NCBI RefSeq assembly: GCF_012676905.1
Contig: NZ_CP051428.1
Coordinates: 1,450,001 to 1,514,000 of the forward strand
Direction: 5' to 3'
DNA length: 64,000 nt
DNA from: Paenibacillus albicereus
GTDB lineage: Bacteria > Bacillota > Bacilli > Paenibacillales > Paenibacillaceae
Both the position numbers and the translations under genes were made by a program. The notes beneath the pieces were generated by a model, which had not been told where the DNA came from, did not search any database, and was given only the letters and a program-made list of their open reading frames with translations. Shown here piece by piece: positions 1-64,000 of this stretch; the stretch's first letter is position 1; each line of letters opens with the position of its first letter.

Positions 1-1334
<1,334 letters not shown>

Positions 1335-1422
1335 ATTCAAGCAAGACACAGCCGGTCAGCACGGCATTTCGTTCGATCCAGTTTTCAGGGCGCAAGTCCT
1401 GAAGCAACCCATCGCTTTATAT

Positions 1423-1498
1423 TCCCTGATAGCTCAGTTGGTAGAGCACTCGACTGTTAATCGAGTTGTCACAGGTTCGAGTCCTGTTCGGGGAGCCA
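1423..1498 (+). tRNA. tRNA-Asn(GUU)
   Basis: Complete cloverleaf with a 7-bp acceptor stem (tccctga/tcgggga), anticodon loop ctgttaa and encoded CCA. First tRNA after 23S rRNA, about 90 bases downstream. Confidence 0.97.
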
Positions 1499-1501
1499 TC
1501 T

Positions 1502-1592
1502 GGAGAGCTGTCCGAGTGGTCGAAGGAGCACGATTGGAAATCGTGTATACGTTAATCGCGTATCGAGAGTTCGAATCTCTCGCTCTCCGCCA
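1502..1592 (+). tRNA. tRNA-Ser(GGA)
   Basis: Class II tRNA with a long variable arm, acceptor stem ggagagc/gctctcc, anticodon loop ttggaaa and encoded CCA. It starts three bases after tRNA-Asn. Confidence 0.97.
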
Positions 1593-1597
1593 GATAT

Positions 1598-1672
1598 GGC
1601 CCGTTGGTCAAGGGGTTAAGACACCTCCCTTTCACGGAGGTAACAGGGGTTCGAATCCCCTACGGGTCACCA
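1598..1672 (+). tRNA. tRNA-Glu(UUC)
   Basis: Acceptor stem ggcccgt/acgggtc with one G-T pair, anticodon loop ctttcac, TTCGAAT arm and encoded CCA. Confidence 0.97.
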
Positions 1673-1688
1673 TTTTTCTTTCAATGGC

Positions 1689-1718
1689 TTGATATTGGTT
1701 ATCGTTCTAAGGTATATT
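1689..1718 (+). promoter_or_regulatory. candidate internal tRNA-operon promoter
   Basis: TTGATA at 1689-1694 and TATATT at 1713-1718 are separated by 18 bases inside the AT-rich 70-base gap between tRNA-Glu and tRNA-Val. This is the longest gap in the array and would allow the downstream tRNAs to be transcribed separately from the rRNA operon. This is inference from motif match only. Confidence 0.45.
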
Positions 1719-1742
1719 AATACAAGCTGTTGCAATTGTTTT

Positions 1743-1818
1743 GGAAGCTTAGCTCAGCTGGGAGAGCATCTGCCTTACAAGCAGAGGGTCGGGGGTTCGA
1801 TCCCCTCAGCTTCCACCA
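1743..1818 (+). tRNA. tRNA-Val(UAC)
   Basis: Acceptor stem ggaagct/agcttcc, anticodon loop cttacaa, encoded CCA. It follows the AT-rich gap that may carry a promoter. Confidence 0.97.
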
Positions 1819-1826
1819 TGAACTAC

Positions 1827-1903
<77 letters not shown>

Positions 1904-1907
1904 ATAC

Positions 1908-1984
1908 GGAGCTGTGGTGTAGAGGCCTAACATGCCTGCCTGTCACGCAGGAGACCGCGGGTTCGAATCCCGTCAGCTCCGCCA
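1908..1984 (+). tRNA. tRNA-Asp(GUC)
   Basis: Acceptor stem ggagctg/cagctcc, anticodon loop ctgtcac, discriminator G and encoded CCA. Confidence 0.97.
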
Positions 1985-2002
1985 TTTTTTTATCAAATGT
2001 CA

Positions 2003-2078
2003 GGCTCGGTAGCTCAGTTGGTAGAGCAAAGGACTGAAAATCCTTGTGTCGGCGGTTCGATTCCGTCCCGAGCCACCA
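2003..2078 (+). tRNA. tRNA-Phe(GAA)
   Basis: Acceptor stem ggctcgg/ccgagcc, anticodon loop ctgaaaa, encoded CCA. Confidence 0.97.
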
Positions 2079-2095
2079 TTTTGAAAATTGAATAT

Positions 2096-2171
<76 letters not shown>

Positions 2172-2181
2172 GCTTTTCCAT

Positions 2182-2267
2182 GGAGGATTAGCGAAGTGGC
2201 CAAACGCAGCAGACTGTAAATCTGTTCTCTGACGAGTTCGGTGGTTCGAATCCATCATCCTCCACCA
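2182..2267 (+). tRNA. tRNA-Tyr(GUA)
   Basis: Class II tRNA with extended variable arm, acceptor stem ggaggat/atcctcc, anticodon loop ctgtaaa, encoded CCA. Confidence 0.97.
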
Positions 2268-2272
2268 GTTTT

Positions 2273-2346
2273 AGGGGCATAGTTTAAAGGTAGAACAGCG
2301 GTCTCCAAAACCGTTAGTGTGGGTTCAATTCCTGCTGCCCCTGCCA
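2273..2346 (+). tRNA. tRNA-Trp(CCA)
   Basis: Acceptor stem aggggca/tgcccct, anticodon loop ctccaaa, discriminator G and encoded CCA. Confidence 0.97.
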
Positions 2347-2350
2347 CCAT

Positions 2351-2427
2351 GGCGATCGTGGCGAAGTGGTTAACGCACCGGATTGTGGTTCCGGCATTCG
2401 GGGGTTCAATTCCCCTCGATCGCCCCA
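2351..2427 (+). tRNA. tRNA-His(GUG)
   Basis: Has the His-specific extra G at position -1 opposite the discriminator C, acceptor stem gcgatcg/cgatcgc, anticodon loop ttgtggt, encoded CCA. Confidence 0.96.
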
Positions 2428-2436
2428 TCTTGTTAT

Positions 2437-2511
2437 TGGGGATTAGCCAAGCGGTAAGGCAACGGACTTTGACTCCGTCATTCTCAGGTTCGATCCCTGA
2501 ATCCCCAGCCA
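2437..2511 (+). tRNA. tRNA-Gln(UUG)
   Basis: Acceptor stem tggggat/atcccca, anticodon loop ctttgac, encoded CCA. Confidence 0.97.
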
Positions 2512-2514
2512 TTT

Positions 2515-2589
2515 GCGGAAGTGGCTCAGCGGTAGAGCATCGCCTTGCCAAGGCGAGGGTCGCGGGTTCGATTCCCGTCTTCCGCTCCA
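2515..2589 (+). tRNA. tRNA-Gly(GCC)
   Basis: Acceptor stem gcggaag/cttccgc, anticodon loop ttgccaa, discriminator T and encoded CCA. Confidence 0.97.
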
Positions 2590-2598
2590 TTTGATTGA

Positions 2599-2672
2599 GG
2601 CGCCATAGCCAAGTGGTAAGGCAAAGCTCTGCAAAAGCTTTACCCCCAGTTCGAGTCTGGGTGGCGCCTCCA
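2599..2672 (+). tRNA. tRNA-Cys(GCA)
   Basis: Acceptor stem ggcgcca/tggcgcc, anticodon loop ctgcaaa, discriminator T and encoded CCA. Confidence 0.97.
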
Positions 2673-2688
2673 TTTCTTTGCTTGACGT

Positions 2689-2765
2689 GTGCCCTTAGCT
2701 CAGCTGGATAGAGCATTTGACTACGAATCAAAAGGTCAGGAGTTCGAATCTCTTAGGGCACGCCA
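2689..2765 (+). tRNA. tRNA-Arg(ACG)
   Basis: Acceptor stem gtgccct/agggcac, anticodon loop ctacgaa (A34, expected to be edited to inosine by TadA), discriminator G and encoded CCA. Confidence 0.96.
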
Positions 2766-2810
2766 CAAGCGGAATTTTTTTATTTTACGAGCAATTGCAA
2801 GTCTCAATAT

Positions 2811-2893
2811 GCTGGTGTGGCGGAATGGCAGACGCGGCGGACTCAAAATCCGCTTCCGGAGACGGAGTGGGGGTTCGAGTCCCTTCACCAGCA
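2811..2893 (+). tRNA. tRNA-Leu(CAA), CCA not encoded
   Basis: Class II tRNA with acceptor stem gctggtg/caccagc, anticodon loop ctcaaaa and a long variable arm. The discriminator A is followed by tcg, so unlike the other 15 tRNAs of this array the CCA end is not encoded and must be added by CCA nucleotidyltransferase. Last gene of the array. Confidence 0.95.
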
Positions 2894-2899
2894 TCGCGT

Positions 2900-2936
2900 A
2901 AAAAACCCTTAGGAATATTTTCCTAAGGGTTTTTTG
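2900..2936 (+). terminator. terminator of the rRNA-tRNA operon
   Basis: An inverted repeat (acccttagga / tcctaagggt) with a short AT loop is followed by a T run. It lies directly after the last tRNA, and its A-run upstream makes it potentially bidirectional. Confidence 0.92.
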
Positions 2937-3076
2937 TGCTTTTCGTAGGATATCTTCGACAAGACCGAGAGAATTAAAATTATGAAATAAAAGTTAAATA
3001 TGAAATATTAATATGAAATTTATATTCAGATGATAAGGAGCTGATGTTGAAGGAATAGGATGAGGGGGGTACTGCG

Positions 3077-6000
3077 ATGAGGACAAGTTCAATCATTCGT
3101 ACTAAAGGGGGAATGAGAATGAGAGCAAGAACCAAATTCGGGTATTCCGTTTTTATCGCGATTCTTATCGTATCGTTGCTGCAACAGGCATGGACCTTCC
3201 ATGCGTATGCTGCTACTCCGGCACCGCAATATGGACGGGTCGTAGACTCCAGGCAGGTTGAGCTGGTTCCGGGAGCTACCTATGTGTGGCAGGACATCGA
3301 GGATGAACGAGGCAAACAGAAAGTCCATGCGGTATCGTTCCTCCCGGGTACGAACGGCCTCGAGCTGCGGGCGGGGCTGAAGGACGGCAACGTCTACGGC
3401 ATGAAAGGGGTAACGGAAATGGCTGCCCATGCGGACCAGCCGGGGAATCGCGTCATTGCAGGGATCAACGGGGATTTTTACGAGATATCCGGATTCGCGA
3501 GGGGAGTTCCGAACGGGCTGTTTGTCGATGAAGGGCGCATCCTCAATAGCGGCATCTCTTCGTATGCTTTCGGACTGACGGCAGACGGCCTCTCGCTATA
3601 TGGCATGCCGAAGCTGACGAAAACGATTGAGATCATGGGCAGCTCGCATGCTCTCACCAGCATCAATCGTCAACGCGATCTGAATCAGCTCGTCTTATAC
3701 ACTTCGGATTACTCCGCATCGACGCATACCTCGCCGGATGGAGACGAATATGTGCTTGCGGTGAAGGAAGGAGAGGTGAAGAGCGGTCAAAAAATGACGC
3801 TCCAGGTCGCCGAGATCAGATCGAACAAGGGCGATACGACGTTGAAGGAAGGAACGGTTGTTTTATCTGCTTCCGGTACGGCGAAAGCTGCGGTCAGCGG
3901 ATTGAAGGTCGGCGACGAAATAGCCGCTTCATTCCTCTTGGACGAGCCTTGGCGGGAGGCGAAGCTGATTATCGGCGGAATGGGACCGCTCGTCAAGGAT
4001 GGCGTAGTTCAGGCAGGAGTCGGCCCGGCAGGCGTACATCCTCGTACCGCGATCGGCACCAAAGCCGACGGGAGCGTCGTTCTGTTCGAGGTCGACGGGA
4101 GAGCGCCTGGGTTCAGCGAAGGCGTCGAGACCGAAGAGCTGGGCGAAATGATGAAGGATATGGGCATCGTGCAGGCGATGAATTTGGACGGAGGCGGCTC
4201 CTCGACATTCATTGCCCGCATGCCGGGCTCCTCTCGGTCGCTCATGCTGAATCGCGGCTCGGACGGCTTTGAGCGCAAGACCGGGAACGGTCTGCTGCTC
4301 GTCAGCACGGCGCCTGAATCCGGGGCAGCGGCCTCTCTAGCGATACAGCCTTCGACCGAGCGGATTTTGGCCGGCTCGTCGTTTTCTTTCACGGCGGCAG
4401 GCGTGGATCGCAACGGACATCCTGCTCCGCTGCCGGGCGAGCCGGTCTGGAGCGTCGAAGACGGGATCGGCACGATAGGCGGCGATGGAAGCTTCCGCTC
4501 CGGGACGAGCGCGGGCAGCGGCGTTATCCATGCGGTGGCCGGACAGGCAAGCGGGGCGGCTCGGATCGAGGTGGTGGACGTCATTACCAGCCTGGAGTTT
4601 TCAGACAAGGCAAGGACGTTCTCCAGCGGCGCGAGAGAAAAACTGGACGTTTGCGTATTGAGGGACGGACAAGTCATTCAGGCGGATAATCGGAGCTTGC
4701 AGTGGCGAGTCGAAGGCGATATCGGCACGATCGATGCGGACGGCGTCTTTGCGGCAACGGAAGAAACGGGCATTCATGGCAAAATCGTCGTCAGCTACAG
4801 CGGAATCGAAGCGTCGATGGACGTCAGCGTCGGCGTTCCGCCTGCTTTGCTGGAGACGTTCGAGCAGGGGCTGTCGGCTTATCAGGCATCAGGGGCTGCT
4901 TTCAACTCGGTCCACATATCGGACACGGCCGATCCGGACTTCGTTCGCAACGGACAAAAAGCGCTGAAGCTGGACTACGATTTCACCGGCAAAACGGGAA
5001 CGTCCGGAGCTTATCTCAGCGCCGTATCCCAAGAAGCCCGCATCCAGATTCCAGGCTATCCCGAGAAGATCAGCATGTGGGTGTACGGCGACGGAAAGAA
5101 GCACTGGCTGCGCGGGCAAATAAGAGACGGCAACAACGCTGCGGTGGCGATCGACTTCACCGACCAGGTGGTCGGCGTCGACTGGACAGGCTGGCGCTAT
5201 GTCGAGGCAGCGGTGCCGAAGGGGAAGGCGCTGCCGCTCACGATGGACATGCCGGTCCGCTATATGGAGACGAAAAATACGAATAAAACGGCAGGCACGC
5301 TCTACATCGATGAGATCAGAGCGGTCTATGGCCCCCTGGAGGAAGATCACGAGCCACCGGTGCTCAAAAAAGCTTCGCCGGCCCCGAATGAGCGGGTGAC
5401 GACGGCTACGCCGATGATCGCGGTGACGGCGGAAGATGCCGGCTACGATCCGGTCCAGCACCCGGGCACGACGCAAATCGATCCGGCTTCGATCCGAGTC
5501 TATCTCGACGACCGTCAGGTCGAGCATGGCTTGTACCCTCCGAAAGGGGAGATTTCCTACAAGCCGCGGGAGCCGCTGGCCGAAGGAAGGCATAAGGTCA
5601 AGGTAGCGGTAAGGGATCTGGCCGGCAACCAGACGATCCAGACCTGGTATTTCAGCGTCAATCTGGGCTCGCCGTATTATGACTATGAGACTCCGAGCGA
5701 ACTTCATCCCGGAGGGACGTACGAGGTTGAAATCCGAGCGATAAAAGCATCCAAGCTGAAGGAAGGGCATATTGCGTTCCGCTTCGATCCGAAAGCGGCG
5801 AGGAACGTGGAGGTGAGGCTGGGGGATCGGGTCACGGATCAGCAGGTGGAAACGGTGATGGATGAGGCGCAAGGCGAAATTCGCCTGAACTTCAACCAGC
5901 TGCATGAGGCGGATTTGTCGGACGAAGAACCGATCGCCTCGATCCAGTACACCGTCGACAGCGGTTATGTCGGCCCCCATACGCTGGAGGAAGCGAAGGG

Positions 6001-9000
6001 AGAGCTGTCGAGGCCGTTCGCCATCCGCTTCGATTCCGGCTCTGTGCAGTCGACGGAAGGAGAAGGCAAGACGATCGAGTTCGCCGGACCGGATATCGAG
6101 GCGGTCGTGCGTCCGGAGCTTTCTTTGAGCTGGAAGCCGCATGAAATCGCGCTCGGAGAACCGGCAGCATTCACTGTCCTGCGGCAAGGGGTCGGCGTGT
6201 CGGGGGCTAAGCTGCTTTTGAATGGCATCGAAGTAAGCGACGGCTCCGCAGGAGAGAGCGGCATCATCCGGAGCGCCGAAGCTGCGGCCAAGGCAGGAGC
6301 CTACACGCTGCAGGCGGTGTCGGGAACGTCGTACAGCGCGCTGCTGCGCTACACGGTGGCTGCTCCGGCAGGCTCTGCAGCCCCGCAGAACGTCAACGTT
6401 GCGGTCGGCACGGACGCATCGACGGAGCGGCTGTTCGCCTGGCAGACTTCGCCCGAGACGAGCGTCACGGTCGTCGAGCTGGCGAAGCGGGAGGCATTCG
6501 CGGGCTTCGGGAACGGCGAGGTCCAACGGATCGAAGGAACGTCGAGCCTGTATACGACGGACAACGACGGCACGCTGCGCCTTCATCGGGCGAAGTCCAT
6601 CGGCCTGGAGCCGGATACCGAATATGTGTACCGGGTCGGCGACGGGAGCTCTGCCTGGAGCTCCGAAGGGTCGTTCCGCACGAGCGCGGATGATGGAGGG
6701 CGGACCCGCCTGCTGTTCTTCGGCGATTCGCAGGCAGGCGATCAGGCGGGCTTCAAGCTTTGGGGAGATACGTTGAAGCGGGCGCTGGCGGATGTTCCGG
6801 ATGCCGATCTGATCCTTCATGCAGGCGACATGGTGGACAAAGGCTTTGAGCAGGAGCAGTGGAACTGGTGGTTCAGCGAAGCCGGACAAGCGCTCCGCTC
6901 GTCGACGCTCGTGCCGGTCATCGGCAACCACGAGGTCATGGGCACCAATGGAAGCGGCGATTTCCGGGCGCAATTCTATACGCCGGGCAACGGTTCCTCG
7001 GCGGCTCCGGGAACGAGCTACTCCTTCGACATCAACAACACCCATGTCGTCGTGCTCGATACCGAGCAGGCTGACGAAGGCCTGAAGGCGCAAGCGGAAT
7101 GGCTTGACCGCGACCTGGCCGCATCCGAAGCGAGATGGACCATCCTCGTGTTCCATCAAGGTCCTTACGGCAGCATTTATTCAAACGAGAAGGTCCAGCA
7201 GCTGTGGGTGCCTGTCATCGATAAGCATAAGGTCGATCTCGTGCTGAATGGCCATGACCATATCTACATGAGAAGCTATCCGATGAAGGAAGGGCAGATC
7301 GCTGCGGAAGAGGCCGGCACCCGCTACGTCATCGGAGGCTCTTCCGGACCGAAGTTCTACGCGTTGACGGAGCGGTTCTGGCAGGAGAAGATCTTCGATG
7401 GAGACGAGCAGATCTATACGTCGATTGAGATCGGCGAGAAGGAGATTCAGCTGACGGCAAAGAAGCTGGACGGCAGCATCGTCGATTCGCTGCGCATCCC
7501 TGGCCGCGAGGCGGAGAAGCCGGCTTCCCTGCGGCTGACCGGCAAGCTGCAGCTCAAGCCCGGAGATACGGATACGGTCGTAACCGAAGCGGTGTATGCG
7601 TCTGGCCGTGTCGAAGCGGTGCGGGAGAACGTTGCTTATACCAGCTCGGAGCAACGGGTCGCGACGGTGGACCGCGACGGCACCGTCACCGCCCATCAGG
7701 TCGGCCGCGCGATCATCCAGGCGGAGCTCGGAGACCTCAAGGCCAGCTACGAGCTGGAAGTCACGGAAAAAGAGCCGATGCTTGCGTCGATCCGACTGCA
7801 AGGACCGAAAAAGCTGGCGCCGGGAGAAGGCGCCGCGCTGGTCACCGAGGCGGTATACAGCGACGGTTCCCGTCATCTGCTGCAGGGAGCTGCCTACGGG
7901 ACGGCGGATGAGTCCGTGGCGATCGTCCAAGACGGCTATCTGAAGGCGGTCGGAGAAGGCAGGACGGTCGTGACGGCCGTCTACGGAGAGTGGAAGGACG
8001 GCTACGAGCTGGAGGTCGCGAAGCCGGCAGCTCCTTCTCCGGATCCTTCGCCGACGCCGAGTCCGACACCGGACCCTACGCCGAGTCCGACACCGGACCC
8101 TACGCCGAGTCCGACACCGGACCCTACGCCGAGTCCGACACCGGACCCTACGCCAAGTCCGACGCCTAGCATCCCGGCATCGCCGGCGCCGGACCCAGGC
8201 GGTGTCCAGCCGACGCCAGGACCGGCTCCATCTGAGGATGAGCTAGTGCTGACGGAAGAGCAGCTGAGCGGCGGCGGGCAGGATGGAGCCGTAGTCGTGA
8301 GCGTCTCGGACTGGCCGAGCCGGATTGTCGTTCCGAGTCGAGCTGTCGAGCTGCTCGATGGACGGGCGCTGCGGATTGAATCGGATCGAATCCGAGTCAC
8401 CATTCCGGCGGAAACGCTGCGCAAGCTATGGAGCCGGCTCTCCGGCGATGGATCTGATGCCGCAGGCGAGAGCATCGTTCTGAAGTCCCTTCCGCAGGAT
8501 GCGGAGAAGCTGCTGGCTGCAGCGTCCTCCCGCTACGGCGCAATCTTGTCCGCTACGAGCGAGCTGAGGCAGTGGTCGCTGGAGCTGGCAGGGCCGGAGG
8601 GCAGGACGATCGCGTCCTTGGAAGGGCCGATCGGGCTGGAGCTGCTCCAGGACAAGTCTGATCCGCATCGTACGGGCTTCTACCGGCTGCTTCCAGACGG
8701 CACGCTCCGCTTCGAGAAGGCTGCGGGCGGCGCCTGGGTTGCCGCTGAAATCAAGGAGGCCGGTCTTTATGGAGCGCTGTCGTTCGACCGAGCCTATGCC
8801 GACGTGCCGACCGGCCACTGGGCAAGCGATGCCATCCAGTCGCTGACGGCGAGGCTGATCGTGCAAGGCGACGGCCGCGGCGCGTTCGAGCCGGGACGCA
8901 ACGTCACGCGCGCCGAGTTCGCGGCCATGCTGGTCCGGGCCCTCCGGCTGGAGGGGGCCGAGGGCGATGCCGGGTATTCGGACGTTCCGGCGGACAGCCG

Positions 9001-9355
9001 GCATGCCGCCGAACTCGCGCAAGCCCGCCATGCCGGCCTGGCGCAAGGTTCGGGCACGGGGCGCTTCGAGCCGGATCGTTCGATCCAGCGGCAGGAAATG
9101 GCCGCGATGCTGATTCGAGCGTACGCGCTTCGAGCCGAGCAGGCTCTCCCGGACGGGGCAGCGGGCACGGCCTTCCGCGATGCGGCACGCATGGCGGCTT
9201 GGGCCAAGCAGGCGATCGGCCAGGCGCAAGCTCTCGGCCTGATCGAGGGAGCCGGAAACGGCCGGTTCCTGCCGGACGCGAGCGGAACTCGGGCGGAAGC
9301 CGCGAGGATGATCCAGCGCCTTTTGGCCTTGCTGGAGACGGGCGCGGCGGATTAA
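3077..9355 (+). CDS. giant S-layer-anchored phosphodiester glycosidase / metallophosphatase
   Basis: A 2092-residue secreted protein with a signal peptide (hydrophobic stretch ending AYA-AT near residue 46). Reading in order: a NAGPA/DUF2233 phosphodiester-glycosidase domain at about 110-410 (GINGDFYE, HPRTAIG and the NLDGGGSST signature); Ig-like modules to about 590; a galactose-binding-like module at about 590-755; a further Ig-like module; a cohesin-like stretch at about 870-1010; a purple-acid-phosphatase N-terminal Fn3-like module at about 1095-1205; a calcineurin-type metallophosphoesterase at about 1208-1435 (GDSQAGD, HAGDMVD, GNHE, NGHDHIYMRS); two BIG2 modules; a PSPTPDPT linker; and three SLH repeats at about 1905-2092. 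It probably acts at the cell surface, removing sugar phosphodiesters and phosphate. Starts at 3077, 3113 and 3119 are all possible: GAGGGGGG precedes 3077, and AAAGGGGG sits 7 bases before 3119. The gene stands alone between terminators. Confidence 0.88.
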   Translation: MRTSSIIRTKGGMRMRARTKFGYSVFIAILIVSLLQQAWTFHAYAATPAPQYGRVVDSRQVELVPGATYVWQDIEDERGKQKVHAVSFLPGTNGLELRAGLKDGNVYGMKGVTEMAAHADQPGNRVIAGINGDFYEISGFARGVPNGLFVDEGRILNSGISSYAFGLTADGLSLYGMPKLTKTIEIMGSSHALTSINRQRDLNQLVLYTSDYSASTHTSPDGDEYVLAVKEGEVKSGQKMTLQVAEIRSNKGDTTLKEGTVVLSASGTAKAAVSGLKVGDEIAASFLLDEPWREAKLIIGGMGPLVKDGVVQAGVGPAGVHPRTAIGTKADGSVVLFEVDGRAPGFSEGVETEELGEMMKDMGIVQAMNLDGGGSSTFIARMPGSSRSLMLNRGSDGFERKTGNGLLLVSTAPESGAAASLAIQPSTERILAGSSFSFTAAGVDRNGHPAPLPGEPVWSVEDGIGTIGGDGSFRSGTSAGSGVIHAVAGQASGAARIEVVDVITSLEFSDKARTFSSGAREKLDVCVLRDGQVIQADNRSLQWRVEGDIGTIDADGVFAATEETGIHGKIVVSYSGIEASMDVSVGVPPALLETFEQGLSAYQASGAAFNSVHISDTADPDFVRNGQKALKLDYDFTGKTGTSGAYLSAVSQEARIQIPGYPEKISMWVYGDGKKHWLRGQIRDGNNAAVAIDFTDQVVGVDWTGWRYVEAAVPKGKALPLTMDMPVRYMETKNTNKTAGTLYIDEIRAVYGPLEEDHEPPVLKKASPAPNERVTTATPMIAVTAEDAGYDPVQHPGTTQIDPASIRVYLDDRQVEHGLYPPKGEISYKPREPLAEGRHKVKVAVRDLAGNQTIQTWYFSVNLGSPYYDYETPSELHPGGTYEVEIRAIKASKLKEGHIAFRFDPKAARNVEVRLGDRVTDQQVETVMDEAQGEIRLNFNQLHEADLSDEEPIASIQYTVDSGYVGPHTLEEAKGELSRPFAIRFDSGSVQSTEGEGKTIEFAGPDIEAVVRPELSLSWKPHEIALGEPAAFTVLRQGVGVSGAKLLLNGIEVSDGSAGESGIIRSAEAAAKAGAYTLQAVSGTSYSALLRYTVAAPAGSAAPQNVNVAVGTDASTERLFAWQTSPETSVTVVELAKREAFAGFGNGEVQRIEGTSSLYTTDNDGTLRLHRAKSIGLEPDTEYVYRVGDGSSAWSSEGSFRTSADDGGRTRLLFFGDSQAGDQAGFKLWGDTLKRALADVPDADLILHAGDMVDKGFEQEQWNWWFSEAGQALRSSTLVPVIGNHEVMGTNGSGDFRAQFYTPGNGSSAAPGTSYSFDINNTHVVVLDTEQADEGLKAQAEWLDRDLAASEARWTILVFHQGPYGSIYSNEKVQQLWVPVIDKHKVDLVLNGHDHIYMRSYPMKEGQIAAEEAGTRYVIGGSSGPKFYALTERFWQEKIFDGDEQIYTSIEIGEKEIQLTAKKLDGSIVDSLRIPGREAEKPASLRLTGKLQLKPGDTDTVVTEAVYASGRVEAVRENVAYTSSEQRVATVDRDGTVTAHQVGRAIIQAELGDLKASYELEVTEKEPMLASIRLQGPKKLAPGEGAALVTEAVYSDGSRHLLQGAAYGTADESVAIVQDGYLKAVGEGRTVVTAVYGEWKDGYELEVAKPAAPSPDPSPTPSPTPDPTPSPTPDPTPSPTPDPTPSPTPDPTPSPTPSIPASPAPDPGGVQPTPGPAPSEDELVLTEEQLSGGGQDGAVVVSVSDWPSRIVVPSRAVELLDGRALRIESDRIRVTIPAETLRKLWSRLSGDGSDAAGESIVLKSLPQDAEKLLAAASSRYGAILSATSELRQWSLELAGPEGRTIASLEGPIGLELLQDKSDPHRTGFYRLLPDGTLRFEKAAGGAWVAAEIKEAGLYGALSFDRAYADVPTGHWASDAIQSLTARLIVQGDGRGAFEPGRNVTRAEFAAMLVRALRLEGAEGDAGYSDVPADSRHAAELAQARHAGLAQGSGTGRFEPDRSIQRQEMAAMLIRAYALRAEQALPDGAAGTAFRDAARMAAWAKQAIGQAQALGLIEGAGNGRFLPDASGTRAEAARMIQRLLALLETGAAD
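8051..8167 (+). repeat. 24-bp tandem repeat encoding the Pro-Thr linker
   Basis: Four near-identical 24-base units (ccgacaccggaccctacgcc plus gagt) sit head to tail and encode the octapeptide SPTPDPTP. The last unit diverges (caag for gagt). It forms the flexible linker between the enzymatic part and the C-terminal SLH anchor and is a likely site of length variation by slippage. There are no spacers, so it is not CRISPR. Confidence 0.9.
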
Positions 9356-9411
9356 GCCTGCTCAAATGCGGAACGGCTGGTCGAATTGCATTCAAGAGCA
9401 TCGAAATGCTG

Positions 9412-9443
9412 AAAAGAGGGCGTCCGCGGGACGCCCTCTTTCG
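9412..9443 (+). terminator. terminator after the SLH-anchored enzyme
   Basis: A perfect 13-bp stem (aaagagggcgtcc / ggacgccctcttt) with a 3-base loop ends in a short T-rich segment, 57 bases downstream of the stop codon. Confidence 0.85.
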
Positions 9444-9496
9444 CGATGCCGATCGGTCCGGGACGCTACCGGACAGCAGGTGGAGGTAGCCCCCGA

Positions 9497-9559
9497 CTTG
9501 AGTCCAGGTCAAGAAACGTTCCGAGGTCCGTTTTGGGAAAAGCGCATCTGACCTAGAAT
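9497..9559 (+). promoter_or_regulatory. candidate promoter and operator of the lia/psp operon
   Basis: TAGAAT at 9554-9559 is a plausible -10 box with a weak TTGGGA-type -35 at about 9533. Upstream lies an inverted repeat CTTGA-N7-TCAAG (9497-9513), within which acttgagt also matches an ACT-N2-AGT half-site arrangement. LiaR/VraR family regulators bind upstream of their own envelope-stress operons, so this is the natural candidate. The assignment is inferred from position. Confidence 0.4.
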
Positions 9560-9609
9560 AAAGACATGAAGCAAACGACCAATGGTCCGGAAGGCGGTGA
9601 CAATCAACG

Positions 9610-9906
9610 ATGAAAAAGAACTCGACGGTAGGCTTGATCTTGATTGCGGCAGGTGTTCTGGTCGCGATGAAATTCCTGGGGCTTGGACATTTAATCAACT
9701 GGGTCGTCTCGCTGCTGTTCCCTCTGATCCTGATCGGCCTCGGCTACATCGGATGGCGCAACGGCAACAAGCTGATCGGCGGCATTCTCGCCTTTATCGG
9801 CGTCATTATCCTGCTCGGCAAGCTGTCTGGCCTGTTCCTGCTGCTGCTGGCGGTCGGCCTGATCGCTTGGGGCGTATCGAAGCTTAAAGAAGGACGTACC
9901 TACTGA
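9610..9906 (+). CDS. small membrane protein, LiaI / LiaF-TM-like
   Basis: A 98-residue protein consisting almost wholly of four hydrophobic segments (about residues 6-24, 28-45, 52-68 and 70-85) with a short basic C-terminus. It resembles LiaI and the N-terminal membrane domain of LiaF, which in Bacillus sit in the LiaFSR envelope-stress system and recruit the PspA homologue LiaH to the membrane. The soluble C-terminal domain expected of a full LiaF is missing. First gene of a co-directional run with pspA, pspC, pspA, a kinase and a response regulator. A GGCGGTGA ribosome binding site precedes the ATG. Confidence 0.7.
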   Translation: MKKNSTVGLILIAAGVLVAMKFLGLGHLINWVVSLLFPLILIGLGYIGWRNGNKLIGGILAFIGVIILLGKLSGLFLLLLAVGLIAWGVSKLKEGRTY

Positions 9907-9945
9907 TCGCGCTGTCGCATAAGCGCCTGCTAAGGAGGATATAGG

Positions 9946-10617
9946 ATGAGCATCATCAGACGAGTTCGAGACATCACGCTCGCGACCTTGAACGAGCATC
10001 TTGAAAAAGCCGAGGATCCGGTCAAGCTGATCGACCAATTCCTCTGGGCGACGCGGGAGGAGATCATTCAGTCCGAACGGCTGCACGCCCAGTACTCGGC
10101 ACATGGACAGCATCTGAAAATGCAATGGCTCCAGGCGGAGCAGCAGAGGGAGAAGAGAGAGCAGCAAGCGGTGACGGCACTGAAAGCCGGCGAAGAGCAG
10201 CTGGCGCGCATCGCCCTTCACGAAAAGGCATCCGCGGAGGAGCGCTCGGCTCAGTACCGCGACCTGTACGAGCAGAGCCGGCTCAACATGGAGGATCTGG
10301 AAAAGACGCTGCAGGAGATGCGCAGCGAGTACCAGATCGTCTACGACAAACGGGAGTATTACTCGGCCCGCATGGAATCGCTCAAGCTGCAGCAGCGCAT
10401 GAATTCGCGCTACAGCGCGGCAGGCGCCGGGGGCAAGCCGGAAGGCATGTTCCGCCGTCTGGACGACCGCATCAGCGGCTTGGAGCATGAGGCCCGCAGC
10501 CTGCGAGACCTCAGGCAAGGCGGCCCGGACTTCGCGGCTGCCGAGCGCGGAGCCGTCAATCCCAAGGTCGAGCTTGAGCTCGAGCAGCTCAAACGAAAGC
10601 TAGGACAAGGAGGCTGA
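9946..10617 (+). CDS. pspA: PspA/IM30 family phage-shock protein (first copy)
   Basis: The 223-residue protein is almost entirely heptad-rich alpha-helix, as expected for the ESCRT-III-like PspA/Vipp1/LiaH family that coats and stabilises stressed membranes. The N-terminus (SIIRRVRDITLATLNEHLEKAEDP) has the amphipathic helix and the conserved EDP turn of the family. AGGAGGATATAGG precedes the ATG. It follows the LiaI-like gene by 39 bases and precedes pspC by 5 bases, so it is translated within one operon. The paralogue two genes downstream is about 12 residues longer, and the two differ considerably, suggesting old duplication and division of labour. Confidence 0.88.
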   Translation: MSIIRRVRDITLATLNEHLEKAEDPVKLIDQFLWATREEIIQSERLHAQYSAHGQHLKMQWLQAEQQREKREQQAVTALKAGEEQLARIALHEKASAEERSAQYRDLYEQSRLNMEDLEKTLQEMRSEYQIVYDKREYYSARMESLKLQQRMNSRYSAAGAGGKPEGMFRRLDDRISGLEHEARSLRDLRQGGPDFAAAERGAVNPKVELELEQLKRKLGQGG

Positions 10618-10622
10618 CCGAC

Positions 10623-11102
10623 ATGAAGCAACTTTACCGGTCCAGACAGAAGAAGATCATGACCGGGCTCAGCGGCGGATTGTCCGACTACTTCAACGTC
10701 GATGTCAATCTGCTCCGCATCCTCATCATCATCCTGGCGATCTGCACGAGCGGGGCCGCGATTCTGGTCTATATCCTGGCGGCGCTTGTCATTCCGAAGG
10801 AGCCTCCTTATGACTCCTACCCGCCCGGAGGTTACGGTCCATACGGCGGCTACGGCGGCCCGCAGCGTCCGGAGCAAGGCTACGGCTTCGATCCGCGCCG
10901 GCGCCAGGACGGCCCTTACGGCGGCCCTTACCGCAACCCGCCGCAATACGGTGCCGGTTCTCACGACCCGGCTTGGAAGGAAGCCTCGGAGCCTTCCGCG
11001 TCCGAGCTGGACAAAATGATGGACGATCTGGAGAAAAAGGCGCTCCGCAAGGAGCTGGACGATTTGAAAGCCAAACTCGCGAAGTACGAGAAGGGAGAAT
11101 GA
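10623..11102 (+). CDS. pspC: PspC-domain membrane protein with Gly/Tyr/Pro-rich insert
   Basis: Residues 1-60 form a PspC domain ([20 protein letters not shown], then a hydrophobic segment at about 33-58). PspC proteins are inner-membrane sensors or regulators of the phage-shock response. Residues 62-115 are low-complexity and rich in Gly, Tyr and Pro (repeats such as [12 protein letters not shown]), and residues 125-159 form a charged coiled coil ([20 protein letters not shown]). The coiled-coil tail could contact the neighbouring PspA proteins; that is inference. Located 5 bases after one pspA and 4 bases before the other. Confidence 0.85.
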
Positions 11103-11106
11103 CAAC

Positions 11107-11814
11107 ATGGGTATTTTCAAACGGATGAAGGATATTACGAAGGCGTCGATGCATGAGGTGCTGGACAAGATGGAAGATCCGGTCATCATGCTCAACCAAT
11201 ACCTGCGCGACATGGAGCAGGAGATCCACCAGGCGGAGGTTACCGTCGCCAAGCAGATGGCGGGCGAGCGCCGCATGCAGCAGCGCCACGAAGAAGCGCA
11301 GCGCAGCGCGGCGGACCGCGACAGCAAGGCCGAGGCGGCCCTGCGCTCGGGACAGGAGGATCTGGCCCGGACGATGCTGGAGGAGAAGCTGTACTTCGAC
11401 GAGAAGACGGAGGAATTCAGCCGTCTCCACGCGGAAGCCAAAGCTCAGGCGGACGAGCTGAAGCACCAGCTGTACGGCATGAAGGATGAGTTCTACCAGC
11501 TGCGCAACAAGCGCAACGAGCTGGCGGCGCGCGCTCAGATGGCGAAGGCCAAAAAGCAGATGTCCCAGACGTCCTCGGTCGGTCATATCGATTCGGGCAG
11601 CGCCTCGCGCGGCTTCGGCCGCATGGAGGAGAAGATCCTCCGCCTGGAGGCGGAAGCCGACGTGCTCCGCACCCCGTACGGACCGGGAACGGGCGGATAT
11701 CGCTCCGAAGCGAAGCCGGAGAACCAGCTCAAGGTCGAGGAGCAGCTCCGTCTGCTCAAGAACAAGCTGAATCCGACGCCAGCTGCGGATGAGGAGACGT
11801 CGAAGGATTCCTAG
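11107..11814 (+). CDS. pspA: PspA/IM30 family phage-shock protein (second copy)
   Basis: A 235-residue helical protein of the PspA/LiaH family: [20 protein letters not shown] at the N-terminus, [15 protein letters not shown] immediately after, then long heptad repeats. It is closer to the typical PspA length and consensus than the first copy. The C-terminus carries a short disordered acidic tail ([11 protein letters not shown]). Translation starts at an ATG behind GAGAAGGGAGAA, directly after pspC, and a terminator follows, so this gene ends the structural part of the stress operon. Confidence 0.9.
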
Positions 11815-11861
11815 GAATAAAACGGGAAGGGCGCCGTATAGGCCGGCCGCTCGCCTGCAGC

Positions 11862-11906
11862 AGCCCCAAACCGGACAGCTGAAGCTGACGGTTCGGGGCT
11901 TTGTTC
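11862..11906 (+). terminator. terminator between psp genes and the two-component genes
   Basis: Inverted repeat agccccaaaccg / cggttcggggct (one mismatch) around a 15-base loop, followed by ttgttct. It separates the psp structural genes from the kinase-regulator pair, which probably has its own promoter or depends on read-through. Confidence 0.7.
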
Positions 11907-11989
11907 TGCTGTGGGGACTCGTGCGCTTGCGGGAGCTTGTTCCAACGCCTCGGGAAGCGTTAAAGTAGAGAAAGAGAGGGGGAGCTGAA

Positions 11990-12994
11990 GTGTCCGCCAA
12001 GAAGCCTCCGGAAAGAGAGCGGGAACCGAACCGCCGCAACAGAATGGAAATCCTGCTATGGCTGCTCATTTTGCTCGGATTGCTGCTGATCTTGCTGCAA
12101 GGTCTCGGGTATGTGGAATTTTTCGCGCTGCAGGGTAAAGCGGCTCTGTACGGATTGACGATCATCGCGGTCGCGATGGCGGCATCGGCGCTCAAGAGCT
12201 CGGTACAGACGAGCAGGCTGAAGGAGGCGCTGCGCAAGCTCAATCAGCAGCAGGGCGCGCGCCGCAAGACGATTACGATTCCGACGGCGAAGAAGGAAGG
12301 CGAGCTGCCGGAGGAAGAGGAGCAGGAGCGCGAGCGCGAGGAATGGCAGGAGCAGGTGAAGTTCACCGCCGTCATCGAAGAGCGCCAGCGGCTCTCGCGG
12401 GAGCTGCATGACGCGGTGAGCCAGCAGCTGTTCGCCATATCCATGACGGCTACCGCCGTCAGCCGGACGATCGAGAAGGATTGGGAGAGAGCGCGCCGGC
12501 AAGTGCAGCTGATCGAGGAGATGGCAGCGGTCGCGCAGTCCGAGATGAGGGCGCTGCTGCTGCATTTGCGGCCGGTGCATCTCGACGGCAAGGATCTCGC
12601 GCAGGCGCTGGAGAGGCTCGTCTCGGAGCTGCAGGCCAAGGTGCCGATGGAGATCAGCATCCAGGTGGACCGGACGCTGCTGTTCCATCCGAACGCGGAG
12701 GACCATCTGTTCCGGATCGCGCAGGAGGCTCTTTCCAACACGCTGCGGCATGCCAAGGCGAGCAAGATGGACATATCGCTGAGGCGGGACGGATCGCTCG
12801 CCAAGCTGAGCTTCACCGACAACGGGATTGGATTCGATCTGGAAGAGAAGAAGCAGGCCTCCTACGGTCTGCTGACGATGGAAGAGCGCATCCACGAGCT
12901 GGGCGGACGGATCGCCGTCAATACGGCTCCGGGCGAAGGCACGGCGATCGAGATGTGGGTGCCGCTCGAGGACGGAAAGGGGATAGGGGCATGA
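11990..12994 (+). CDS. liaS: LiaS-like sensor histidine kinase
   Basis: A 334-residue NarL-type (HPK7) histidine kinase. Two membrane segments (about residues 18-38 and 48-64) with almost no extracellular loop place it among intramembrane-sensing kinases such as LiaS and VraS. A highly charged linker follows, then a HisKA_3 dimerisation domain with phospho-acceptor His140 (LSRELHDAVSQ) and an ATPase domain with N box (EALSNTLRHA) and G boxes (DNGIGFD, GEGTAIEM). The start is GTG behind GAGGGGGAGCTGAA. Its stop overlaps the start of the regulator (ATGA), so the two are translationally coupled. The upstream genes indicate that it senses cell-wall or membrane damage; no full LiaF inhibitor is present beside it. 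Confidence 0.85.
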   Translation: MSAKKPPEREREPNRRNRMEILLWLLILLGLLLILLQGLGYVEFFALQGKAALYGLTIIAVAMAASALKSSVQTSRLKEALRKLNQQQGARRKTITIPTAKKEGELPEEEEQEREREEWQEQVKFTAVIEERQRLSRELHDAVSQQLFAISMTATAVSRTIEKDWERARRQVQLIEEMAAVAQSEMRALLLHLRPVHLDGKDLAQALERLVSELQAKVPMEISIQVDRTLLFHPNAEDHLFRIAQEALSNTLRHAKASKMDISLRRDGSLAKLSFTDNGIGFDLEEKKQASYGLLTMEERIHELGGRIAVNTAPGEGTAIEMWVPLEDGKGIGA

Positions 12995-13674
12995 GCGGGA
13001 TATTGAGCGGCGAAGACCAGGAGACACCGGCAATCCGGGTGCTGCTGGTCGACGATCATGAGATGGTGCGGATCGGCCTCGCGGCCGTGCTGGACACCGA
13101 GGACGGGATCGAGGTCGTCGGCGAGGCGGGCAACGGCAAGGAGGGAATTCGGCTGGCGCTGGCGTACAAGCCGGACGTCGTGCTGATGGATCTCGTGATG
13201 GAGGAGCTGGACGGCGTCGAGACGACTCGGCAGATCATGGAGCAGCTCCCGGATACGAGAGTCATCGTGCTGACGAGCTATCTCGACGATAGCAAGCTGT
13301 ATCCCGTCATCGAGGCGGGAGCGTTCAGCTATCTGCTGAAGACGTCCCGGGCCGGCGAGATCGCGGACGCGATCCGGGCTGCGTCCCGAGGGCAGTCCGT
13401 GCTGGAGTCGCAGGTCGCGGCCAAGATGATGAACCGCTTCCGGCAGCCGAAGCCGGCCGCGCAAAAAGCTCCGCACGAGGAGCTTACGGAGCGGGAGATG
13501 GACGTGCTCAAGCTGGTCGCCCAAGGGCTGTCCAACCAGGATATCGCGGACCGGCTGTTCATCAGCATCAAGACGGTCAAGTTCCATGTGACGAACGTGC
13601 TGAACAAGCTGGGCGTCGAGGATCGCACGCAAGCCGCGATCTACGCGCACAAGCATGATTTGGAGCTCGAATAG
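12991..13674 (+). CDS. liaR: LiaR-like response regulator (NarL family)
   Basis: A 227-residue regulator with an N-terminal receiver domain (VLLVDDHEMVRIGL, phospho-acceptor Asp67 in VLMDLVM, conserved Thr in VLTSY and Lys in YLLKTSRAGEI) and a C-terminal LuxR-type HTH (LTEREMDVLKLVAQGLSNQDI followed by KTVKFHVTNVLNKLGVEDR). It is the cognate partner of the overlapping kinase and probably activates the upstream psp operon. The N-terminus carries about 14 residues before the receiver domain; the overlap with the kinase stop codon supports this start. It converges with the minus-strand gene at 13682, with only 7 bases between stops. Confidence 0.87.
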   Translation: MSGILSGEDQETPAIRVLLVDDHEMVRIGLAAVLDTEDGIEVVGEAGNGKEGIRLALAYKPDVVLMDLVMEELDGVETTRQIMEQLPDTRVIVLTSYLDDSKLYPVIEAGAFSYLLKTSRAGEIADAIRAASRGQSVLESQVAAKMMNRFRQPKPAAQKAPHEELTEREMDVLKLVAQGLSNQDIADRLFISIKTVKFHVTNVLNKLGVEDRTQAAIYAHKHDLELE

Positions 13675-13681
13675 CGGGCTC

Positions 13682-14374
13682 TCAGACGCTCTCGTGCAGC
13701 CTCCAGCCTTGGGGAGGCAGGAAGCTGCCCGGCGCTCCGTACTCGTTGTACTGCGTATACGGCAGCGTGAGCGCATCGGAAAGCAGCGAGCGCGCAGGCA
13801 GCTCCAGCAGTCCGGTAAGGATGCTCTCGGCGCAAGGAAGCAGTCCTTCGGCGCTGTAGAGCGCGCGGAGCACGGAGTCGGGGCGCTCGTCGAGCAGTCG
13901 GTTCAAGGTGATCGTGTCGATCTGGAGCCTGCCTTGCCCGGAAGTTCCCGAAGGGAAAAATCCGGCGGCTGCCGCGGCTGGATGAGCGGCCAAGCGGGCC
14001 AGCTCGGCTTCCACCTCGGAGCTGAGCGTCGCGCTGCAGCGGAAGCTCAGCAGCATCAGCGAGTTCCAGCCGCTCTCGAGCCGGCGCACGGCATCCCCGA
14101 GCCCGGGCACGTCCAGGACGCTTCGGCCGTTTTCCAGATGCCGGCGGCGTTCCCGCAAGCGGCGTACGGCCAGCAGCTGGGCGGCGACCGCTTCCGTCCA
14201 GGAGGCCGCCTCCGACAGCGCGCTTCTCATCTGTCCTCCTGCCTCTCCGTAAAGGAGGCTCCAGGACGGGATGCCTGCGGAGGCGGACGATTCGGGACGG
14301 ACGGCGGCGGGCTGGACGGGAGAAGTCCTTTCGATCGAGCGGCGCGGGAAAATCCGATGCAACGGTTGGAGCAA
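13682..14374 (-). CDS. uncharacterised protein (weak FliD C-terminus resemblance)
   Basis: A 230-residue protein without a recognised family. The start TTG at 14374 is supported by an excellent AAGGAGGA site 8 bases upstream. The first 30 residues are basic and disordered. The middle is helical (LLAVRRLRERRRHLENGR), and residues about 145-200 (GRLQIDTITLNRLLDERPDSV) read somewhat like the C-terminal part of filament cap protein FliD, where L-x-I-D-x-x-x-L precedes a helix and a p-x-x-V motif. That resemblance is weak and no other flagellar gene is present, so function is left open. Transcribed convergently to liaR and downstream of the minus-strand gene at 14521. Confidence 0.6.
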   Translation of the reverse strand: MLQPLHRIFPRRSIERTSPVQPAAVRPESSASAGIPSWSLLYGEAGGQMRSALSEAASWTEAVAAQLLAVRRLRERRRHLENGRSVLDVPGLGDAVRRLESGWNSLMLLSFRCSATLSSEVEAELARLAAHPAAAAAGFFPSGTSGQGRLQIDTITLNRLLDERPDSVLRALYSAEGLLPCAESILTGLLELPARSLLSDALTLPYTQYNEYGAPGSFLPPQGWRLHESV

Positions 14375-14443
14375 GGGAAGCGTCCTCCTTCGGCATGCAG
14401 GATAAGTTGCTTTCCTTTACCCGAATCCAGCGCGATGCCAAAC

Positions 14444-14477
14444 AGCCTGCTCCGCTCCGAAGAGAGCGAAGCAGGCT
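14444..14477 (-). terminator. hairpin downstream of the Sm-like gene
   Basis: An inverted repeat agcctgct...gctc / gagc...agcaggct lies between the two minus-strand genes, 40 bases downstream of the stop codon at 14521. The T run on the minus strand is short (gttt), so it may be a weak terminator or processing site. Confidence 0.55.
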
Positions 14478-14520
14478 GGCCTTGCCGGGCCGCGAGGGAT
14501 GCGGTGATGCCGGGCCTCCG

Positions 14521-14967
14521 TCAGATGAGGAGCAGCAGGAACGCCAGAGCGGCCAGGCTGACGCCGATGGCCGGACCCCAGCCGAAGCCGTAGCCGTACG
14601 GCGGATAGCCGCCCGGATGCCCGAATCCCGGAGCGGCTTCCTGGGCACCGCCGGGGCCGTAAGGATAGCCGGGGCGGAACGGAAACGCCTGGGTATGGGC
14701 TTCGGGCTCCTTGTCGGCCGCCTTGACGGCCTTGCCTTTTTTGCCCTTGTTCTTGCTTGCGGGCTTGGCGGCGGAGATGCCGGCGGACGCGAAGCGCCGG
14801 TCATGATAGTCCTCGCCGCCGTTCAGGAAAACGTGGCCGTCGCGGCAGGCCGTGAGCGTGCCGACATGGCGCGTGCCGTCCTTGAGAATCATGCAGACGG
14901 GCATGCCGCAGAATTGCTTGATGTGGTCTTCGTGAAGTGGTCGAATCGGTTCCATGCTGCCATTCAT
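14521..14967 (-). CDS. small Sm-like protein with Gly/Tyr/Pro-rich segment and C-terminal TM
   Basis: A 148-residue protein (or 144 if it starts at 14955). Residues about 10-45 (FCGMPVCMILKDGTRHVGTL) resemble the short Sm-like beta-barrel seen in small Bacillus spore and envelope proteins, where a G-x-V-x-x-x-L-x-x-G pattern is typical. A Lys-rich stretch (KPASKNKGKKGKAVKAADK), a Gly/Pro/Tyr-rich stretch and a final hydrophobic segment (IGVSLAALAFLLLLI) follow, so the protein is probably tail-anchored. AAAGGA upstream supports either ATG. The region upstream diverges from the YwmB-like gene. No established function. Confidence 0.6.
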   Translation of the reverse strand: MNGSMEPIRPLHEDHIKQFCGMPVCMILKDGTRHVGTLTACRDGHVFLNGGEDYHDRRFASAGISAAKPASKNKGKKGKAVKAADKEPEAHTQAFPFRPGYPYGPGGAQEAAPGFGHPGGYPPYGYGFGWGPAIGVSLAALAFLLLLI

Positions 14968-15071
14968 CCTTTCGGTCCGATGTGCGGGATGGGATGATGC
15001 AGTATATTCACCTACGGGCGGATGCGCATGGTCAAACACCCAATTCGGGCTATCCAAAAGGAGCGGATCGA

Positions 15072-15920
15072 ATGCAAGCGAGGGAAGCGGACCGGAAGCG
15101 GCGGGCCAGACAAGCGTTCGGGCTGGGAGCGGCGGCGCTGCTGCTCGCGGTGCTGGCTATCGTCTCGTCGTCGCGCGAGGCGGGAGCGCCGGGATGGGGA
15201 GCGCGGGACAAGCCGGCGCGGTCGAGCCAGCTCCAGTCGGCCTCGATGGGCGATCTGGGCCGGCTATGGCAATGGGCCGAGGCGGACTTCAGCGGCGGCG
15301 CGGCGGGCGGAAGCTGGGGACTTCGCTGGCTCGTCCCGGGGCTGACCAAGGAGCAGGCGGAGCGGCTGCCGGGTGAGCTGGCAGGCGGGGATGGCAGTCT
15401 TCCTCCCCTGACGGATGAATCGGGGACGGAATCGGGCATTCTATGGAAAGCGGAGCGGACGGACGAATCGGGCCATTGGCTCCTCTCCGGATTGCACGGC
15501 GGGGACGGGGAGTCGGCGCCCGTGGAAGCCGTCATCCGGCTGCAATCGGCGGAGCTTGCCTCGAAGGCTGTGCTCGAGCAGGCGCAGGAACGGGTGCTCG
15601 GCGCGCTGCGGGCCGTCGGCGCGGACGACGCTTCCGCGCTTCTCTCGATCCAGGCAAGCGGAAGCGGGCTGCGGGGAGACAGCGCGGAGCGCATCCTGGC
15701 CGCGGCCGAGGCGCGGCGGCTGGATCGCTACGAGGATGACGTGATGATCCTGTCGACCTACGCCTCCGGCCGCTTGGACGGAGCGGTCGGGCTGGCGGAG
15801 GGAGGACGGTCGGAGCGGGCGAACCTGCAGCTGGCGGCGACCAAGCCCGGCAAGGAGGGCGGCGGCGGAACCCTTACGATCGGCGTTCCGCTGCTGACGG
15901 GCGAGGCGGGCGTTCCATGA
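15072..15920 (+). CDS. YwmB-like secreted or membrane-anchored protein
   Basis: A 282-residue protein with a basic N-terminus and one hydrophobic segment (AFGLGAAALLLAVLAIVSS), followed by an extracytoplasmic domain. The C-terminal motif pattern (DVMILSTYASGRLDGAV, then ANLQLAATKPG and GGGTLTIGVPLLTGE) resembles the end of the YwmB family, in which an aligned N-L-Q-x-A-x-R ... T-I-G-x-P block is characteristic; the family is unstudied but common in spore formers. The ATG at 15072 is preceded by AAAAGGAG with good spacing, whereas the longer frame upstream lacks a site. It is divergent from the Sm-like gene and followed by zwf. Confidence 0.5.
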   Translation: MQAREADRKRRARQAFGLGAAALLLAVLAIVSSSREAGAPGWGARDKPARSSQLQSASMGDLGRLWQWAEADFSGGAAGGSWGLRWLVPGLTKEQAERLPGELAGGDGSLPPLTDESGTESGILWKAERTDESGHWLLSGLHGGDGESAPVEAVIRLQSAELASKAVLEQAQERVLGALRAVGADDASALLSIQASGSGLRGDSAERILAAAEARRLDRYEDDVMILSTYASGRLDGAVGLAEGGRSERANLQLAATKPGKEGGGGTLTIGVPLLTGEAGVP

Positions 15921-16007
15921 GCCGCCGCAGCGCCTTCTCTCGACGGCTGCCGAACGTGAAGGGCCCATGAAGATTGGGTGAGATCAATAGCCGCGCCCGC
16001 ACCGATA

Positions 16008-16016
16008 TGTTACACT
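16008..16016 (+). promoter_or_regulatory. candidate extended -10 promoter of zwf
   Basis: TG-t-TACACT, an extended -10 element, lies 44 bases before the zwf start codon. No convincing -35 hexamer is seen at the matching distance. Confidence 0.4.
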
Positions 16017-16059
16017 ACATACCATATCGACCCGATCCAACCAAATTCATGACGAAAGA

Positions 16060-17625
16060 ATGAGGAACATGAACTACTCTAACAAACAGGAACTGACAGC
16101 CGCCGAAGGCGCGGTCTACTATCTGTTCGGAGCCACTGGCGACCTGGCGCGGAGGAAGCTGTTCCCGGCGCTTTTTTCCCTATATAAAGAAGGCAAGCTG
16201 GCGGAGGACTTCGCGGTCGTCGGCCTTGCCCGCCGTCCGCGCGACAACGGGCAGTTCCGCCAGGACGTCTACGAGTCGATCCAGGAGTTCTGCCGCTACA
16301 AGGCGATCGACCAGGAGCTTTGGAGCCGGTTCGCGGATCATTTCGTCTACATGTCGCTGGACATCCACAACGTGGACGGCTTCCGCGAGCTGAACCGGCT
16401 GTCCGGCGAGCTCGACCAGAAGTTCGGCATCAACGGCAACCGCCTCTTTTATCTCGCGCTGGCGCCGGAGCTGTTCGGTCCGGTCTCGTTCAACCTGCGG
16501 GACGGCGGGCTGCTGGAGTCCGCCGGCTGGCACAAGCTCGTCATCGAAAAGCCGTTCGGCTACGATCTGGAGTCGGCGCGCGAGCTGAACGGCCAGCTGA
16601 GCCAGGTGTTCAAGGAGGAAGAGGTGTACCGGATCGACCACTATCTCGGCAAGGAGATGGTGCAGAACATCCAGGTGCTGCGCTTCGCGAACCAGCTGTT
16701 CGAGCCGCTCTGGAACAAGAACCATATCGCCAACGTCCAGATCACGCTGTCCGAGACGGTCGGCGTCGAGGAGAGGGGCGGTTATTACGATCATTCCGGA
16801 GCGCTGCGGGACATGGGCCAGAACCATATCCTGCAGATGATTACGATGATTGCGATGGAGCCGCCGGGGAGGCTCCATCCGGAGAGCCTGCGCGACGAAA
16901 AGGTCAAGGTGCTCCGTTCCCTCCGACAGCTCGGCAGCAGCGAAGAGGTGCGCGAGCGCGTCGTGCGCGGCCAATACCGCGCGGGCAGCAGCAAGGGCAA
17001 GGAGCTCCCCGGCTACCGTCAGGAGGACAAGGTCGATCCCGAGTCGTCGACGGAGACGTATTTCGCGGCCAAGGTATACGTGGATAATTTCCGCTGGGCC
17101 GGCGTGCCGTTCTACATCCGCACCGGCAAGCGCCTGCCGGTCAAAACGACGGAGGTCGTCATCGAGTTCAAGAACGTGCCGGACAACGTGCTGTTCGCCA
17201 AGCGGCATGAACTCGGCCCGAACCTGCTCGTCATCCGCGTCAATCCGATGGAGGGCATCTACCTCAAGATCAACGCCAAGCGCCCGGGCTCCGACAACGA
17301 GGTGCAGCCGGTCGCGATGGAGTTCTGCCAAAGCTGCCAGATCGGCATCAACACCCCGGAAGCCTACGAGCTGCTTCTCTACGATGCCGCCCGCGGGGAC
17401 TCCACCTACTTCACCCGCTGGGACGAAGTGGCGGCTGCCTGGACGTTCGTGGACCGCATCGCGGCCGCCTGGCGGGAAAACGACGGCGATCTCCGCTCCT
17501 ATGCGGCCGGCTCCTGGGGGCCGGAGGAAGCGGATCGCCTGCTGCAGCAGGACGGCTTCTTCTGGTGGCCCGTCAACGGCCAAGCCGAGGACAACGTCGT
17601 CTGGATCAGCGGCGGCGGCAGCTGA
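16060..17625 (+). CDS. zwf: glucose-6-phosphate 1-dehydrogenase
   Basis: A 521-residue enzyme oxidising glucose 6-phosphate to 6-phosphogluconolactone with NADP+, the entry to the oxidative pentose phosphate pathway. The N-terminal dinucleotide motif (FGATGDLARRKLFPALF), the EKPFGYDL block and the active-site signature RIDHYLGKEMVQN are all present, and the length is slightly above the usual 490-510. The start is either 16060 or the ATG at 16069; neither has a strong ribosome binding site. It stands apart from gnd and pgl, which are not in the window, and it is followed by a hairpin. Confidence 0.97.
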   Translation: MRNMNYSNKQELTAAEGAVYYLFGATGDLARRKLFPALFSLYKEGKLAEDFAVVGLARRPRDNGQFRQDVYESIQEFCRYKAIDQELWSRFADHFVYMSLDIHNVDGFRELNRLSGELDQKFGINGNRLFYLALAPELFGPVSFNLRDGGLLESAGWHKLVIEKPFGYDLESARELNGQLSQVFKEEEVYRIDHYLGKEMVQNIQVLRFANQLFEPLWNKNHIANVQITLSETVGVEERGGYYDHSGALRDMGQNHILQMITMIAMEPPGRLHPESLRDEKVKVLRSLRQLGSSEEVRERVVRGQYRAGSSKGKELPGYRQEDKVDPESSTETYFAAKVYVDNFRWAGVPFYIRTGKRLPVKTTEVVIEFKNVPDNVLFAKRHELGPNLLVIRVNPMEGIYLKINAKRPGSDNEVQPVAMEFCQSCQIGINTPEAYELLLYDAARGDSTYFTRWDEVAAAWTFVDRIAAAWRENDGDLRSYAAGSWGPEEADRLLQQDGFFWWPVNGQAEDNVVWISGGGS

Positions 17626-17652
17626 TCGGCTGATTTCCCATCCATTCACCCT

Positions 17653-17686
17653 TCCAATCCTGTTCGGGCATCCGGACAGGATTGGA
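17653..17686 (+). terminator. hairpin after zwf
   Basis: An 11-bp perfect inverted repeat (tccaatcctgt / acaggattgga) lies 28 bases after the zwf stop. It is followed by gcgttt rather than a long T run, so termination may be partial, leaving read-through into the cyclase gene. Confidence 0.6.
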
Positions 17687-17729
17687 GGCGTTTAAGACCT
17701 GCATTTTGCGATCGCGAAAGGAGACTCCT

Positions 17730-18359
17730 ATGTTCAAGGTCTACGACATCTCCATGACGGTGCAGCCCGGCATGGCCGTATGGGGCAACGCTCCCGCCAA
17801 GCAGCCGGAGCTGCGTACGCTGAATCCGCATCCTCCGGACAAGAACGGCGTGTACGAGACCGAGCTGCGGCTCGGCGTCCACACCGGCACGCATCTCGAC
17901 GCCCCGCTGCACATGCTGGCGGACGGCGATACGATCGAGACGATCAGCCTGCAGGAGCTGGTCGGCAGCGCGCGGGTCGTCGACTTGACGCATGTGCGGG
18001 ACGGCATCGGGCGCGCCGACCTGGAGCCGCTCGGCCTCGTCCGCGGCGACTGGGTGCTGTTCAAGACGATCAACTCCGAGACCGATACGTTCGAGGACGA
18101 TTTTATCTACTTGCGCGAAGATGGCGCTCGGTATTTAATTGAAGTAGGGGTTCGAGGCATCGGCACGGATGCGCTCGGCATCGAGCGCTCGCAGCCGGAA
18201 TATCCGACGCATCGGCTGCTGTTCCGCAACCGCATCCTGATCGTGGAGGGCCTCCGGCTCAAGGAAGTCGCCGCCGGAACCTACTTCATGGTCATCGCTC
18301 CGCTCAAGCTGAGCGGGATCGAGGCCGCGCCCGCGCGGGCGCTGCTGATCGGTTCATGA
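17730..18359 (+). CDS. cyclase family protein (kynurenine formamidase-like)
   Basis: A 209-residue metal-dependent hydrolase of the cyclase family (PF04199), which includes kynurenine formamidase KynB and isatin hydrolase. The metal-binding signature H-x-G-T-H-x-D-x-P-x-H is intact (VHTGTHLDAPLHM). AAAGGAGA stands 5 bases before the ATG. No other tryptophan-catabolic gene is near, so the natural substrate cannot be read from context. Family membership is clear; substrate is not. Confidence 0.85.
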   Translation: MFKVYDISMTVQPGMAVWGNAPAKQPELRTLNPHPPDKNGVYETELRLGVHTGTHLDAPLHMLADGDTIETISLQELVGSARVVDLTHVRDGIGRADLEPLGLVRGDWVLFKTINSETDTFEDDFIYLREDGARYLIEVGVRGIGTDALGIERSQPEYPTHRLLFRNRILIVEGLRLKEVAAGTYFMVIAPLKLSGIEAAPARALLIGS

Positions 18360-18376
18360 CAAAGGAGAACAAGCCG

Positions 18377-18394
18377 ATGCCGCTGCCGATCTGA
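18377..18394 (+). CDS. possible 5-codon leader minigene before prfC
   Basis: AAAGGAG followed 9 bases later by ATG-CCG-CTG-CCG-ATC-TGA (MPLPI). It contains two prolines and ends in TGA, and lies 79 bases before prfC. It may be a chance match; if translated it could couple ribosome release or stalling to prfC expression. Confidence 0.2.
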   Translation: MPLPI

Positions 18395-18472
18395 GTTCTT
18401 CGGCGATCCGCCCACGGAGAACGACGCATAGTCGGAGCCTGACGATAAATTGTACGAAGCAAGGAGAAGTCC

Positions 18473-20059
18473 ATGACGAAGCAACTGAACGAAGAGATTC
18501 AACACGAAGTCGACAAGAGGCGCACGTTCGCCATCATTTCCCACCCCGATGCCGGCAAGACGACGCTGACCGAAAAGCTGCTGCTGTTCGGCGGCGCGAT
18601 CCGTGAAGCCGGGTCCGTCAAGGCCCGCAAAGCGAGCAAGCATGCGACCTCCGACTGGATGGAGATCGAGAAGCAGCGCGGCATCTCGGTCACGTCCTCG
18701 GTGATGCAGTTCGACTACAACGGGCATCGCGTCAACATCCTGGATACGCCGGGCCACCAGGACTTCAGCGAGGACACGTACCGCACGCTGACGGCCGCGG
18801 ACAGCGCGGTCATGCTGATCGACGTCGCCAAGGGCGTCGAGGCGCAGACGATCAAGCTGTTCCAAGTCTGCCGCCGGCGCGGCATTCCGATCTTCACGTT
18901 CATCAACAAGCTCGACCGCGAAGGCCAGAGCCCGTTCGACCTGATGGAGGAGCTCGAGCGCGTGCTCGGCATCCGCAGCGTGCCGATGAACTGGCCGATC
19001 GGCATGGGCCGCGAGCTGTGCGGCGTCTATGACCGCATGAAAAACCAGGTCGAGCTGTTCCAAGGCAACGACCACTCGACGATCGAGGTGCGCAAGGTCG
19101 GCGACTTCCGCGATCCGGTCATCCGCGAGATGGCGGGCGACTATCTGGCCGACCAGCTGGAGCAGGATCTGGAGCTGCTCGATGTCGCGGGCGATCCGTT
19201 CGACTTCGAAAAGGTGCGGGCCGGCGAGCTGACGCCGGTATTCTTCGGCAGCGCGGTGAACAACTTCGGCGTGCAGACGTTCCTCGAGAACTTCCTGCAG
19301 CTCGCCCCCAAGCCGGCGTCGCGCAACAGCACGAGCGGACCGGTGGAGCCGACGAACGAGAAGTTCAGCGGATACGTGTTCAAGATCCAGGCCAACATGA
19401 ATCCGGCGCACCGCGACCGGATCGCCTTCCTGCGCATCGTCTCCGGCCGCTTCGAGCGCGGCATGAGCGTCAAGCATGTGCGCATGGGCAAGGACATCAA
19501 GCTCGCCCAGCCGCAGCAGTTCCTCGCCCAGGACCGAGACATCGTCGAGGCCGCCTATCCGGGCGACATCATCGGCCTGTTCGATCCCGGCATCTTCCGG
19601 ATCGGCGATTCGCTGGCGATGTCCAAGGATCTGGAGTTCGACGAGCTGCCGACGTTCTCGCCGGAAATTTTCGCCAAGGTATCCATCAAGAACGCGCTCA
19701 AGAAGAAGCAGTACGAGAAAGGCCTCGACCAGCTGACCGAAGAAGGCACGATCCAGGTGTTCACGACGGCAGGCGGCTTCGAGGACACGATTCTCGGCGT
19801 CGTCGGGCAGCTGCAGTTCGAGGTGTTCGAATACCGCATGAAAGGCGAATATGGCGTCGACGTCATCCTGCAGCGGATGACGTTCCAGTTCGCCCGCTGG
19901 ATCGTCGACGATAACATCGATCCGTCCAAGTACCGCATCAACTCGACGCTCGTGAAGGACAAGAAGGGCAACTATGTCGCTCTCTTCGAGAACGAGTACG
20001 CGATGCGCACGGCCATGGACAAAAATCCGACCTCGAAATTTCTCGAGACCGCTCCTTGA
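18473..20059 (+). CDS. prfC: peptide chain release factor 3
   Basis: A 528-residue translational GTPase that recycles RF1/RF2 from the ribosome after termination. The GTPase motifs are intact: G1 SHPDAGKTTLTEKLL, G2 RGISVTSS, G3 DTPGHQDF, G4 NKLDRE. It shares the overall EF-G-like domain layout with RF3 and has the typical RF3 length. CAAGGAGAAGTCC precedes the ATG. RF3 occurs patchily in Firmicutes (Bacillus subtilis lacks it), so its presence is informative. A strong terminator follows immediately. Confidence 0.96.
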   Translation: MTKQLNEEIQHEVDKRRTFAIISHPDAGKTTLTEKLLLFGGAIREAGSVKARKASKHATSDWMEIEKQRGISVTSSVMQFDYNGHRVNILDTPGHQDFSEDTYRTLTAADSAVMLIDVAKGVEAQTIKLFQVCRRRGIPIFTFINKLDREGQSPFDLMEELERVLGIRSVPMNWPIGMGRELCGVYDRMKNQVELFQGNDHSTIEVRKVGDFRDPVIREMAGDYLADQLEQDLELLDVAGDPFDFEKVRAGELTPVFFGSAVNNFGVQTFLENFLQLAPKPASRNSTSGPVEPTNEKFSGYVFKIQANMNPAHRDRIAFLRIVSGRFERGMSVKHVRMGKDIKLAQPQQFLAQDRDIVEAAYPGDIIGLFDPGIFRIGDSLAMSKDLEFDELPTFSPEIFAKVSIKNALKKKQYEKGLDQLTEEGTIQVFTTAGGFEDTILGVVGQLQFEVFEYRMKGEYGVDVILQRMTFQFARWIVDDNIDPSKYRINSTLVKDKKGNYVALFENEYAMRTAMDKNPTSKFLETAP

Positions 20060-20079
20060 TGGAGCGGTTTTTTTCTTTT
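20048..20079 (+). terminator. terminator of prfC
   Basis: Stem accgctcc / ggagcggt with a 4-base loop and a T7 run. Its 5' arm overlaps the last codons of prfC. Confidence 0.93.
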
Positions 20080-20100
20080 GCAGCGTGTCGCGATTTCGCA

Positions 20101-20130
20101 TTGACAGCTGAAAGCGCTTCGCGTTAGAAT
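20101..20130 (+). promoter_or_regulatory. strong promoter with LacI-type operator in the spacer
   Basis: A consensus -35 TTGACA (20101-20106) and -10 TAGAAT (20125-20130) are 18 bases apart. Inside the spacer lies TGAAAGCGCTTC with the 8-bp palindrome AAGCGCTT (20112-20119), the classic core of LacI/GalR and CcpA operators. A repressor bound here would block RNA polymerase. The downstream gene is itself a LacI-family regulator, so autoregulation is the simple reading; control by CcpA is the alternative. Confidence 0.75.
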
Positions 20131-20187
20131 GAACGCGCGTACATTTTGGGTCTATGAATCAGCAAGCAACGGAAAGATGGGTTGGCG

Positions 20188-21192
20188 ATGAGAAAGCAAG
20201 TAGCAGACAAGGCGGGCGTCTCCGAGGCGACGGTATCGAGGGTATTCAGCGGCTCGGAGGCGGTGAAGCCGAAAACCCGCGACCGGGTGCTGCAGGCGGC
20301 GAGCGAGCTGGGCTACGTGCCGAGCGAGCTGGCGCGGCAGTTCGCCAAGCGCCGCAGCGGCAACATCGGCGTCGTGCTGCCGTACCTGCCGAAGGTGCAG
20401 CTGTTCTCGACGTACTACTTCTCGGAAATTCTCGGCGGCATCAGTGAGGCGGCTCGGGAGCATGGGGCCGATCTGCTGCTGCTGCAGCGAAGTCCGGACG
20501 AGCGGCGGGAGTACGAGCTGCTGTTCCGGCAGCGCAAGGTCGGCGGCCTGATCGTGCTCGGCGCCCGCGACGGCGAGGAGGAGCGGGAGGCGCTGCTGGA
20601 GCTGGAGCGGAACGGACATCCCTATGCGCTCGTCAACCAGCGGATGGATGGGCTCGAGCGGCGGACGGTGGAAGCGGATCACCTTGAAGGGAGCCGGCTG
20701 GCGACGGCGCATCTGCTGGAGCAGGGCTGGAGCCGTCCGGCGTTCATCGGCGGGCCGCCGGACTACTCCAACAGCCGGGATCGGCTGCTCGGCTACCGCG
20801 ATGCGATGAGCGCTGTCGGCGCGGATCGGATCGAGCCGCTCGTCGGCAACTACAGCCGCAAGAGCGGGCTGGAGATGGCCGCCGCTGCGGCACGGCTCAT
20901 CCGCGGCGGAGAAGCGGACGCGCTGGCGGCGGCGAACGATCGCATGGCGATCGGCCTGCTGCAGGGGCTGCGGCAGCTCGGGCTGGAAGCCGGCCGGGAC
21001 TATGGCCTGGCCGGCTACGACGATTCCGACGGCGCGCGGCTGACGCAGCCGGCGCTGACGAGCGTTTCGGCGAGCTTTGACGAGATGGGGCGGCTGGCGG
21101 CGCAACTGGCCCTCGGCGAGCTGAAGCGGCCGCCCGGCAAGCTGCCCCCGCGCCTCGTCGAGCGGGAGTCGAGCAGGAGGCGGGGCGTCTAG
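20188..21192 (+). CDS. LacI family transcriptional regulator
   Basis: A 334-residue repressor. The N-terminal HTH (RKQVADKAGVSEATVSRVFSG) and hinge (RDRVLQAASELGYVPSELAR) are canonical, followed by a periplasmic-binding-protein-like effector domain (NIGVVLPYLPKVQLFSTYYF through TQPALTSVSASFDEMG). The ATG at 20188 is used; an in-frame TTG at 20182 would add two residues. It heads a run with two Gfo/Idh/MocA dehydrogenases and a ThuA-like gene, which suggests control of sugar or sugar-derivative catabolism with a carbohydrate inducer. Its promoter holds a matching operator. Confidence 0.9.
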   Translation: MRKQVADKAGVSEATVSRVFSGSEAVKPKTRDRVLQAASELGYVPSELARQFAKRRSGNIGVVLPYLPKVQLFSTYYFSEILGGISEAAREHGADLLLLQRSPDERREYELLFRQRKVGGLIVLGARDGEEEREALLELERNGHPYALVNQRMDGLERRTVEADHLEGSRLATAHLLEQGWSRPAFIGGPPDYSNSRDRLLGYRDAMSAVGADRIEPLVGNYSRKSGLEMAAAAARLIRGGEADALAAANDRMAIGLLQGLRQLGLEAGRDYGLAGYDDSDGARLTQPALTSVSASFDEMGRLAAQLALGELKRPPGKLPPRLVERESSRRRGV

Positions 21193-21266
21193 CAGGAACG
21201 AGGCGAGGCGGAGGCTGTCGCAAGCAGGGGGAGACGGACCAATTCAAGCGAAACGGGGAGAGGCAG

Positions 21267-22463
21267 ATGGCGCAAGCGGAAAAGAAGAACATGCTTCGGA
21301 TCGGCATGATCGGCTACAAGTTCATGGGCAAGGCGCACAGCAACGCCTATCGGGCGCTGCCGATGTTTTTCGGCGGCGCTCCGCTGCAGCCGGAGATGGC
21401 CGTGCTATGCGGGCGGGACGCCTCGGCGGCGGAGACGGCGCGCGCCCAGCTCGGCTGGCGCGAGCTGGAGACGGATTGGCGCAAGCTGGTCGAGCGCGAC
21501 GATCTCGATCTGATCGACATCAACGCGCCGAGCGACGCGCATCTGGAGATCGCGGTCGCGGCGGCGAAGGCGGGCAAGCATCTGTTCTGCGAGAAGCCGC
21601 TGGCGCTCACGCTGGCGGATGCCCGCACGATGCTGGAGGCGGCCGAGCAAGCCGGAGTCAAGCATATGACCGGCTTCAACTACCGCTTCTCGCCGGCGGT
21701 GAAGCTGGCGAAAAAGCTGGTCGATGAGGGCCGGCTCGGCCGCATCTATCATTTTCGCGCGTGGTTCCTGCAGGACTGGATCGTCGATCCGGACTTCCCG
21801 CTCGTCTGGCGGCTGCAGAAGGAGATCGCCGGCTCGGGCTCGCACGGCGATCTCGGCGCGCATCTGATCGACCTGGCCCGCCATCTGGTCGGCGAATTCG
21901 ACGAGGTGGTCGGCATGAGCGAGACGTTCGTCAAGGAGCGTCCGCTGCCGACGGAAATGTCCGGCCTGAGCGCGAGAGGCAGCGCGGCCGAGGACGCGCC
22001 GCGCGGCCCGGTCACGGTCGACGACGCGACGCTGTTCCTGGCCCGCTTCGCCGGCGGGGCGCTCGGCAGCTTCGAGGCGACGCGCTTCGCGCCGGGCCAT
22101 CGCAGCACGAACTCGTTCGAGATCAACGGCAGCAAGGGCAGCGTCCGCTTCGATTTCGAGCGGATGAACGAGCTGGAGGTGTACTTCGCCGACGATGCGG
22201 AGGACGTGCAGGGCTTCCGGCGGGTGCTGTGCACCGACGCGGCCCACGCCTATGCGGACGCCTGGTGGCCGGCCGGGCATACGATCGGGTTCGAGCATAC
22301 ATTCACGCATGAGATGCTGGAGCTGCTGACGGCGGTCGCGGAAGACCGCCAGCCGAGTCCGAGCTTCGTGGACGGCGTCAAGTGCCAGGAGGTGCTCGAG
22401 GCGGTGGAGCGCTCCGTCGAGGAGCGGCGCTGGGTGAAGCTGACGGAGCTGACGGAGGGCTGA
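21267..22463 (+). CDS. Gfo/Idh/MocA family oxidoreductase (first)
   Basis: A 398-residue NAD(P)-dependent dehydrogenase acting on sugars, inositols or their derivatives. The Rossmann start (RIGMIGYKFMGKAHSNAYR), the EKP block (GKHLFCEKPLALT) and the C-terminal alpha/beta domain (GSGSHGDLGAHLIDLAR, ending TFTHEMLELLTAVAED) are typical. It is somewhat longer than the usual 330-380, with an insertion around 235-255 (GLSARGSAAEDAPRGPVTVDD). GGGGAGAGG precedes the ATG. It belongs to the LacI-led cluster and is 22 bases upstream of the ThuA-like gene. Substrate not assignable from sequence. Confidence 0.88.
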   Translation: MAQAEKKNMLRIGMIGYKFMGKAHSNAYRALPMFFGGAPLQPEMAVLCGRDASAAETARAQLGWRELETDWRKLVERDDLDLIDINAPSDAHLEIAVAAAKAGKHLFCEKPLALTLADARTMLEAAEQAGVKHMTGFNYRFSPAVKLAKKLVDEGRLGRIYHFRAWFLQDWIVDPDFPLVWRLQKEIAGSGSHGDLGAHLIDLARHLVGEFDEVVGMSETFVKERPLPTEMSGLSARGSAAEDAPRGPVTVDDATLFLARFAGGALGSFEATRFAPGHRSTNSFEINGSKGSVRFDFERMNELEVYFADDAEDVQGFRRVLCTDAAHAYADAWWPAGHTIGFEHTFTHEMLELLTAVAEDRQPSPSFVDGVKCQEVLEAVERSVEERRWVKLTELTEG

Positions 22464-22485
22464 GCAAGCCGGGGGAGGAAGGGCA

Positions 22486-23241
22486 TTGTCCGCAGGAGGG
22501 AAGGCGGCGGATGTCGAGGAGCTGGATACGCTTGAAATGAGGGAGAGGGGCTGGCTACAGGTGAAACAGGCATTGATCGTGCAAGGCGGCTGGGACGGAC
22601 ATCAGCCGAAGGAGGTATCGGAGCTGCTCGCCGGCGTGCTGCGGGCGGAAGGCTTCGACGTGACGGAATCGGATACGCTCGACAGCTTCAAGGATGCGGA
22701 GCGGATGGCGTCGCTCGATCTGATCGTGCCGCTCTGGACGATGGGCACGATCGAGCAGGAGCAGCTGAGGCCGCTCCTCGACACGGTGCAGGCCGGCTGC
22801 GGGCTGGCCGGCTGCCATGGCGGGATGTCCGACGCGTTCCGCCAGGAGGTCGACTATCAGTACATGGTCGGCGGCCAGTGGGTCGCGCATCCGGGCAACG
22901 ACGGCGTGCGCTACGACGTCGAGATGGTCGAGGCGGACGATCCGCTGACGGCCGGAATCGGCACGATCGAGGTCGCTTCCGAGAAGTACTACATGCATGT
23001 CGATCCGGCGATTCGCGTCCATGCGATCACCCGGTTCGGCGAGACGGAGATGCCGGTCGTCTGGACGAAGGGCTGGGGCGAGGGACGCGTCTATCACTGC
23101 ACGCTCGGCCATCAGGCGGACATCGTCGAGATGCCGCAAGTGCTCGAGCTGATGAGGCGGGGCATGCTGTGGGCGGCGGAGGGCAGGCAGGCCGCCCGCG
23201 AAGCTGCGGCAGCAGCGGCGGAGCAGGAGGAGGCGCGATGA
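22486..23241 (+). CDS. ThuA-like domain protein
   Basis: A protein of 251 residues (TTG start at 22486 behind GGGAGGAAGGG) or 226 residues (GTG at 22561, which fits the family N-terminus KQALIVQGGWDGHQPKEV). ThuA domains have a class-I-glutamine-amidotransferase-like fold; ThuA and partner dehydrogenases take part in the 3-keto pathway of trehalose and related sugars in rhizobia. Motifs GGWDGH, VPLWTMGTI, AGCHGGMSDAF and WTKGWGEGRVYHCTLGH are readable. It sits between two Gfo/Idh/MocA enzymes and its stop overlaps the start of the second (ATGA), so the three are likely functional partners. Confidence 0.85.
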   Translation: MSAGGKAADVEELDTLEMRERGWLQVKQALIVQGGWDGHQPKEVSELLAGVLRAEGFDVTESDTLDSFKDAERMASLDLIVPLWTMGTIEQEQLRPLLDTVQAGCGLAGCHGGMSDAFRQEVDYQYMVGGQWVAHPGNDGVRYDVEMVEADDPLTAGIGTIEVASEKYYMHVDPAIRVHAITRFGETEMPVVWTKGWGEGRVYHCTLGHQADIVEMPQVLELMRRGMLWAAEGRQAAREAAAAAAEQEEAR

Positions 23242-24359
23242 GCGGGACGATGCGCAAGGCGAAGGTCGGCATCATCGGCTGCGGCAACATCAGCCGCATC
23301 TACTGCAAGAACCTGCAGGCTTTCGAGGAGACGGAGCTCGTGTTCTGCGCCGACCTCGATCCGGCCCGGGCGGCAGAGCGCGCGGCGGAGTTCGGCGTGC
23401 CGAAGTCCGGCACGGCGGAGGAGCTGCTCGCCGACCCGGAAGTGGAGATCGTCGTCAACCTGACGATCCCCGCGTCGCATGCGAAGGTGAGCCTGATGGC
23501 GCTGGAGGCGGGCAAGCATGTGTACGCGGAGAAGCCGATCACGGTGACGCGCGAGGAAGCGCTCGCGCTGCAGGAGGCGTCCCGCCGTAGCGGCAAGCGC
23601 ATTGCCGGCGCGCCGGAGACGTTCCTGGGCGGCGCGATCCAGACATGCCGCCGGCTGATCGACGAAGGCGCGATCGGCCGGCCGGTCGCCGCCTCCGCGT
23701 TCATGCTGAGCGGAGGCCATGAGGGCTGGCATCCCGATCCGGAGTTTTATTACAAGCCGGGCGGGGGCCCGATGTTCGACATGGGGCCGTACTACCTGAC
23801 CGCGCTCGTGACGCTGCTCGGGCCGATCGCGTCCGTGACCGGCTCGGCCGTGACGACTCACGCGGAGCGGCGGATCGGCAGCGAGCCGAAGAAGGGCACG
23901 GTCATCCACGTCGAGGTGCCGACTCACCTGGCCGGCGTGCTCGATTTTGAAAGCGGGCCGGTCGCGACGCTCGTCACCAGCTTTGACACGCCGGGCGGCA
24001 CGACCGTGCCGCCGATCGAGATCTACGGCACCGAAGGCACGCTGCTCGTGCCGGACCCGAACAACTTCGGCGGAGACGTCAAGCTGCGCCGAATCGGGCA
24101 GTCCGGCTTCGAGAGCATCCCGCTGACGCATGGCTATACGGACAACAACCGGGGCGTCGGCGTGGCCGACATGGCTCGGGCCATCCGCGAAAATCGCCCG
24201 CATCGGGCGAGCGGGGACATGGCCGCGCATGTGCTGGAGGCGATGCACGGCATCCACGACGCCGCTGCGTCCGGCATGCGCTACCGGATGCGCAGCCGCT
24301 GCGAGCGGCCGGAGCCGATGCCGGCGCTGCAGCCGGAGGACGGCGCGGCGGCGAATTGA
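23238..24359 (+). CDS. Gfo/Idh/MocA family oxidoreductase (second)
   Basis: A 373-residue NAD(P)-dependent oxidoreductase with Rossmann motif VGIIGCGNISRIY, the EKP block (GKHVYAEKPITVT) and a C-terminal domain including GGGPMFDMGPYYLTALVTLLG. It differs strongly from the first copy, so the two probably act on different intermediates of the same pathway. Its ATG overlaps the stop of the ThuA-like gene, which indicates translational coupling. A terminator follows 25 bases after the stop, closing the LacI-led operon. Confidence 0.88.
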   Translation: MSGTMRKAKVGIIGCGNISRIYCKNLQAFEETELVFCADLDPARAAERAAEFGVPKSGTAEELLADPEVEIVVNLTIPASHAKVSLMALEAGKHVYAEKPITVTREEALALQEASRRSGKRIAGAPETFLGGAIQTCRRLIDEGAIGRPVAASAFMLSGGHEGWHPDPEFYYKPGGGPMFDMGPYYLTALVTLLGPIASVTGSAVTTHAERRIGSEPKKGTVIHVEVPTHLAGVLDFESGPVATLVTSFDTPGGTTVPPIEIYGTEGTLLVPDPNNFGGDVKLRRIGQSGFESIPLTHGYTDNNRGVGVADMARAIRENRPHRASGDMAAHVLEAMHGIHDAAASGMRYRMRSRCERPEPMPALQPEDGAAAN

Positions 24360-24380
24360 AGGGACGGCAAGGCTGCCGTA

Positions 24381-24416
24381 AAGGCCGGATGAGGCGACCG
24401 CCTCATCCGGCTTTTC
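24381..24416 (+). terminator. terminator of the LacI/Gfo-Idh operon
   Basis: A perfect stem gccggatgaggcg / cgcctcatccggc followed by tttt. It may also serve the convergent pucR-type gene. Confidence 0.88.
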
Positions 24417-24571
24417 GCATGCCCGGCTTTTCACGTCCTGGCGAGGAAGCGGTCTTGGGGGCATGGCGGATTCCGCCGGCCAGAATTCCGCCGAGCCCGA
24501 TCGGCGCCCGCCTCTCGGCAAGAGCTCGCATGCCTAGAGCAGTCTGCAGCAAGGTGGATCAGAGGCTTCGC

Positions 24572-26266
24572 TCAATCCGAACCGTCCAGCTCCTCGAGCT
24601 GGAACGCGGTGCGGAAGCGCAGGCTGTCCGCAGGAGCGCGCAAGGAGCGTCCGCAGAGCTGCTCGATCTTGGCCATGCGGTACAAGACCGTATTGCGATG
24701 GACATACAGCGCCTTGGCGGTATCGGCGATGCGCCCCTGGTGCTCATAGTAGGCGCGCAGCGTCCGCCGCAGCTCCTCGCTCTCCTCGGCCGTGTCCAGC
24801 GCCCCGAACGTCTCCGCGACGAAGCGGCGCCGCTCCGGCAGCGGGAGCATCCGCAGCAGCTCGGGCAACTCCTGCACGTGGCTGAACTGAAGGAAGCGGC
24901 GCTTGCCGACGAGCAGGCCGGATTTCCAGGCATTCCCGGCTTCCTGAAACGAACGGGAGAGCGACGACAGGCGATCGGATGGATTGCCGATGCCGCAGCT
25001 GAGGCCGATCCCGAGCGCCTCGCCGGCTTGCAGGACGACCCGCTGCAGCGGCATGCCGAGCAGCCGCTCGAGCCCGCTCGGGCCGCCCTGCAGGCAGGGC
25101 TCGATCATGGCGAGCCCGTCCTGCTTGGCGAACAGCAGTCCGCCGAGCCCGGCCGACCGGGCCGCTTTCTTGACCGCTTCGTACAGCTCGTCCCGCTCGC
25201 GCCGATCCATGCGCTGCGGACTCGACCCGCCGCCGGCCTCCTGGCCGGCGGGCGGGTCTTTTTTGATGACGGCGCACACGTAGGGCCGATCCGGCTCCAG
25301 GCCGTAGCGGCGCCCCCGGCGCGCAATCTCCGATTCCTGCGCGATCAGGCCGTCGACGACGTCGGACAGGAAATCATGCTTGAAGCGCCGCGAGCGCTCG
25401 CGTACGGCCAGCGTCTTGAGCAGCTCGAAGCTGGCGACGTTGGCCGCCTGCTCCAGCGTCTGGTACGCCATTTCGTCGGGGGCTCCGGATTCGCAGGCGG
25501 CCAGAAGCCCGCCCTGGAGCTGCGTGGTGTGGATCGGCGCGGCAAGCACGCCGGACCAGCGGCAGCTCGGAACGTCGTCGAGCGGCAAATAGACCGGGCG
25601 CAGCGAGGAGCGGCCGAAGCTCTCGCGCAGGCGCCGGAAAATGGCGCCCGTCAGCGGATGCTCGATGCCGGGCGGATCCGTCTCGGACGCGAGGCGGGAG
25701 GAAAACGCCTCCTCCGGCACGATGCCGGAGGAGGCGACCGGCTCGCCCTCCGCGCCGAGCAGAAGCACGGGCAGGCCGATCAGGCGACCGACGGCCTCGA
25801 TGAGATCCTGAAGGCTGCGGCCTTCCATGACGAGCTCGGTCAGCTGACGGTGCGCGAGCAGCGCATACCGCATCTCCTCCGTGCGGACCTGGAGGATGCG
25901 GGCCATGAGCTGCTGCACCGCATCGGCCAGCGAGCAGTCCAGGCCGAGCTCCAGCAGCGGCAGCCGGTGCCGGTCCGCCGCTTCGATCAGCTCCGGCGGA
26001 ATCCGGTCGAAATAGCGCTTGGTCTTGATGCCGAGCCCCGCGCAGCCGAGGCGGCCCATCTCCTCGACGAGACGGACGAGCACCTCCGGCTGATCCTTGA
26101 CGGCGTAGGCGGTCGTCAGCAGCAGCTCGCTCGGCTTCAGGAAGTCGAAGATATCCGGCGAGTCCATCATGTTCACGCTCGACACCAGCCGGTCCAAGCC
26201 TTCCTTGCCGGCGACGAGCCGGGAGCTGCCGAGCATCGGCGCATGAATCAAGTCCCCGATCCGCAT
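24572..26266 (-). CDS. PucR family transcriptional regulator
   Basis: A 564-residue regulator. An N-terminal PucR ligand-binding domain (GSSRLVAGKEGLDRLVSSVN through PSELLLTTAYAVKD) is followed by a central GGDEF-like/GAF-like region and a C-terminal PucR-type HTH (AYYEHQGRIADTAKALYVHR, then NTVLYRMAKIE). PucR regulators control purine and allantoin catabolism in Bacillus and related routes elsewhere. The start is ATG 26266, supported by AAAGGAGA 9 bases upstream. It is divergent from an amidohydrolase-ABC transporter-Rieske operon and is the probable activator of that operon, with the purine-derived ligand as the signal. Confidence 0.9.
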   Translation of the reverse strand: MRIGDLIHAPMLGSSRLVAGKEGLDRLVSSVNMMDSPDIFDFLKPSELLLTTAYAVKDQPEVLVRLVEEMGRLGCAGLGIKTKRYFDRIPPELIEAADRHRLPLLELGLDCSLADAVQQLMARILQVRTEEMRYALLAHRQLTELVMEGRSLQDLIEAVGRLIGLPVLLLGAEGEPVASSGIVPEEAFSSRLASETDPPGIEHPLTGAIFRRLRESFGRSSLRPVYLPLDDVPSCRWSGVLAAPIHTTQLQGGLLAACESGAPDEMAYQTLEQAANVASFELLKTLAVRERSRRFKHDFLSDVVDGLIAQESEIARRGRRYGLEPDRPYVCAVIKKDPPAGQEAGGGSSPQRMDRRERDELYEAVKKAARSAGLGGLLFAKQDGLAMIEPCLQGGPSGLERLLGMPLQRVVLQAGEALGIGLSCGIGNPSDRLSSLSRSFQEAGNAWKSGLLVGKRRFLQFSHVQELPELLRMLPLPERRRFVAETFGALDTAEESEELRRTLRAYYEHQGRIADTAKALYVHRNTVLYRMAKIEQLCGRSLRAPADSLRFRTAFQLEELDGSD

Positions 26267-26491
26267 AGGCGGGTTTCTCCTTTCCTGAGCCAATTTAGAA
26301 CGGCTCGCTTGGATGATGACCGTTTATTATGTAAGAAAATCTGACTTAACTAGAAAGGCGTTTGGTGGAAATGAACAAAACAGGCGATGATTTTGATTCA
26401 GTATAACCAATGACAACCAAGACGGCAATCCAGTACGCTTAGCTCAAGTCATATCGAGTCAGGAAAGTTGACATAAAACGAGGTGGGGCAT

Positions 26492-27877
26492 ATGAGTACG
26501 ATCTTGATCCGGGAAGGCTTCGTACTGACGATGAACGATGAACGCGAGCTGCTGGAGCCGGGATATGTGCTGGTCGAAGGCGACCGGATCGCGGAGGTGG
26601 GCAGCTGGCCGCCGGTGGAAGGGGAAGAGCGGCTGCTCGCGCGCGCCGACCGGATCGTAGAAGCGCGGGGGATGGCGGTCATCCCGGGCCTCATCAACAG
26701 CCACACGCATCTGTTCCAGACGTTCCTGCGCGGCGTATCGGACGAGTACCGGCTGTTCGACTGGCTGCGGCAGGTCATCTGGCCGGGCTCGCTGGCCATG
26801 GAGGAGGAGGATTTCTACCTGGCGGCGATGATCGGCTGCGTCGAGAACCTGAAGTCCGGCGCGACGACGGTGATGGACCATCATTACATCCACACGTTCG
26901 AAGGCAACACGGACGGGGTGCTGCGGGCGATGCGCGAGAGCGGTATCCGCGGCTATCTGGCCCGAGGCGGCGTCGACCTGAGCTACGAGGAACGGCTGCG
27001 CGAGGACGAAGAGACGATCTTCCGCCGCACGGACGAGGCTCTGGACCGCTGGGACGGCGAGGCGGGAGGCCGGCTGCGGATCGCGCTGGGACCGCTCAAC
27101 CTGTACGGCTGCTCGCGGGAATTCCTCGAGCGGGCCGCCCGCTTCAGCCGCGAGCGCGGCCTCATCGCCCACATCCATGTCGCGGAGACGAGCGGCCAGA
27201 TCGAGAACACGCTGGAGCGCTTCGGGCTGCGCAACCTGGAGCTGGTCGAGGCCGTCGGGCTGCTGGGGCCGTCCACGCAGGTCGTGCACGGCATCTGGCT
27301 CAGCGACCGGGAGCTGGAGCTCATCCGGGATGCGGGCGCCTCGGTCATCCATTGTCCGGTATCGAACATGTATCTCGCCTCCGGGGTGGCGCGCGTGCCG
27401 GAGATGCTGGAGTCCGGCATCAACGTCGCGCTCGGCACGGACGGCCCGGGCAGCAACAACTGCCAGGACAATCTGGAGGTGCTCAAGTTCGCCGCCTGCC
27501 TGCACAAGCTCGACCGGATGGACTCGACCTTGCTGCCGCCCATGCAGGTGCTGGAGCTCGGCACGCGCGGCGGAGCCAAGGCGCTCGGCCGCGACGGCGA
27601 TCTCGGACAGCTCGCGCCCGGCATGAAGGCAGACATCGCTGTCGTCGACCTGCAGAAAGCGCATATCGCGCCCTTGCACCGCGTCTCTTCTGCGCTCGTG
27701 TACAACGCCAACGGCAACGACGTGCATACGGTGCTCGTCGACGGACAGATCGTCGTCAACGGCGGCGCCTGCACGCTCGTGGACGAAGCGGAGATCATCC
27801 GCCGCGCCCAGAGCCGCGTCGATCGCTTGCGGAGCCGGCTGGCCGCGGCCTACCCGGCGTATGCCCAGCGGAGCTGA
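26492..27877 (+). CDS. metal-dependent amidohydrolase / nucleobase deaminase-like
   Basis: A 461-residue enzyme of the TRZ/ATZ/guanine deaminase-type amidohydrolase family. Metal ligands are visible in NSHTHLFQTF, HIHVAETSGQ, VHGIWLS and GTDGPGSNN. Close relatives deaminate guanine, 8-oxoguanine, S-adenosylhomocysteine, methylthioadenosine or triazines. Context (PucR regulator, nucleoside-type ABC importer, Rieske oxygenase) favours an aminopurine or modified nucleobase. GAGGTGGGG precedes the ATG. It is the first gene of the operon; the transporter starts 44 bases later. Confidence 0.85.
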   Translation: MSTILIREGFVLTMNDERELLEPGYVLVEGDRIAEVGSWPPVEGEERLLARADRIVEARGMAVIPGLINSHTHLFQTFLRGVSDEYRLFDWLRQVIWPGSLAMEEEDFYLAAMIGCVENLKSGATTVMDHHYIHTFEGNTDGVLRAMRESGIRGYLARGGVDLSYEERLREDEETIFRRTDEALDRWDGEAGGRLRIALGPLNLYGCSREFLERAARFSRERGLIAHIHVAETSGQIENTLERFGLRNLELVEAVGLLGPSTQVVHGIWLSDRELELIRDAGASVIHCPVSNMYLASGVARVPEMLESGINVALGTDGPGSNNCQDNLEVLKFAACLHKLDRMDSTLLPPMQVLELGTRGGAKALGRDGDLGQLAPGMKADIAVVDLQKAHIAPLHRVSSALVYNANGNDVHTVLVDGQIVVNGGACTLVDEAEIIRRAQSRVDRLRSRLAAAYPAYAQRS

Positions 27878-27921
27878 GGGCGGCGGGTCGGCGCCAAACC
27901 AACCGAAAGGAGGCACGATCC

Positions 27922-29061
27922 ATGGAGGCTGACGGATCGGTTCGCGAGAAAACGGTCAAGCTGCTCGTCGAAGCGCTGTTCCATGCCTTGGCGCTCACAG
28001 GAGCGCTGGCGGCCGGCGCCGCAGTCATGGCGGCGGCGGGCATCTCTCCCTGGGCCGCCTATCCCGCCCTGTGGGACGGGGCGGCCGGCAGCCTGGACAG
28101 CTTCAAGGAAACGCTCGTCAAGGCGACGCCGCTGCTGCTGACCGGACTGGCCTACAGCTTCGCCTACCGCTGCGGCCTGTTCAACATCGGCGCCGAAGGC
28201 CAGCTCTACGCCGGAGCGCTCGCCGGAACGGCCGCGGCGCTGCTGCTGCCGCCGCTGCCGGGCTGGCTGCACCTGCCGCTCGCATTGCTGTGCGGCATGG
28301 CAGGCGGGGCGCTGTGGGGCGGCATCGCCGGAGCGCTCAAGGCCGGACGGGGGGCCAGCGAGATCATCAGCACGATCATGCTCAATTATGTCGGCTTGTA
28401 TCTCGTGAGCTACATGGTGACGGGTCCGCTGCGGGATGCGGGCGGCTCGCTGCCGCAGTCGGCGGCGATCCCGCTCGCGGCGGAGCTGCCCAAGCTGCTC
28501 GGCTCACGGCTGCATGCCGGCGCGCTGATCGCGCTCGCGGCGGCAATCGTCGCGTATCTCGTGCTTCACCGCTCCACATGGGGCTACGAGATTCGTTCCG
28601 CAGGTTCCAACCGGCGCGCCGCCGAGGTCGCCGGCATGCCGGTGAAGCGCAACACGGTGCTCGTGCTGATGGCGAGCGGCGCCTTCGCCGGGCTGGCCGG
28701 CTGGATGGAGATCGGAGGCGTGCAGAACCGGCTGCTGCAGAACTTCTCGCCGGGCTTCGGCTATGACGGCATCGCCGTGGCGCTGCTCGGAGGCGCGCAT
28801 CCGCTCGGGAATATCCTGTCGGCGCTGCTGTTCGGCGGACTGCGCAGCGGCGCGAACGCCATGCAGCGCGCGACAGGCGCTTCGACCTCGCTCGTGTACG
28901 TCATCCAGGCGGTGCTCATCATCCTGATGCTCTGCAACCGCTACTGGCTGAACGGCGTGAAGCGGATGATCGTCGCGAGACTGCTCGGCGGACGGGAGGC
29001 GGGCCGAGCCGGACCCGCAGCCGCCATCGAGACGACGAAGCTGGGAGGGGAAGGAGCATGA
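27922..29061 (+). CDS. nucleoside-type ABC transporter permease (NupP/YufP-like)
   Basis: A 379-residue membrane protein with about ten hydrophobic segments, member of the branched-chain/ribose-type permease family (BPD_transp_2). GLFNIGAEGQLYAGALAGT, IISTIMLNYVGLYLVSY and GFGYDGIAVALLGG are hallmarks of the BMP-dependent nucleoside importers such as NupNOPQ and YufNOPQ. AAAGGAGG stands upstream of the ATG. It is translationally coupled to the second permease (ATGA overlap at 29058). Its N-terminus up to about residue 30 is more hydrophilic than usual. Confidence 0.9.
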   Translation: MEADGSVREKTVKLLVEALFHALALTGALAAGAAVMAAAGISPWAAYPALWDGAAGSLDSFKETLVKATPLLLTGLAYSFAYRCGLFNIGAEGQLYAGALAGTAAALLLPPLPGWLHLPLALLCGMAGGALWGGIAGALKAGRGASEIISTIMLNYVGLYLVSYMVTGPLRDAGGSLPQSAAIPLAAELPKLLGSRLHAGALIALAAAIVAYLVLHRSTWGYEIRSAGSNRRAAEVAGMPVKRNTVLVLMASGAFAGLAGWMEIGGVQNRLLQNFSPGFGYDGIAVALLGGAHPLGNILSALLFGGLRSGANAMQRATGASTSLVYVIQAVLIILMLCNRYWLNGVKRMIVARLLGGREAGRAGPAAAIETTKLGGEGA

Positions 29062-29993
29062 GCGCAGACGCATGGATCCACTACGCCGAAGCGGCGATCC
29101 GGCTGTCCGCGATCGTGCTGCTGGCGGCGCTCGGCGTGCTGTTCATGGCTCGCAGCGGCATCCTCAACATCGGCATGGAAGGCATGATGCTGATCGGCGC
29201 GCTGGCGGCCGTGCTCGGCTCGGCCGCCGGCGGCAGCGCCTGGACGGGACTGGCGGCGGCGGCCGCTGCCGGCTGCCTGATCGGCCTGCTGTTCGCCTTT
29301 CTCGTCGTCACGACCGGAGCCGACCAGGTCATCATCGGCACGGCGCTCAATCTGCTCGGCCTCGGCGTGACGACGGTATTCGGACGCTCGCTGCTCGGCA
29401 TGGGCACCGAGGCGCGGCAGGCCGTCAGCCTGCAGCCGCTGCCGATCCCGCTGCTGAGCGACCTGCCGGTCGTCGGACCGATGCTGTTCCAGCACAACCT
29501 GCTCACCTATCTCGCCTTCGCCCTGCTTCCCGTCGTCAGCCTCGTCCTGTACCGGACCGGCTGGGGCCTGAGCGTACGGGCGGTCGGCGAGCATCCGCTC
29601 GCGGCCGACACCCTCGGCGTGCGCGTGCACCGGATCCGCTACCAATGCTGCGCGATCGGAGGCGTGCTGGCCGGACTGGCGGGAGGCGCGCTGTCGATCG
29701 GGCTCCTCAACCAGTTCACGGAGAACATGGTGGCGGGCCGCGGATTCATCGCCTTGTCGGCCGTCATCTTCGGCCGCTGGACGCCGGGCGGCACGGCGGC
29801 GGGATCGCTGCTGTTCGGAGCCGCCGACGCCCTCCAGCTGCGCTTCCAGACGCTCGGCATCGAGATTCCGTACCAGTTCCTGCTGCTGTTCCCGTATGTG
29901 CTGACGATGCTGGCGCTCGCCTGGTTCTCCGGCCGGACGCGGGCGCCGGCGGCGACAGCCAAGCCGTACAAAAGCGCCGCCAACCGTGTCTGA
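29058..29993 (+). CDS. nucleoside-type ABC transporter permease (NupQ/YufQ-like)
   Basis: A 311-residue polytopic permease, partner of the preceding one. The motif MARSGILNIGMEGMMLIGAL and the GRGFIALSAVIFGRW block are typical of the second permease in BMP-type nucleoside importers. The start overlaps the upstream stop by 4 bases. The ATPase gene follows 36 bases after. Confidence 0.9.
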   Translation: MSADAWIHYAEAAIRLSAIVLLAALGVLFMARSGILNIGMEGMMLIGALAAVLGSAAGGSAWTGLAAAAAAGCLIGLLFAFLVVTTGADQVIIGTALNLLGLGVTTVFGRSLLGMGTEARQAVSLQPLPIPLLSDLPVVGPMLFQHNLLTYLAFALLPVVSLVLYRTGWGLSVRAVGEHPLAADTLGVRVHRIRYQCCAIGGVLAGLAGGALSIGLLNQFTENMVAGRGFIALSAVIFGRWTPGGTAAGSLLFGAADALQLRFQTLGIEIPYQFLLLFPYVLTMLALAWFSGRTRAPAATAKPYKSAANRV

Positions 29994-30029
29994 GACCGAA
30001 GCCAAGAGGTAGAAGGGAGGAGGATCGCC

Positions 30030-31553
30030 ATGCGGATAAGCGCAGGGGAAGAGATCGTGCTCGCCACGCGCGGGCTGACGAAGCGCTTCGGCTCGTTCAC
30101 GGCGAACGACGGATTGGACTTGGACTTTCGGCGCGGAGAGATCCATGCCATCCTCGGCGAGAACGGGGCGGGCAAAAGCACGCTGATGAACATGCTCTCC
30201 GGCCTGATCGAGCCCGACGGGGGAGAGATTCGGCTGAACGGAGCGTCCGTCCGCTTCGGCTCGCCGCGAGCGGCGATGAGAGCGGGCATCGGCATGGTGC
30301 ATCAGCACTTCATGCTCGTGCCGGCGCTGACGGCAGCGGAGAATGTCCTGATCGGGCTGAAGCAGGGGCGCGGACCGCTGCTGCGCAAGCGGCAGGCCTG
30401 CCGCGACATCGCGGAGCTGTCGGAGCGGTACGGCCTGCGGATCGACCCTGCGCGCAAGGTGCAGGAGCTGTCCGTCGGCCAGCAGCAGCGGGTGGAGATC
30501 GTCAAGACGCTGTATCGCGGAGCCGAGTTCATCATCCTCGACGAGCCGACGGCCGTGCTGACGCCGCTCGAGACGGAGGAGCTGATGGCGATCCTGCGCG
30601 GCTTGCGGGAGCAGGGCAAGACGATCGTCTTCATCAGCCACAAGCTGCAGGAGGTGATGGGCGTCTGCGACCGCGTGAGCGTGCTGCGGGCAGGGCGGCT
30701 CGTCGCGAGCCGGGACGTCTCCGCCACGAGCGCGGCGGAGCTGGCCTCGCTCATGGTCGGACGCGAGCTGAAGCCGGTATTGCCGCGAACGGCGGCGCGC
30801 GAGGGCAAGGTCCGGCTGGCGATGAGGGACGTGCATGCGGAGGCGCCGGGGGGCCAGAGCCTGCGCGGAGTTTCGCTGGAGCTGCGCGAAGGGGAGATTC
30901 TCGGCATCGCCGGCGTCGACGGCAACGGCCAGCGGGAGCTGTGCGAGGTGCTGCTCGGCCTGCTGCGGCGGACGGGCGGCCAGGTGGAGCTCGGAGGAGC
31001 CAGCCTGGAGCGGCCGAATCCGCGCCGGATGGCGGAGCTCGGGGTCGGCTATATTCCGGAGGACCGGCATCGGGAGGGGCTGTGCCTCGATCTGACGATC
31101 GGCGAGAGCCTGATCGCCAAATCTTATCGGAGCCGTCCGTTCAGCCGCTTCGGGCTGCTGCGGCCGAGGAAGGTGCGGGAAGCCGCCGAGCAGGCGGTGC
31201 ACTCGTTCCGAGTGCGTACGCCCGGCCTGGCTGCGCCGGTGCGCGCGCTCTCCGGGGGCAACCAGCAGAAGGTCGTGCTGGCGAGAGAGCTCATGCTGGA
31301 GCCGAGCCTGCTGCTGGCGATGCAGCCGACGCGCGGCATGGACGTCGGAGCCGCGGAGCAGGTGCACGCGCGGCTGCTCGCCGAGCGCGAGCGCGGCTGC
31401 GCCGTGCTGCTCCTGTCGACGGAGCTGGAGGAGGTGCGGGCGCTTTCCGACCGCATCGCCGTCCTGTTCAAGGGCAGGCTGGTCGGCGTCATGGCGCGCG
31501 GAGAGTTCGAGGCCGAGCGGATCGGCCTGTGGATGGCGGGGCTGGACGGGTGA
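30030..31553 (+). CDS. nucleoside-type ABC transporter ATPase (NupO/YufO-like)
   Basis: A 507-residue protein with two fused nucleotide-binding domains, as in sugar and nucleoside importers. The first domain has Walker A GENGAGKST, signature LSVGQQQRVEI and Walker B FIILDEPTAV. In the second domain the P-loop reads GIAGVDGNGQRELCEV (degenerate), the signature is LSGGNQQKVVLARE and the Walker B is altered to LLAMQPTRGMD. This asymmetry is normal in the family. GGGAGGAGGATCGCC precedes the ATG. It energises the two permeases upstream. Confidence 0.93.
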   Translation: MRISAGEEIVLATRGLTKRFGSFTANDGLDLDFRRGEIHAILGENGAGKSTLMNMLSGLIEPDGGEIRLNGASVRFGSPRAAMRAGIGMVHQHFMLVPALTAAENVLIGLKQGRGPLLRKRQACRDIAELSERYGLRIDPARKVQELSVGQQQRVEIVKTLYRGAEFIILDEPTAVLTPLETEELMAILRGLREQGKTIVFISHKLQEVMGVCDRVSVLRAGRLVASRDVSATSAAELASLMVGRELKPVLPRTAAREGKVRLAMRDVHAEAPGGQSLRGVSLELREGEILGIAGVDGNGQRELCEVLLGLLRRTGGQVELGGASLERPNPRRMAELGVGYIPEDRHREGLCLDLTIGESLIAKSYRSRPFSRFGLLRPRKVREAAEQAVHSFRVRTPGLAAPVRALSGGNQQKVVLARELMLEPSLLLAMQPTRGMDVGAAEQVHARLLAERERGCAVLLLSTELEEVRALSDRIAVLFKGRLVGVMARGEFEAERIGLWMAGLDG

Positions 31554-31608
31554 CGGATGGCGCTCGCGCGGCAGGTTCGGATTTATTTCTTTTGACAACG
31601 AGGGGGCG

Positions 31609-32676
31609 ATGGGAATGGACAAGAGGAAGATGGCGCATCGAACGATCAGCGGCTCGGGAGCGGCGGGAGGGCTGCGGCTGGCCGCGCTGCTGCTGGCGCT
31701 CGCTCTGGCGCTGGCGGGCTGCGGAGGCGGGGAGACGGCGAAAACGGGCGCATCGGCGCCGGAGGGCAACGACCCGGGCCGCTTGAAGGTCGCGCTGCTC
31801 GTTCCGGGAGCGGTGAACGACAACGGCTGGAACAGCGTCGCCTACAGCGGCTTGATGAAGATCAAGGACGAGCTTGGAGCGGAAACGCAGGTTTCGGAGA
31901 AGGTCGGTCAATCCGACATGGCCGAGTTCCTGCGCGGCTATGCGCAGGACGGCTTCGACGTCGTCATCGGGCATGGCTTCGAGTTCGCGGAGCCGATGAT
32001 GGACATCGCCAAGGACTTTCCGGATACGTGGTTCCTCGTGACGAGCTCCACCGCGGCGCAGGAGCCGAACGTCGCGTCGATCAGCATCAACAACCGCGAG
32101 CAGGGCTATCTGATGGGCACGGCCGCGGCGCTGCTGTCGCAGTCGGGCAAGGTCGCCGCCATCGGCGGCATGGACATCCCGCCGATCACCAATTCCGTGG
32201 CGGGCTTCAAGGAAGGCGCGGAGGCCGCCGTGCCGGGCATCGAGGTGTTGACGGCGATGACGGGAAGCGGCGAGGATATCGCCAAGGCGAAGGAGACGGC
32301 GATCTCCATGATCGAGAAAGGCGCCGACGTCGTCATGACGAACGCGAATGCGGCCGGCAACGGAGGCATCGAGGCGGCGAAGCAGGAGGGCGTGCTGGCG
32401 ATCGGCTCCAACGTGGATCTGAACCCGATCGCGCCGGATACGATCGCGGTCAGCGTCATCCAGGACTATCCGGCGGCGATGCTGTCCGTCGTCAAGGAGG
32501 TTCAGGAAGGCCGCATGAAGGCGGAGCCCAAGCTGCTCGGCGTGAAGGAAGGGGCGGTATATCTCAGTCCCTACCATGGCTTCGAGGCCAAGATTCCGCA
32601 GGAAGCGAAGGACCGGATCGAAGCGGTCGTCGCCTCGCTGCAAGACGGTTCCCTGCAGGTCAAGAACAGCGATTAG
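31609..32676 (+). CDS. BMP family substrate-binding lipoprotein (NupN/BmpA-like)
   Basis: A 355-residue extracytoplasmic binding protein. The signal peptide ends in lipobox LAGC with lipidation at Cys38, and the mature part (VALLVPGAVNDNGWNSVAY, GHGFEFAEPMMDIAKDFP, SSTAAQEPNVASI) is characteristic of the BMP family (PF02608) that binds purine nucleosides, for example guanosine in Bacillus subtilis and Treponema PnrA. The gene follows the ATPase, whereas in yufNOPQ the binding protein comes first. Start at 31609 or 31615. It delivers substrate to the upstream transporter. Confidence 0.93.
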   Translation: MGMDKRKMAHRTISGSGAAGGLRLAALLLALALALAGCGGGETAKTGASAPEGNDPGRLKVALLVPGAVNDNGWNSVAYSGLMKIKDELGAETQVSEKVGQSDMAEFLRGYAQDGFDVVIGHGFEFAEPMMDIAKDFPDTWFLVTSSTAAQEPNVASISINNREQGYLMGTAAALLSQSGKVAAIGGMDIPPITNSVAGFKEGAEAAVPGIEVLTAMTGSGEDIAKAKETAISMIEKGADVVMTNANAAGNGGIEAAKQEGVLAIGSNVDLNPIAPDTIAVSVIQDYPAAMLSVVKEVQEGRMKAEPKLLGVKEGAVYLSPYHGFEAKIPQEAKDRIEAVVASLQDGSLQVKNSD

Positions 32677-32689
32677 GAGGCGGAAGAAG

Positions 32690-33712
32690 ATGAGCATGAC
32701 GATTCCGAGCTACACCGATACGGTTCCACTCAAGGACGGCGTGCTGGAGCATGAATGGCATCCGGTCTGCTCGTCGGCGGAGCTGAAGGACAAGCCGCTG
32801 TCCGCCATCGTGCTCGGCGAGCGCGTCGCCGTCTATCGGACGTCGCGGGGCGTGCATGCGCTGCGCGACCTGTGCGTGCATCGCGGCGCGATGCTGTCCA
32901 AGGGCTGGGTGGAGGACGATCGCAACCTCGTCTGTCCGTATCACGGCTGGAAGTACGATACCGAAGGCAGCTGCGTGTGCATCCCGGCTCAAGGCAAGGA
33001 CGACCGCATCCCGCCCCGCGCCAAGGCGGTCAAGTATCGAACGCAGGAGAAGTACGGCATCGTCTGGGCGTGCATCGGCGAGCCGCGCGCCGAGCTGCCC
33101 GACCTGGAGGAATTCGAGCGACCGGAGTATCGCCCGCTCGTCTGCGGTCCGTACCGGGTGAACGCCGCCGGCACCCGGGTCATCGAGAACTTCACCGACT
33201 TCGCGCATCTGATGTACGTGCATGGGGGACTGCTCGGCCATCCCGACTATTCCGAGCTGCCGGACTTCGAGGTGCATCGCGAGGAGGGGCGCGTCTATAC
33301 AGGGGACGTGCCGATCTTTCAGCCGATCGCCCATTCGGGATCGGAGCATGCGGAGGGCACGACGTACGTCTACGTCAAGGAAGTGTTCCGTCCCTTAGCC
33401 GCCCGGCTGTCCAAGCGGGATGCCGCCACCGGCCAGACGCTGTGGATCATGCTGACGGTGCTGCCGATCTCGGAGAAGGAATGCCTCGTCTACATGCCGG
33501 TGTCGCGCAATTATGCCTTCGACGTCGCGGATCAGGCCTTCATCGACTTTCAAGATACCGTATTCGATCAGGACAAGTGGATCATCGAGACGCAGAAGCC
33601 GGAGCTGCTCCCGCTCGACCTCCAGGCCGAGCTGAACCACAAGGCCGACAAGCTTTCGGTCGCTTATCGCAAATGGCTCGCCGGCATGGGCGTCCGCACC
33701 TGCATGGCGTAG
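32690..33712 (+). CDS. Rieske non-heme iron oxygenase (oxygenase component)
   Basis: A 340-residue protein with an N-terminal Rieske [2Fe-2S] domain (CVHRG, then CPYHGW) and a C-terminal catalytic domain with the mononuclear iron motif (NFTDFAHLMYVHGG). It belongs to the vanillate/N-demethylase-type family (VanA, TsaM, the methylxanthine demethylases NdmA and NdmB), whose members are about 340-350 residues. RBS GGAGG precedes ATG 32690. It is co-transcribed, 13 bases after the BMP lipoprotein, with a purine-like deaminase and transporter. The expected reductase partner is not in the cluster. A purine N-demethylase or ring hydroxylase role is inference. Confidence 0.9.
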   Translation: MSMTIPSYTDTVPLKDGVLEHEWHPVCSSAELKDKPLSAIVLGERVAVYRTSRGVHALRDLCVHRGAMLSKGWVEDDRNLVCPYHGWKYDTEGSCVCIPAQGKDDRIPPRAKAVKYRTQEKYGIVWACIGEPRAELPDLEEFERPEYRPLVCGPYRVNAAGTRVIENFTDFAHLMYVHGGLLGHPDYSELPDFEVHREEGRVYTGDVPIFQPIAHSGSEHAEGTTYVYVKEVFRPLAARLSKRDAATGQTLWIMLTVLPISEKECLVYMPVSRNYAFDVADQAFIDFQDTVFDQDKWIIETQKPELLPLDLQAELNHKADKLSVAYRKWLAGMGVRTCMA

Positions 33713-33756
33713 CCTAGATCCAGCTTGCGGAATCCAAATGGCCCCGCAACCGCAGA

Positions 33757-33794
33757 CAGCCCTGCTTCCGGCGCATACGGCGGAAGCAGGGCTG
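33757..33794 (+). terminator. hairpin after the Rieske gene
   Basis: A perfect 14-bp inverted repeat (cagccctgcttccg / cggaagcagggctg) with a 10-base loop and no T run. It lies between the convergent Rieske and sspI genes and may block both strands. Confidence 0.6.
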
Positions 33795-33814
33795 CTTGGC
33801 GCGGATCCCAGGCG

Positions 33815-34027
33815 TCAGCCTTTGTGCAGATGCCCGTGCAGCTTGCCGACCAGCGACTGCTGCTCGGCGGCCGGGCTGTCCTTCCAGATCATCTCGAACA
33901 GCACACCGAGGCCCGGAAGGGCCTTTTCATCGCTGTCGATCGAATCCCGGATGATCTCGCCGAGCTCGCTTTCGGACTTGTCCTGCACGATCTGCGTGAT
34001 CGCCTCTCGCAGGTTGAATTGGCTCAT
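33815..34027 (-). CDS. sspI: small acid-soluble spore protein I
   Basis: A 70-residue protein: MSQFNLREAITQIVQDKSES at the N-terminus, then the core LPGLGVLFEMIWKDSPAAEQ, the SspI consensus. It is a minor spore-core DNA/ spore protein made under sigma-G in Bacillus. The ATG at 34027 is chosen because it gives the conserved N-terminus; a longer frame upstream lacks a site. As in Bacillus, it is beside ysgA/rlmP, here separated only by ktrA. It is the clearest sign that the organism forms endospores. Confidence 0.93.
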   Translation of the reverse strand: MSQFNLREAITQIVQDKSESELGEIIRDSIDSDEKALPGLGVLFEMIWKDSPAAEQQSLVGKLHGHLHKG

Positions 34028-34111
34028 CGCTTGCTCATTCCCCCTTGATGTCGGATCTCGGTTAGAATGCCCGCCGCCCGCCTCCCCCATTCGGAAAACG
34101 CCTGCCGTATG

Positions 34112-34120
34112 CTATAATGG
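34112..34120 (+). promoter_or_regulatory. extended -10 promoter of ktrA
   Basis: TG-c-TATAAT, a perfect extended -10, lies 39 bases before the ktrA start. The -35 region (TTCGGA at 34092-34097, 17 bases apart) is weak. Confidence 0.65.
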
Positions 34121-34159
34121 ATGCCATCAGAGCGGATTGGAAAGGCGGAGGGGTAAGGC

Positions 34160-34843
34160 ATGCGCAAAAAGCAGTTTGCCGTCATCGGCATGGGCCGCTT
34201 CGGCTCGAGCGTCGCCCAGGCGCTGTCGGAAATGGGCTTCGAGGTGCTCGCCATCGACAGCGACGAGGAACGCATCCAGGACATGGCGCCGATCGTCACC
34301 CATGCGGTGTCGGCCGATACGACCGACGAGGAGGCGCTGCGCGCCATCGGCATCCGCAACTTCGACGTCGTCGTCGTCGCCATCGGGGAAGACATCCAGG
34401 CGAGCATCCTGACAACGCTCATCCTCAAGGATCTCGGCGTGCCGAAGCTGATCGTCAAGGCGCAGAACGAGCTGCACGGCAAGGTGCTCGGCAAGATCGG
34501 CGCGGACCGCGTCATCTATCCCGAGCGGGACATGGGGCTCCGGGTCGCCCATCACCTGATCTCGCCGAGCGTGCTGGACTTCATCGAGCTGACGCCCGAG
34601 CACGGCATCATCGAGTTCGAGGCCCCGGGCGCGATGATCGGCCGCACGATCAAGCAGCTGGACATCCGGGCCAAGTACCAATGCAACGTGCTGGGCATCA
34701 AGGCCGGCGGCCACATGGACATCACCCCGATGCCGGACCAGGTCATCCGCTCCGGGGACGTGCTCGTCATCGTCGGCGCCAACAAGGACCTGCTGCGGCT
34801 CGAGGTCGAGTTCGACGTGCAGCGCGAGGTGAAGAGCCGGTGA
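34160..34843 (+). CDS. ktrA: KtrA/TrkA-type potassium channel regulator (RCK protein)
   Basis: A 227-residue cytosolic gating ring subunit. An RCK_N Rossmann domain (FAVIGMGRFGSSVAQALSEM) is followed by an RCK_C domain (residues about 135-220). KtrA/KtrC proteins bind ADP/ATP and c-di-AMP and control KtrB/KtrD potassium channels; no channel gene is in the window. RBS AAAGGCGGAGGGG precedes the ATG. The stop overlaps the start of the rlmP gene by 4 bases (GTGA), giving an odd couple of potassium control and rRNA methylation. Assignment to ktrA or ktrC cannot be made. Confidence 0.85.
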   Translation: MRKKQFAVIGMGRFGSSVAQALSEMGFEVLAIDSDEERIQDMAPIVTHAVSADTTDEEALRAIGIRNFDVVVVAIGEDIQASILTTLILKDLGVPKLIVKAQNELHGKVLGKIGADRVIYPERDMGLRVAHHLISPSVLDFIELTPEHGIIEFEAPGAMIGRTIKQLDIRAKYQCNVLGIKAGGHMDITPMPDQVIRSGDVLVIVGANKDLLRLEVEFDVQREVKSR

Positions 34844-35643
34844 CCGACGCGGCGATGACGATCGCCTCGACCTCCAACCCGAAGGTCAAGGCATGGGCTT
34901 CCCTGCAGGAAAAGAAGCACCGCGACCGGCTTGGGCAGTTCCTCGCCGAAGGACCGCATATGATTGCCGAGGCGCTCGCCTGCGGAGCGGCCGTGCGCGC
35001 CGTCGTCTACGACGAGCAGCGGGGCTTGCCGCCGGAGCTGGAGGCGCCGCTGCGCCAGCGCGGAGCCGGAATCGAGCTCGTCGCCGCCTCGCGCGCGGTG
35101 CTCGCCAAGTGCGCCGGCACCGACTCGCCGCCGCCGGCATTCGCCGTCGTCGACAAGCCGGCGGCGGACCGCTCGGCGCTCTGGCGCGAGCGCGGACTCG
35201 TCGTCGTGCTCGACGGCGTGCGCGACCCGGGCAACGCCGGCACGATCATCCGCAGCGCGGACGCGGCCGGAGCGGATGCGGTCGTGCTGGGCAAGGGCTG
35301 CGTCGACCTGTTCAACCCCAAGGTCGTGCGCTCGACGATGGGCTCGCTGTTCCATTTGCCCGTCATCGAGGGCGATCTGGCCGAGCTGCTGCCCGAGGCG
35401 CGGTCGCGCGGGATGAAGCTTGCGGGCACGAGCCTGCAGGCGGCTCGCGGATTGTACGAATGCGATCTGACGGAGCCGACCTGGCTGCTGCTCGGTAGCG
35501 AGGCCGACGGGCTGTCGGCGCTGTCGCTGGGGCAGATGGACTACGGCGTCCTCATCCCGATGAAGGGACGCAGCGAATCGCTCAACGTGGCGATGGCCGC
35601 GACGATCGTGCTGTACGAGGCGATGCGGCAGCGGGAGTTTTAG
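34840..35643 (+). CDS. rlmP: 23S rRNA 2'-O-methyltransferase, TrmH/SpoU family (YsgA/RlmP-like)
   Basis: A 267-residue SPOUT methyltransferase. An N-terminal substrate-binding domain (ASTSNPKVKAWASLQEKKHR) precedes the trefoil-knot catalytic domain with motif 1 LDGVRDPGNAGTIIRSADA, motif 2 LLLGSEADGLS and motif 3 IPMKGRSESLNVAMAATIVL. In Bacillus subtilis the sspI neighbour ysgA encodes RlmP, which methylates G2553 of the 23S A-loop; sspI is next door here too. The GTG at 34840 with GAGGTG upstream is preferred over the ATG at 34855. A strong terminator follows. Confidence 0.88.
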   Translation: MTDAAMTIASTSNPKVKAWASLQEKKHRDRLGQFLAEGPHMIAEALACGAAVRAVVYDEQRGLPPELEAPLRQRGAGIELVAASRAVLAKCAGTDSPPPAFAVVDKPAADRSALWRERGLVVVLDGVRDPGNAGTIIRSADAAGADAVVLGKGCVDLFNPKVVRSTMGSLFHLPVIEGDLAELLPEARSRGMKLAGTSLQAARGLYECDLTEPTWLLLGSEADGLSALSLGQMDYGVLIPMKGRSESLNVAMAATIVLYEAMRQREF

Positions 35644-35648
35644 CCGAC

Positions 35649-35707
35649 AAAAAAGACGGGAAGAAATGAAGCGAATCGCGCGCTCATTTCTGCCCGTCTT
35701 TTTCTTT
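35649..35707 (+). terminator. terminator of ktrA-rlmP
   Basis: A long stem (aaaagacgggaagaaatga... / ...tcatttctgcccgtctttt) followed by ttctttt, 6 bases after the stop codon. Confidence 0.93.
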
Positions 35708-35767
35708 TGCCGAAAATGGGGAGCAAAGGAAAGGTTAAAAGCATCCGAAGGAGTTTGGACGCCGATT

Positions 35768-35778
35768 AAACGCTTTCC
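35768..35778. promoter_or_regulatory. possible second cre-like half site
   Basis: AAACGCTTTCC (35768-35778) matches most of the cre core on the minus strand with two mismatches. It lies 137 bases before the alpha-glucosidase start and upstream of the better operator at 35862. Low confidence; it could be chance. Confidence 0.25.
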
Positions 35779-35846
35779 AATCGGTTCATACTGATAGCAG
35801 CAAGGAAAAAGATAGACTCAAAAAACAGAAGCCAGACGTTAAGGAA

Positions 35847-35876
35847 TATGCTATCATGAGTCATGCAAACGTTTGT
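35847..35876 (+). promoter_or_regulatory. alpha-glucosidase promoter with overlapping cre/LacI operator
   Basis: An extended -10 (TG-c-TATCAT, TATCAT at 35851-35856) is followed 8 bases later by the perfect palindrome CAAACGTTTG (35865-35874). The 15-base stretch 35862-35876 fits the cre consensus WTGNAANCGNWNNCW with a single mismatch. Covering the transcription start, it is suited to repression by CcpA or a MalR-type LacI regulator. Confidence 0.65.
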
Positions 35877-35904
35877 ACAACATGTAAAAAGGGTGATAAA
35901 TACG

Positions 35905-37656
35905 ATGACTCCCAACATCCGCTGGTGGAAGGAAGCCACCGCCTACCAGATCTATCCGCGGTCCTTCATGGACAGCAACGGCGACGGAATCGGCGACATT
36001 CCCGGCATCATCTCGAAGCTCGACTACCTCAAGGGACTCGGCGTCGGCCTGATCTGGATCTGCCCGACCTACAAGTCTCCCAACGACGACAACGGCTACG
36101 ACATCTCGGACTACCAGGACATCATGGAAGAGTTTGGCACGATGGCGGACTTCGACCGGCTGCTGGAGGAGACGCATGCCCGCGGCATGAAGCTCATCCT
36201 CGACCTCGTCATTAACCACACGTCCGACGAGCATCCATGGTTCATCGAATCCCGCAGCTCCAAGGACAACGCCAAGCGCGACTACTACATCTGGCGCGAT
36301 CCGCGTCCCGAGACCGGCGCGGAGCCGAACAACTGGGAGAGCATCTTCGGCGGGCCGGCCTGGGAGTTCGACGACAAGACCGGCCAGTACTTCATGCACA
36401 TCTTCTCGCGCCGCCAGCCCGACCTCAACTGGGAGAACGACGCGGTGCGCCGCGAGCTGTACGACATGGTCAACTGGTGGCTGGACAAAGGCATCGACGG
36501 CTTCCGCGTCGACGCGATCTCGCATATCAAGAAGGTCGAAGGCTTCCCGGACCTCCCGAACCCGCAAGGGCTGCCGTTCGTGCCGAGCTTCGACGGACAC
36601 ATGAACCGCGAAGGCATCCACCGCTTCCTCGCCGAGCTCAAGGAAGAGACGCTCGCGAAGCATCCCGAGGCGGTGACCGTCGGCGAAGCCAACGGCGTGA
36701 CCGCCGACGACGCGGAAGCCTGGGTCGACGAGCGCAAAGGCGCGTTCAACATGATTTTCCAGTTCGAGCATCTCGGCCTCTGGAACCGCAGCCCGGAGGG
36801 GGGCCTTGACCTCGGCTCGCTCAAGGAGACGCTGACGCGCTGGCAAAAAGGGCTGGAAGGCAGCGGCTGGAACGCTCTGTTCCTGGAGAACCACGACCAG
36901 CCCCGCTCCGTGTCCACCTGGGGCGACGACGGCGTCTATTGGAAGCAGTCGGCCAAGACGCTGGCGACGATGTACTTCCTCATGCAGGGCACGCCGTTCA
37001 TCTACCAGGGGCAGGAGATCGGCATGACGAACGTGCAGTTCCCTTCCATCGAGGACTACAACGACGTCGCCATCAAGAACCTGTACCGCTATGAGACGAT
37101 GAACGGAAAGAGCCACGAGGACGTCATGCGCGTCATCTGGAAAACGGGGCGAGACAACTCGCGCACGCCGATGCAGTGGAGCGCGGACGAGCATGCCGGC
37201 TTCACGACGGGCGAGCCGTGGCTCAAGCTGAACCCGAACTTCTCGCATATCAACGTGCAGCAGGCGATCGACGATCCGGACTCCATCTACCATCACTACA
37301 AGCGGCTGATCCGCCTGCGGGCGGAGCATGAAGCGCTCGTCTACGGCACGTACGACCTCATCCTGGGCGACCACCCGCAGGTCTACGCCTACACGAGGAC
37401 GCTGGGCGCGGAAAAGCTGCTCGTGCTCTGCAACCTGAGCTCGGCGGAAGCCCAGGCGGAGCTGGCCGGCGAGCTGGCCGGCCGCCGCACCGAGCTGCTG
37501 CTCGCGAGCGAGCTGGCCGACGCCGAGGCGCCGATCGCGCAGCTGTCGCTGAAGCCGTACGAGTCGCGCGTCTACCGCCTCGCGCCCGTCGCGGGCTCCG
37601 GCTCTGCGGCGCCATCCGTGCAGGACGGCAGCTCGGAGACGATCGGCACGATCTGA
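35905..37656 (+). CDS. GH13 alpha-glucosidase / oligo-1,6-glucosidase
   Basis: A 583-residue cytoplasmic glycoside hydrolase, family 13 subfamily 31 by its N-terminus (WWKEATAYQIYPRSFMDSNG). The catalytic triad is readable: nucleophile Asp203 in GFRVDAISH, acid/base Glu261 in TVGEANG and Asp331 in ENHDQPR. Conserved region I is LVINHTSDEH. The start ATG 35905 is preceded by AAAGGGTGA. No signal peptide, so it degrades imported malto- or isomalto-oligosaccharides. It stands alone with its own promoter, operator and terminator, which suggests catabolite control. Exact linkage preference cannot be read by eye. Confidence 0.93.
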   Translation: MTPNIRWWKEATAYQIYPRSFMDSNGDGIGDIPGIISKLDYLKGLGVGLIWICPTYKSPNDDNGYDISDYQDIMEEFGTMADFDRLLEETHARGMKLILDLVINHTSDEHPWFIESRSSKDNAKRDYYIWRDPRPETGAEPNNWESIFGGPAWEFDDKTGQYFMHIFSRRQPDLNWENDAVRRELYDMVNWWLDKGIDGFRVDAISHIKKVEGFPDLPNPQGLPFVPSFDGHMNREGIHRFLAELKEETLAKHPEAVTVGEANGVTADDAEAWVDERKGAFNMIFQFEHLGLWNRSPEGGLDLGSLKETLTRWQKGLEGSGWNALFLENHDQPRSVSTWGDDGVYWKQSAKTLATMYFLMQGTPFIYQGQEIGMTNVQFPSIEDYNDVAIKNLYRYETMNGKSHEDVMRVIWKTGRDNSRTPMQWSADEHAGFTTGEPWLKLNPNFSHINVQQAIDDPDSIYHHYKRLIRLRAEHEALVYGTYDLILGDHPQVYAYTRTLGAEKLLVLCNLSSAEAQAELAGELAGRRTELLLASELADAEAPIAQLSLKPYESRVYRLAPVAGSGSAAPSVQDGSSETIGTI

Positions 37657-37667
37657 TTTTGCATAAG

Positions 37668-37727
37668 AAAGAGCCCTTCAGGGCCGCCTCGGATGATTAT
37701 TCCGAAGCGGTTTCGGAAGGGCTTTTT
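37668..37727. terminator. bidirectional terminator between alpha-glucosidase and mannanase
   Basis: Outer stem aaagagcccttc / gaagggcttttt with an inner stem ccgcctcgga / tccgaagcgg. T-rich on both strands, it serves the plus-strand alpha-glucosidase and the convergent mannanase. Confidence 0.88.
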
Positions 37728-37781
37728 TATCGGCAAGTCGTCAGGCCTAGCGTGTTGGCGCCTCGTCCCGGCTCGTACCGG

Positions 37782-39212
37782 TCACCGCCAGCCCGGCATC
37801 TCGTCGAGCGTCAGCACGTTGGACGCGCCATAGATGCCGGGCAGCGTGCTGCGGTTCTCCTCGATGAAGTCGGGCCAGAGCATCGCGTAGATCCACTTGT
37901 TCTGGCTGGCGAGCAGCGAAGCGGACGGCATGAACTGGCATTCGCCGATCGCGATCGGCTTGCCTCCCGACGCTTGCAGCATCGTATTGTAGTTGGTTTG
38001 CGTATAGCCGGTGTTGTACACGTCCAGGGAGGCGATGTCGAAGTAGCTGCTGCCCGGATTGTAGGCGGAGATTTCCGTGCTCAGGTTGGAGAAGTCCTGC
38101 ACGTTCCACACCCAGATGAGGTTCTCCAGCCCTTTGGTGCGCGTCAAATAGTCGTAGGTGATCTGGTACAGCTTGGCGGTGCCGTTCGGGCCTTTGTGGC
38201 AGGACCACCAAAAGACGCATTGGTTCATCTCATGCAGCGGACGGAACAGGACGACGACGTTGTTGTTCTCCAGATCCTGCAAGTAAGTCGCGATCGTGTC
38301 GAGGCGGCTGATCCAGCTGTTGTACAGAGCCGTGCCCGGCGTGGTGAGCTGGGTGAACTGCGCCGACGTCAGCTTGGCGGGATTAGCGCCGCCGATCTCG
38401 TCCCAGCTGCAATATTCGTCTCGGGTCGGCGCGCAGGGGTGATACATGAGCGTCACGAGCGCGCCTTTGTTGAACTGGTTCTTCGCTTCCTGAATCATGT
38501 TCCAGCGATTGTCGAGCGCGAGGCTGCCGAAGCCGAAGTCGCCTCCCCATAACGACGGCGTGCGGCCGGCGATTCCTGCCACCTTGTCGCTGTCGCTGCG
38601 CGGCGTATTGTTGAACTTGTTCTCGATGCCGACGATCGTCTTGCCGCCGAGATTGTTCAGGTAGCTCAGCATCCGCTGCTTGACGGCGCCGACGGTCGTG
38701 CCGCCGCCATTGCCGTCGTCGCCGTAGATTTCGAACTCGTACAACGAGTAGCCGTAGGCCGTGGCCCGTTGGAAGGCGTACATCTTGACGTAGCGCGCGG
38801 TGGCCGTGAAGCTGATGTCGTTCACGCCGCCGACGCCGTTATAGTTGGAGTAGACCGTCGTCCAGGCGGAATTGTCGTTGGACGTCTGGATTTGGAAGCC
38901 TTTCGCATAAGCGGCCTCCCAGCGCAGCTTCACGCCGGTGAGCGGGCGGGCGGAGCCGAGGTCGACGATGATGTACTGCTGGTCGCTGTACGCCGATGCC
39001 CAGCGGGTGTTGCCGTTGGCGTCCACCGCGTAGGCGCCGGCGTAGGCGGAGCTTTCCGCGCTGGAGACGGTGACGGGACGGTTGTAGGCGAGGTTGACGA
39101 TCGCCGCCTCGGTCTTGGCGGGGCGGCCGAGCAGGATGAGCAGCGAGAGCAGCACCGCCGCGAGAGCGGCGAGCAGGATGGAGCGGGGACGGGGCAGCGT
39201 CAGATGGTTCAT
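37782..39212 (-). CDS. secreted GH26 beta-mannanase with N-terminal discoidin-type CBM
   Basis: A 476-residue secreted enzyme. A signal peptide (hydrophobic ILLAALAAVLLSLLILL) is followed by an F5/8 type C discoidin-like carbohydrate-binding module (about residues 40-165: NLAYNRPVTVSSAESSAYAG ... YVKMYAF) and a GH26 catalytic domain. The acid/base Glu lies in LFRPLHEMN and the nucleophile Glu in PIAIGECQF; WGGDFGFG and MYHPCAPTRDEYCSW are also in place. It degrades mannan or galactomannan outside the cell. Start ATG 39212 with AAGGAGG 6 bases upstream; the ATG at 39215 is too close to the site. Promoter and a perfect cre sequence lie upstream. Two Cys near the active site (CAPTRDEYC) may form a disulfide. 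Confidence 0.93.
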   Translation of the reverse strand: MNHLTLPRPRSILLAALAAVLLSLLILLGRPAKTEAAIVNLAYNRPVTVSSAESSAYAGAYAVDANGNTRWASAYSDQQYIIVDLGSARPLTGVKLRWEAAYAKGFQIQTSNDNSAWTTVYSNYNGVGGVNDISFTATARYVKMYAFQRATAYGYSLYEFEIYGDDGNGGGTTVGAVKQRMLSYLNNLGGKTIVGIENKFNNTPRSDSDKVAGIAGRTPSLWGGDFGFGSLALDNRWNMIQEAKNQFNKGALVTLMYHPCAPTRDEYCSWDEIGGANPAKLTSAQFTQLTTPGTALYNSWISRLDTIATYLQDLENNNVVVLFRPLHEMNQCVFWWSCHKGPNGTAKLYQITYDYLTRTKGLENLIWVWNVQDFSNLSTEISAYNPGSSYFDIASLDVYNTGYTQTNYNTMLQASGGKPIAIGECQFMPSASLLASQNKWIYAMLWPDFIEENRSTLPGIYGASNVLTLDEMPGWR

Positions 39213-39317
39213 CATGGGCCTCCTTGGGCAAAGGGATGGGGGATGCGTACCGAGCGTTTCGGTGATGCGGCCGGCGCGGGCGGCGCCGAGGCGGGCATCG
39301 CCTCCTTCGGCTGGAAA

Positions 39318-39365
39318 TGAATTCGCTTTCAACACCCATTATAGATATTTATAAATAAAATTCAA
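39318..39365 (-). promoter_or_regulatory. mannanase promoter with perfect cre site
   Basis: On the minus strand TTGAAT (39360-39365) and TATAAT (39338-39343) are 16 bases apart. Just downstream, 39318-39332 reads TTGAAAGCGAATTCA on the minus strand, which fits the cre consensus WTGNAANCGNWNNCW at every specified position. It covers the transcription start, the usual location for CcpA repression of polysaccharidases. The 5' UTR would be about 120 bases. Confidence 0.8.
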
Positions 39366-39400
39366 TAAGTTTATTAAAGTTTAATTAGGCGGCCGAGCCA

Positions 39401-39435
39401 TTGACGAGGGCAACTGTTACCATTAAAATAACAGT
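39401..39435 (+). promoter_or_regulatory. rrf2 promoter with self-operator palindrome
   Basis: TTGACG (39401-39406) and TAAAAT (39424-39429) are 17 bases apart. Overlapping the spacer and -10 is a perfect dyad ACTGTTA-N9-TAACAGT (39413-39435). Rrf2-family regulators (NsrR, IscR, CymR, YwnA) bind such dyads, and this one sits directly ahead of an Rrf2 gene. Confidence 0.8.
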
Positions 39436-39462
39436 ACGGCGGAAAAGGGAGGGAGCGTGCGG

Positions 39463-39891
39463 ATGAACAGCGAATTTACGATTGCGGTCCACAGCTTGGT
39501 CTATTTGGCCAGCCGGCCCGATCGGATGGCGACGAGCGATTCCATCGCCCGCAACGTGAACACCCATCCGTCGCGGATCCGCAAAGTGATGAGCTTGCTT
39601 CGCAAGCAGGGATATATCGGAACCAAGGAAGGCATCGGCGGCGGCTACCTGCTGGAGCGCCTGCCGGAGCAGACGACGCTGGCCGAGATTTACCGGGCGA
39701 CGTCGTTCGGCTCGATCAAGCCGGGCTGGTGCTCCGGCGGCGAGCAAGGCGACTGCTTGATCGCCTGTCGCATGGCCGCGGTGATGGATGAAATCTTCAC
39801 GGACACGGAGGCCAAGCTGCTCCAGCATCTGGAGGGCATGACGATCCGAGACGTGCTGCAGCGCGTGAAGGCGGAGGAGACGACGACCTGA
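39463..39891 (+). CDS. Rrf2 family transcriptional regulator
   Basis: A 142-residue winged-helix regulator (SEFTIAVHSLVYLASRPD, then NVNTHPSRIRKVMSLLRKQG and GIGGGYLLERLPEQTTLAEI). It holds three cysteines (WCSGGEQGDCLIACRM), a spacing reminiscent of but not identical to the [Fe-S] ligands of NsrR/IscR; either a cluster or a thiol switch is possible. The ATG at 39463 follows GGGAGGGAG; a GTG at 39457 is the alternative. It is co-oriented with the small gene 28 bases downstream. Its promoter carries a perfect dyad, so it very likely represses itself. Confidence 0.88.
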   Translation: MNSEFTIAVHSLVYLASRPDRMATSDSIARNVNTHPSRIRKVMSLLRKQGYIGTKEGIGGGYLLERLPEQTTLAEIYRATSFGSIKPGWCSGGEQGDCLIACRMAAVMDEIFTDTEAKLLQHLEGMTIRDVLQRVKAEETTT

Positions 39892-39919
39892 CGCGACTAT
39901 AGGCAGGGAGGAATGGCAG

Positions 39920-40297
39920 ATGAGCATGGAAACGGGCATGGAAGCGATTCGGGTCGGAGACTGGGTAAGCGGAGTCACCGTCATGGACGAGAGGTTCATC
40001 GGGTACGTGGATGCGGCGGACCCGGTCGGATTCTTTCGGGTCGTCGTGACGCAGAGCGACCGCGAGCGGATCGTCGGCAAGCGCGTCGGCGCGCGCGCCT
40101 CCAAGGTGCGCAAGCTGTCCGACCATGGCCAGCAGGCCGGCGCCGGCGAGCTGCGGACGCTGATCGAGCTTTCCCTCCTGACGAGGGACGAGAACTGGTT
40201 CCGGGAGCTGACGGAGCGCGCCAGGACCGTGGATGCGGAGCCGGGCCGGAGCGGGAGTGACGGGTTTCCGGTCAACCGCATCTCGTCGATCCTATGA
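39920..40297 (+). CDS. small IDEAL-like protein, function unknown
   Basis: A 125-residue soluble protein. The N-terminal half (AIRVGDWVSGVTVMDERFIG) resembles a small beta-barrel, and the C-terminal part (LIELSLLTRDENWFRELTER) resembles the IDEAL helix-pair motif found in small Bacillus regulators and adaptors. GGGAGGAATGGCAG precedes the ATG. It lies 28 bases after the Rrf2 gene and probably shares its transcript, which may link it to redox or nitrosative stress. No other clue to function. Confidence 0.7.
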   Translation: MSMETGMEAIRVGDWVSGVTVMDERFIGYVDAADPVGFFRVVVTQSDRERIVGKRVGARASKVRKLSDHGQQAGAGELRTLIELSLLTRDENWFRELTERARTVDAEPGRSGSDGFPVNRISSIL

Positions 40298-40312
40298 GCT
40301 GAACCAGCCGCC

Positions 40313-40336
40313 GGGACGGGCTCGTCCCTTTTTCAG
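40313..40336 (+). terminator. terminator after the Rrf2 pair
   Basis: Stem gggacg / cgtccc with a 4-base loop followed by ttttt. Confidence 0.7.
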
Positions 40337-40371
40337 ACCGGTCTGCCGCCCCTGGCAGGCCGGTTTTTTGC
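40337..40371 (+). terminator. second terminator in tandem
   Basis: Stem accggtctgcc / ggcaggccggt (one mismatch) with a T6 run, 1 base after the first terminator. Two terminators in tandem ensure isolation from yunB. Confidence 0.85.
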
Positions 40372-40439
40372 GTCTTCTGACGAGCCTGCCGTCCGCATAC
40401 GATGAGTAGGGAAGCAAGTACATCCGGGGGGGGATGCGC

Positions 40440-41381
40440 ATGGCGAGATGGGGAAAAAGGCGTGCCGCATGGCGGCTGCCGGCGCTGCCGATGCGGCCGG
40501 TCCGCAGGATGAGGCTGTCCCGGTCCTCCTCCACTCCGGGCAGCAGGAGCGCGGGACGGCTGCTTCCGTCGCGGCCGCGCCGCGCGGCTCCATGGGCCGG
40601 AGATCCTGCGCGGCCGCGCCAGCGCCGGCGTCGGCGCCGCCGCTGGGTGCTGCTGACGGTCGCGCTGCTGCTGGGACTCGGGACGGTCAACGGCTACTTT
40701 TACCTCGAGCGCAAGCTGCAGCCGCCGCTCATGCGGATCGCCCAGCTCAAGGTGAAGCAGATCATGACGGAGGCGATCAACAAAGCGATTACCGATCAGG
40801 TCGCCTCAGACGCCAAGCTCGAAAGCCTGATCGACTGGAAGATGGACGCCTCCGGCAAGGTCAGCGGCTTCATGATGAATTACAACGAGCATATGAAGAT
40901 CACGGCGCAGACGATCCAGACGGTGCAGCATACGCTGCAGGAAAGCGAGAACTTCCGCGAGGGCGTGCCGATCGGGCAAGCGTTGGACAGCGCGCTGCTC
41001 GCCTCCTTCGGCCCGCGCGTGCCGATCCGGTTCGAGCCGATCGGCGACGCCAAGGTCGAGCTGAGCACGAGGCAGAAGGATGCCGGCATCAACATGATTC
41101 TGGTCGAGGTCTACATGCGCATCCATACGGAGCTGTCGGTCGTCATTCCGTTCAACGCGGCGTCGCAGACGGTCGATACGGAAATTCCGATCTCCTACCT
41201 GATGGTCGTCGGCGACGTGCCGATGTACTACTACGACGGCAAAGGCAAGCCGATCGGCGACAGCGCGGCCGCGGCGCCCGCGCTTACGCTCCCTCCGCCT
41301 TCGGGAGAAGGAGCCGCCGGAGCCGACCCGGGCGGGAGCGGCGCGAACGGGACGGAACGCGAACAAGGAGAGGGCCCGTGA
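40440..41381 (+). CDS. yunB: sporulation protein YunB
   Basis: A 313-residue protein. The N-terminus is unusually Arg/Ser/Pro-rich (about 65 residues with RPRQRRRRRRRW just before the membrane), followed by a single TM segment (VLLTVALLLGLGTVNGYFYL) and the YunB domain (KLQPPLMRIAQLKVKQIMTE, NYNEHMKITAQTIQTVQ). YunB is a mother-cell sporulation protein of Bacillus required for normal spores. A GGGGGGGG site precedes starts at 40434 and 40440. As in Bacillus, lytH and lipA are close by. The acidic Gly/Pro-rich C-tail (about 30 residues) is not part of the family core. Confidence 0.87.
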   Translation: MARWGKRRAAWRLPALPMRPVRRMRLSRSSSTPGSRSAGRLLPSRPRRAAPWAGDPARPRQRRRRRRRWVLLTVALLLGLGTVNGYFYLERKLQPPLMRIAQLKVKQIMTEAINKAITDQVASDAKLESLIDWKMDASGKVSGFMMNYNEHMKITAQTIQTVQHTLQESENFREGVPIGQALDSALLASFGPRVPIRFEPIGDAKVELSTRQKDAGINMILVEVYMRIHTELSVVIPFNAASQTVDTEIPISYLMVVGDVPMYYYDGKGKPIGDSAAAAPALTLPPPSGEGAAGADPGGSGANGTEREQGEGP

Positions 41382-41398
41382 GGGTCCTCTCCTTGTTC
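41359..41398. terminator. hairpin between yunB and lytH
   Basis: Inverted repeat gaacaaggagag / ctctccttgttc around about 15 bases, overlapping the yunB stop codon. No T run on the plus strand, so its terminator role is uncertain. It lies between convergent genes. Confidence 0.5.
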
Positions 41399-41448
41399 GT
41401 CGGCGCATCGTGGCATGACGTGACGGCAACGGCATAGGCACGCGCCTT

Positions 41449-42465
41449 CTAGCGGCGGCTTTTCGCCTTCTTCGCCTTGTACTCCGCCTTTTCCCACTGA
41501 CGAAGCAGCGGGTACGGATCGAAGGCCCATTCGATCATGCCGCGATCCCGGTAGATGCCGTAATGGAGATGGGGCGGAAACTTGCCGGATGTGCCGGGCT
41601 TGCCGTACCCGGAGCTGCCGACCCAGCCGATCGTGCGGCCGGGCTCGACCGTCATGCCGCTGCGCAGCGATTTGTCGAAGCCGGACAGATGGGCGTAGTA
41701 ATGGTATCGGTTGTCCGCATCGCGGATGCCGATGCGCCAGCCGCCGTACGCGTTCCAGCCCATGTTCTCGATGACGCCGAAGCAGGTGCTGCGCACCGGC
41801 AGGCCGTAGCCGGCAAAAATATCGGTTCCCTCATGCGTCCGGTGTCCGCCCCATCCGCGCGCCGTCCCCCAGGTGCTGCGATAGGAATAGTCCGTTCCGA
41901 CCGGCACGGGAAAAGCGCTGCCGTCCAGATCGAGCCTGCCGAATGTCCGATAGAGCAAGGAGAACTGATTGATGCGCTGAACGGCGCGCTGGTTGTGATA
42001 GAACTCCCAGACGCCGATCGAAAAGTCGTCCGGCGAGCTGCCGAAGCGCGCCACGGCCGAAGCCTGGGCATAAAGCAGGTCGATGTCGCTGCTCCGATCG
42101 GCCTTGCCGTCGCCGTCGCCGTCGCGGCCGATGCCGCCGAAAAACCGGATCGATGCCGGGTCGCGGTCGTCGGAGTCGGGATTGGTCATGCCGCTCCACT
42201 GCTCCGTCGAAACGTACAGGCCCGCCCAGGAGCCGAGCTTGGGCCTCGTTTTCGGCCGGGCTTTGCGAAGCGTGCGCTCGTATTGATCCAGCGCGGCGAC
42301 CTGCTCCCAGTCCAGGCCGGTCAAGAGGGCCATCTGGCCGTAGGCGGCGCGGCGCTGCTCCGGAGCCCCGGCCTCCTTCGCGTCTGCGGGAGCCGCATGC
42401 GCCGACGGCCCGAGCCAGGTGCCGGCCAGCATCGCGGCGAACGCCAGAGCCATCCATTTCTTCAT
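41449..42465 (-). CDS. lytH: LytH-like M23 peptidase (sporulation cortex endopeptidase)
   Basis: A 338-residue secreted peptidase. A signal peptide (MALAFAAMLAGTWLGPSAHA) precedes an about 185-residue N-terminal domain and a C-terminal M23/LytM domain with zinc motif HRTHEGTDI and PHLHYGIY, plus HYYAHLSG. In Bacillus subtilis LytH (YunA) is the sigma-K-controlled L-Ala-D-Glu endopeptidase of the spore cortex, and it neighbours lipA and yunB exactly as here. The N-terminal domain contains an EF-hand-like loop (RDGDGDGKADRSSDID). GGAGGTGG stands 9 bases before the ATG. Confidence 0.87.
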   Translation of the reverse strand: MKKWMALAFAAMLAGTWLGPSAHAAPADAKEAGAPEQRRAAYGQMALLTGLDWEQVAALDQYERTLRKARPKTRPKLGSWAGLYVSTEQWSGMTNPDSDDRDPASIRFFGGIGRDGDGDGKADRSSDIDLLYAQASAVARFGSSPDDFSIGVWEFYHNQRAVQRINQFSLLYRTFGRLDLDGSAFPVPVGTDYSYRSTWGTARGWGGHRTHEGTDIFAGYGLPVRSTCFGVIENMGWNAYGGWRIGIRDADNRYHYYAHLSGFDKSLRSGMTVEPGRTIGWVGSSGYGKPGTSGKFPPHLHYGIYRDRGMIEWAFDPYPLLRQWEKAEYKAKKAKSRR

Positions 42466-42777
42466 TGCTAATGTCCACCTCCGCCGGAAACTTGGGCTCG
42501 CTCCCGTAGGTTCTGCGTTCCGATCGGTTTTTATCCGACGGGATCGAAGGAACGCCATCCTCGACTTTTCATCCGGAGTCCTTGTCGCTATACTGAGAAG
42601 CGGGAAGGGATCGCAAGGCGGCGGAGCGGAATCGGTTCGCCTGCACCGGGACGATAGCGGGTCCTAACGCCTGCCCTCCTCGATTTTCATGAAATCGTAC
42701 GAGCCGCATGCTATACTAGAGGTCAGGTTTTACGCCTTTTTTCAACTGAACGACAGAAAGCGAAAGCAGGGGATACG
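42466..42777. other. 312-base divergent intergenic region lytH/lipA
   Basis: Between the lytH start and lipA. Contains the lytH ribosome binding site, an unassigned G+C-rich stretch and the lipA promoter near 42709. No gene with a ribosome binding site or RNA structure was recognised in the middle part. Confidence 0.7.
42709..42717 (+). promoter_or_regulatory. extended -10 promoter of lipA
   Basis: TG-c-TATACT, 60 bases before the lipA start. No convincing -35. Confidence 0.55.
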
Positions 42778-43674
42778 ATGAGCACCAGAGCTCCCAAACC
42801 GAAACTGCCGAAGCCGGAATGGCTCAAGATCAAGCTTCAGACCGATGGCCATTATGCCGAGCTCAAGGATATGATGCGTTCCAAGACGCTGCACACCGTA
42901 TGCGAGGAGGCGCGCTGCCCCAACATTTACGAATGCTGGGCCAACCGCACCGCGACATTCATGATTCTAGGCGACATCTGCACGCGCGCGTGCCGATTCT
43001 GCGCCGTCAAGACCGGCCTGCCGACCGAGCTGGACCTGCAGGAGCCGGAACGGGTGGCGGAGGCGGCCGAGCAGATGGGCCTGCGCCACTGCGTCGTTAC
43101 TTCCGTCGCGCGCGACGATCTCAAGGATGGAGGAGCCTCGATCTTCGCCGCGACGATCAAGGCGATCCGGGCCCGGCTGCCGCTTTGCAGCGTGGAGGTG
43201 CTCATTCCCGACTTCCTCGGCAACGAGGAGTCGCTCCGGATCGTGATGGACGCGAAGCCCGACATTCTCAACCATAACATCGAGACGGTCGAGCGGCTGT
43301 CCGACCGGGTGCGCGCCAAGGCGAAGTACAAGCGCTCGATCGAGCTGCTGCGGCGGGCCAAGGAGATGGCTCCCTCCATCCCGACCAAGTCGAGCATCAT
43401 GCTCGGCGTCGGCGAGGAATACGAGGAGATCATCGCCTCGATGGACGACCTGCGCGCGGTCGACGTCAACATCTTGACGCTCGGCCAGTACTTGCAGCCG
43501 TCTCCGAACCATCTGGCGGTGGCGCGCTACGTCCATCCGGACGAGTTCAAGCAGCTGAAGGAAGACGGGCTCGCCCGGGGCTTCAGCCACGTGGAGTCCG
43601 GTCCGATGGTGCGCAGCTCGTACCATGCGCATGAGCAGGTCAAATCTGCAGCAGGAGCGGCATCGGGAGCATGA
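42778..43674 (+). CDS. lipA: lipoyl synthase
   Basis: A 298-residue radical SAM enzyme inserting two sulfurs into octanoyl groups on GcvH or E2 subunits. The auxiliary cluster motif ([13 protein letters not shown]), the radical SAM motif ([10 protein letters not shown]) and the C-terminal Ser ligand (RSSYHA) are present. The length is typical. A weak GCAGGGG site precedes the ATG. yutD follows 31 bases downstream, the same order and orientation relation as yutB-yutD in Bacillus. Confidence 0.97.
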
Positions 43675-43705
43675 CCGGCCGCCCGGGCCGCTAGGAGGGC
43701 TACCG

Positions 43706-44725
43706 GTGATCTTTGTCGGAACGAAGAAGTACGAGCTGATTCATGAGCATAAGACCGCCTGGAACGCCGAGGTGTTCCGGGACCGCTACAGCGACGTGCT
43801 GGAGCGCTACGACTATATCGTCGGAGATTGGGGCTACAGCCAGCTCCGTCTCAAGGGCTTCTACCGCGATGGCCATCCGAAGGCGAGTCGGGACACGTCC
43901 TATTCCAGCCTCATGGAATATATCAACGAATACTGCAACTTCGGCTGCGCCTACTTCGTGATGGAGCTCAAGGAGCCGGCGTCCGCCGATCCCGATGCTC
44001 CGCCGGAGCAGCCGGCGGCCGGCGACATCGTCATCGTGCCGGGCGTGCGCCGCTTCGAGGAGGACAGCTACAGCCGTCCGCCTGCCGCTGACCGGCGCCG
44101 CGGAGCAGACCGCTCGACCGGGGCCAAGCGCGGATCGGCAAGCGAAGCGGCGTCAGCCGAGGGCGAGACGGAAGCGGCGGCGGCCGGCGAGCGCCGCCAG
44201 CCGCAGGGCGGCCGGTCCGGCGGCGGCAAGCGCCAGGGCAGCGGACCGCCCCATGGCGGCAAGCGCCGCGAGCATGCCTCCGGCGGCGACAGCCGGCGAG
44301 GCGACCGGCGCGAGCATGTCTCCGCCGGGACCGATCGGCGCGAGCAGGCGCCGGCTGGCGGCGCGGAGCGCCGCGAGCGGCGGGAGCGCCGCGACCAAGG
44401 CGGCAGCGCGCCGGAGCGTCAGCGCGAGCAGGGCGGAGAACGCGCGCGCGAGGCGCAGGGCGAGAAGCCGCCGCAAGGCTCGGGCGGCGGACGCCGAGGC
44501 GGCTCGCATCGGCGCGGACACCGCAGCGGCGGCTCCAGCGGCGAGCATGCGCCGCAGCAGCAGCCCGGCGAAGCGCGCCAAGGCGAACCGCGCCAAGGCG
44601 AACCGCGCCACGGCGGAGAGCGCTCCGGCGGAGACCGATCGCAGGGCGGCGGCCGCCGCAAGCCGCAGACAGGCGGCAGCCAGGCTCCAGCCGGCCCGGG
44701 GTCGGGCGGAGCGCCCGGCAGCTAG
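43706..44725 (+). CDS. yutD: YutD-domain protein with long Arg/Gly/Gln-rich tail
   Basis: A 339-residue protein. Residues 1-95 are a YutD domain (IFVGTKKYELIHEHKTAWNA ... YNEY-like NEYCNFGCAYFVMEL), a family of unknown function normally about 100 residues. The rest (about 240 residues) is disordered and dominated by Arg, Gly, Gln, Glu and Ala, with repeats such as RREHASGGD / RREHVSAGT / RREQAPAGG and ARQGEPRQGEPRHGGE, an RGG/RG-like composition that suggests RNA binding. GTG start 43706 behind AGGAGG. The tail is in a region of very high GC, where repeat slippage is plausible. Next to lipA. Confidence 0.85.
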   Translation: MIFVGTKKYELIHEHKTAWNAEVFRDRYSDVLERYDYIVGDWGYSQLRLKGFYRDGHPKASRDTSYSSLMEYINEYCNFGCAYFVMELKEPASADPDAPPEQPAAGDIVIVPGVRRFEEDSYSRPPAADRRRGADRSTGAKRGSASEAASAEGETEAAAAGERRQPQGGRSGGGKRQGSGPPHGGKRREHASGGDSRRGDRREHVSAGTDRREQAPAGGAERRERRERRDQGGSAPERQREQGGERAREAQGEKPPQGSGGGRRGGSHRRGHRSGGSSGEHAPQQQPGEARQGEPRQGEPRHGGERSGGDRSQGGGRRKPQTGGSQAPAGPGSGGAPGS

Positions 44726-44754
44726 CGCAGAGCGGCATCGCAACCAGGAACAGC

Positions 44755-44799
44755 AAAAAAGGGACGAAGACGAGCGAAGGCTCGTTTTCGTCCCTTTTT
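44755..44799. terminator. bidirectional terminator between yutD and NAD kinase
   Basis: Stem aaaaagggacgaaaacgagc-type (gggacgaagacgagc / gctcgttttcgtccc) with A-run upstream and T-run downstream, serving both convergent genes. Confidence 0.93.
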
Positions 44800-44852
44800 G
44801 CCGGGCTCGGCTCGTCCTGCCCGGTGCAGGCACAGCCCAAGGATGCGGTCCG

Positions 44853-45683
44853 TCAGCCCGGGAAGCGCGAATCCGGCTGAGGCTGGCCCTCGTTCGTGTC
44901 GATGAACGCGTCCCGTACGCGGTTCCAGAACGGAAACGGCCGGTAGCGCGCGAAGCTGACTCGGGATTCCGCGACGCTGCAGCGGATCGAGCGGATGTCC
45001 GAGCGCTGGATGTTGAGGTGGTCGATCGTCAGCAGCAGGCGCTGGTCCTTTTTGGAGAGCAGGTCGCAGTGATGATGCTGCGGCAGGATGACCGACGTGC
45101 CGAGCGTCCGGTAGACGCGGTTGTTGATCGAAGCGATCTCCGCCAGCTGCAGCGACGGAATCGACGGATGGATGACGGCGCCGTTCAGGCTCTTGTTGTA
45201 GGCGGTGCTGCCGGTCGGCGTGGAGATGACCATGCCGTCTCCCCGGAACATCTCGAACGGCTCGTCGTTGATGTTGACCTGCACGACGAGCGTGCCGTCC
45301 ACGCCTTTGAGCGTGAATTCGTTGAGCGCCAGATAACCGGTCGTTCCCTCCGGCGTGTCGAGCTCGATCTGGGCGAGCGGGTAATGGACCAGCTTGGGCT
45401 GCTGCTCGGCCATCATGCGCACGAGCTCCTCCAGCTCGTCCGCCTGCCAGTCGGCGTAAAAACCGAGGTGGCCCGTATGGACGCCGACGAAGGCCACCTC
45501 CTCGATCCGCTCCAGATAGGTATGGAAGGCATGAAGCAGAGTGCCGTCTCCGCCGATGGAGATGACCATGTCCGGTTTCTTGTCGTTGCGGATGAATCCG
45601 CGTCCGGCCGCCAGCCGGTGAAACCGTTCCGTCAGCTCGTTGGACAGCCGGTCGCCTCGGCTCAATACCACATAATTCAACAA
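44853..45683 (-). CDS. nadK: NAD kinase
   Basis: A 276-residue kinase making NADP from NAD and ATP (or polyphosphate). The hallmark ISIGGDGTLLHAFH, the VHTGHLGFYADW block, NEFTLKG and TPTGSTAYNKSL are all present. The TTG start (45683) is supported by AAGGAG 9 bases upstream. It lies downstream of ylbJ on the same strand and may be co-transcribed with it (90 bases apart). Firmicutes often have two NAD kinases; which one this is cannot be told here. Confidence 0.95.
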   Translation of the reverse strand: MLNYVVLSRGDRLSNELTERFHRLAAGRGFIRNDKKPDMVISIGGDGTLLHAFHTYLERIEEVAFVGVHTGHLGFYADWQADELEELVRMMAEQQPKLVHYPLAQIELDTPEGTTGYLALNEFTLKGVDGTLVVQVNINDEPFEMFRGDGMVISTPTGSTAYNKSLNGAVIHPSIPSLQLAEIASINNRVYRTLGTSVILPQHHHCDLLSKKDQRLLLTIDHLNIQRSDIRSIRCSVAESRVSFARYRPFPFWNRVRDAFIDTNEGQPQPDSRFPG

Positions 45684-45773
45684 CGCAGGCGCTCCTTCCG
45701 ATCAATCAGGATATCCAAATGATAGCGGAAATTGCCGTTGAACACAATGAGGCCGGCTTCGAAAAGGCGCGGT

Positions 45774-46850
45774 TCATGCAGGCCCGAGCCAGCCCCAGAG
45801 AACGTATACCATCGCGGCGGCGATCAGTCCGTGCAGGAACCGGGCAAGCAGGAAGGGGCGGTAGCGCATCCCGGTATGGCTGACGAGGCTGGCGATCTGC
45901 GCATGCACGGACAGCCCGGCCCAGCTCAGCACCCAGGCGGCGAGGGCCGTGCGGTGCACAAGGTCGAGGCTGGCTTCGGAGGACGCCTTGGCTCCGAGCG
46001 TCACTTCGAAGAGGCCGCTGATGACGGGGGCGGCAGAGGAGGCGGAGCCTCCGAAAGCCTCGAATAGGAGGCCGAGGGCCGCCTCGAGCAAGCCGATCAG
46101 CGACGTCTCGCGCAGCAGCTCCATGAGGACGGAAAAAACGACGACAAGGCCGCCGACGACGATCATGAGCCGCAGCCCTGACTGGACGGCATCCCGCACG
46201 AGCACGCTGAACGGCCGTCCGTCCAGCAGCCTCGCGTCGTGCATCGCTTTCAGCGCGGAGGCGAGGCCGCCCCGCTTGCGGACGGTTGGAGAGCGTCGGA
46301 GCGGAGGCTCCGGAGCAGCAGCCTCCGCTTCGCCGCGACCGTGCCAGCGCATGAGGAATCCGATGGCGAGGCTGCTCCCGTAATGCGCGGCGGCCAGCAC
46401 GGGCGCGATCCCGGGCTGGTGGAAGAAGCCGACCGATACGGCTCCGATGAGGAAGATCGGATCGGAAGTCGTCGTGATCGCGACGAGCCTTTCTCCCTCG
46501 ACCCGGGTGATGAGCTTCTGGTCCCAAAGCTGGGACGCCAGGCGCGCGCCGACGGGATAGCCGGACAGGTAGCCCATCGCCAGCACGAACCCCCCGCTTC
46601 CCGGTATGCGGAACGCCGGCCGCATGACGGGATCGAGCAGCTTGCCGGCAAAGTGCACGATGCCGAGTCCGAGCATGAGCTCTGACAGGACGAAGAACGG
46701 AAATAGGGCGGGGAACAGCACCTCCCACCAGATCGACAGGCCGCGCAGCGACGAGGCCAGCACGGAAGCGGGATAAAAGGCCATGAGCGCCATGAGCAGG
46801 GCGGCGCAGAGGGCGGTCAAGGCAGACGGATGTAGCAGCTTGCGGCTCAT
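45774..46850 (-). CDS. ylbJ: sporulation integral membrane protein YlbJ
   Basis: A 358-residue membrane protein with about eight hydrophobic segments and two Gate-type nucleoside-recognition-like repeats (GLSIWWEVLFPALFPFFVLS, SGYPVGARLASQL). YlbJ is a sigma-E-dependent sporulation protein of Bacillus and relative of SpoIIIAE/SpmA-type Gate proteins. ATG 46850 with AAGGAG 9 bases upstream. A predicted cre-like site lies 110 bases upstream. The central cytoplasmic loop (about residues 180-225) is Arg-rich and longer than usual. Confidence 0.87.
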   Translation of the reverse strand: MSRKLLHPSALTALCAALLMALMAFYPASVLASSLRGLSIWWEVLFPALFPFFVLSELMLGLGIVHFAGKLLDPVMRPAFRIPGSGGFVLAMGYLSGYPVGARLASQLWDQKLITRVEGERLVAITTTSDPIFLIGAVSVGFFHQPGIAPVLAAAHYGSSLAIGFLMRWHGRGEAEAAAPEPPLRRSPTVRKRGGLASALKAMHDARLLDGRPFSVLVRDAVQSGLRLMIVVGGLVVVFSVLMELLRETSLIGLLEAALGLLFEAFGGSASSAAPVISGLFEVTLGAKASSEASLDLVHRTALAAWVLSWAGLSVHAQIASLVSHTGMRYRPFLLARFLHGLIAAAMVYVLWGWLGPA

Positions 46851-46959
46851 GGGCGGGCGCTCCTTCCGGATCGGATGGTGAAGGAATAGCTGGAACCATT
46901 GTATGAGACAAGCGGGGGAATCAGAAGGACGAACCATTGTCAGAAAAATCAAAAAGATT

Positions 46960-46974
46960 TAGAAAACGCTTGCA
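46960..46974. promoter_or_regulatory. cre-like operator
   Basis: TAGAAAACGCTTGCA matches the cre consensus WTGNAANCGNWNNCW except for one base (A for T at position 2). It lies between divergent ylbJ and the 30-residue ORF, so either gene might be under CcpA control. Confidence 0.5.
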
Positions 46975-47001
46975 AAAAGGGCTGGCTTTCCGTTTTCTTT
47001 A

Positions 47002-47010
47002 TGGTACAAT
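47002..47010 (+). promoter_or_regulatory. extended -10 promoter of the 30-residue ORF
   Basis: TG-g-TACAAT, 34 bases before the start of the 30-codon ORF. No good -35 at 17 bases; the cre-like site lies just upstream. Confidence 0.55.
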
Positions 47011-47043
47011 AGCATTACTCTAAACGGCTTGGAGTGATGGAGA

Positions 47044-47136
47044 ATGAGTGTTGTCGCAGGCATTCTGGTTTGCGCTTTTGTGTATGTGATTCGCGAGTCC
47101 CTCATGGCTCCCGGTGAAGAAGATTACGAAAGCTGA
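47044..47136 (+). CDS. 30-residue single-span membrane peptide
   Basis: MSVVAGILVCAFVYVIRESL followed by MAPGEEDYES: a short hydrophobic segment (about residues 3-15) and an acidic tail. GGAGTGATGGAGA precedes the ATG, an extended -10 promoter lies upstream and a perfect terminator downstream, so all parts of a discrete gene are present in 190 bases. No known family. It is too short for most gene finders and may be an unreported small protein. Confidence 0.65.
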   Translation: MSVVAGILVCAFVYVIRESLMAPGEEDYES

Positions 47137-47159
47137 AGCTTGTTCCCACCACTTATCCG

Positions 47160-47184
47160 AATGCCCGCGATGCGGGCATTTTTT
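47160..47184 (+). terminator. terminator of the 30-residue ORF
   Basis: Perfect stem aatgcccgc / gcgggcatt with a 3-base loop and a T6 run. Confidence 0.93.
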
Positions 47185-47267
47185 CATGGGCATGCGCTTT
47201 CATAGCCCGTTGGAGTAGTTCTTTCATCATAGACCGCAAGGCCTAATAAATGGAGGTTCCTTTACCG

Positions 47268-47663
47268 ATGAATAAACCGAGCAGTCCGTACGAGCTTATG
47301 GGCGGAGCGGAGGCGATCGCCAGGCTCGTCCATGCCTTTTATCCAAAAGTCGTTCAGAACGAGCGGCTTGCTCCGCTGTTTCAAAACGACTTGGCGCCGG
47401 TTATGGAGAAGCAAATCCAGTTTTTGACGCAGTTCTTTGGAGGCCCGCCGCTGTTCTCCGAGCAGCACGGCCATCCGATGATGAGAGCCCGGCACCTGCC
47501 GTTCCGCATCACGCCCGATCACGCGGCCGCGTGGCTCGGCTGCATGGATGCGGCGGCGAGGGAGATCGGCATGCCGGACGATCTGAGAAGCTTCGTCATC
47601 GACCGCTTGTCCGGCCCCGCCTACCATTTCGTGAACAGCGACGGGCAGGATGATCCATCCTAG
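47268..47663 (+). CDS. truncated haemoglobin (group II, YjbI/GlbO-like)
   Basis: A 131-residue 2-on-2 globin. Proximal His region (HGHPMMRARHLPFRI), the PHE-like TyrB10 region (LVHAFYPKVVQNERLAPLF) and the group II Trp in the G helix (AAAWLGCMDAAAREIG) are visible. Such proteins bind O2 or NO and protect against nitrosative or oxidative stress. The ATG at 47268 gives the family N-terminus; the upstream ATG at 47250 overlaps the GGAGG site itself. It is followed 35 bases later by the DUF2225 gene. Confidence 0.9.
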   Translation: MNKPSSPYELMGGAEAIARLVHAFYPKVVQNERLAPLFQNDLAPVMEKQIQFLTQFFGGPPLFSEQHGHPMMRARHLPFRITPDHAAAWLGCMDAAAREIGMPDDLRSFVIDRLSGPAYHFVNSDGQDDPS

Positions 47664-47698
47664 GAGCCCGATACCCTGATAGAGGAGATGATTCGCGC

Positions 47699-48418
47699 AT
47701 GGAGCCGCTGTATGAATCGGTCGTATCCTGTCCCTGCTGCGAATCCGAGTATCCGACCCCCCGCGTCCGGTCCAGCTTCAAGCGGGCGGTTTCGTCCGAT
47801 ACCGACTTCTGCTGCTACTACAAGCATGAGGTCAATGCCGACTATTACGTCGTGCGCGTCTGTCCGAGCTGCGGCTACGCGACGACGGAGAACGGCGCCC
47901 GCGAGCTGAGGGGCGACCAGAAGCAAGCCTACTTCGACCAGGTCGGACCTTCCTGGAAGCCGGGGAGCTTCCGCGGAGAGAGGACGAGGGAGCAGGCGCT
48001 GCTCTGCTACAAGCTGGCGCTGCTGAGCGCTCAGGCGATTGGCGAGAAGGAGCGGCTGATCGCCGGGCTGCTCCACCATATCGCCTGGCTGCATCGCTAC
48101 GGCGGCGAGGAAGAGCAGGAGCGCCGCTTCCTGCGCCACGCGCTGGAGGCCTACCAGTCCGTCTTCGAGCATGAGCATGTGGAGAACGACGCCAAGCTGA
48201 TGTACCTGATCGGCGAGCTGCACCGGCGCCTGGACGAGCCGCGAGAAGCGGTGCGGTGGTTCTCCCGCGTCGTGCAGGATCCGTCCATCATGGATGCGGC
48301 AATGATCCAGGCGAGCCGCCGCCAGTGGCAGCTCATCCGCGAGCAGCCTTCCGGCTCTATCCCCGGGTGGTTCGCGCCTGGCGTCGAAGATGACGGAGCG
48401 GAAGCCATCCCTTCCTGA
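47699..48418 (+). CDS. DUF2225 zinc-ribbon/TPR protein
   Basis: A 239-residue protein with an N-terminal zinc ribbon (CPCC ... CPSC, in VVSCPCCESEY and VRVCPSCGYA) and a C-terminal helical repeat region (ALLCYKLALLSAQAIGEKER onward) typical of DUF2225, which is widespread in Firmicutes and unstudied. Preceded by GAGGAGATG-type site. It is adjacent to the truncated haemoglobin and is followed by a very strong terminator. Confidence 0.85.
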   Translation: MEPLYESVVSCPCCESEYPTPRVRSSFKRAVSSDTDFCCYYKHEVNADYYVVRVCPSCGYATTENGARELRGDQKQAYFDQVGPSWKPGSFRGERTREQALLCYKLALLSAQAIGEKERLIAGLLHHIAWLHRYGGEEEQERRFLRHALEAYQSVFEHEHVENDAKLMYLIGELHRRLDEPREAVRWFSRVVQDPSIMDAAMIQASRRQWQLIREQPSGSIPGWFAPGVEDDGAEAIPS

Positions 48419-48422
48419 ATTC

Positions 48423-48471
48423 AAAAAAAGCGTTCCCGCGAGAGGCTTCTCGGCAGGGAACGCTTTTTTTT
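48423..48471. terminator. strong bidirectional terminator
   Basis: Stem aaaaaaagcgttccc / gggaacgctttttt with a short internal hairpin. A-run and T-run make it active on both strands, for DUF2225 and the minus-strand genes. Confidence 0.93.
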
Positions 48472-48493
48472 GGTCGGCGCGGCGGAGCGCCGG

Positions 48494-48727
48494 CTACAGG
48501 CTGCGTACCGGAACGTCCATCAGCAGGTAGTCCTTGTCGGCATCGAGCACCGTGACCCGGCTATGGCAGCATGGAAACACAAGCAGCTTCTTTGCTCCTT
48601 CCGCGATCGTCTTCAGGTCGGACGGTCGCAGCGGGAGCAGCACGTTGTCGCGGCCGCAGAACGGGCAAGCGGCCAGAACGTCCTTCATCTGGACGTCATA
48701 AGGCCAGGATCGTTCGAACGGGATCAT
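48494..48727 (-). CDS. small CxxC zinc-ribbon-like protein
   Basis: A 77-residue protein with CPFCGRDNV near the N-terminus and FPCCHSRV near residue 52, a treble-clef or zinc-ribbon-like pair. Unknown function. Its ATG overlaps the stop of the YycC-like gene by 4 bases on the minus strand, so the two are translationally coupled. Confidence 0.75.
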   Translation of the reverse strand: MIPFERSWPYDVQMKDVLAACPFCGRDNVLLPLRPSDLKTIAEGAKKLLVFPCCHSRVTVLDADKDYLLMDVPVRSL

Positions 48728-48948
48728 CGGCCTTCTTCCTCTCCCGTTCCGGGCTTGCCTTCTGGCGTCTCGGGGCGGGAAGCGGAGCTCGGCTCTCCCT
48801 GGCTGCCGGCTATTTCGGAGCCGGCCAGCTCGGCCATCTTTTGGAGCAGAATATGGCGGGGCATATGCATGAGATGCTCCAGCGGCACGCCAAGCTGCTT
48901 GGCGAGCTTGACGGCCGTGTCGGCGGATATGGGCAGCGGTCTGGACAT
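48724..48948 (-). CDS. yycC: YycC-like protein
   Basis: A 74-residue protein whose first 45 residues (RPLPISADTAVKLAKQLGVP, then LEHLMHMPRHILLQKM) match the YycC family (PF14174, unknown function, Bacillales). The C-terminal 25 residues are disordered and acidic. AAGGAGG 7 bases before ATG 48948. Upstream partner of the CxxC protein. Confidence 0.88.
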   Translation of the reverse strand: MSRPLPISADTAVKLAKQLGVPLEHLMHMPRHILLQKMAELAGSEIAGSQGEPSSASRPETPEGKPGTGEEEGR

Positions 48949-49118
48949 GTCGGTTCCTCCTTGCCGGAATAGCGCCGCCGTCTCTCCGGTAGCGGAGGGC
49001 GAGCGGCGCGAGCTATAATGGTAGCATACACGGCCGGACAAGCCCGCGCAATGCGCGGCGCCGCTGCCCTTCGATCGAGCGGGCAGAGGGCGTGGCCGGA
49101 AGGAGAGGATTCGATACG

Positions 49119-50912
<1,794 letters not shown>

Positions 50913-50983
50913 GCCGGGCGGCTGCAGAAGCCTGAAGGTTCGATGAAGCTTGGCCGAAGCGCATGAAGATTCCATAAAGAGGG

Positions 50984-51012
50984 TTGAAACCGCTCCGTAC
51001 GAAGCGTATCCT
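50984..51012 (+). promoter_or_regulatory. candidate promoter of the transaldolase gene
   Basis: TTGAAA (50984-50989) and TATCCT (51007-51012) separated by 17 bases, 62 bases upstream of the start codon. Confidence 0.5.
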
Positions 51013-51073
51013 GTTCGTCAGGAAGGGCTTCAAGAGATTCTATTTCCTAGGAAATGAAGGAGGAAGCGAGCCG

Positions 51074-51733
51074 ATGAAATTCTTTCTGGATACCGCCAAT
51101 GTCGAGGAAATCAAGCGCGTCGCCAAGCTGGGCCTGGTGGACGGGGTGACGACGAACCCGACGCTCGTCGCCAAGGAAGGCCGCGTCTTCAAGGAAGTCG
51201 TACAGGAAATTTGCCGGATCGTGCCGGGTCCCGTAAGCGCGGAGGTGACGGGCTCGACCAGCGAGGACATGCTCAAGGAAGCGCTTGAGATCGCCGAGTG
51301 GGCGCCGAACGTCGTCATCAAGGTGCCTCTCACCGAGGATGGCCTGTACGTCACCCATGCGCTCGCGCAAAAGGGCATCAAGACGAACGTCACCCTCGTC
51401 TTCTCCGTCGCCCAGGGCCTGATGGCTGCGAAAGCCGGCGCGACGTTCATCAGTCCGTTCGTCGGCCGGCTGGACGACATCGGCATGACCGGCATGGACC
51501 TGGTGCGGGACCTGTCCGCTATCATCAAGATCTACGGTTTCCAGACGGAGATCATCGTCGCCAGCATCCGCAGCCTGGAGCATGTCAAGGAAGCGGCTCT
51601 TGCCGGCGCGCACATCGCCACGATCCCGGGCTCGCTCCTGCCGACGCTCTGGAAGCACCCGCTTACGGACATCGGCATCGAGCGCTTCACGGCGGATTGG
51701 AACAAGATGCAGGCCGCTTTGGCCAAGGGCTGA
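51074..51733 (+). CDS. tal: transaldolase / fructose-6-phosphate aldolase-like
   Basis: A 219-residue member of the small transaldolase family (TalC/FSA, YwjH-like). It starts [20 protein letters not shown]; the Schiff-base Lys lies in [11 protein letters not shown] and the [10 protein letters not shown] block is typical. It exchanges dihydroxyacetone units in the non-oxidative pentose phosphate pathway and therefore complements zwf at 16 kb. GAAGGAGG precedes ATG 51074. Solitary gene with no oxidative-pathway partner nearby. Confidence 0.93.
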
Positions 51734-51815
51734 TCTACGTTTGGATGCAAGGCGTTATGCCGATATGGATTTAACGATCGTTTTTTGAATGGGGCCGTCC
51801 TCCCTTCCAGAAGGC

Positions 51816-51845
51816 TTGACCGGCTGAATCGGAGCATGCTATAGT
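51816..51845 (+). promoter_or_regulatory. tad operon promoter
   Basis: TTGACC (51816-51821) and TG-c-TATAGT (TATAGT at 51840-51845) separated by 18 bases. The predicted transcript start near 51852 lies only about 23 bases before a strong terminator hairpin. Confidence 0.7.
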
Positions 51846-51874
51846 CGTCTCAATTCAATCGAATGACCTTGCGG

Positions 51875-51921
51875 AAGCACCGCGAACGAGCAGATTCACT
51901 GCTTGTTTGCGGTGCTTTTTT
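51875..51921 (+). terminator. leader terminator (candidate attenuator) of the tad operon
   Basis: A 19-bp stem without unpaired bases (two G-T pairs; arms 51875-51893 and 51899-51917) and a 5-base loop, ending in a T6 run. It lies between the tad promoter and the first tad gene, 23 bases before the start codon. Either it ends transcription of a tiny leader RNA, or read-through is regulated. Confidence 0.85.
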
Positions 51922-51944
51922 GCGTCCAGGGAGGGATCGGCCTG

Positions 51945-53069
51945 ATGGCCAGGCTTGAGATTGTCGTCGCGGCGGCAGAATCGGAATATATGCGAAGGCT
52001 GGCGGCTGGCGTGAGGGACTCGCCGTTCGGCAGCCGATGGAGATTGACGGCATGCACGACGGGGGATTCGCTGCGACAGTATTTAAAAGGAGGCTATGCG
52101 GTCCATCTGGTGCTGGCGCAGCCGTCGCTCCTGGAGCAGGCGGGAGAGCTGCCCGCCGGCATTCCGGCGGCGGCCTTCGTGCGGCGCCGCGGCGAAGGCG
52201 GCGGATTGCCCGAGCTGCTCCAGTATCAGCCGGTGCCGGAGCTGCTGGCCGGCATCGAGGCGCTGCTTGCCGGCAGCGGCGATAAGCGGCTCCGCGCAGG
52301 GGGAGAGGGGGCTGCCGTAGTCGCCGTATGCGACCCTGTCGGCGGAGCGGGCAAGTCGACGTGCTCGCTCTGGCTGGCCCGCCTGGCGGGAGAGCGCGGG
52401 CTTCGCGCGCTGTATCTCAACCTCGAGCGCTTCGATGCTTCCGGATTGCAGCTGCGAGAACCGGGCGAGGCTTCAGGAGAGGGGGTCGAAGCGCTGCTAT
52501 ATGCGCTCAAGGCGGACAAGCCGGATTTTCCGGCCCGGCTGACGAGCGTGCGCCGCTACAGCCGGCGGATGGGAACCGACTATATCGGCGAGGCTCCGAG
52601 TCCGGAAGAACGGCAGGCGATGACCGGCGACGATGCCGCTCGTCTGCTGGAGGCGCTGGCCGGCAGCGGCTTGTACGATCTGATCGTGGCGGATATGGAC
52701 AGCGTGCTGGACGATGCGGCGGCGGCCGTGCTGGAGCGTTGCGACGCCGTCGTCTGGCTCGCCGAGCCTTCGGCCGTCGCCAGGCGCAAGACTCGGCTGG
52801 CGTTCGAGGCCGCCAGGCTGACGCATCCTGCCGCGGCGGCGGCAGCGCGCAGCCGCATGCTCTTCGTCCGGAGCCGCGTCCGGCCTCACGCCGAGGAGGA
52901 TCGCGTTGCAGAATGCGCCGCGGACCGTTCTCTGCCGGCTTTTGCGGCGGAGCTCCCTTACGATCCCGGCATCGGCCGCATCGAATCGGCCGCTCCCGCC
53001 TATATCCAGGCAGCAGGGGATTTGCTGGACCGGCTCGGCTGTGGGACGAAGCGGAGCGTGGGCCTATGA
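51945..53069 (+). CDS. tadZ: TadZ/CpaE-like ParA/MinD-type ATPase
   Basis: A 374-residue protein. The N-terminal 115 residues resemble a degenerate receiver domain (LEIVVAAAESEYMRRLAAGV), the rest is a MinD-like ATPase. The Walker A region reads DPVGGAGKSTCSLWLARL, with Ala and Ser in place of the more common Val and Thr. The Walker A' Lys and the switch regions are weakly conserved, as is common for TadZ/CpaE. It localises Tad pilus assembly to a pole or site. GGGAGGGATCGG precedes the ATG. The stop overlaps the start of tadA (ATGA). Confidence 0.83.
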   Translation: MARLEIVVAAAESEYMRRLAAGVRDSPFGSRWRLTACTTGDSLRQYLKGGYAVHLVLAQPSLLEQAGELPAGIPAAAFVRRRGEGGGLPELLQYQPVPELLAGIEALLAGSGDKRLRAGGEGAAVVAVCDPVGGAGKSTCSLWLARLAGERGLRALYLNLERFDASGLQLREPGEASGEGVEALLYALKADKPDFPARLTSVRRYSRRMGTDYIGEAPSPEERQAMTGDDAARLLEALAGSGLYDLIVADMDSVLDDAAAAVLERCDAVVWLAEPSAVARRKTRLAFEAARLTHPAAAAAARSRMLFVRSRVRPHAEEDRVAECAADRSLPAFAAELPYDPGIGRIESAAPAYIQAAGDLLDRLGCGTKRSVGL

Positions 53070-54346
53070 GCGGACAGATGGCGGCAAGGCCGGACCGCGA
53101 TGGGACGGCACGCCTGAGAGAGCAGATACGGGCCGCGATCGATGCCGGCGGAGAGATCGGCGACGATGAGCTGATGCGGACGGTGGAGCAGGCAGTCGAC
53201 CGCTGGGAAGGCAGCGCCCGCCTCGTCTCGAGCGAACGGCTGCGGCTCGTGAGGCAGCTTTTCCATTCGTTTCGCGGACTCGATGTGCTGGAGCCGCTGC
53301 TCCAGGACGACTCCATTACGGAGATCATGATCAACGGGCATCGGCAGCTGTTCGCGGAGCGCGCAGGCCGCGTCGAGCCGCTTCGAGAACAATTCGAGAG
53401 CCGAGAGCGGCTGGAGGATCTCATCCAGGCGATCGTGGCGCAGGTCAACCGCGTCGTCAACGAATCCTCGCCGATCGTCGATGCCCGCCTCGCCGACGGC
53501 TCGCGGGTCCATATCGTCCTGCCGCCCGCATCTTTGTCGGGACCGGTCGTGACGATCCGCAAATTTCCGAAGCAGCCCTTGCTGATGGACGGGCTCATCG
53601 CCTGCGGCTGCCTGACGGACGAAGCGGCGGCCTTCCTGCAGAGGCTTGTGCGCGCAGGCTTCAATATCTTCGTCAGCGGGGGCACGGGCAGCGGCAAGAC
53701 GACCTTCCTCAACGCGCTGTCCCGCTCGATCCCCGAGGAGGAGCGGGTCGTGACGATCGAGGATTCCGCCGAGCTGCAGCTGCAGGCGCCGAACCTGGTC
53801 CGGCTGGAGACCCGCAACGCCAACACCGAGGGCAAAGGAGCGCTGCCGATGCGCCAGCTCATCCGAGCTTCGCTGAGGATGCGTCCCAACCGGATCATCG
53901 TCGGCGAGGTGCGGGGCGAGGAGGCGGCGGACATGCTGGCCGCGATGAATACCGGGCATGACGGCAGCATGAGCTCAGGCCACGCCAACAGCGCCAAGGA
54001 CATGCTCGGCCGGCTCGAGACGATGGTGCTTGCGGCGGCGGAGCTTCCCGTAGCCGCCATTCGTCAGCAGATCCTCTCGGCGGTCGATATCATCGTGCAT
54101 CTGTCGAGGATGCGCGATCATACGCGCAAGGTGCTGGAGATTTGCCAGCTGGCGGGCATCGAGGGAGGGGAAATCCGGCTGGAGCCGCTGTTTCGCTTCG
54201 AGCCGGGGCCCGACGGAGCGGCGCGGCTTCGGCGCACGGAGGCCGCTTTGCGCCGAAGCGACAAGTGGGAGCGCAGCGGAGGCGGCGCCCCCCGCTCCGC
54301 AGCGGGCGGCTCTTCCGGCAAGGAGGGTCTCGAAGATGGCGATTGA
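53066..54346 (+). CDS. tadA: TadA/CpaF pilus assembly ATPase
   Basis: A 426-residue type II/IV secretion ATPase. The N-terminal part (LLQDDSITEIMINGHRQLFA) is the CpaF-type domain, the Walker A is GGTGSGKTTFLNAL, the Asp box and Walker B region follow, and the signature GHDGSMSSGHANSAKDML is present. It powers extension and possibly retraction of Flp pili. The start overlaps tadZ and the stop overlaps tadB by 11 bases. A Gly/Ser-rich 35-residue C-tail is unusual. Confidence 0.93.
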   Translation: MSGQMAARPDRDGTARLREQIRAAIDAGGEIGDDELMRTVEQAVDRWEGSARLVSSERLRLVRQLFHSFRGLDVLEPLLQDDSITEIMINGHRQLFAERAGRVEPLREQFESRERLEDLIQAIVAQVNRVVNESSPIVDARLADGSRVHIVLPPASLSGPVVTIRKFPKQPLLMDGLIACGCLTDEAAAFLQRLVRAGFNIFVSGGTGSGKTTFLNALSRSIPEEERVVTIEDSAELQLQAPNLVRLETRNANTEGKGALPMRQLIRASLRMRPNRIIVGEVRGEEAADMLAAMNTGHDGSMSSGHANSAKDMLGRLETMVLAAAELPVAAIRQQILSAVDIIVHLSRMRDHTRKVLEICQLAGIEGGEIRLEPLFRFEPGPDGAARLRRTEAALRRSDKWERSGGGAPRSAAGGSSGKEGLEDGD

Positions 54347-55178
54347 ACGGGCGGCACGCGGGTTGGAGCGCGGGCTGGAGCGCCTCGGATGGCCGGCAGG
54401 CGGAGGGCGGAAGCAGCCGGCTTCCGCCGGAGCTGGAGCCGACTACAGCCGGTACGAGCTGAGCCGCCGCCAGTTCTGGGTGGCGTTCGCCGTTGGAGCC
54501 GCTCTCGTCTTTGCGGCGGCATACCTGTTCTATTTGAATGCTGCCGTCGCCCTGCTGGCTTCCCTGGTCGGCATCAAGGCGCCTTCGCTTTATCGGGAGC
54601 ATGCGCGAGCCAAGAGGCAGGACAGGCTTCGGATCCACTTCAAGGAGATGCTCTTCTCGCTCTCTTCCTCGCTTGCTGCCGGCCGTTCGGTCGAAAACGC
54701 CCTCTTCGCTTCGATCGGAGACCTCAGGCTGATTTATACGGGGGCTAGCACGGACTTGCTGCTGGAGCTCGAGCGCATCCGCCGCCGCTGCGCCAACGGG
54801 GAGACGCTGGAGTCGGGACTGCTCGACTTTGCCGTCCGCTCCGGCGTCGAGGAAATCATGCAGTTCTCGGACGTATTCACGACGTGCAAGCGCACGGGCG
54901 GCGATCTGGTGGAGATCGTGCGCCGCACCTCCCAGCTGATCGGCGAGCGGATCGAGGTCAACCAGGAAATTCAGGTGCTGATCGCCCAAAAGAAATTCGA
55001 GTCGAGAATCATGCTGGGCGTGCCGTTCGCTTTTCTCGGCTTCCTTCATGTCGCCGCGCCGGACTACATGGCGCCGCTTTATGCCGGCGCAGCGGGATAT
55101 GGGCTGCTTACCGCCGCGCTGCTGCTGTTCGCCGCCTGCGGCTGGCTGATGCTTAAAATCATGGACATTCGGCTGTGA
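54336..55178 (+). CDS. tadB: TadB-like inner-membrane assembly protein
   Basis: A 280-residue membrane protein with hydrophobic segments at about 45-85 and 235-270 and a GspF/TadB cytoplasmic helical domain (LFSLSSSLAAGRSVENALFA, then FTTCKRTGGDLVEIVRRTSQ). Platform protein of the Tad machine. It overlaps tadA and is followed 13 bases later by tadC. Confidence 0.9.
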   Translation: MAIERAARGLERGLERLGWPAGGGRKQPASAGAGADYSRYELSRRQFWVAFAVGAALVFAAAYLFYLNAAVALLASLVGIKAPSLYREHARAKRQDRLRIHFKEMLFSLSSSLAAGRSVENALFASIGDLRLIYTGASTDLLLELERIRRRCANGETLESGLLDFAVRSGVEEIMQFSDVFTTCKRTGGDLVEIVRRTSQLIGERIEVNQEIQVLIAQKKFESRIMLGVPFAFLGFLHVAAPDYMAPLYAGAAGYGLLTAALLLFAACGWLMLKIMDIRL

Positions 55179-55191
55179 GGAGGTGGAGCGG

Positions 55192-56082
55192 ATGGGATAT
55201 GGATGGGGGTTCCTCGTCATGGCGATGGCCTGGATCGCGATGGCGACGGTCACGCTCGGCTGGCGCAGAGGTTGGAGCGAAGCTTGGTCCGGCGTCAGGA
55301 CGAGGGACCGAGACCGGATCGGCCGTTTGCTCGGCGGCGAAGCGTTGCTGCGGCTAGCCGCCCGCAGCGGCATGCCGCAGGCGGTCGAAGACAGGCTTGC
55401 GGCGCTTCATGCGCTGCTCGTCCCGCTTCAAGGAGAGCGTTGGACGACGTCGGATACGAGGCGGCTGGCCGCATCGGCCGTTGCCGGAGGCTATGCGGCG
55501 GCAGCGGGAGGATGGCTCGTCGCCGCGGCGGCGGGCGAGCCGCTCATCGCCTGGCTCGGCCTCTTCGCCGGCTTGCTGCTGCCGGCGGGTAAGCTCCGCG
55601 ACATCAAGGTCAAGGCGCAGCGCCGCAAGCAGGAGCTGCTGCTCGGGCTGCCTGATCTGCTGGGCAAGCTGACGCTGCTCGTCGGTGCGGGAGAAACGGT
55701 GCAGAGAGCGCTTGCGCGCTGCGCCGAGCGGCCGCTGCGGGGCGGGGCGGATGATCCGCTGCATGCGGAGCTGGCGAGGACGGTCCAGCTGCTGGCGAGC
55801 GGCCACCCGTTCAGCGCCGCGCTCGAATCGTTCAGCCGCCGCTGCGCCGTGCAGGAGGCTTCCGTATTCGCGACCGTGCTGCTGTTGAATTACCGCCGGG
55901 GAGGCGACCAGCTGTCCCTCGCGCTGAAAGAGATTTCCATTCCCCTCTGGGACAAGCGCCGCAGCGCGGCCCGAGCCCGAGGCGAGGAGGCCTCTTCCCG
56001 GCTCGTATTCCCGCTTGTCGGCATCTTTTTCATCCTGATGATAGTCGTCGGAGCGCCGGCCGTCCTGATGATGGGCGGTTAG
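55192..56082 (+). CDS. tadC: TadC-like inner-membrane assembly protein
   Basis: A 296-residue protein with a GspF-type domain (LLGLPDLLGKLTLLVGAGET ... ATVLLLNYRRGGDQLSLALK) and TM segments near both ends (GYGWGFLVMAMAWIAMATV, PLVGIFFILMIVVGAPAVLM). Partner of TadB. GAGGAGG 8 bases upstream of ATG 55192. Confidence 0.9.
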   Translation: MGYGWGFLVMAMAWIAMATVTLGWRRGWSEAWSGVRTRDRDRIGRLLGGEALLRLAARSGMPQAVEDRLAALHALLVPLQGERWTTSDTRRLAASAVAGGYAAAAGGWLVAAAAGEPLIAWLGLFAGLLLPAGKLRDIKVKAQRRKQELLLGLPDLLGKLTLLVGAGETVQRALARCAERPLRGGADDPLHAELARTVQLLASGHPFSAALESFSRRCAVQEASVFATVLLLNYRRGGDQLSLALKEISIPLWDKRRSAARARGEEASSRLVFPLVGIFFILMIVVGAPAVLMMGG

Positions 56083-56115
56083 AAAGTCAATCATTCACTT
56101 ACGGAGGAATCGACA

Positions 56116-56328
56116 ATGAAACGAAACGTATGGCTGAATCGGAAAGTCCGCTTGAACGAGGCGCTGAAGCGCTTTGCCCGTTCCGAAGAAGGACTGGGCA
56201 CGCTGGAGATCATCCTGATTATCGCGGTCGTCATCATCATCGCCCTCATCTTCAAGGAATGGATCATCGACCTCATCAACAATCTCATGGGCAAAGCCGA
56301 TGACCAGGCGAACAAGATTTTCGAATGA
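56116..56328 (+). CDS. Flp1-like pilin
   Basis: A 70-residue prepilin-like protein. A basic leader (RKVRLNEALKRFARSEEG) is followed by LGTLEIILIIAVVIIIALIF, a type IV pilin-like hydrophobic helix. The cleavage would fall after EEG with a Glu at mature position 5 (LGTLE), as in Flp pilins of PF16982. It is the likely major structural subunit of the pilus, processed by the peptidase at 60304. ACGGAGGAATCGACA precedes the ATG. Confidence 0.88.
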   Translation: MKRNVWLNRKVRLNEALKRFARSEEGLGTLEIILIIAVVIIIALIFKEWIIDLINNLMGKADDQANKIFE

Positions 56329-56338
56329 TGAAAAGCCG

Positions 56339-56983
56339 ATGCTGCTGAAGCGGCTCGCAGCCGGGGCGGAGGGCAGCCTCGCGCTGGAGGCAGCCTCGGT
56401 TTTCCCGCTGCTGCTTGCCGTGACGTTCGCTTGGATGATCGCCGCGCTGTTCATCTTCCAAGGAAGCGTGCTGCAAAGCGGGGCGGCCCGTGCTGCCGAA
56501 GCGGCTTCCCTGCACTGGGACAACAGCAAGCGGGAGGAATCCGGCCTGCCTCCTGCCGGGCAGGACGACGGCTTGTACGGGCGGCTGTCTCAGGACAGCC
56601 TGCTCCAAGGCCTGTTCGGACTTGCCGCCGGAGAGACTACCGCGAGCATCGCTTTGCCGGCGGCGCCATCTTCGAATGGTTCGCTCGCTGCGACGAAGCT
56701 GAGCAAGGCGGCCGCTCGGCTGTCTCCGGAGCTGCGCGGGGAGTTCGCCTACCGGAGAGAGGGGCTGGAGCGGCGCACGGAAGCCCGATTGCGCTTGCCG
56801 GTCGCGGCGGCGGAAGGACTGGCGCCGGCCGTTCGGGCATCGGCCGTCGTTACCGATCCGGTCGAATTCATCCGCAGTGTGGATCTGGTGCGCTATTATA
56901 CCGCAAAATTCCGCTCCTCCCGTGACGTGCAGCCATCCTCGGCGGGAAAGGCGCTGACCGAATATGCTTCGGGCCGTCCTTAA
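56339..56983 (+). CDS. TadE/TadF-like pseudopilin
   Basis: A 214-residue protein with a TadE-type N-terminus (AAGAEGSLALEAASVFPLLL) and a hydrophobic helix, then an exported Gln/Ala-rich domain. The ATG at 56339 is preferred since the upstream frame from 56300 overlaps flp and lacks a site. It ends by overlapping the next gene by 20 bases. Minor pilin of the Tad apparatus. Confidence 0.78.
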   Translation: MLLKRLAAGAEGSLALEAASVFPLLLAVTFAWMIAALFIFQGSVLQSGAARAAEAASLHWDNSKREESGLPPAGQDDGLYGRLSQDSLLQGLFGLAAGETTASIALPAAPSSNGSLAATKLSKAAARLSPELRGEFAYRREGLERRTEARLRLPVAAAEGLAPAVRASAVVTDPVEFIRSVDLVRYYTAKFRSSRDVQPSSAGKALTEYASGRP

Positions 56984-59336
56984 GAGAGGCGCGGCAGCCT
57001 TCGGGCGTCGAGGCGGAGAATGCTCCGGCTGCAGTCTCCAGCCCTGCCGCCCGGATGAGCGGACGGGCGGTTCGGGCTTCCGTTCGACGCATGGCGCGGT
57101 CACGATCTGGACCTGCATGACCGTCTCGGCAGTCCTGCTGCTGATGGCGCTTCTTATCGACTATTCCCGGATCGCGGCCTTTCAGTACAAGCTCGACAGC
57201 CTGGCCGGGTCGTCGGTGCGCTCGGTGCTGGCCGCCTATGACGAGCCGCTGTACGAGCGGTACGGCCTCTTCGGGCGAGGAGGAACCGATGCCGCGCAGC
57301 TGGCAGCAGAGGCGCTTGACGCCTCGAGGGGACGGGACGGGCTGTCGGATCGGACGGCGAACGCGGATGACGCGTCGATGCGGCGGGTCGATCTGCTTCA
57401 GCTCCGTCTCGGCGAGCCGTCGGCCCAGCCGGCGCTCATGCTCGGCGAGTGGCCTGTGCTGCGCCGCCAGATCGAGCAGGAGATGAAGATCAAAGGACCG
57501 ATCGATATGACGCTGGAGCTGTTCGACAAGCTTCGGCCGTTGGAGGGCTCGATGCAGCAGGCTAAGCAAGAGATCGACATGCTCCAGCAGTCGGAGAAAA
57601 TCTTCGACAAGCGCCAGCGCGCGTTGACCGAGATGCTGGAGCTTGGCGAAGCCGCCGCCGCCGTCGCAAGCGAAACGGGCAGCGACGGGCTGGTCCCGCT
57701 GCCCGGTCTAGGCCAGGCGGACACGTTCAAGGCGGCGGCGGACGGCTACGGCCCTTACTTGGCGTGGCTGGCTGCCGATGAAGCCGCTCAAGCCGCCTAT
57801 CAAGCCGCGCTCCTGGCAGCGCCCACAGGCGCTGAAGGCCTGCCGGGTTCCCCGATTCCGAGTCCGCCCATGCTGAATACCGCATCGATACAAGATTATG
57901 AAGCCGCCGCCGGCGAAGCGGCGAGCCGTTTGCTCGAGCTTGCTCCCGCAGCGGACCAGCATGATCGTCTCATCGGCCAGGCGCTGCAGCAGCTGGAGCT
58001 CGCCCTGCAAGCGGAGAAGGAGCTGGAGCGCCTGGCCGCTTCAGCGCCAGCCGCAGCGGCGCCTCCTGCGGGATCGGCTGCGCCGGCGGGAGGCGCAGCC
58101 GACTTGTCGGGACTGCTTCTCGGTCGGAGCTGGTTCGACCAGACAAAATCGGAGCTCCAGAGGCAAGGATCGCGCTTGCGCGCGTTCGCGGCTGAAGCAT
58201 CGGTCGCAGGCAGACGTCTGGAGCAGGCTTTGACGCAGCGGTCCCTGGAATTTGTGCCGCTGCTCTTGGCCGATGCCGCCTTGCTCGCCGACAAGCTGAA
58301 GCCTTACTGGCAAGCTTATGTTTCACCCGGCCAGGAGCTGCAGGAACGGAAAGAAATGCTGAAGGCTTCGGACAACAGCAAGGGGCTGCGGGAAGCCGAG
58401 AAGAAAAAGGCGGACAGCCTCTGGAAACAGGCGAAAGAGATGCTCGATGGGTTCGAGCGGTTGAAGGCCGCGCAAGCCGAGCTGGAGGAATTCGGCAAGG
58501 TGGAGCAGTTGAGCGCAGCGAATCGTGCCTTCAACGAATCGCTTGGACAGCGGGCGGACAGTGGCGGCGGACAAGCAGAGACGGACGGCCCCGCGGACGT
58601 AGTCGACACGGCGGACGAGGCGATCGCCGATGCCCAGAACACGGGCAGCGGCGTGCTGGCCGGATTGGAATCGCTGCTGGCGGCAGGCGGCGAGCGCTTG
58701 CTGATGGCGGAATATGGCGCCCGCCGGTTTTCTTCCATGGACCCGAGAAGGCTGCAGACGCTGCTCGTCGGAGGGAGTTCGCAGGAGGCTCCGACGGAGC
58801 TTGCCTCGCTGAGCCAGCAGGAGCTGGAGTACATTTTATACGGATATGCCAACCCCGGGGCTAATCTCGCTGCCGCATACGGCGAACTGTTCGCTTTGCG
58901 GCTGGCGATCCGCACGATGGAAGGTCTGATCGCCAGCCGTGCCGCCGGCCATCCGCTGCTTGTGCTGGCCATGGCAGGCGTCTACGGCTTGCAGCATGCG
59001 CTGGGCGATATGCGCGAGCTTGGGGCGACGGGGACATCGGAGCTCTCCAAATATGCTCCGGTGCGGCTCGGGTATTTGGATTACATGCGTCTGTTCATGC
59101 TGGCGCACGGTACGGGAGACAAACCGCTCAGCCGCATGGCGGGGATCATCGAGCATCGGACGGGGGCAAGGCTCGACCAGGTGCCGACAGGAATGTCGGT
59201 CGCGCTGTCCGGCTCGATTCCGCTCTGGTTCCTGCCCGGCTTGGCGCGTCTTGCCGGACATGCAGGCTTGCTGGACGGACAAGTGACAGGAGGCAGGTAT
59301 GAAGCGACATCGATTGCCGGCTGGTCCTACGGATAG
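56964..59336 (+). CDS. large TadG-like membrane-anchored protein
   Basis: A 790-residue protein: one N-terminal TM helix (WTCMTVSAVLLLMALLIDYS) preceded by GSGFRSTHGAVTI, a TadG-like start, and then a very long extracytoplasmic, helix-rich and Ala/Leu-rich region with coiled coils. It includes two Pro/Ala-rich linkers (APAAAAPPAGSAAPAGGAAD). TadG proteins are usually 400-600 residues with a VWA domain; no MIDAS motif (DxSxS) is seen, so this is an unusual version, perhaps a surface-exposed adhesin or scaffold. The overlap with flanking genes (20 bases and 38 bases) indicates coupling. Confidence 0.7.
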   Translation: MLRAVLKRGAAAFGRRGGECSGCSLQPCRPDERTGGSGFRSTHGAVTIWTCMTVSAVLLLMALLIDYSRIAAFQYKLDSLAGSSVRSVLAAYDEPLYERYGLFGRGGTDAAQLAAEALDASRGRDGLSDRTANADDASMRRVDLLQLRLGEPSAQPALMLGEWPVLRRQIEQEMKIKGPIDMTLELFDKLRPLEGSMQQAKQEIDMLQQSEKIFDKRQRALTEMLELGEAAAAVASETGSDGLVPLPGLGQADTFKAAADGYGPYLAWLAADEAAQAAYQAALLAAPTGAEGLPGSPIPSPPMLNTASIQDYEAAAGEAASRLLELAPAADQHDRLIGQALQQLELALQAEKELERLAASAPAAAAPPAGSAAPAGGAADLSGLLLGRSWFDQTKSELQRQGSRLRAFAAEASVAGRRLEQALTQRSLEFVPLLLADAALLADKLKPYWQAYVSPGQELQERKEMLKASDNSKGLREAEKKKADSLWKQAKEMLDGFERLKAAQAELEEFGKVEQLSAANRAFNESLGQRADSGGGQAETDGPADVVDTADEAIADAQNTGSGVLAGLESLLAAGGERLLMAEYGARRFSSMDPRRLQTLLVGGSSQEAPTELASLSQQELEYILYGYANPGANLAAAYGELFALRLAIRTMEGLIASRAAGHPLLVLAMAGVYGLQHALGDMRELGATGTSELSKYAPVRLGYLDYMRLFMLAHGTGDKPLSRMAGIIEHRTGARLDQVPTGMSVALSGSIPLWFLPGLARLAGHAGLLDGQVTGGRYEATSIAGWSYG

Positions 59337-60267
59337 CTCGGCCATGAAGCTGCTTCGCGGCCGCGAAGGCTCGATCGTGCTGGAAGCGGCGCTTGTCGTG
59401 CCGGTCTTCCTGCTATTGCTCGTGCTGCTCTCCGTGTTCCTGCAGCTGTCTGCGGCCGAAACGGCGCTGCAGAGAGCCGCCGACGCCTCGGCCAGACAGA
59501 TCGCCGCTCATATGCGCCCGGCGCTGCTGCTGCAGCAAGAGGCGGCAGCGGCGATCGGGGCAGCCAACCCGAGCGGCTTGGACGCGGCTTTGCCAGGATG
59601 GAGGGAAGCGGCCGCAGCGGCGGCTGGGCGACTGCCGGAGCCGGCCGGTCCGCTCGCCGAATCGGTGTTGCGCGGCGAATGGAAGCCTGCGCTGCAGGCA
59701 GCCGCCGACACCGCGGCAAAAAAGGCGCTCGAGCCGCTGCTTCTCCGCGAGGCGGAGGCGGCGGGGCTGGAAAAGGAGCATGTTCGGCTCACGGCTGTCC
59801 GCTTGCCCGACCTCGACACCCGGGAGCAGGGATTCCTGCTGCTGGAGGCCGAGTATTCGTTTCCGATCCGAGTGCCGTTCACGAACGAACGCATCGTGCT
59901 GCGGCGGTGGGCCAAGGAACGTGCTTGGATCCCGGATGCGGCTGCGGCGACGGGCCGGGAACAAGCCGAGCCGGGAGAAGGCTCGGTACGGATTGCAAGC
60001 TTGACGCCGGTGCCGGCCCGTCCCGGAAAAAAGGCGACGTTGACCGCTGTCGCTGCTCCCGGTGTTCAGGTGACGCTTGAAGTCCGCTACAAGAGCGGCA
60101 GCAGCGTATCCCGACATGTCGGGACGAAAACGGCCGACTCGTTGGGCCGAGTCGATTGGACCTGGCTCGTCTCGGGCAATACGACGCCGGGAGTCTGGGA
60201 AGTGATCGTCACCTCATCGGACGGCGGAAGCGCGACGATGCCTTTCCATGTCAAGAAGAAGCCGTAG
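59299..60267 (+). CDS. TadE-like pseudopilin with Ig-like C-terminal domain
   Basis: A 322-residue protein with a TadE N-terminus (REGSIVLEAALVVPVFLLLL) and a C-terminal Ig/Fn3-like module (about residues 235-322: SLTPVPARPGKKATLTAVAA ... WEVIVTSSDGGSATMPFHVK). The first 45 residues of this frame overlap the preceding gene by 38 bases; CAGGAGG precedes the ATG at 59299. The exported Ig-like domain could be a tip adhesin module. Confidence 0.8.
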   Translation: MKRHRLPAGPTDSSAMKLLRGREGSIVLEAALVVPVFLLLLVLLSVFLQLSAAETALQRAADASARQIAAHMRPALLLQQEAAAAIGAANPSGLDAALPGWREAAAAAAGRLPEPAGPLAESVLRGEWKPALQAAADTAAKKALEPLLLREAEAAGLEKEHVRLTAVRLPDLDTREQGFLLLEAEYSFPIRVPFTNERIVLRRWAKERAWIPDAAAATGREQAEPGEGSVRIASLTPVPARPGKKATLTAVAAPGVQVTLEVRYKSGSSVSRHVGTKTADSLGRVDWTWLVSGNTTPGVWEVIVTSSDGGSATMPFHVKKKP

Positions 60268-60303
60268 AGAAATCGACATTCATTCAAGAAAGGAGGCTCG
60301 GCG

Positions 60304-60792
60304 ATGCCGATTTGGATAGGAGCTGCGACCGCTCTGCTGCTCGCCCTCGCTTTTTGGAGCGACGTCCGTACGATGCGGATTCCCAATGCGCTTACCGGAG
60401 GCTTTTTCGCCGCTGGACTCGGGGCGCACGGAGCCGTGGATGGCATATCAGGGATGGGCCAATCCGCTCTCGGGGCGGCAGCCGGCTTCATCCCGCTCGC
60501 GCTGCTTTACCTGCTGCGGGGCATCGGGGCCGGAGACGTCAAGCTGTTCGCGGCGATCGGGGCCTGGACGGGAGCGGCCGCAGTGCTCGAGCTGCTTCTC
60601 TACTCCATGCTTGCCGGCGGAATCGGCGGAGCCGTCTATCTGTTGTTCAGCCGTGCCCGCCGATTCAAGCGCGGATGCAGCAAGGGAGGAGCGCCGCAGG
60701 AATCCGATGCGGCGGAGCGGCCTGCGGTCCGCTTCCCGTTCATGCTGGCTGTCGTGCCGGGCGCGCTGGCGATGCTGCTGTTAGGAGGCTGA
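60304..60792 (+). CDS. A24 prepilin peptidase (TadV/CpaA-like)
   Basis: A 162-residue membrane aspartic protease with six hydrophobic segments. The two catalytic Asp are in FWSDVRTMRIPNAL and GIGAGDVKLFAAIG (GxGD). It cleaves prepilin leader peptides such as that of the Flp1-like pilin at 56116. AAGGAGG precedes the ATG. It lacks the N-methylase domain, as expected for TadV. Confidence 0.93.
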   Translation: MPIWIGAATALLLALAFWSDVRTMRIPNALTGGFFAAGLGAHGAVDGISGMGQSALGAAAGFIPLALLYLLRGIGAGDVKLFAAIGAWTGAAAVLELLLYSMLAGGIGGAVYLLFSRARRFKRGCSKGGAPQESDAAERPAVRFPFMLAVVPGALAMLLLGG

Positions 60793-60863
60793 GTCTGGCT
60801 GTCGTCGGCTTGATGGCCGCCGCAGGAGCAAGGAACGCCAACGAAGCGAAAGGAGGACGCGGG

Positions 60864-62579
60864 ATGCGTCAGATCGTAGCGGATTACGAATGGAATCGGG
60901 AGCATGAGCTCGTGCTGTCCCGGATCGGCGGCATCGGACGCGGCGACCTGGAGGAGATCGAGCTGGCGATGCTGGAAGAGGTCCAAGTGCCGGGATTGCT
61001 GCCGATCGGCTGGGAGGAGATGAATGGGGAGGTCAAGCTGAGATATCGGCTCACGGGCCGCAAGATGCTCAAGCAGAAGCTGGCGGACGGGATGGATCGG
61101 CCCGAGGAGCTCTACTCGCTGCTGTACGGTGTCGTCTCGGCCATCGAGCAATGCCGCGCCTGCCTGCTCGAGCCGGACAATCTGCTGCTGGAAGAAGCCC
61201 ATGTATTCGTCGGCGACAGCTGGGAGGACTGCGGACTCGTTTACCTGCCGATGCGATTGGAGCATCGGCCGTCGGAGCTCCCGCTGCGCAGCCGGCTGCT
61301 TGCTCTATCCGCCGTATGCGCAGGCGCGGTTCGACAGGTCGACGCCGGCCTCCCGGCATTGCTCAAGGCGCTCGGTGACGATCAGGTCTCCATGGCGGGC
61401 TTGAAAGAGATGCTGCTGGAGCTGAGCGCCGGCCATAGCGGCCAAGCAGAGAGGAGACGCACCGAACGAGAACGCGGGGGAGAGCTTGAGCCGATGCTGT
61501 CTTCCATCGGCTTCCAAGGTCAAGCGGGCGAGCCGCTCCGTGCGGATCGACTTGTTGTCGGGGCGAAGGGCAGGCCTGTTTCTTCACCCTCCTTCGCGAA
61601 TCCGCCATCGTCTGCTCGCGCCGTCCCGTCCGCCGCAGTCCCAGAATCGATATCCGAGCCGGAGGCGCCGGCGCGGCCGGCGGAGAAGCCCGGCGATGCT
61701 CCAAGGGAACGCAAGCCGGGGCTTCATACCTCGGATGCGTTGCTGCCGATGCGGCTGGATCCGTCCCCGGAGAATTCGCCGGCTCGTTCCACGAAGCCGC
61801 TGAATCGGGGCATCGTCATCCTTGCCGTTCTCGCTGCGGCGGCGCTTCCGTGGAAGATGCTCTACCTGGAGAGTCCGACGCGATCGAATCTGATGATTGG
61901 CCTGGGCACGCTCGCTGTCGCTGCAGCCGCGATCATATGGGTCTGGAAGGGGAAGCGGGGCGAGCAGCGGGAGGAGGCGTGGCCAGACAGCCACCCCTCC
62001 GCTTTCGAGCCGGACTCCGGTCCGCTGTCGCTCAAGAGAGACAAGCGCTGGTCGTTCGAACAGGGATCGGACGGGGAAGGAGAGGAGGAGGCGGAGCCGT
62101 GGAGATGGAACGCCCCTCCAGCTCCGCCGCAGCGTCAAGGTACGCCTCTTTCCGTTTCGGATCGAGCCCCGAATGAGGTCCGGCCTATGCCGTCACCGCC
62201 CGCTGCTTCGGACCCGACTGTCTGGCTCGGAAACGAGTTGGAGAAGGAGCAGGCGGATTCACATAGCGCGGCGGCAGGCGTCGTCAACCGGACCCGCGGA
62301 GGCGTAAGGGACAGCTTCGCTCTTGCTGCGGGGAGTCATACGATCGGGCGTGCGCCGGAGTCCGGGCAATGGCGGGATGAGACGAGCGGCGTCTCGCGCC
62401 GCCATGTCGAGCTGGCGTGCAGACCCGGCTCCTGCGAGGCCAAAGACCTCGGTTCAAGAAACGGTACGACCCTGAATGGCCGGGCGATGGTCCCTTATAA
62501 AAGCTATAAGCTGGAGGACGGCGATGTCCTCCAGCTGGCTGGTCGGGATGGTTCCCGGTATGAAGTTCGGCTCGGTTAG
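60864..62579 (+). CDS. FHA-domain membrane protein (DUF6382-type)
   Basis: A 571-residue protein. The N-terminal half is a cytosolic alpha/beta domain (RQIVADYEWNREHELVLSRI and a Leu-rich region, DUF6382-like), followed by a disordered Pro/Ser stretch, two TM segments (GIVILAVLAAAALPWKML, LMIGLGTLAVAAAAIIWVWK) and a C-terminal FHA domain (HTIGRAPESGQWRDETSGVS, SRRHVEL, LGSRNGTTLNG). FHA domains bind phosphothreonine, so the pilus may be controlled by a Ser/Thr kinase. AAAGGAGG before ATG 60864. Its stop overlaps that of the convergent yfhF gene by 4 bases. Confidence 0.88.
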   Translation: MRQIVADYEWNREHELVLSRIGGIGRGDLEEIELAMLEEVQVPGLLPIGWEEMNGEVKLRYRLTGRKMLKQKLADGMDRPEELYSLLYGVVSAIEQCRACLLEPDNLLLEEAHVFVGDSWEDCGLVYLPMRLEHRPSELPLRSRLLALSAVCAGAVRQVDAGLPALLKALGDDQVSMAGLKEMLLELSAGHSGQAERRRTERERGGELEPMLSSIGFQGQAGEPLRADRLVVGAKGRPVSSPSFANPPSSARAVPSAAVPESISEPEAPARPAEKPGDAPRERKPGLHTSDALLPMRLDPSPENSPARSTKPLNRGIVILAVLAAAALPWKMLYLESPTRSNLMIGLGTLAVAAAAIIWVWKGKRGEQREEAWPDSHPSAFEPDSGPLSLKRDKRWSFEQGSDGEGEEEAEPWRWNAPPAPPQRQGTPLSVSDRAPNEVRPMPSPPAASDPTVWLGNELEKEQADSHSAAAGVVNRTRGGVRDSFALAAGSHTIGRAPESGQWRDETSGVSRRHVELACRPGSCEAKDLGSRNGTTLNGRAMVPYKSYKLEDGDVLQLAGRDGSRYEVRLG

Positions 62580-63496
62580 TGGGGCGGCTGACGGAGCAGA
62601 TCGTCCAGCGCAGGCTGGATTTCGGCGAAGTGAAAGCGGAAACCGCTTTTCAGCGCCTTTTCGGGCAGGACCCGCTGGCCTTGAAGCAGCAGCTCCGACA
62701 TCTCCCCTAGCGCCAGCTTGAGCGGAAGCGCAGGCGCGATCAGCCAATAGGGACGGCCGAGCGCCCGGGCCGCCGCCCGTCCGAACTGCTCGTTGCGGAC
62801 CGGCTCCGGCGAAACGGTATTGACCGGGCCGGAGAGGCTGTCGTTTTCCAAAGTGTGGACGATCAGGCGAGTCAGGTCATGCAGATGGATCCAAGACATC
62901 CATTGCCGTCCATTGCCGACCGGGCCTCCCGCCATCGCGCGGAAAGGCAGGAGCATGCTCGGCAGCGCACCGCCTCCGTTTCCGAGCACGATCCCGAACC
63001 GCAGCAGCGCCCGCCGTCGGGCGGGAATGAGCTCCGCAGCTTGCTCCCAATCCCGTACGACGGAGGAGAGGAAGTCGCGGTCCGTCGTCGGACTCTCCTC
63101 CGTGAACGCAGCCGTCTCGTCAAAGCCGTACGCATTTACGCCGGACGCTTGGACAAGCACCTGCGGATCAGCGCCCGCCCGCTTCAGCAGCGTTCCCAGC
63201 CGGGACGCCGTCTCGATCCGTGAATCCCGAATGCGCTTCTTAGCCGCGCTCGTCCAGCGCTGGCTGATCGGCTCGCCGGCCAGGTTGACGACGGCATCCG
63301 CGGCAGCGAGCTCGCTCGGATCCGCCTCCAGCTGATCCCATCCGACAACGCGAAAGCTCCCGTCGCCGATCGGTGCGGCGGCGGGAGCTTTCGCGGAGCT
63401 GCGGGAGACGATCCAGCCGGCATGGCCGGCTTGGGACAGCCGCTGAACGAGCGCGCGGCCGATGAAGCCGGTCCCTCCGGCAATGATGATCTTCAT
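62576..63496 (-). CDS. yfhF: TIGR01777 family epimerase (YfhF-like)
   Basis: A 306-residue SDR-type protein: Rossmann motif AGGTGFIGRALVQ, the NLAGEPI block with the family Gly-Glu-Pro and the C-terminal DUF1731 segment (RPYWLIAPALPLKLALGEMS ... PEKALKSGFRFHF). Predicted NAD(P)-dependent sugar nucleotide epimerase; the true substrate is unknown. GGAGGAG stands upstream of ATG 63496. Confidence 0.92.
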   Translation of the reverse strand: MKIIIAGGTGFIGRALVQRLSQAGHAGWIVSRSSAKAPAAAPIGDGSFRVVGWDQLEADPSELAAADAVVNLAGEPISQRWTSAAKKRIRDSRIETASRLGTLLKRAGADPQVLVQASGVNAYGFDETAAFTEESPTTDRDFLSSVVRDWEQAAELIPARRRALLRFGIVLGNGGGALPSMLLPFRAMAGGPVGNGRQWMSWIHLHDLTRLIVHTLENDSLSGPVNTVSPEPVRNEQFGRAAARALGRPYWLIAPALPLKLALGEMSELLLQGQRVLPEKALKSGFRFHFAEIQPALDDLLRQPPH

Positions 63497-63549
63497 CCTC
63501 GACTCCTCCGTTCTTCGGTCATGCCTCTTCAAGCGCCGTCAGCGGCGCT

Positions 63550-64000
63550 TCAGGAAGCTTCCTTGATGGAGACCAGCCACGGCTGCTTGATCTTGCCGTC
63601 CGTGCCTCCGTCGACTTCTTTTACAATGTAAGTATAGTCGACGCTCGTTCCCTGCTCGAAGGCCTGCATCTGCTGGACCAGCTCCGATCCGGCCTGGAAT
63701 ACGACCGTATCGGTAGGGGTCTTGATCTCGACCGAGTGGCCGTCCGCGAGGCCGTTGAACGTTCCGGACGCCTGCTGCTCCTCGGACTGCGTGACCGGGT
63801 CGCCGCTGGCAGCGGCTTTCTCGGAGTTCCCGGGCGTCGGCGTCGCTTGGGCGACGGGCTCGCCGGCGGAGTCCGGAGACACGTCGGACGAGCTGTCCAC
63901 GATGCCGCTTCCCGTCGTGGCGTTGGTCGCGTTGGAAGCGTTGTCCGCCGGCATTTCTTTCACGCCGCACCCCGCGGCGATCATCAGCATCGACATCAAG
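63550..64000 (-). CDS. lipoprotein, 5' end beyond the window
   Basis: 149 residues are in view on the minus strand, ending at 63550. It contains a lipobox-like IAAGCGVKEM close to the visible N-terminus, then an Asn/Ala/Ser/Thr-rich linker and a small domain (GTFNGLADGHSVEIKTPTDT ... YTYIVKEVDGGTDGKIKQPW). The last part matches no family recognised by eye. The frame is open to the edge at 64000 with several possible ATGs close by, so the true start may be at or just outside the edge. Confidence 0.65.
   Translation of the reverse strand, partial: LMSMLMIAAGCGVKEMPADNASNATNATTGSGIVDSSSDVSPDSAGEPVAQATPTPGNSEKAAASGDPVTQSEEQQASGTFNGLADGHSVEIKTPTDTVVFQAGSELVQQMQAFEQGTSVDYTYIVKEVDGGTDGKIKQPWLVSIKEAS

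Follow-up and report, generated by a model that had tools for sequence, protein, structure and literature searches.

A regulator-linked amidohydrolase–Rieske oxygenase operon in Paenibacillus albicereus, a possible system for modified guanine-type bases

How bacteria break down the modified nucleobases that come from RNA turnover is, to our knowledge, little charted. The Rieske oxygenases NdmA and NdmB depend entirely on the reductase NdmD, as stated in the available part of PMC4408171. In proteobacteria, a xanthine/urate riboswitch lies upstream of genes for Rieske-type oxygenases, NMT1-type proteins and amidohydrolases resembling 8-hydroxyguanine and guanine deaminases; a gene association similar to the one described here is already in print for that group (available portion of PMC7373994). 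Among the amidohydrolases, a catalytic Gln after β-strand 1 together with Glu, His and Asp characterises the guanine deaminase/AtzB cluster (excerpts of PMC13054789 and PMC12828455), and these four residues form the catalytic set of guanine deaminases and N2,N2-dimethylguanine hydrolases (same excerpt of PMC13054789). The aromatic-sandwich and ribose-contact residues of the binding protein BmpA used below come from the accessible text of PMC13325309.

We analysed a stretch of 64,000 nucleotides from P. albicereus (the window), in which the original prediction had recognised a PucR regulator, an amidohydrolase, a complete BMP-type importer and a Rieske oxygenase. This gene content was borne out, since all the claimed genes are open frames at the coordinates below and carry the corresponding Pfam domains:

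24572..26266, minus strand: pucR, PucR-family regulator, divergent from the operon (PF07905, 113 bits; PF13556 HTH_30, 73 bits)
26403..26415, plus strand: possible PucR-box-like site with an AACCAA core, between pucR and the operon
26492..27877, plus strand: AmH, amidohydrolase-superfamily deaminase of guanine-deaminase/AtzB type (PF01979, Amidohydro_1, 239.7 bits)
27922..29061, plus strand: permA, ABC permease (PF02653, BPD_transp_2, 166 bits)
29058..29993, plus strand: permB, ABC permease (PF02653, BPD_transp_2, 132 bits), overlapping permA by 4 bases
30030..31553, plus strand: ABC ATPase with two nucleotide-binding domains (PF00005, ABC_tran, two stretches, 178.9 bits)
31609..32676, plus strand: BMP1, BMP/PnrA-type substrate-binding lipoprotein (PF02608, Bmp, 190 bits against a cut-off of 24)
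32690..33712, plus strand: R1, Rieske non-haem iron oxygenase of VanA_C type, 340 aa (PF00355, 82 bits; PF19112, 86 bits; both above cut-off)

The frame of R1 opens at 32576, and the start at 32690 sits nine bases after AGGAGG (32675-32680). Among the NCBIfam matches listed for PucR and the six operon proteins, none reached the cut-off of its model. On balance, we think it probable that the locus serves as an accessory operon for the catabolism of purine bases, through which a modified guanine-type base would enter the ordinary degradation route.

Co-occurrence was counted from R1-bearing genomes, namely 42 named relatives with a neighbourhood of ~10 kb around R1, from Paenibacillus, Cohnella, Halalkalibacter and a record labelled Neobacillus. 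The locus is more than a chance neighbourhood, because the order regulator–AmH–permA–permB–ATP–BMP–R1 recurs in ten of the 42 loci and AmH and R1 share one locus in 39 of them; in the other three (L113-L115) no AmH was found within ~10 kb. Purine-degradation genes occur in 10 of the loci (P. rigui, L140-L144, L137 and L113-L115): the P. rigui locus runs AmH–R1–OHCU–HIUase–ALN–AAH–PucG, and those of L140-L144 contain XDH and uricase. The AmH–R1 pairing, these purine genes and the divergent pucR found at seven loci support the proposal that these genes form a dedicated, purine-linked set for uptake and breakdown. The refuting condition set by the original prediction, a Rieske gene unrelated to the transporter in relatives, gave a mixed outcome: AmH and R1 stay together, whereas the importer is of BMP type at 10 loci and is replaced by an NMT1 type at 30.

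The assignment of AmH as guanine-deaminase-like is upheld by its catalytic residues, Q76, E232, H266 and D317, which are kept in all 40 aligned AmH sequences; the flanking Trp/Tyr of the AtzB/8-oxoguanine deaminase cluster are also conserved. Its nearest solved structures are AtzA (4v1x) and the 8-oxoguanine deaminase/AtzB-like proteins 7ww2 and 3hpa, the best match being atrazine chlorohydrolase. AmH shares 34% identity with an 8-oxoguanine-deaminase-like protein from Paenibacillus (L049:1955-3364), and it scores below cut-off against the NCBIfam models for 8-oxoguanine deaminase (PRK08203, 312.9 bits against 532) and guanine deaminase (TIGR02967, 166 bits against 375.4). The highest NCBIfam scores among the matches listed, again below cut-off, were to PRK06038 (388.6, cut-off 609) and the 5'-deoxyadenosine deaminase model PRK07228 (387.5, cut-off 522), by which measure it is formally possible that AmH deaminates an adenosine-like compound. 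An MTA/SAH-type deaminase was considered and rejected, since 4dzh, which we take to be such an enzyme, has Met at the position of the catalytic Gln of AmH.

R1 has the domains and ligands of a VanA_C-type Rieske non-haem oxygenase. Residues C62, H64, C82 and H85, presumably the Rieske CxH/CxxH ligands, are present in 42 of 43 alignment rows (the remaining row is gapped there), and D170, H173, H178 and D295, which we take to be the bridging Asp and the 2-His-1-Asp iron site, in all 43. One row (L014) was left out, presumably because it was read on the wrong strand, and a structural model of R1 with a mean pLDDT of 48 was not used. The nearest solved proteins are SxtT, NdmA and NdmB (E 7e-46 to 6e-42; NdmA 4e-44, NdmB 6e-42). 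On the suggested methylxanthine-type N-demethylation the evidence is divided: R1 has the ENFTDF motif in common with NdmA and NdmB, and its Gln288 matches NdmB and its Phe292 NdmA, but R1 forms its own clade (18 rows, support 100/99) apart from both, which are long branches whose joins are unsure, and no NdmD-type reductase was found. The reductase partner that the original prediction asked for was sought in the genome, where no reductase of VanB or NdmD type was found: PF00970 had 0 matches, Fer2 matched only one small frame (~104 aa) and the XDH iron–sulphur subunit, and no HpxE-type reductase was found. The genome does encode a small ferredoxin (C1:2289895-2290113 and neighbouring frame). 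A Pantoea plasmid flavoprotein encoded beside two Rieske genes was rejected as HpxO, being closer to 2,6-dihydroxypyridine hydroxylase (E 8e-42) than to 3rp8 (E 8e-10), which we take to be HpxO; that plasmid therefore supplied no HpxD reference.

By sequence, the nearest solved proteins to BMP1 are Lbp (7x0r), 4p98 and AtzT (6pi5). A Foldseek search of the PDB with its AlphaFold2 model (mean pLDDT 75.9) returned 7x0r, 6shu and 6y9u as best matches, the nucleoside-bound Lbp, BmpD and PnrA. That nucleoside-bound proteins head this ranking counts against a free-base ligand. In columns that we placed ourselves, Trp74, Asn268 and Gln285 of BMP1 stand at the positions of BmpA Phe27, Asp225 and Lys242 in 11/11 sequences; the Trp keeps an aromatic residue at the Phe27 position, and the Phe176 position has no aromatic in any of the 11. 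Because the ribose-contact positions are altered, the alignment hints that BMP1 binds a free base rather than a nucleoside. The importer had been predicted to carry nucleosides; the nearest folds agree with this, the changed ribose positions do not, and a nucleoside ligand is doubtful.

The PucR protein carries both the PucR and HTH_30 domains. The candidate box at 26403..26415 has 2 mismatches to TTAACCAANGWWW, the B. subtilis PucR-box consensus. By this consensus the window contains 6 box-like sites against 2.96 expected, an excess that is not significant in the window alone; the signal is weak there and good in most PucR-type relatives. Across the 42 named loci the regulator is a divergent PucR in 7 and of Lrp type in 25. 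All seven PucR-type relatives had best box-like sites with 0-2 mismatches, fewer than at the 25 Lrp-type loci, in a comparison without L113-L115 (no AmH) and without L137 and L140-L145 (neither regulator); the best sites in the latter group had 4 or 5 mismatches. No riboswitch was found by Rfam in the window or in L037, L088, L053 and L111.

Xanthine dehydrogenase genes had been thought absent, which is true of the window only: an XDH-type operon lies elsewhere in the genome (about C1:4179900-4195500). The genome encodes a purine route comprising XDH-type genes, OHCU decarboxylase, HIUase, allantoinase, allantoate amidohydrolase and PucG. A PF20256 (XDH family) match is found in the window's genome and in 41 of the 42 R1 genomes, which is family-level evidence only since PF20256 also matches other enzymes. 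This count demoted one explanation of R1, as an HpxD-like xanthine hydroxylase that, with AmH as an ordinary guanine deaminase, would form a molybdenum-free guanine-to-urate route replacing xanthine dehydrogenase. Klebsiella has a Rieske system, HpxDE, that oxidises hypoxanthine and xanthine (available portion of PMC7373994), and the related Rieske classes 3 and 4 are enriched in OHCU-positive genomes lacking a PF20256 match (41/48, against 91/192 with one) and present in 35/35 such genomes of genus g9. The substitution pattern, however, belongs to class 4, a clade separate from R1, the window's genome has its own XDH operon, and the 166 bits of AmH against a cut-off of 375 argue against an ordinary guanine deaminase; we consider this explanation unlikely. 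Very unlikely, in our view, is another one, in which R1 is a Rieske-type urate hydroxylase replacing uricase and AmH an 8-oxoguanine deaminase supplying the urate. It would suit the window's genome, which has no PF01014 (uricase) match, and that of P. rigui, likewise without a uricase match, where R1 directly precedes the OHCU decarboxylase, HIUase and allantoin genes. Yet uricase is present in 32 of the 42 R1 genomes, 5 of them inside the R1 locus, and a flavoprotein, c75, tracks its absence much better than R1 does. c75 occurs in the other 10 R1 genomes and in the window's genome (11/11 uricase-minus R1 genomes, P. rigui included), and in a set of genomes that we chose it is found in 51/59 without uricase against 2/21 with it. 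The genome's own Rieske paralogue (class 3a) is a possible candidate for the missing urate enzyme; c75 fits better.

The purine appearance of the locus might also reflect shared chemistry, the substrate being a non-purine N-heterocycle such as a pterin, an s-triazine or a creatinine-like compound. We regard this as unlikely, although atrazine chlorohydrolase is the best solved match of AmH and AtzT is among the proteins nearest to BMP1 by sequence. In 19 of the 42 loci (L120-L136, L138, L139) no purine gene of the reference set was found within ~10 kb, and the AmH–R1 pair is followed by two amidohydrolase genes, one at 19 loci and the other at 18, together with genes for a FAD_binding_4 protein (19 loci), a creatininase-family protein (18 loci) and an FMN_red flavodoxin (15 loci), a larger cluster that suits another heterocycle as well. 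The earlier interpretation as a whole is partly supported. Against a non-purine substrate stand the PucR-type regulators with their box-like sites, the purine-degradation genes at 10 loci and the presence of uricase or c75 in 42/42 R1 genomes.

In the accessory purine-base operon that we favour, the importer would take up a guanine-type base (a modified guanine or a close analogue, for example a pterin), more likely as the free base than as the nucleoside. AmH would strip the exocyclic 2-amino or alkylamino group, R1 would then oxidise the resulting oxopurine, either N-demethylating it or hydroxylating its ring, and the xanthine or urate so formed would be degraded by the chromosomal purine operon, all under the presumed control of PucR or, in relatives, the Lrp-type regulator. 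As a best single guess, offered tentatively, the substrates are guanines bearing methyl groups or other modifications, with RNA turnover or plant matter as their source. It is possible, if less than probable, that the set constitutes a two-enzyme modified-guanine salvage of Bacillota, with a base-specific BMP or NMT1 importer, a guanine-analogue hydrolase and a Rieske N-demethylase or hydroxylase that draws on an undescribed electron donor in place of a VanB/NdmD-type reductase. If AmH and R1 do act on modified guanines, Bacillota would offer a route of this kind that is open to genetic study, and the supply of electrons to its Rieske enzyme would be of a new type. The genome comparison also yielded two testable substitutions in purine degradation, c75 where uricase is missing and Rieske class 4 where xanthine dehydrogenase is missing, the latter in one genus above all.

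Compared with known systems, loci of this kind resemble HpxDE of Klebsiella and the proteobacterial NMT1-motif regulon in combining Rieske-type oxygenases with NMT1-type proteins and guanine-type amidohydrolases (as described in the available portion of PMC7373994). The system here differs in having XDH present and no HpxE-type reductase found, HpxD being compared by description only, and the riboswitch of that regulon has no Rfam counterpart in the window or the four loci searched. NdmA and NdmB of Pseudomonas putida, Rieske monooxygenases acting on methylated purines, rank among the solved proteins most closely related to R1, which is set apart by its separate clade, its coupling to a deaminase and a genome without an NdmD-type reductase by PF00970/Fer2 search. 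With the BMP/PnrA nucleoside importers the locus has in common a Bmp-family protein, two permeases and a double ATPase, and the fold of BMP1 is nearest to their nucleoside-bound Lbp, BmpD and PnrA; from these importers and from AtzT it differs at aromatic-sandwich and ribose-contact positions in 11/11 sequences. AmH, which differs from 8-oxoguanine deaminase in falling under the curated PRK08203 cut-off, has the same catalytic Gln, Glu, His and Asp as the cluster of AtzB, 8-oxoguanine deaminase and N2,N2-dimethylguanine hydrolase.

The original prediction had outlined the gene set correctly overall: PucR and the six operon proteins all fall into the expected Pfam families, although none of the seven reached an NCBIfam cut-off among the matches listed.

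24572-26266, minus strand, PucR-type regulator (pucR)
26492-27877, plus strand, guanine-deaminase/AtzB-type amidohydrolase (AmH)
27922-29061, plus strand, ABC permease (permA)
29058-29993, plus strand, ABC permease (permB)
30030-31553, plus strand, ABC ATPase
31609-32676, plus strand, BMP lipoprotein (BMP1)
32690-33712, plus strand, Rieske oxygenase (R1)
33815-34090, minus strand, small spore protein gene SspI, downstream of R1 and outside the set

The host genome is a single contig (C1) of 5.17 Mb, with the window at C1:1450001-1514000; within positions 1-2895 of the window are 16 tRNA genes in a row, together with the last part of a 23S rRNA gene.

Searching 394 same-family genomes with R1 gave matches at ≥65% identity in 18 (own included), 12 at ≥77% and six at 65-68%; the closest named relative detected for R1 is Paenibacillus pasadenensis DSM 19293, of the same genus (90-91% identical). 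A scan of named genomes found 42 R1 loci at ≥62% identity in the best segment, counting L145, where R1 is split, and ten further, more distant matches at 34-50%. AmH accompanies R1 in 39 of the 42, being absent within ∼10 kb in L113-L115, while a BMP importer occurs in 10 (L104-L110, L116, L117, L119), 30 have an NMT1-type binding protein, and L111 and L118 lack both. AmH and R1 thus form a stable core with an exchangeable importer, and the set is real and conserved. A divergent PucR accompanies it in seven loci and an Lrp-type regulator in 25.

Upstream of AmH in the window, a PucR-box-like site (26403-26415) has two mismatches to the PucR-box consensus and is not significant alone. The best sites upstream of AmH in seven PucR-type relatives have 0, 0, 1, 1, 1, 2 and 2 mismatches, with the AACCAA core missing from the two-mismatch site of L105, versus 1 (once), 2 (12 loci) and 3 (12 loci) in the 25 Lrp-type loci; the significance of this difference (p 2e-4) is overstated, since the sequences are related and the window was counted. 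No riboswitch was found with Rfam.

We lean, by a modest degree, towards the module being an accessory purine-base catabolic operon. Purine-degradation genes from our reference set are present in 10/42 R1 loci. At the P. rigui locus (L111), Lrp, AmH and R1 are followed in turn by OHCU decarboxylase, HIUase, allantoinase, allantoate amidohydrolase (AAH) and PucG; in L113-L115, from Robertmurraya and a Bacillus MAG, the neighbours of R1 and NMT1 are HIUase, OHCU decarboxylase, the FMO/ArsO-like flavoprotein c75, a PucR, AAH, PucG and allantoinase. In L140-L144 AmH-R1-NMT1 share a single cluster with xanthine dehydrogenase (XDH) subunits, with uricase and with further purine genes, and in L137 they lie with a purine set lacking XDH and uricase. 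The BMP-type loci, to which that of the window belongs, have no purine-degradation genes within ∼10 kb (0/10), and none of the reference genes lies near AmH-R1 in 19 Paenibacillus loci (L120-L136, L138, L139). Downstream of the pair, these loci continue in a larger cluster with NMT1, the amidohydrolase k7 (19/19), an FAD_binding_4 protein (k6, 19/19), a second amidohydrolase (k8, 18/19), a creatininase-family protein (k9, 18/19), an FMN_red flavodoxin (k10, 15/19) and an ABC ATPase and permease. Nothing else speaks as strongly as this cluster for a substrate beyond a simple purine; it tempers our preference for the purine operon and leaves a non-purine substrate, though improbable, some weight. 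Against the latter, all 42 R1 genomes carry uricase or c75.

XDH had been called absent, which is wrong for the genome as a whole: a single match to the XDH-family profile PF20256 (C1:4186885-4187685) lies within an operon (in L088, C1:4177500-4197000) encoding a BMP importer, XDH subunits, OHCU decarboxylase, HIUase, allantoinase, AAH and PucG. The frame that follows these purine genes resembles, by eye, a P. rigui gamma-glutamyltranspeptidase-like gene (L111:16080-17882, PF01019), and it may be an HpxW-like oxamate amidohydrolase. Uricase (PF01014) has no match in the genome. Across the 394 genomes PF20256 matched in 222, uricase in 121 and OHCU decarboxylase in 240; among R1 genomes, PF20256 is found in 41/42 and uricase in 32/42. 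With c75 present in the uricase-minus R1 genomes, the simplest view of R1 is therefore as an extra input to a purine route that is complete without it, and in the host genome it would supply such a route.

c75 (reference L075:16252-17667) was detected in 51/59 uricase-minus versus 2/21 uricase-plus hand-picked genomes (Fisher p 3e-10; OHCU decarboxylase was checked in all of the 59 but the Halalkalibacter genome). Of the 51 positives, three are interrupted by an in-frame stop codon and another is broken into two parts; among the eight negatives, G359 has a 37-residue fragment and G323 a weak match. All 11 uricase-minus R1 genomes tested carry c75, including our own (C1:2124702-2126102, 72%) and all ten uricase-minus genomes among the 42. 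In Robertmurraya it adjoins HIUase and OHCU decarboxylase. These data make c75 a candidate non-homologous urate hydroxylase.

By alignment, the Rieske and iron ligands of R1 are conserved, and it shares the motif ENFTDF with NdmA and NdmB; the aligned class 3 Rieske proteins have ENFLDV or ENFLDA, and those of class 4 EGFLDV. R1 has Gln288 and Phe292 at the two positions where the solved NdmA chains 6ick and 6icp differ, presumably the N1-to-N3 switch positions. In the tree, R1 falls in an 18-row clade (100/99) that includes neither the paralogue in its own genome (C1:4997218, 45%) nor NdmA/NdmB. Two active-site mutations convert NdmA from N1- to N3-demethylation, according to PMC8055839 (citing Kim et al. 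2019). It also lists a Bacillus aryabhattai ndmA homologue (1E-50), its function flagged as unknown, so ndmA-like Rieske genes had already been noted in Bacillota.

The reductase domain PF00970 has no match in the genome; Fer2 matches there are limited to the XDH subunit and one small frame (C1:2289895). Across seven R1 genomes, PF00970 was absent from G000, G292, G109 and G029 and matched once in each of the other three; G043 (P. caui), which has an R1-type Rieske gene, has one match (a 435-aa frame) and none to Fer2. No VanB/NdmD-type reductase was recognized for the R1-type genes of our genome or G043. Beside this missing reductase we note the FMN_red flavodoxin of 15/19 NMT1-type clusters.

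Among solved proteins, AmH is nearest to atrazine chlorohydrolase, to an 8-oxoguanine deaminase/AtzB-like enzyme and to 3hpa. Its Q76, E232, H266 and D317, with flanking W91, W97 and Y132, are kept in 40/40 sequences (window included). This Gln/Glu/His/Asp set is described for guanine-deaminase-cluster enzymes acting on guanine, 8-oxoguanine, N2,N2-dimethylguanine and triazines, in PMC13054789, on N2,N2-dimethylguanine hydrolases, and its companion PMC12828455. AmH copies at other loci are 69% (L053), 68% (L051; both class 2) and 70% (L046; class 1) identical to that of the window.

A nucleoside had been proposed as the BMP1 ligand, perhaps wrongly. The BmpA pocket includes Phe27, Phe176, Asp225 and Lys242, the last two positioned with Asp98 to engage ribose (PMC13325309). 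In our own column mapping, via Lbp, BMP1 and 10 orthologues have Trp for Phe27, a non-aromatic residue for Phe176, Asn for Asp225 and Gln for Lys242; the two ribose-engaging positions are thus changed, from which we infer a free base. The AlphaFold2 model (mean pLDDT 75.9) counts against this reading, however, as guanosine-bound Lbp, adenosine-bound BmpD and PnrA rank first and AtzT lower.

Class 3 and 4 Rieske genes (34-51% identical to R1) accompany PF20256 absence, a pattern outside which R1 falls. Among 240 OHCU-positive genomes they occur in 41/48 without PF20256 versus 91/192 with it (Fisher p 1.4e-6, only indicative because PF20256 also matches non-XDH enzymes, the genomes are related and the lists were transcribed manually). 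Within genus g9 they occur in 35/35 PF20256-negative genomes, all class 4, and 11/29 other OHCU-positive ones, making class 4 genes such as L070:9324-10400 and L071:9001-10056 candidate XDH substitutes; outside g9, class 4 genes and XDH can occur together, as they do in 29 OHCU-positive genomes of g5. Separately, the second Rieske gene of our genome (45% to R1) is paired with a c6-type BMP lipoprotein (L037:9204-11537; L037 is C1:4988000-5007500), a pair recurring in relatives and once directly 3′ of XDH genes (L096). Two genomes of genus g14, G298 and G301, have a class 3 Rieske gene no more than ∼1 kb from the uricase gene.

We found no account of this gene set in Bacillota in a search outside which most subscription papers fell, and the set is probably an undescribed variant of purine-base catabolism in that phylum. 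The closest published association we found, in PMC7373994, is that of a proteobacterial xanthine/urate riboswitch with HpxD-similar Rieske-type oxygenases, NMT1-type proteins and 8-hydroxyguanine/guanine-deaminase-like amidohydrolases, which makes the gene association less novel and a purine substrate likelier.
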